Source: Huberarchaeum crystalense [NCBI: Candidatus Huberarchaeum crystalense] (GTDB lineage: Archaea; Huberarchaeota; Huberarchaeia; Huberarchaeales). Taken from it: DNA of 5,486 nucleotides. Under the pieces are notes generated by a model, which was given only the letters and a program-made list of their open reading frames with translations, had not been told where the DNA came from and made no database searches. Within the stretch, counting starts at the first letter, position 1; each line of letters begins with the position of its first letter. The stretch spans positions 601 to 6,086 of the forward strand of contig PFUW01000016.1 of NCBI GenBank assembly GCA_002790315.1. The letters run 5' to 3'. A program made the translations under genes and the position numbers. This document shows, one piece after another, positions 1 through 5,486 of the stretch.

Positions 1-273
1 CTTCCTAAAATTATTGAAGAACTAAAAAAATTTGAAAAAACAACAGTTAGTGGTTTATGTGGATCACCTATAATTTTTGTGAGCGAACTTTATAAAAATG
101 GTGATATCATAGGATATCTTCTGGGTAAGATTACTCCTAATATGGATATAACAGACAGAACAGGATTTGATGCAAAATTAGGGATTTTTGCTAAGTCTGA
201 ACATGACTTAAAATGTTGTTCTGAAATTTTAGAGAGCAAACTAGATTTTTGCCGCCAAGGTGTAAAAATTTAA
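1..273 (+). CDS. C-terminal 90 residues of an unrecognised protein (5' end outside window)
   Basis: The reading frame is open from the first base to a TAA at 271-273, so this is the 3' end of a gene that starts upstream. An internal GTG at 79 could be mistaken for a start, but the frame continues before it with ordinary coding-like sequence (LPKIIEELKKFEKTTVSGLC...), so I treat the gene as 5'-truncated by the window edge. The visible part has a hydrophobic strand (GSPIIFV), a segment around KITPNMDITDRTGFD, and a Cys-containing tail (KCCSEILE, DFCRQG). I do not recognise a family. It ends only 7 bases before rtcB, on the same strand and with no room for a promoter, so the two are very probably co-transcribed. 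A function in RNA repair or processing would be a guess from position only. Confidence 0.7.
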   Translation, partial: LPKIIEELKKFEKTTVSGLCGSPIIFVSELYKNGDIIGYLLGKITPNMDITDRTGFDAKLGIFAKSEHDLKCCSEILESKLDFCRQGVKI

Positions 274-280
274 AAACATT

Positions 281-1453
281 ATGAAAAAAATAATCACAAC
301 TGAGAAAATTCCAATTAAAATGTGGTTAGATGAGATTGAAGATGGCGCGCTCCAACAAGCCAAAAATCTTGCAAACCTGGCTTTTGCGTTTCATCACATT
401 GCTTTGATGCCTGATACACATGTTGGTTTTGGCATGCCTATTGGGGGTGTTCTTGCAACAAAAGGTGTTGTTGTTGTTAATGCTGTTGGGGTTGATATTG
501 GCTGCGGAATGTGCGCAGTTAAAACAAGTTTAAATGAGATATCGCGCGAGAAATTGATTTCAATTATGAAACAAATAAGGCAAGCAATTCCTGTTGGATT
601 TAATAAGCACAAAGAAATGCAAGATCTAAACTTTATGCCTAGCGATTATGAAAAACTCAAAATTGTCAAAAAAGAGTTTAACAACGCCAGAAAATCTATT
701 GGAACTTTAGGGGGAGGAAATCACTTTATTGAACTACAAAAAGGGTTAGATGGATATATTTGGATTATGCTTCATTCAGGAAGCAGAAATTTAGGACTAA
801 AAGTTGCAGAACATTATAATAAAATTGCGCGTGAAAAATCATCTGAATTTGGTCAAAAATATGGTAATGTTCCAAAAGAATGGGACTTGGCATTTTTGCC
901 GTTAGACACAGAAGACGGAAAAAACTATATGAATGAAATGAAATATTGTGTTGAATTTGCACTGGCAAACAGAAAATTGATGCTTGACAGAATAAAACAA
1001 ATTCTTAACAAATTGTTCGATGACTCAATTAAATACACAAATTTTATAAATATTGCCCATAATTATGCGTCTCTTGAAACACATTTTGGCAAAAAGGTGA
1101 TGATTCACAGAAAAGGCGCAACACTAGCAAGCAAAGAAACAATAGGAATTATTCCTGGAAATCAGGGAAGTAAAAGTTATATTGTCAAAGGCAAAGGAAA
1201 CAAAGAGAGTTTTGAGTCATGTTCTCATGGAGCAGGACGAATAATGGGTAGAAAAGAGGCAGTAAAAAATTTAGATTTAGAAAAAGAAATAAAAAAACTA
1301 AGGGATTTTGGTGTTATGCACAGCATAAGAAGCAAAGCAGATTTAGAAGAAGCGCCAGGTGCATATAAAAACATTGATGTTGTTATGGAAAATCAAAAAG
1401 ATTTAGTATATGTTTTGGTTGAGCTAACGCCAATAGCTATTATTAAGGGGTAA
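281..1453 (+). CDS. rtcB: RtcB-family RNA ligase, short E. coli-like form
   Basis: 390-residue RNA-splicing ligase that joins 2',3'-cyclic-phosphate (3'-phosphate) and 5'-OH RNA ends using GTP and Mn2+. Family active-site residues are all visible: Asp72 and Cys75 in VGVDIGCGMC, Asn147-His148 in GGGNHFIEL, His165 in MLHSGSR, His260 in NIAHNYA, and His316 in SCSHGAGRIMGR, the position of the guanylylated histidine. The HRKGA segment (276-280), IIPG (290-293) and the terminal Lys-Gly are also family-typical. Length and motifs resemble E. coli RtcB (about 408 aa) more than the roughly 480-residue archaeal tRNA-splicing RtcB. The start at 281 gives the family N-terminus (ITTEKIPIKMW). There is no Shine-Dalgarno and no TATA box at the expected distance, so it is probably translated from an mRNA beginning in the upstream gene. 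In archaea this family ligates tRNA exons; whether this copy is the splicing ligase or a second, repair-type copy cannot be told here. Confidence 0.97.
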   Translation: MKKIITTEKIPIKMWLDEIEDGALQQAKNLANLAFAFHHIALMPDTHVGFGMPIGGVLATKGVVVVNAVGVDIGCGMCAVKTSLNEISREKLISIMKQIRQAIPVGFNKHKEMQDLNFMPSDYEKLKIVKKEFNNARKSIGTLGGGNHFIELQKGLDGYIWIMLHSGSRNLGLKVAEHYNKIAREKSSEFGQKYGNVPKEWDLAFLPLDTEDGKNYMNEMKYCVEFALANRKLMLDRIKQILNKLFDDSIKYTNFINIAHNYASLETHFGKKVMIHRKGATLASKETIGIIPGNQGSKSYIVKGKGNKESFESCSHGAGRIMGRKEAVKNLDLEKEIKKLRDFGVMHSIRSKADLEEAPGAYKNIDVVMENQKDLVYVLVELTPIAIIKG

Positions 1454-1495
1454 TTTAGTAGATAATATGTTGATGAGTGATTTAGTAGATAATAT
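1453..1495. repeat. 16-bp direct repeat (27-bp period) starting at the rtcB stop codon
   Basis: The 16-mer ATTTAGTAGATAATAT occurs at 1453-1468 and again, identically, at 1480-1495, offset by 27 bases. The first copy begins on the last base of the rtcB TAA stop. It looks like a short tandem duplication in the 3' untranslated region. No function is visible. Confidence 0.9.
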
Positions 1496-1524
1496 AATAA
1501 ATATTTAATAACTAATTAACAATC

Positions 1525-1583
1525 TTTGTTTTTTGCGCGCTCTTTTTTAATTTTCATTGATTATTGTTTGTTTTTTGCGCGCT
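1525..1583. repeat. 17-bp direct repeat, 42-bp offset, at the 3' end of the zinc-ribbon gene
   Basis: TTTGTTTTTTGCGCGCT occurs at 1525-1541 and identically at 1567-1583. Read on the minus strand, the second occurrence encodes the RAKNK tail of the zinc-ribbon protein. The first lies in the same frame beyond its stop codon, because 42 is a multiple of three. Confidence 0.9.
1526..1556 (+). terminator. T-rich candidate terminator downstream of rtcB
   Basis: On the plus strand, about 75-100 bases after the rtcB stop, there are T-rich runs (GTTTTTT, then TCTTTTTTAATTTT) with no preceding strong hairpin. Archaeal RNA polymerase commonly terminates at oligo-T runs, so this is a plausible end for the rtcB transcript. 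The same bases overlap the tail duplication of the opposing zinc-ribbon gene, so the T-richness may partly reflect Lys/Asn codons on the other strand. Confidence 0.35.
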
Positions 1584-1809
1584 TTTTCTCAACTTTGTAA
1601 GTTATATATTGTATTTTTTCTCCACATTTTTCGCACACATACACAACAATGTCTTTTCTTGGCAAAGATGTTTTGCCAATATAGCCACAAACACATTTAT
1701 ATTTAACTTGGATTTTGTCTGGCTCTTCTTTTGTTGCCCAAAGCATGCTCTTGGCTTTTTTGTCTGAAGTGCGCGCAAAAAACACCAAATCCTCTTGTTT
1801 TGGAAGCAT
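1561..1809 (-). CDS. small zinc-ribbon protein, 82 aa, function unknown
   Basis: An 82-residue basic protein with four cysteines in a zinc-ribbon arrangement: Cys39-x-Cys41-Gly in YKCVCGY and Cys59-x2-Cys62-Gly in YVCEKCGEKI, separated by 17 residues containing short strands. This is the layout of a small metal-binding beta-ribbon. The C-terminus is Lys/Arg-rich (VEKKRAKNKQ), suggesting nucleic-acid or ribosome binding. I cannot assign it to a named family. It is preferred over the overlapping plus-strand frame because that frame encodes only an aromatic-rich, featureless peptide. The start at 1809 faces rps17e, and a TTTAAA palindrome at 1830-1835 lies about 24 bases upstream, consistent with leaderless expression from a shared divergent promoter. 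The tail is duplicated in frame beyond the stop, where 14 more codons include KKERAKNK. Confidence 0.75.
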   Translation of the reverse strand: MLPKQEDLVFFARTSDKKAKSMLWATKEEPDKIQVKYKCVCGYIGKTSLPRKDIVVYVCEKCGEKIQYITYKVEKKRAKNKQ

Positions 1810-1829
1810 AATTCTCTTTATGATAGGAG

Positions 1830-1837
1830 TTTAAAAA
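1830..1837. promoter_or_regulatory. shared TATA-like element between zinc-ribbon gene and rps17e
   Basis: TTTAAAAA in the 43-bp divergent gap contains the palindrome TTTAAA. Its centre is about 20 bases from the rps17e ATG (1853) and about 24 bases from the zinc-ribbon ATG (1809), near the distance expected between an archaeal TATA box and a leaderless start. The palindrome could in principle serve both directions. Spacing and composition are the only evidence. Confidence 0.45.
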
Positions 1838-1852
1838 GTTGCTAAAAATATT

Positions 1853-2083
1853 ATGGGAAATATCAGAATAAAGCAGATTAAAAAAACTGCGCGCGCACTT
1901 GTGGAAATAGCTGAGAATGAAATGTCTCCTGAATTTGAAAAAAATAAAGATGTTGCAAGCAAGTATTTTGAGTTTTCAAGCAAAAAACAGTGTAATTTAG
2001 TTGTTGGATATGCAACACATTTAAAAAACGCAAAGAAACGCAGAGAAGACAAAGAACTTGAAACCAGAGTTGTGATAAAATAG
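1853..2083 (+). CDS. rps17e: small-subunit ribosomal protein eS17
   Basis: A 76-residue protein matching the eS17 (S17e) family, found in archaea and eukaryotes but not bacteria. It binds 16S rRNA in the 30S subunit. Recognisable family features are the MGNIRIKQIKKTAR N-terminus, the following ALVE, the PEFEKNKDV segment (family: dFe.NK..v), and SSKKQCNLVVGYATHL, the counterpart of SKK.RN.iaGYiT.L. It is slightly longer than typical archaeal eS17 because of a charged tail after residue 58 (KNAKKRREDKELETRVVIK). The start is fixed by the conserved MG.iR. An AGGAG at 1825-1829 is about 23 bases from the ATG, too far to act as a Shine-Dalgarno. It stops at TAG, whereas its neighbours use TAA. 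The Thr-Ala-Arg-Ala stretch is encoded by a GCGCGCGC run. Confidence 0.93.
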   Translation: MGNIRIKQIKKTARALVEIAENEMSPEFEKNKDVASKYFEFSSKKQCNLVVGYATHLKNAKKRREDKELETRVVIK

Positions 2084-2114
2084 TGTGATTTGTGTATATA
2101 TAAAATTAAAAAAT

Positions 2115-2171
2115 ATGAATTTGCGCGCGTTAGACCTGTTGCAAAAACAAAATATAAATTATAGGCTCTAA
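2115..2171 (+). CDS. possible 18-codon micro-ORF
   Basis: In the 97-base gap between the converging rps17e and thrS ends, an ATG at 2115 opens MNLRALDLLQKQNINYRL followed by TAA. A TATA-like TATATATAAAATT lies just upstream (about 2095-2107), but the spacing is shorter than ideal for a leaderless start. Its Arg-Ala pair uses the same GCGCG wording found in the real genes here. No homology is known to me; it may be chance. Confidence 0.15.
   Translation: MNLRALDLLQKQNINYRL
2141..2157 (-). terminator. T-rich candidate terminator downstream of thrS
   Basis: Read on the minus strand, 24-40 bases after the thrS stop, the sequence runs TTTATATTTTGTTTTTGC. It has no hairpin but is T-rich, as expected of archaeal termination; a second T-run follows at about 2105-2113. 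The assignment rests only on composition and position. Confidence 0.3.
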
Positions 2172-2180
2172 AATAAGTTA

Positions 2181-4052
2181 TTACCCTACAAACTTTGGCC
2201 TTTTGCTTATCAACCTCGGCAAAGGCAGCGGCTTAAATGGCCTTTCTTTTGTTTCTTTCTTAATTTTTTTTATTAAATTTGCCACACTCATATTAAATAT
2301 TTTGCCATTGTCTGCGCGCGCCCTTATTTGTAAGGTGCTGTTTTCTCCATCTTCTTGCTCTTTATCACCAACAACAATCTGATACGGCACCCACTCTTGC
2401 TCTGCTTTCATTATTTTTTTCCCAAGTGTAGCATCAGTATCATCAATATCAACACGAATATTTTGCTTTTCAAGTTTATTAGCGAGATTCTCTGCAAATT
2501 TTAGGTGGTTTTCACTGCTAATAGGCAAAATGCGAATCTGAGTTGGTGAAAGCCAAAGTGGAAGAATAGAAATATTTCCTTTTTTTTGCTCTAAATGTGC
2601 TTTTTCAAGTAAAGCGTAAATATTTCTGTCAATTGCTCCAGAAATAGATGCATGAAGCATTATTGGATACTTTTTCTCTCCATCTTTATCTATATAGTTT
2701 ATATCAAATCTTTCGGTATTTTCAACATCTATCTGAACAGTTGAAAGAGCTGATGCTTTATCTGAAGCGTCAATAAAATTAAACTCAAATTTCATCACAA
2801 AGTAAAAAGGGCGCTCGTCCCACATCTCAATAAGTACTGGTTTTTTGATAGTACTAACAAGTTCTTTTGCAAAATCCTCGTTTTGATAATAAAAGTCTTT
2901 AACAAATCTTATTCCTACTTCATAAGGAAGTTCAATATCATTCATCCAATCCATCGATGCTTTGTATTGTAAATAAAACTCTTTTTTTGCTGCATTCATA
3001 TCAGCAACAAGCGTATGCATGTCAGGCATTGTAAATGCGCGCAATCTTTTCAAACCAACAAGTTCGCCTTTTTGCTCTTTTCTAAAAGAATAGTGTGTTA
3101 ATTCATATAATTTTATAGGTAATTGTTTGTATGAAAATACCATATCCTGACTTATTAAATATTGTCCAAAACAAGCAGAAAATCTTAAAAAAAGGTCTTT
3201 ATCTCCTGATTTTACAAGATAATGACGATTAGGGAATCTATTTAAATATTTGTGTAGTTGAGGGTGGGCGAGATCATACATTATTGGTGTTTCAACTTGC
3301 ATTCCCCCTAATTTAAACATTGTGTTGTTAATTTTTTCTTCTAAAAGTCGCTTGATAAGCGAACCCTTTGGATACCATCTCAAATTACCTACATCAGATC
3401 CTGATTCATAGTCAACTAATTCTAATGCGCGCATATATATAACATGGGCAGGAGTTTGAGCATATGTTCTGACTTTTTTGACCTCATAATCTACAAATTT
3501 TTTAAGATTTTCGTGACTAGTGAAATCAAATTCTTCAGCAGGTGTTAATTTTCCATCAACATTTAAAATATACCAATATGATTTTAATTTTTCCTCTGCT
3601 TTTAAAGCAAGGTTTTGCTCTTCCTTATTTTCTTTCTCAACTGTAATTTCTCTGCTAAGCTCAGAAAGAGGATGGCCTTTACATCTTAACTCAAACGCTT
3701 TATAATAACCAAAAGGCGCTTTTTTAACAGGAGCAATTTCTTTGATCTTTTCAACCAAAGCATTCAGAATTTTGTTGCTCGGATAAGCTGGAGCTAAATT
3801 TGAGGATAAATGCGCGTAAGGGTAAATTACAATTTCTTTGGCTTTAACTTGGTTATAAATTGATAATATCTCTTTTGTGGTGTTTTCAACAATCTTTATC
3901 TCATTGAATTCATCGCCTTTTTCAACAGATATAAAAACAACAAGCGCATCTTCTGCATTAAATGGTTGTGCGTCTTGGTCATAGCCAGATTCAAGTGCTT
4001 TTGCTTGTGGTTCAACCTTTATATAATCGCTGTGGATCGTTAGTATGTGCAT
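2181..4052 (-). CDS. thrS: threonyl-tRNA synthetase, archaeal type
   Basis: A 623-residue class II synthetase that charges tRNA-Thr in the cytoplasm, about the usual length for archaeal ThrRS. Residues 1-140 form the archaeal D-aminoacyl-tRNA-deacylase-like editing domain that removes mischarged serine; the start MHILTIHSDYI is typical, and His81 (YAHLSS), Tyr117-Lys118 (GYYKAF) and Glu131 match the positions known to matter in the Pyrococcus domain. The catalytic core follows, with zinc ligands Cys294 (FSACFGQYL), His346 (MPDMHTLV) and His467 (MLHASISG), the motif 2 arginine in SFRKEQKGEL (Arg324), and the motif 3 arginine in GAIDRNIYALLE (Arg476). From about residue 505 (IRILPIS) to the end is the anticodon-binding domain. 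All key residues seem intact. It lies 98 bases downstream of secE on the same strand. A TTTTTAA at 4074-4080, about 25 bases before the ATG, suggests its own leaderless promoter. Confidence 0.98.
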   Translation of the reverse strand: MHILTIHSDYIKVEPQAKALESGYDQDAQPFNAEDALVVFISVEKGDEFNEIKIVENTTKEILSIYNQVKAKEIVIYPYAHLSSNLAPAYPSNKILNALVEKIKEIAPVKKAPFGYYKAFELRCKGHPLSELSREITVEKENKEEQNLALKAEEKLKSYWYILNVDGKLTPAEEFDFTSHENLKKFVDYEVKKVRTYAQTPAHVIYMRALELVDYESGSDVGNLRWYPKGSLIKRLLEEKINNTMFKLGGMQVETPIMYDLAHPQLHKYLNRFPNRHYLVKSGDKDLFLRFSACFGQYLISQDMVFSYKQLPIKLYELTHYSFRKEQKGELVGLKRLRAFTMPDMHTLVADMNAAKKEFYLQYKASMDWMNDIELPYEVGIRFVKDFYYQNEDFAKELVSTIKKPVLIEMWDERPFYFVMKFEFNFIDASDKASALSTVQIDVENTERFDINYIDKDGEKKYPIMLHASISGAIDRNIYALLEKAHLEQKKGNISILPLWLSPTQIRILPISSENHLKFAENLANKLEKQNIRVDIDDTDATLGKKIMKAEQEWVPYQIVVGDKEQEDGENSTLQIRARADNGKIFNMSVANLIKKIKKETKERPFKPLPLPRLISKRPKFVG

Positions 4053-4073
4053 ATATTTTTATATAACTTTTGC

Positions 4074-4080
4074 TTAAAAA
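4074..4080 (-). promoter_or_regulatory. TATA-like box for thrS
   Basis: On the minus strand TTTTTAA is centred about 25 bases upstream of the thrS ATG, the spacing expected for a leaderless archaeal mRNA. A better-looking TTATATAAAA at about 4056-4066 is too close to the ATG to place the transcript start at or before it. Confidence is moderate because the region is AT-rich throughout. Confidence 0.4.
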
Positions 4081-4136
4081 CCAACAAGCACAAACAGAAG
4101 TATAAACAACTTACAAATTTAAATCAAATTTAATTT

Positions 4137-4144
4137 CAAAAAAC
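4137..4144 (-). terminator. oligo-T run just after secE
   Basis: On the minus strand a run of six T (TGTTTTTTG) begins 7 bases after the secE stop codon. It could end the tRNA-secE transcript before thrS, in line with thrS having its own TATA-like box. It is a single short run, so this is tentative. Confidence 0.3.
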
Positions 4145-4150
4145 ATAGTT

Positions 4151-4330
4151 TTATGAAAAAATTACTTTTGCAAACACCCAAATCAACAAAGCTATAACTC
4201 CTACAAGCAAAAACCCAATAAGTGTAACTATCAATGATTGTTTGAGTTCTCCATCAGATGGTTTTTTGAGAATAATTAGGATTCGGTAGCATCGTTCTAA
4301 ATAGTTTTTAATTGCTTGTAAGTTTACCAT
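4151..4330 (-). CDS. secE: preprotein translocase subunit SecE (Sec61 gamma)
   Basis: A 59-residue single-span membrane protein. The N-terminal amphipathic helix carries the SecE/Sec61-gamma signature: AIKNYLERCYRILIILKKP (6-24) followed by SDGELKQS, the counterpart of the family pattern RC.R.l....KP...E. One transmembrane helix follows, about residues 33-54 (LIVTLIGFLLVGVIALLIWVF). Length and layout are those of archaeal SecE, which clamps SecY in the translocon. The start is ATG at 4328-4330 and the stop TAA at 4151-4153. There is no Shine-Dalgarno. The ATG lies 21 bases after the 3' end of the tRNA gene, and the place where a TATA box should lie is GC-rich tRNA sequence. The gene is therefore probably expressed on the tRNA transcript. 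The common archaeal neighbour spt5/nusG is not present here. Confidence 0.9.
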   Translation of the reverse strand: MVNLQAIKNYLERCYRILIILKKPSDGELKQSLIVTLIGFLLVGVIALLIWVFAKVIFS

Positions 4331-4351
4331 AATTTTATTTATTTGGTTGCA

Positions 4352-4549
4352 TGGGCTTGCGGAGACTCGAACTCCGGGCCTCCGGTTTTCTCAGAGCAAG
4401 TACAGCACGAGCTGCACTTATAAAAACTTGCTTGCAAACCAAAGTAAGCAAAGTATGAACCTGCTTACAAACATTGCAAACTAATTCAAGTTTCTTACAG
4501 AAACTTAGTCATATAAGACCGGCGCTCTAACCACCTGAGCTACAAGCCC
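4352..4549 (-). tRNA. tRNA-Ile (anticodon UAU), interrupted by a 124-nt intron
   Basis: On the minus strand the two exons (4549-4512 and 4387-4352) fold into a 74-nt cloverleaf: acceptor GGGCTTG/CAAGCCC with discriminator A73, D stem GCTC/GAGC with loop AGGTGGTTA, anticodon stem CCGGT/ACCGG, variable loop AGGCC, and T stem CGGAG/CTCCG with loop TTCGAGT. No CCA is encoded. The anticodon loop after splicing is C-U-UAU-A-A, so the anticodon is UAU, reading AUA as isoleucine; it lies wholly in the 5' exon and does not depend on the 3' splice site. The body (GGGCUUGUAGCUCAGGUGGUUAGAGCG, A73) resembles tRNA-Ile. The gene is divergent from rps2 (36 bases between starts) and immediately upstream of secE. 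Identity as Ile rests on the anticodon and body; no aminoacylation determinants were tested. Confidence 0.9.
4388..4511 (-). other. tRNA intron with canonical bulge-helix-bulge splice sites (position 37/38)
   Basis: On the minus strand, exon bases C32-U33-U34-A35 (4517-4514) pair with intron bases UGAG (4393-4390) as the 4-bp central helix. Each side has a 3-nt bulge: UA|U at 4513-4511 and AA|A at 4389-4387. The outer helix is the 5-bp anticodon stem. The inner helix pairs GACUAAGU (4510-4503) with ACUUGCUC (4401-4394), giving seven pairs (one G-U) around one C-C mismatch. This is the substrate of archaeal tRNA-splicing endonuclease, with cleavage at 4512/4511 and 4388/4387. The intron is long for a tRNA and internally structured: AAGTTTC/GAAACTT (4488-4494, 4500-4506), GTAAGCA/TGCTTAC (4444-4450, 4462-4468) and a 9-bp stem with loop ACGA (4398-4419). 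The first and last share bases with the inner helix, so they are alternatives to it. Confidence 0.88.
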
Positions 4550-4555
4550 ATAAAA

Positions 4556-4565
4556 TTTTTAATAT
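4556..4565 (+). promoter_or_regulatory. TATA-like box for rps2
   Basis: TTTTTAATAT is centred about 25 bases before the rps2 ATG at 4586, matching leaderless archaeal promoter geometry. It sits in the 36-base gap shared with the divergent tRNA gene, so the two promoters must overlap or nearly so. The tRNA's own TATA box is not clear. Confidence 0.45.
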
Positions 4566-4585
4566 GAAATCAATACAAAAAGATT

Positions 4586-5215
4586 ATGTCTAAAACAGAA
4601 ATTGTACAAAAAGAACTAGCCAAAACTCCTTTTTATGAAAAAAAAGATAAACCAAAACCAATGAATATTGAAGAAGCGCGCGTAGAAATTGACAAGCAAA
4701 TATTTGAAAAGCAGTCGGGCTATATGAAAAGCCGCGCACTTTATTCGCATGGTAAAATTTGGAAAAGTTATAAAGAGTTTGCATATGTTGGATCAAAAAT
4801 AGGAAAAATTCTTGATCTGACAAAAATAGATAATAAAATTAAAAACATAGCAAAAATGCTTAAAAATTATAAAGATCAGAAAATAATACTTTTTTCAAAA
4901 AATCCAAATGATATGTCTATACAGCAATTAGCCGAAATTCTTGGATGTGATATTAAGTCATCTTACAGCGCAGGTAATCTTACAAACACAAATGTAAAGG
5001 ATTTTTTAGATATAGATTTAATTTTTATGTTTGACTTTTACTCTGACTATCTTATTAAAGATGCGATTCAGCTTGGATTACCTATTATTGCATTAGTAGA
5101 ACCAAGCAATGAGGAATCAAAAGGTATAACTTTGTTTTTACCTTGCAACAAATATTTCAGACCTGCGCGCGCATTTATCGCCAAACAAATAGCAACTTAT
5201 TATTTAGAAAGCTAA
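4586..5215 (+). CDS. rps2: small-subunit ribosomal protein uS2, divergent
   Basis: A 209-residue uS2 (S2/SA) homologue, a 30S protein of the head-body junction. The match is clearest from about residue 74: KILDLTKIDNKI (family: lyvLDv.KTderI), YKDQKIILFSKN, the GNLTN box at 130-134 (family GtlTNp), the strand DIDLIFMFD (142-150; family pDvllvtDpr), KDAIQLGLPIIALVEPSN (158-175) and the C-terminal LFLPCNKYFRPARAFIAKQIATYYL. The usual N-terminal AAGVHIGTQ and RpDGlYvLD region is hardly recognisable; residues 46-73 (YMKSRALYSHGKIWKSYKEF...) occupy its place after a charged 45-residue lead. The start at 4586 is the first ATG and has a TATA-like box at leaderless distance and no Shine-Dalgarno. The last seven residues and the stop lie in a 44-bp tandem repeat. 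An internal ATG at 4661 (residue 26) is a possible alternative start. Confidence 0.88.
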   Translation: MSKTEIVQKELAKTPFYEKKDKPKPMNIEEARVEIDKQIFEKQSGYMKSRALYSHGKIWKSYKEFAYVGSKIGKILDLTKIDNKIKNIAKMLKNYKDQKIILFSKNPNDMSIQQLAEILGCDIKSSYSAGNLTNTNVKDFLDIDLIFMFDFYSDYLIKDAIQLGLPIIALVEPSNEESKGITLFLPCNKYFRPARAFIAKQIATYYLES

Positions 5216-5297
5216 ATATTTCCATTAAAGAGATAACAACTTATTATTTAGAAAGCTAAATATTTCCATTAAAGAGATAGCAACTTATTATTTAGAA
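5191..5297. repeat. 44-bp tandem repeat, 2.4 copies, covering the rps2 3' end
   Basis: Copies begin at 5191, 5235 and 5279. Copies 1 and 2 differ only at the second base (AGCAAC versus AACAAC). Copy 3 matches for 19 bases (AGCAACTTATTATTTAGAA) and then diverges into unique sequence. Copy 1 contains the last codons and stop of rps2 (ATYYLES-stop). In their own frames, copies 2 and 3 also read TTYYLES-stop and ATYYLEA-stop. There are no unique spacers between copies, so it is not a CRISPR array. Near identity suggests recent slippage or unequal exchange. Confidence 0.95.
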
Positions 5298-5379
5298 GCA
5301 TAATCTATATAAATAAAATAATAAAATATAAATAAAATAAATTTTAAAATCTTAGAATTTGTTGTGCATATATCTTAAA
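5298..5379. other. AT-rich low-complexity spacer between converging genes
   Basis: About 80 bases of nearly pure A/T with repeated ATAAA/AATAA words (about 5307-5343), between the rps2 repeat array and the end of the minus-strand gene. Read on the minus strand it is T-rich downstream of that gene's stop, so it may serve as its terminator. I see no coding potential or RNA structure. Confidence 0.5.
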
Positions 5380-5486
5380 TTATTGCTCTTGTTTATTTTT
5401 TGTCAACTTCTCTAACTTTTCTTGTGCTTGTTGTATTGTGCGCTCCAAAACTTCTTTTATCTTTTTTCCATCTTCTATGCGGTGCT
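5380..5486 (-). CDS. C-terminal 34 residues of an unrecognised, helical protein (5' end outside window)
   Basis: On the minus strand one frame stays open from the window edge to a TAA at 5380-5382. It encodes HRIEDGKKIKEVLERTIQQ followed by AQEKLEKLTKNKQEQ. The sequence is rich in Lys, Glu and Gln, with hydrophobic residues spaced three or four apart (I, V, L, I, A, L, L), as in an amphipathic or coiled-coil helix with a charged tail. The other minus-strand frames are less protein-like or soon closed. It converges on rps2. Too little is visible to name a family. Confidence 0.6.
   Translation of the reverse strand, partial: HRIEDGKKIKEVLERTIQQAQEKLEKLTKNKQEQ

What the first reader, a model, noticed from the sequence alone, without database searches (positions are those of the whole stretch)
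345..5172. GCGCGC is strongly over-represented in AT-rich DNA
I count eleven GCGCGC sites: 345, 1535, 1577, 1771, 1889, 2123, 2314, 3037, 3427, 4676 and 5165, several extending to GCGCGCG or GCGCGCGC. There are more GCGCG/CGCGC near-matches at 543, 827, 3812 and 4733. If G and C are each about 16%, chance predicts about 0.1 site in 5.5 kb. Sites occur on both strands' genes and in intergenic DNA. A palindrome kept at this density could be a methylation or protein-binding mark, a nucleoid or segregation signal, an uptake-type sequence, or a mutational product.
Basis: seen in the sequence. Interest (0 to 1): 0.6.

Follow-up and report, generated by a model that had tools for sequence, protein, structure and literature searches.

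The report
GCGCGC palindrome saturating an archaeal genome
A small, AT-rich archaeal genome carries the six-letter palindrome GCGCGC about once per kilobase and, in the genes sampled, fills nearly half of the places where the proteins allow it, which points to an unidentified process acting on the DNA itself that makes or keeps this word.

Summary
The window has 14 overlapping GCGCGC matches in 11 clusters (shuffle mean 0.24). Its genome (499,820 bp archaeal MAG; sampled stretches 31% GC) has 485, 0.97 per kb. In 154.6 kb of sampled stretches, GCGCGC is 34.6x the dinucleotide expectation. In their genes it is 13x a shuffle that keeps every protein and the codon usage, the strongest of all hexamers. 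It occurs in all three frames and at the same density outside genes. Of 314 places where sampled proteins permit it, 142 (45%) have it; five control G/C palindromes fill 0–2%. Isolated GCGC is not enriched (1.02x), so the unit is 5–6 bp or more. Codon usage, slippage and a plain CpG or tetramer effect are excluded. The pattern resembles cyanobacterial highly iterated palindromes (HIPs): about one per kb, random spacing, near-misses mostly at the end bases. But no match to two cytosine-methyltransferase families, MutS or NucS was found in the 75%-complete assembly. Among 40 archaeal genomes normalised it is the extreme (31.6x; next two about 6x). I read it as a HIP-like motif under a DNA-level drive of unknown agent, in a probable Huberarchaeota-like symbiont.

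The parts
345..350 (.). GCGCGC in the RtcB gene (GGC GCG CTC, G-A-L)
1535..1540 (.). GCGCGC between genes, flanked by T runs
1577..1582 (.). GCGCGC in the small ORF 1561-1809 (minus), K-R-A
1771..1776 (.). GCGCGC in the small ORF 1561-1809 (minus), A-R
1889..1896 (.). GCGCGCGC (two overlapping matches) in the S17e-like gene, A-R-A
2123..2129 (.). GCGCGCG between genes
2314..2321 (.). GCGCGCGC (two overlapping matches) in the threonyl-tRNA synthetase gene; the run of G/C goes on to 2323; R-A-R-A, residues largely not shared by relatives
3037..3042 (.). GCGCGC in the threonyl-tRNA synthetase gene, L-R-A; R in 6 of 6 relatives and A in 5 of 6, none with GCGCGC
3427..3432 (.). GCGCGC in the threonyl-tRNA synthetase gene, M-R-A; M-R-A in 2 of 6 relatives, none with GCGCGC
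4676..4682 (.). GCGCGCG in the ribosomal protein S2 gene, A-R-V
5165..5172 (.). GCGCGCGC (two overlapping matches) in the ribosomal protein S2 gene, A-R-A
543..548 (.). near-match CGCGCG in the RtcB gene, S-R-E
827..831 (.). near-match GCGCG in the RtcB gene
3812..3816 (.). near-match GCGCG in the threonyl-tRNA synthetase gene
4733..4737 (.). near-match CGCGC in the ribosomal protein S2 gene

Best explanation
GCGCGC is a highly iterated palindrome of this archaeal genome, held at about one per kilobase by a drive that acts on the DNA and reads at least 5-6 bases. SHOWN: it is genome-wide; it is independent of reading frame, codon usage and coding status; it was made by substitutions within a fixed reading frame; and in sampled genes it fills 45% of the places where the protein leaves it free. 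INFERRED: a DNA-binding protein that recognises GCGCGC biases the fate of mutations or heteroduplexes toward the intact palindrome. Most likely this is modification-linked or recombination-linked repair of the HIP type, in which an intact (modified or bound) strand is used as template. Within this, I rate a cytosine-modification-linked version a little above biased repair or gene conversion without modification.
For: 485 sites in 499,820 bases; 164 against 4.75 expected by first-order Markov in 154.6 kb sampled. In sampled genes 142 against 10.8 in a shuffle keeping proteins and pooled codon usage, top hexamer by z (38.6) and by ratio among those seen at least 10 times; rank 1 of 2069 in a repeat. 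Outside genes 22 against 0.33, again first; densities 1.04 coding and 0.94 non-coding per kb, frames 46/38/59. Ala-Arg is written GCGCGC in 46 of 96 cases although CGC is 23% of Arg and GCG 13% of Ala codons. Occupancy 142 of 314 permitted places, against 1 of 248 GGCGCC, 2 of 253 GCCGGC, 5 of 243 CCGCGG, 3 of 248 CGGCCG, 0 of 169 GGGCCC. Isolated GCGC 1.02x and CGCG 0.51x, CGCGC 2.5x, GCGCGC 11.9x, GCGCGCGC 33x. At the three window sites in the ThrRS gene the alignment with six relatives shows no gap and none of the six has GCGCGC. Near-misses fall off from the ends inward: positions 1/6 162 against 50.1, 2/5 122 against 48.4, 3/4 65 against 44.8 (sums), the pattern Elhai describes for HIP1 (PMC4390886, section 13). 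Density 970 per Mb lies within Elhai's 500-2500 per Mb (section 7). Spacing is random.
Against: No match to PF00145, PF01555, MutS_V or NucS_C in the assembly, which is only 75% complete; the one methyltransferase found is of a family named for adenine methylation. G011 (98% complete) and G030 (92%), the next most enriched, also lack PF00145. Near-misses show no transition excess (133 against 61.2 for transitions, 216 against 82.1 for transversions, my sums), so there is no footprint of 5-methylcytosine deamination. No agent has been identified. The maximal-order Markov ratio is 1.01, so the boundary of the recognised word (5, 6 or more bases) is soft; GCGCGCGC is enriched even more than GCGCGC. 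CGCGCG also shows 19% occupancy, part of it by overlap.
Confidence: 0.5

Rival explanations
1. Exact HIP mechanism of Elhai: a GCGCGC- or GCGC-specific cytosine methyltransferase plus GmeC-directed MutS/MutL mismatch repair ratchets near-misses into the palindrome.
For: Same density, palindromy, GC content within the word, and end-biased near-misses (PMC4390886 sections 7, 13, 18). The methyltransferase could lie in the missing quarter of the genome. Methylation across partner cells has been inferred in a DPANN consortium, there from symbiont to host (PMC11001535, abstract and outline seen).
Against: No PF00145 or PF01555 match, no MutS_V; MutL was not searched. Two other enriched archaeal genomes, 92% and 98% complete, lack PF00145. 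Isolated GCGC and CGCG are not enriched. No transition excess among near-misses.
Confidence: 0.15
2. Self-recognition sequence for DNA uptake or exchange: DNA with GCGCGC is preferentially taken up or recombined, and uptake bias drives accumulation.
For: About one per kb, present in and between genes in all frames, random spacing, with overrepresentation that falls gradually with mismatches, as Bakkali describes for uptake sequences (PMC1939737, abstract seen). Three genes or segments with surface-type or other products have low occupancy.
Against: Uptake words known to me (recalled) are longer and not palindromic. Competence or pilus genes were not searched. Low-occupancy genes are few: 3 of 23 genes with at least 5 permitted places have none, about what chance could give.
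Confidence: 0.12
3. Binding or architectural site for a nucleoid, histone or segregation protein, kept by selection.
For: A fixed short palindrome at high density; two histone-fold genes are present.
Against: Random spacing; near-saturation of permitted coding places is more than a binding mark would need; histone-fold genes are ordinary in archaea.
Confidence: 0.1
4. Neutral context-dependent mutation or damage: alternating (GC)3 is unusually stable or is a mutational sink, without any recognising protein.
For: Enrichment rises steadily with the length of the alternating run, and CGCGCG is enriched too. The same but weaker trend appears in G011 and G030, so a shared biochemical cause is possible.
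Against: Isolated GCGC and CGCG show none or a deficit; TCGCGA is depleted (0.29x); 38 of 39 other normalised archaeal genomes are below 6.2x and 24 are at or below 1.5x. Mutation spectra that need five or six fixed neighbours are not usual (general knowledge).
Confidence: 0.1
5. Codon usage, amino-acid composition or dinucleotide slippage.
For: Arg-Ala (112 against 72.0, sd 8.4) and, less, Ala-Arg (94 against 72.7, sd 9.5) are somewhat over-used.
Against: 13x over a shuffle keeping proteins and codon usage; same density outside genes; ACACAC, AGAGAG, ATATAT and their shifts and complements 0.62-1.71x; no gaps at the ThrRS sites.
Confidence: 0.01

Closest known systems
HIP1 (GCGATCGC) and alternate HIPs (GGCGCC, GCsGC, rCCGGy) of cyanobacteria (Elhai 2015, PMC4390886)
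   Same: GC-rich palindrome at about one per kb (here 970 per Mb; alternate HIPs about 500-2500 per Mb), outlier among all words, near-misses concentrated at the end bases.
   Different: An archaeon, not a cyanobacterium; a different word (GCGATCGC itself occurs once in 154.6 kb sampled); no cytosine methyltransferase match and no MutS match in a 75%-complete assembly; a probable obligate symbiont, whereas obligate cyanobacterial symbionts mostly have low HIP1 (section 20).
DNA uptake sequences of Pasteurellaceae and Neisseriaceae (Bakkali 2007, PMC1939737, abstract only)
   Same: Genome-wide overrepresentation of one short word, declining gradually with mismatches.
   Different: Palindromic and only six bases; no uptake system shown or searched.
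Trans-cellular DNA methylation in a DPANN/Haloferax consortium (PMC11001535, abstract and outline only)
   Same: Shows that methylation in such partnerships can cross between cells.
   Different: Other motifs (GCGC is not mentioned in the main text), and the direction inferred is symbiont to host; no word overrepresentation is reported in what I saw.

Membership tests
Highly iterated palindrome (HIP class) | GC-rich palindrome at roughly one per kb | tested here: met
   485 sites in 499,820 bases
Highly iterated palindrome (HIP class) | Outlier against all words of its length, not explained by codon use | tested here: met
   Top hexamer, 13x codon shuffle, rank 1 of 2069
Highly iterated palindrome (HIP class) | Single-base deviations concentrated at first and last positions | tested here: met
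   162 / 122 / 65 coding near-misses at positions 1/6, 2/5, 3/4 against 50.1 / 48.4 / 44.8 (sums)
Highly iterated palindrome (HIP class) | Cognate DNA methyltransferase in the genome | tested here: inconclusive
   PF00145 and PF01555 0 matches, assembly 75% complete; one D12-type methyltransferase of unknown target. Elhai notes HIP1-rich genomes without a CGATCG methyltransferase
Highly iterated palindrome (HIP class) | MutS/MutL mismatch repair (needed by Elhai's model, not by the definition) | tested here: inconclusive
   MutS_V 0 matches in a 75%-complete assembly; MutL not searched; NucS_C, an alternative, 0 matches
HIP1 proper | The word GCGATCGC | tested here: not met
   1 occurrence in 154.6 kb
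DNA uptake sequence | Uptake or competence machinery and preferential uptake | not tested
   No search made; uptake itself needs an experiment
Methylated motif | Modified bases at the site | not testable with these tools
   Needs long-read or bisulfite data
Ca. Huberarchaeota (host lineage of the window) | About 0.5 Mb genome, fragmented assembly, large Cys-rich surface proteins, Altiarchaeum association (PMC6792436, passages) | tested here: inconclusive
   499,820 bases in 74 contigs, no other genome of the phylum held, Cys-rich giant protein in L031, best ThrRS relatives Altiarchaeota at 61 and 60% among six loci; no named record compared

The most novel reading that the evidence does not exclude
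A reduced archaeal symbiont genome is being remodelled by a sequence-specific, possibly partner-supplied or wholly new DNA-recognition system that drives GCGCGC towards saturation without a conventional cytosine methyltransferase or MutS/NucS mismatch repair: a HIP that arose independently in archaea through a different mechanism, with weaker counterparts in at least two other archaeal families.
Probability: 0.25. Interest if true: 0.8.

Novelty: new variant of a known kind. Interest (0 to 1): 0.6.

Why it matters
The origin and purpose of HIP sequences has stayed open, and the case described in what I read is cyanobacterial with methyltransferases and mismatch repair in play. An archaeal genome of half a megabase with an equally strong palindrome, filling 45% of the permitted coding places sampled, and without a detected methyltransferase, MutS or NucS would separate the motif from the proposed machinery. 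The gene list is small, so the agent could be found by elimination. The motif also gives a genome-wide tag for binning contigs and for spotting recently acquired genes in such lineages. I did not open all of those papers.

Tried and rejected
Codon usage, amino-acid bias and slippage were tested and rejected. A plain GCGC or CGCG (tetramer or CpG) effect was rejected because isolated tetramers are not enriched. Regular spacing was looked for and not found. A 5-methylcytosine deamination footprint was looked for among near-misses and not seen. A signal shared with a possible host was looked for in two Altiarchaeota genomes: 487 sites in 1.4 Mb and 18 in 1.2 Mb; against the first-order expectation from one locus of each these are about 0.7x and 0.6x (my arithmetic), so no shared enrichment. 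The Altiarchaeum that accompanies Huberarchaeum was not among them. The plasmid collection had no match to the window. ARAGORN found no tRNA in the window. A methyltransferase hit of the D12 family was considered as the agent and set aside: the family is named for adenine methylation and GCGCGC has no adenine.

Rows dropped before counts: three sampled own contigs (L021, L029, L030) are wholly masked and a fourth (L028) partly; eight of 143 ORFs with masked bases were left out of the codon shuffle (135 used). G001 was dropped from the 41 genomes normalised because its stretch is masked. Script one search stopped with an error at that masked stretch after printing G000 and L036-L041; the rest was rerun. 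The normalisation divides whole-genome counts over rounded genome sizes by an expectation from 3 to 155 kb of stretches, so single ratios for genomes with short stretches are rough. Gene calls are simple ORFs of 90 codons or more, not curated annotation. CCCGGG is the one G/C-only hexamer palindrome not put through the occupancy count.
Full report
Observation. 200 dinucleotide shuffles of the window give a mean of 0.24 and never more than 2. The window is somewhat richer than its genome (11 clusters against 5.0 expected at the sampled density, P about 0.014).

Genome. The window lies in an archaeal MAG of 499,820 bases in 74 contigs, about 75% complete and 0.07% contaminated. The phylum search returned only this genome, and the 60 relatives offered were related only at the level of domain. 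The window encodes RtcB, an S17e-like protein, an archaeal-type threonyl-tRNA synthetase and ribosomal protein S2. The six loci found with relatives of the synthetase are led by two Altiarchaeota (61 and 60% identity). No named record was compared, so this placement is inference.

Is it genome-wide? Yes. There are 485 sites, 0.97 per kb; the reversed word CGCGCG has 186. In 20 sampled stretches (160,337 bases, 154.6 kb unmasked) there are 164 sites against 4.75 by a first-order Markov model (34.6x). A maximal-order model gives 1.01: the signal is already carried by CGCGC/GCGCG.

Is it DNA-level? Yes. Densities are 1.04 per kb in ORFs and 0.94 outside, and the three frames hold 46, 38 and 59. 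In 135 ORFs (126.4 kb) there are 142 sites, against 10.8 when codons are shuffled so that every protein and the pooled codon usage are kept. GCGCGC has the highest z (38.6) of all hexamers and the highest ratio among those seen ten times or more; outside genes it is again first, 22 against 0.33. A repeat gave 14.1x and rank 1 of 2069. Ala-Arg is written GCGCGC 46 times in 96, and the Arg codon is CGC in 48% of cases after a G but 7% after an A. Of 314 places where the proteins permit GCGCGC, 142 have it (45%), against 1 of 248 for GGCGCC, 2 of 253 for GCCGGC, 5 of 243 for CCGCGG, 3 of 248 for CGGCCG and 0 of 169 for GGGCCC. CGCGCG has 54 of 286 and TGCGCA 32 of 238. Arg-Ala is over-used in the proteins (112 against 72.0, sd 8.4), so the word may leak into protein sequence. 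One window site in the synthetase (2314) lies on residues that six relatives mostly do not share, whereas at 3037 the Arg is shared by six of six and the Ala by five of six, and none of the six has GCGCGC at any of the three sites.

What is recognised? Maximal alternating runs in ORFs against codon shuffle: GCGC 1.02x, CGCG 0.51x, CGCGC 2.5x, CGCGCG 5.0x, GCGCGC 11.9x, GCGCGCGC 33x. Other alternating hexamers lie between 0.62 and 1.71x. So the unit is at least five to six bases of alternating GC, with preference for the form that begins with G. Near-misses are commonest at the end positions (162, 122, 65 for positions 1/6, 2/5, 3/4, against 50.1, 48.4, 44.8; sums). They show no transition excess, so there is no deamination footprint. 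Clusters are spaced at random (CV 0.94, random 0.86-1.25).

Who else has it? Whole-genome counts were normalised by stretches for 40 archaeal genomes (a 41st was masked). This genome stands at 31.6x; then come G011 at 6.2x, G030 at 5.8x, G008 at 4.5x and G061 at 3.9x; 24 are at or below 1.5x. Under the codon shuffle GCGCGC is rank 1 in G030 (5.7x), rank 2 in G011 (5.1x, after CGGCCG) and rank 1 in G016 (2.8x, only 11 sites); it is not outstanding in G006, G019 or G012. Within the order of G030 counts vary widely (4 to 711 sites in 11 genomes). Two Altiarchaeota genomes are not enriched.

Mechanism. The closest known phenomenon is the HIP class. Elhai (PMC4390886; abstract and sections 7, 13, 20 read, and part 1 of 2 of section 18) describes palindromes at about 500-2500 per Mb, end-biased deviations and a model with a cytosine methyltransferase plus GmeC-directed mismatch repair. 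The phenomenology fits; the machinery was not found. PF00145 and PF01555 gave no match, nor did MutS_V and NucS_C. The searches work on control genomes, but this assembly is 75% complete, and MutL was not searched. G011 and G030, more complete, also lack PF00145. Only a D12-type methyltransferase with an HTH domain was found. I therefore commit to a HIP-like, sequence-specific drive, with the agent unknown: modification-linked repair first, biased repair or gene conversion next, then uptake, nucleoid binding or neutral mutation. Read as a balance with mutation, 13x corresponds to a scaled bias of about ln 13 = 2.6 (inference, rough).

Verdict. The word and its strength are real and unusual; the kind (HIP-like) is known from cyanobacteria; lineage, word and apparent lack of the proposed machinery make it a new variant.

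Noticed in passing
L042:1387-2490 (minus), contig C68: A D12-class DNA methyltransferase with an N-terminal HTH domain, followed by two ORFs without Pfam match that could be a broken partner. GATC occurs 205 times in 154.6 kb sampled, about half of what base composition gives (445, my arithmetic), so a GATC-type restriction system is possible.
   Followed up: partly
window 4355-4551: By eye, a tRNA-like gene on the minus strand interrupted by an insert of about 110 bases, probably an intron; ARAGORN reported no tRNA in the window.
   Followed up: no
window 5182-5300: By eye, tandem copies of an AT-rich unit of about 50 bases beginning in the 3' end of the S2 gene and running past its stop.
   Followed up: no
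window 1522-1600: By eye, the 3' end of the small ORF 1561-1809 and the DNA just beyond it both carry TTTGTTTTTTGCGCGCT followed by T-rich sequence, like a short duplication.
   Followed up: no
L034:2445-5768, L023:1910-3379, L035:15731-16066: Three genes use GCGCGC at none of 5, 6 and 6 permitted places (of 23 genes with at least 5): a NosD/beta-helix protein, a Cys-rich protein without Pfam match and a YbjQ-type protein. They may be recent arrivals, but chance is not excluded.
   Followed up: partly
L031:1-6894: A giant Cys-rich surface-type protein (2297 aa, open at the contig end), with few Ala-Arg places, so GCGCGC is sparse there (2 of 5 permitted places).
   Followed up: partly
G000 stretches: AACGTT (0.11x), TCTAGA (0.13x), ACCGGT (0.17x), TTCGAA (0.24x) are depleted under the codon shuffle, and GGCGCC occurs once; these may be traces of restriction avoidance.
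   Followed up: no
L104, L105 (contigs C3 and C63): Two histone-fold genes.
   Followed up: no
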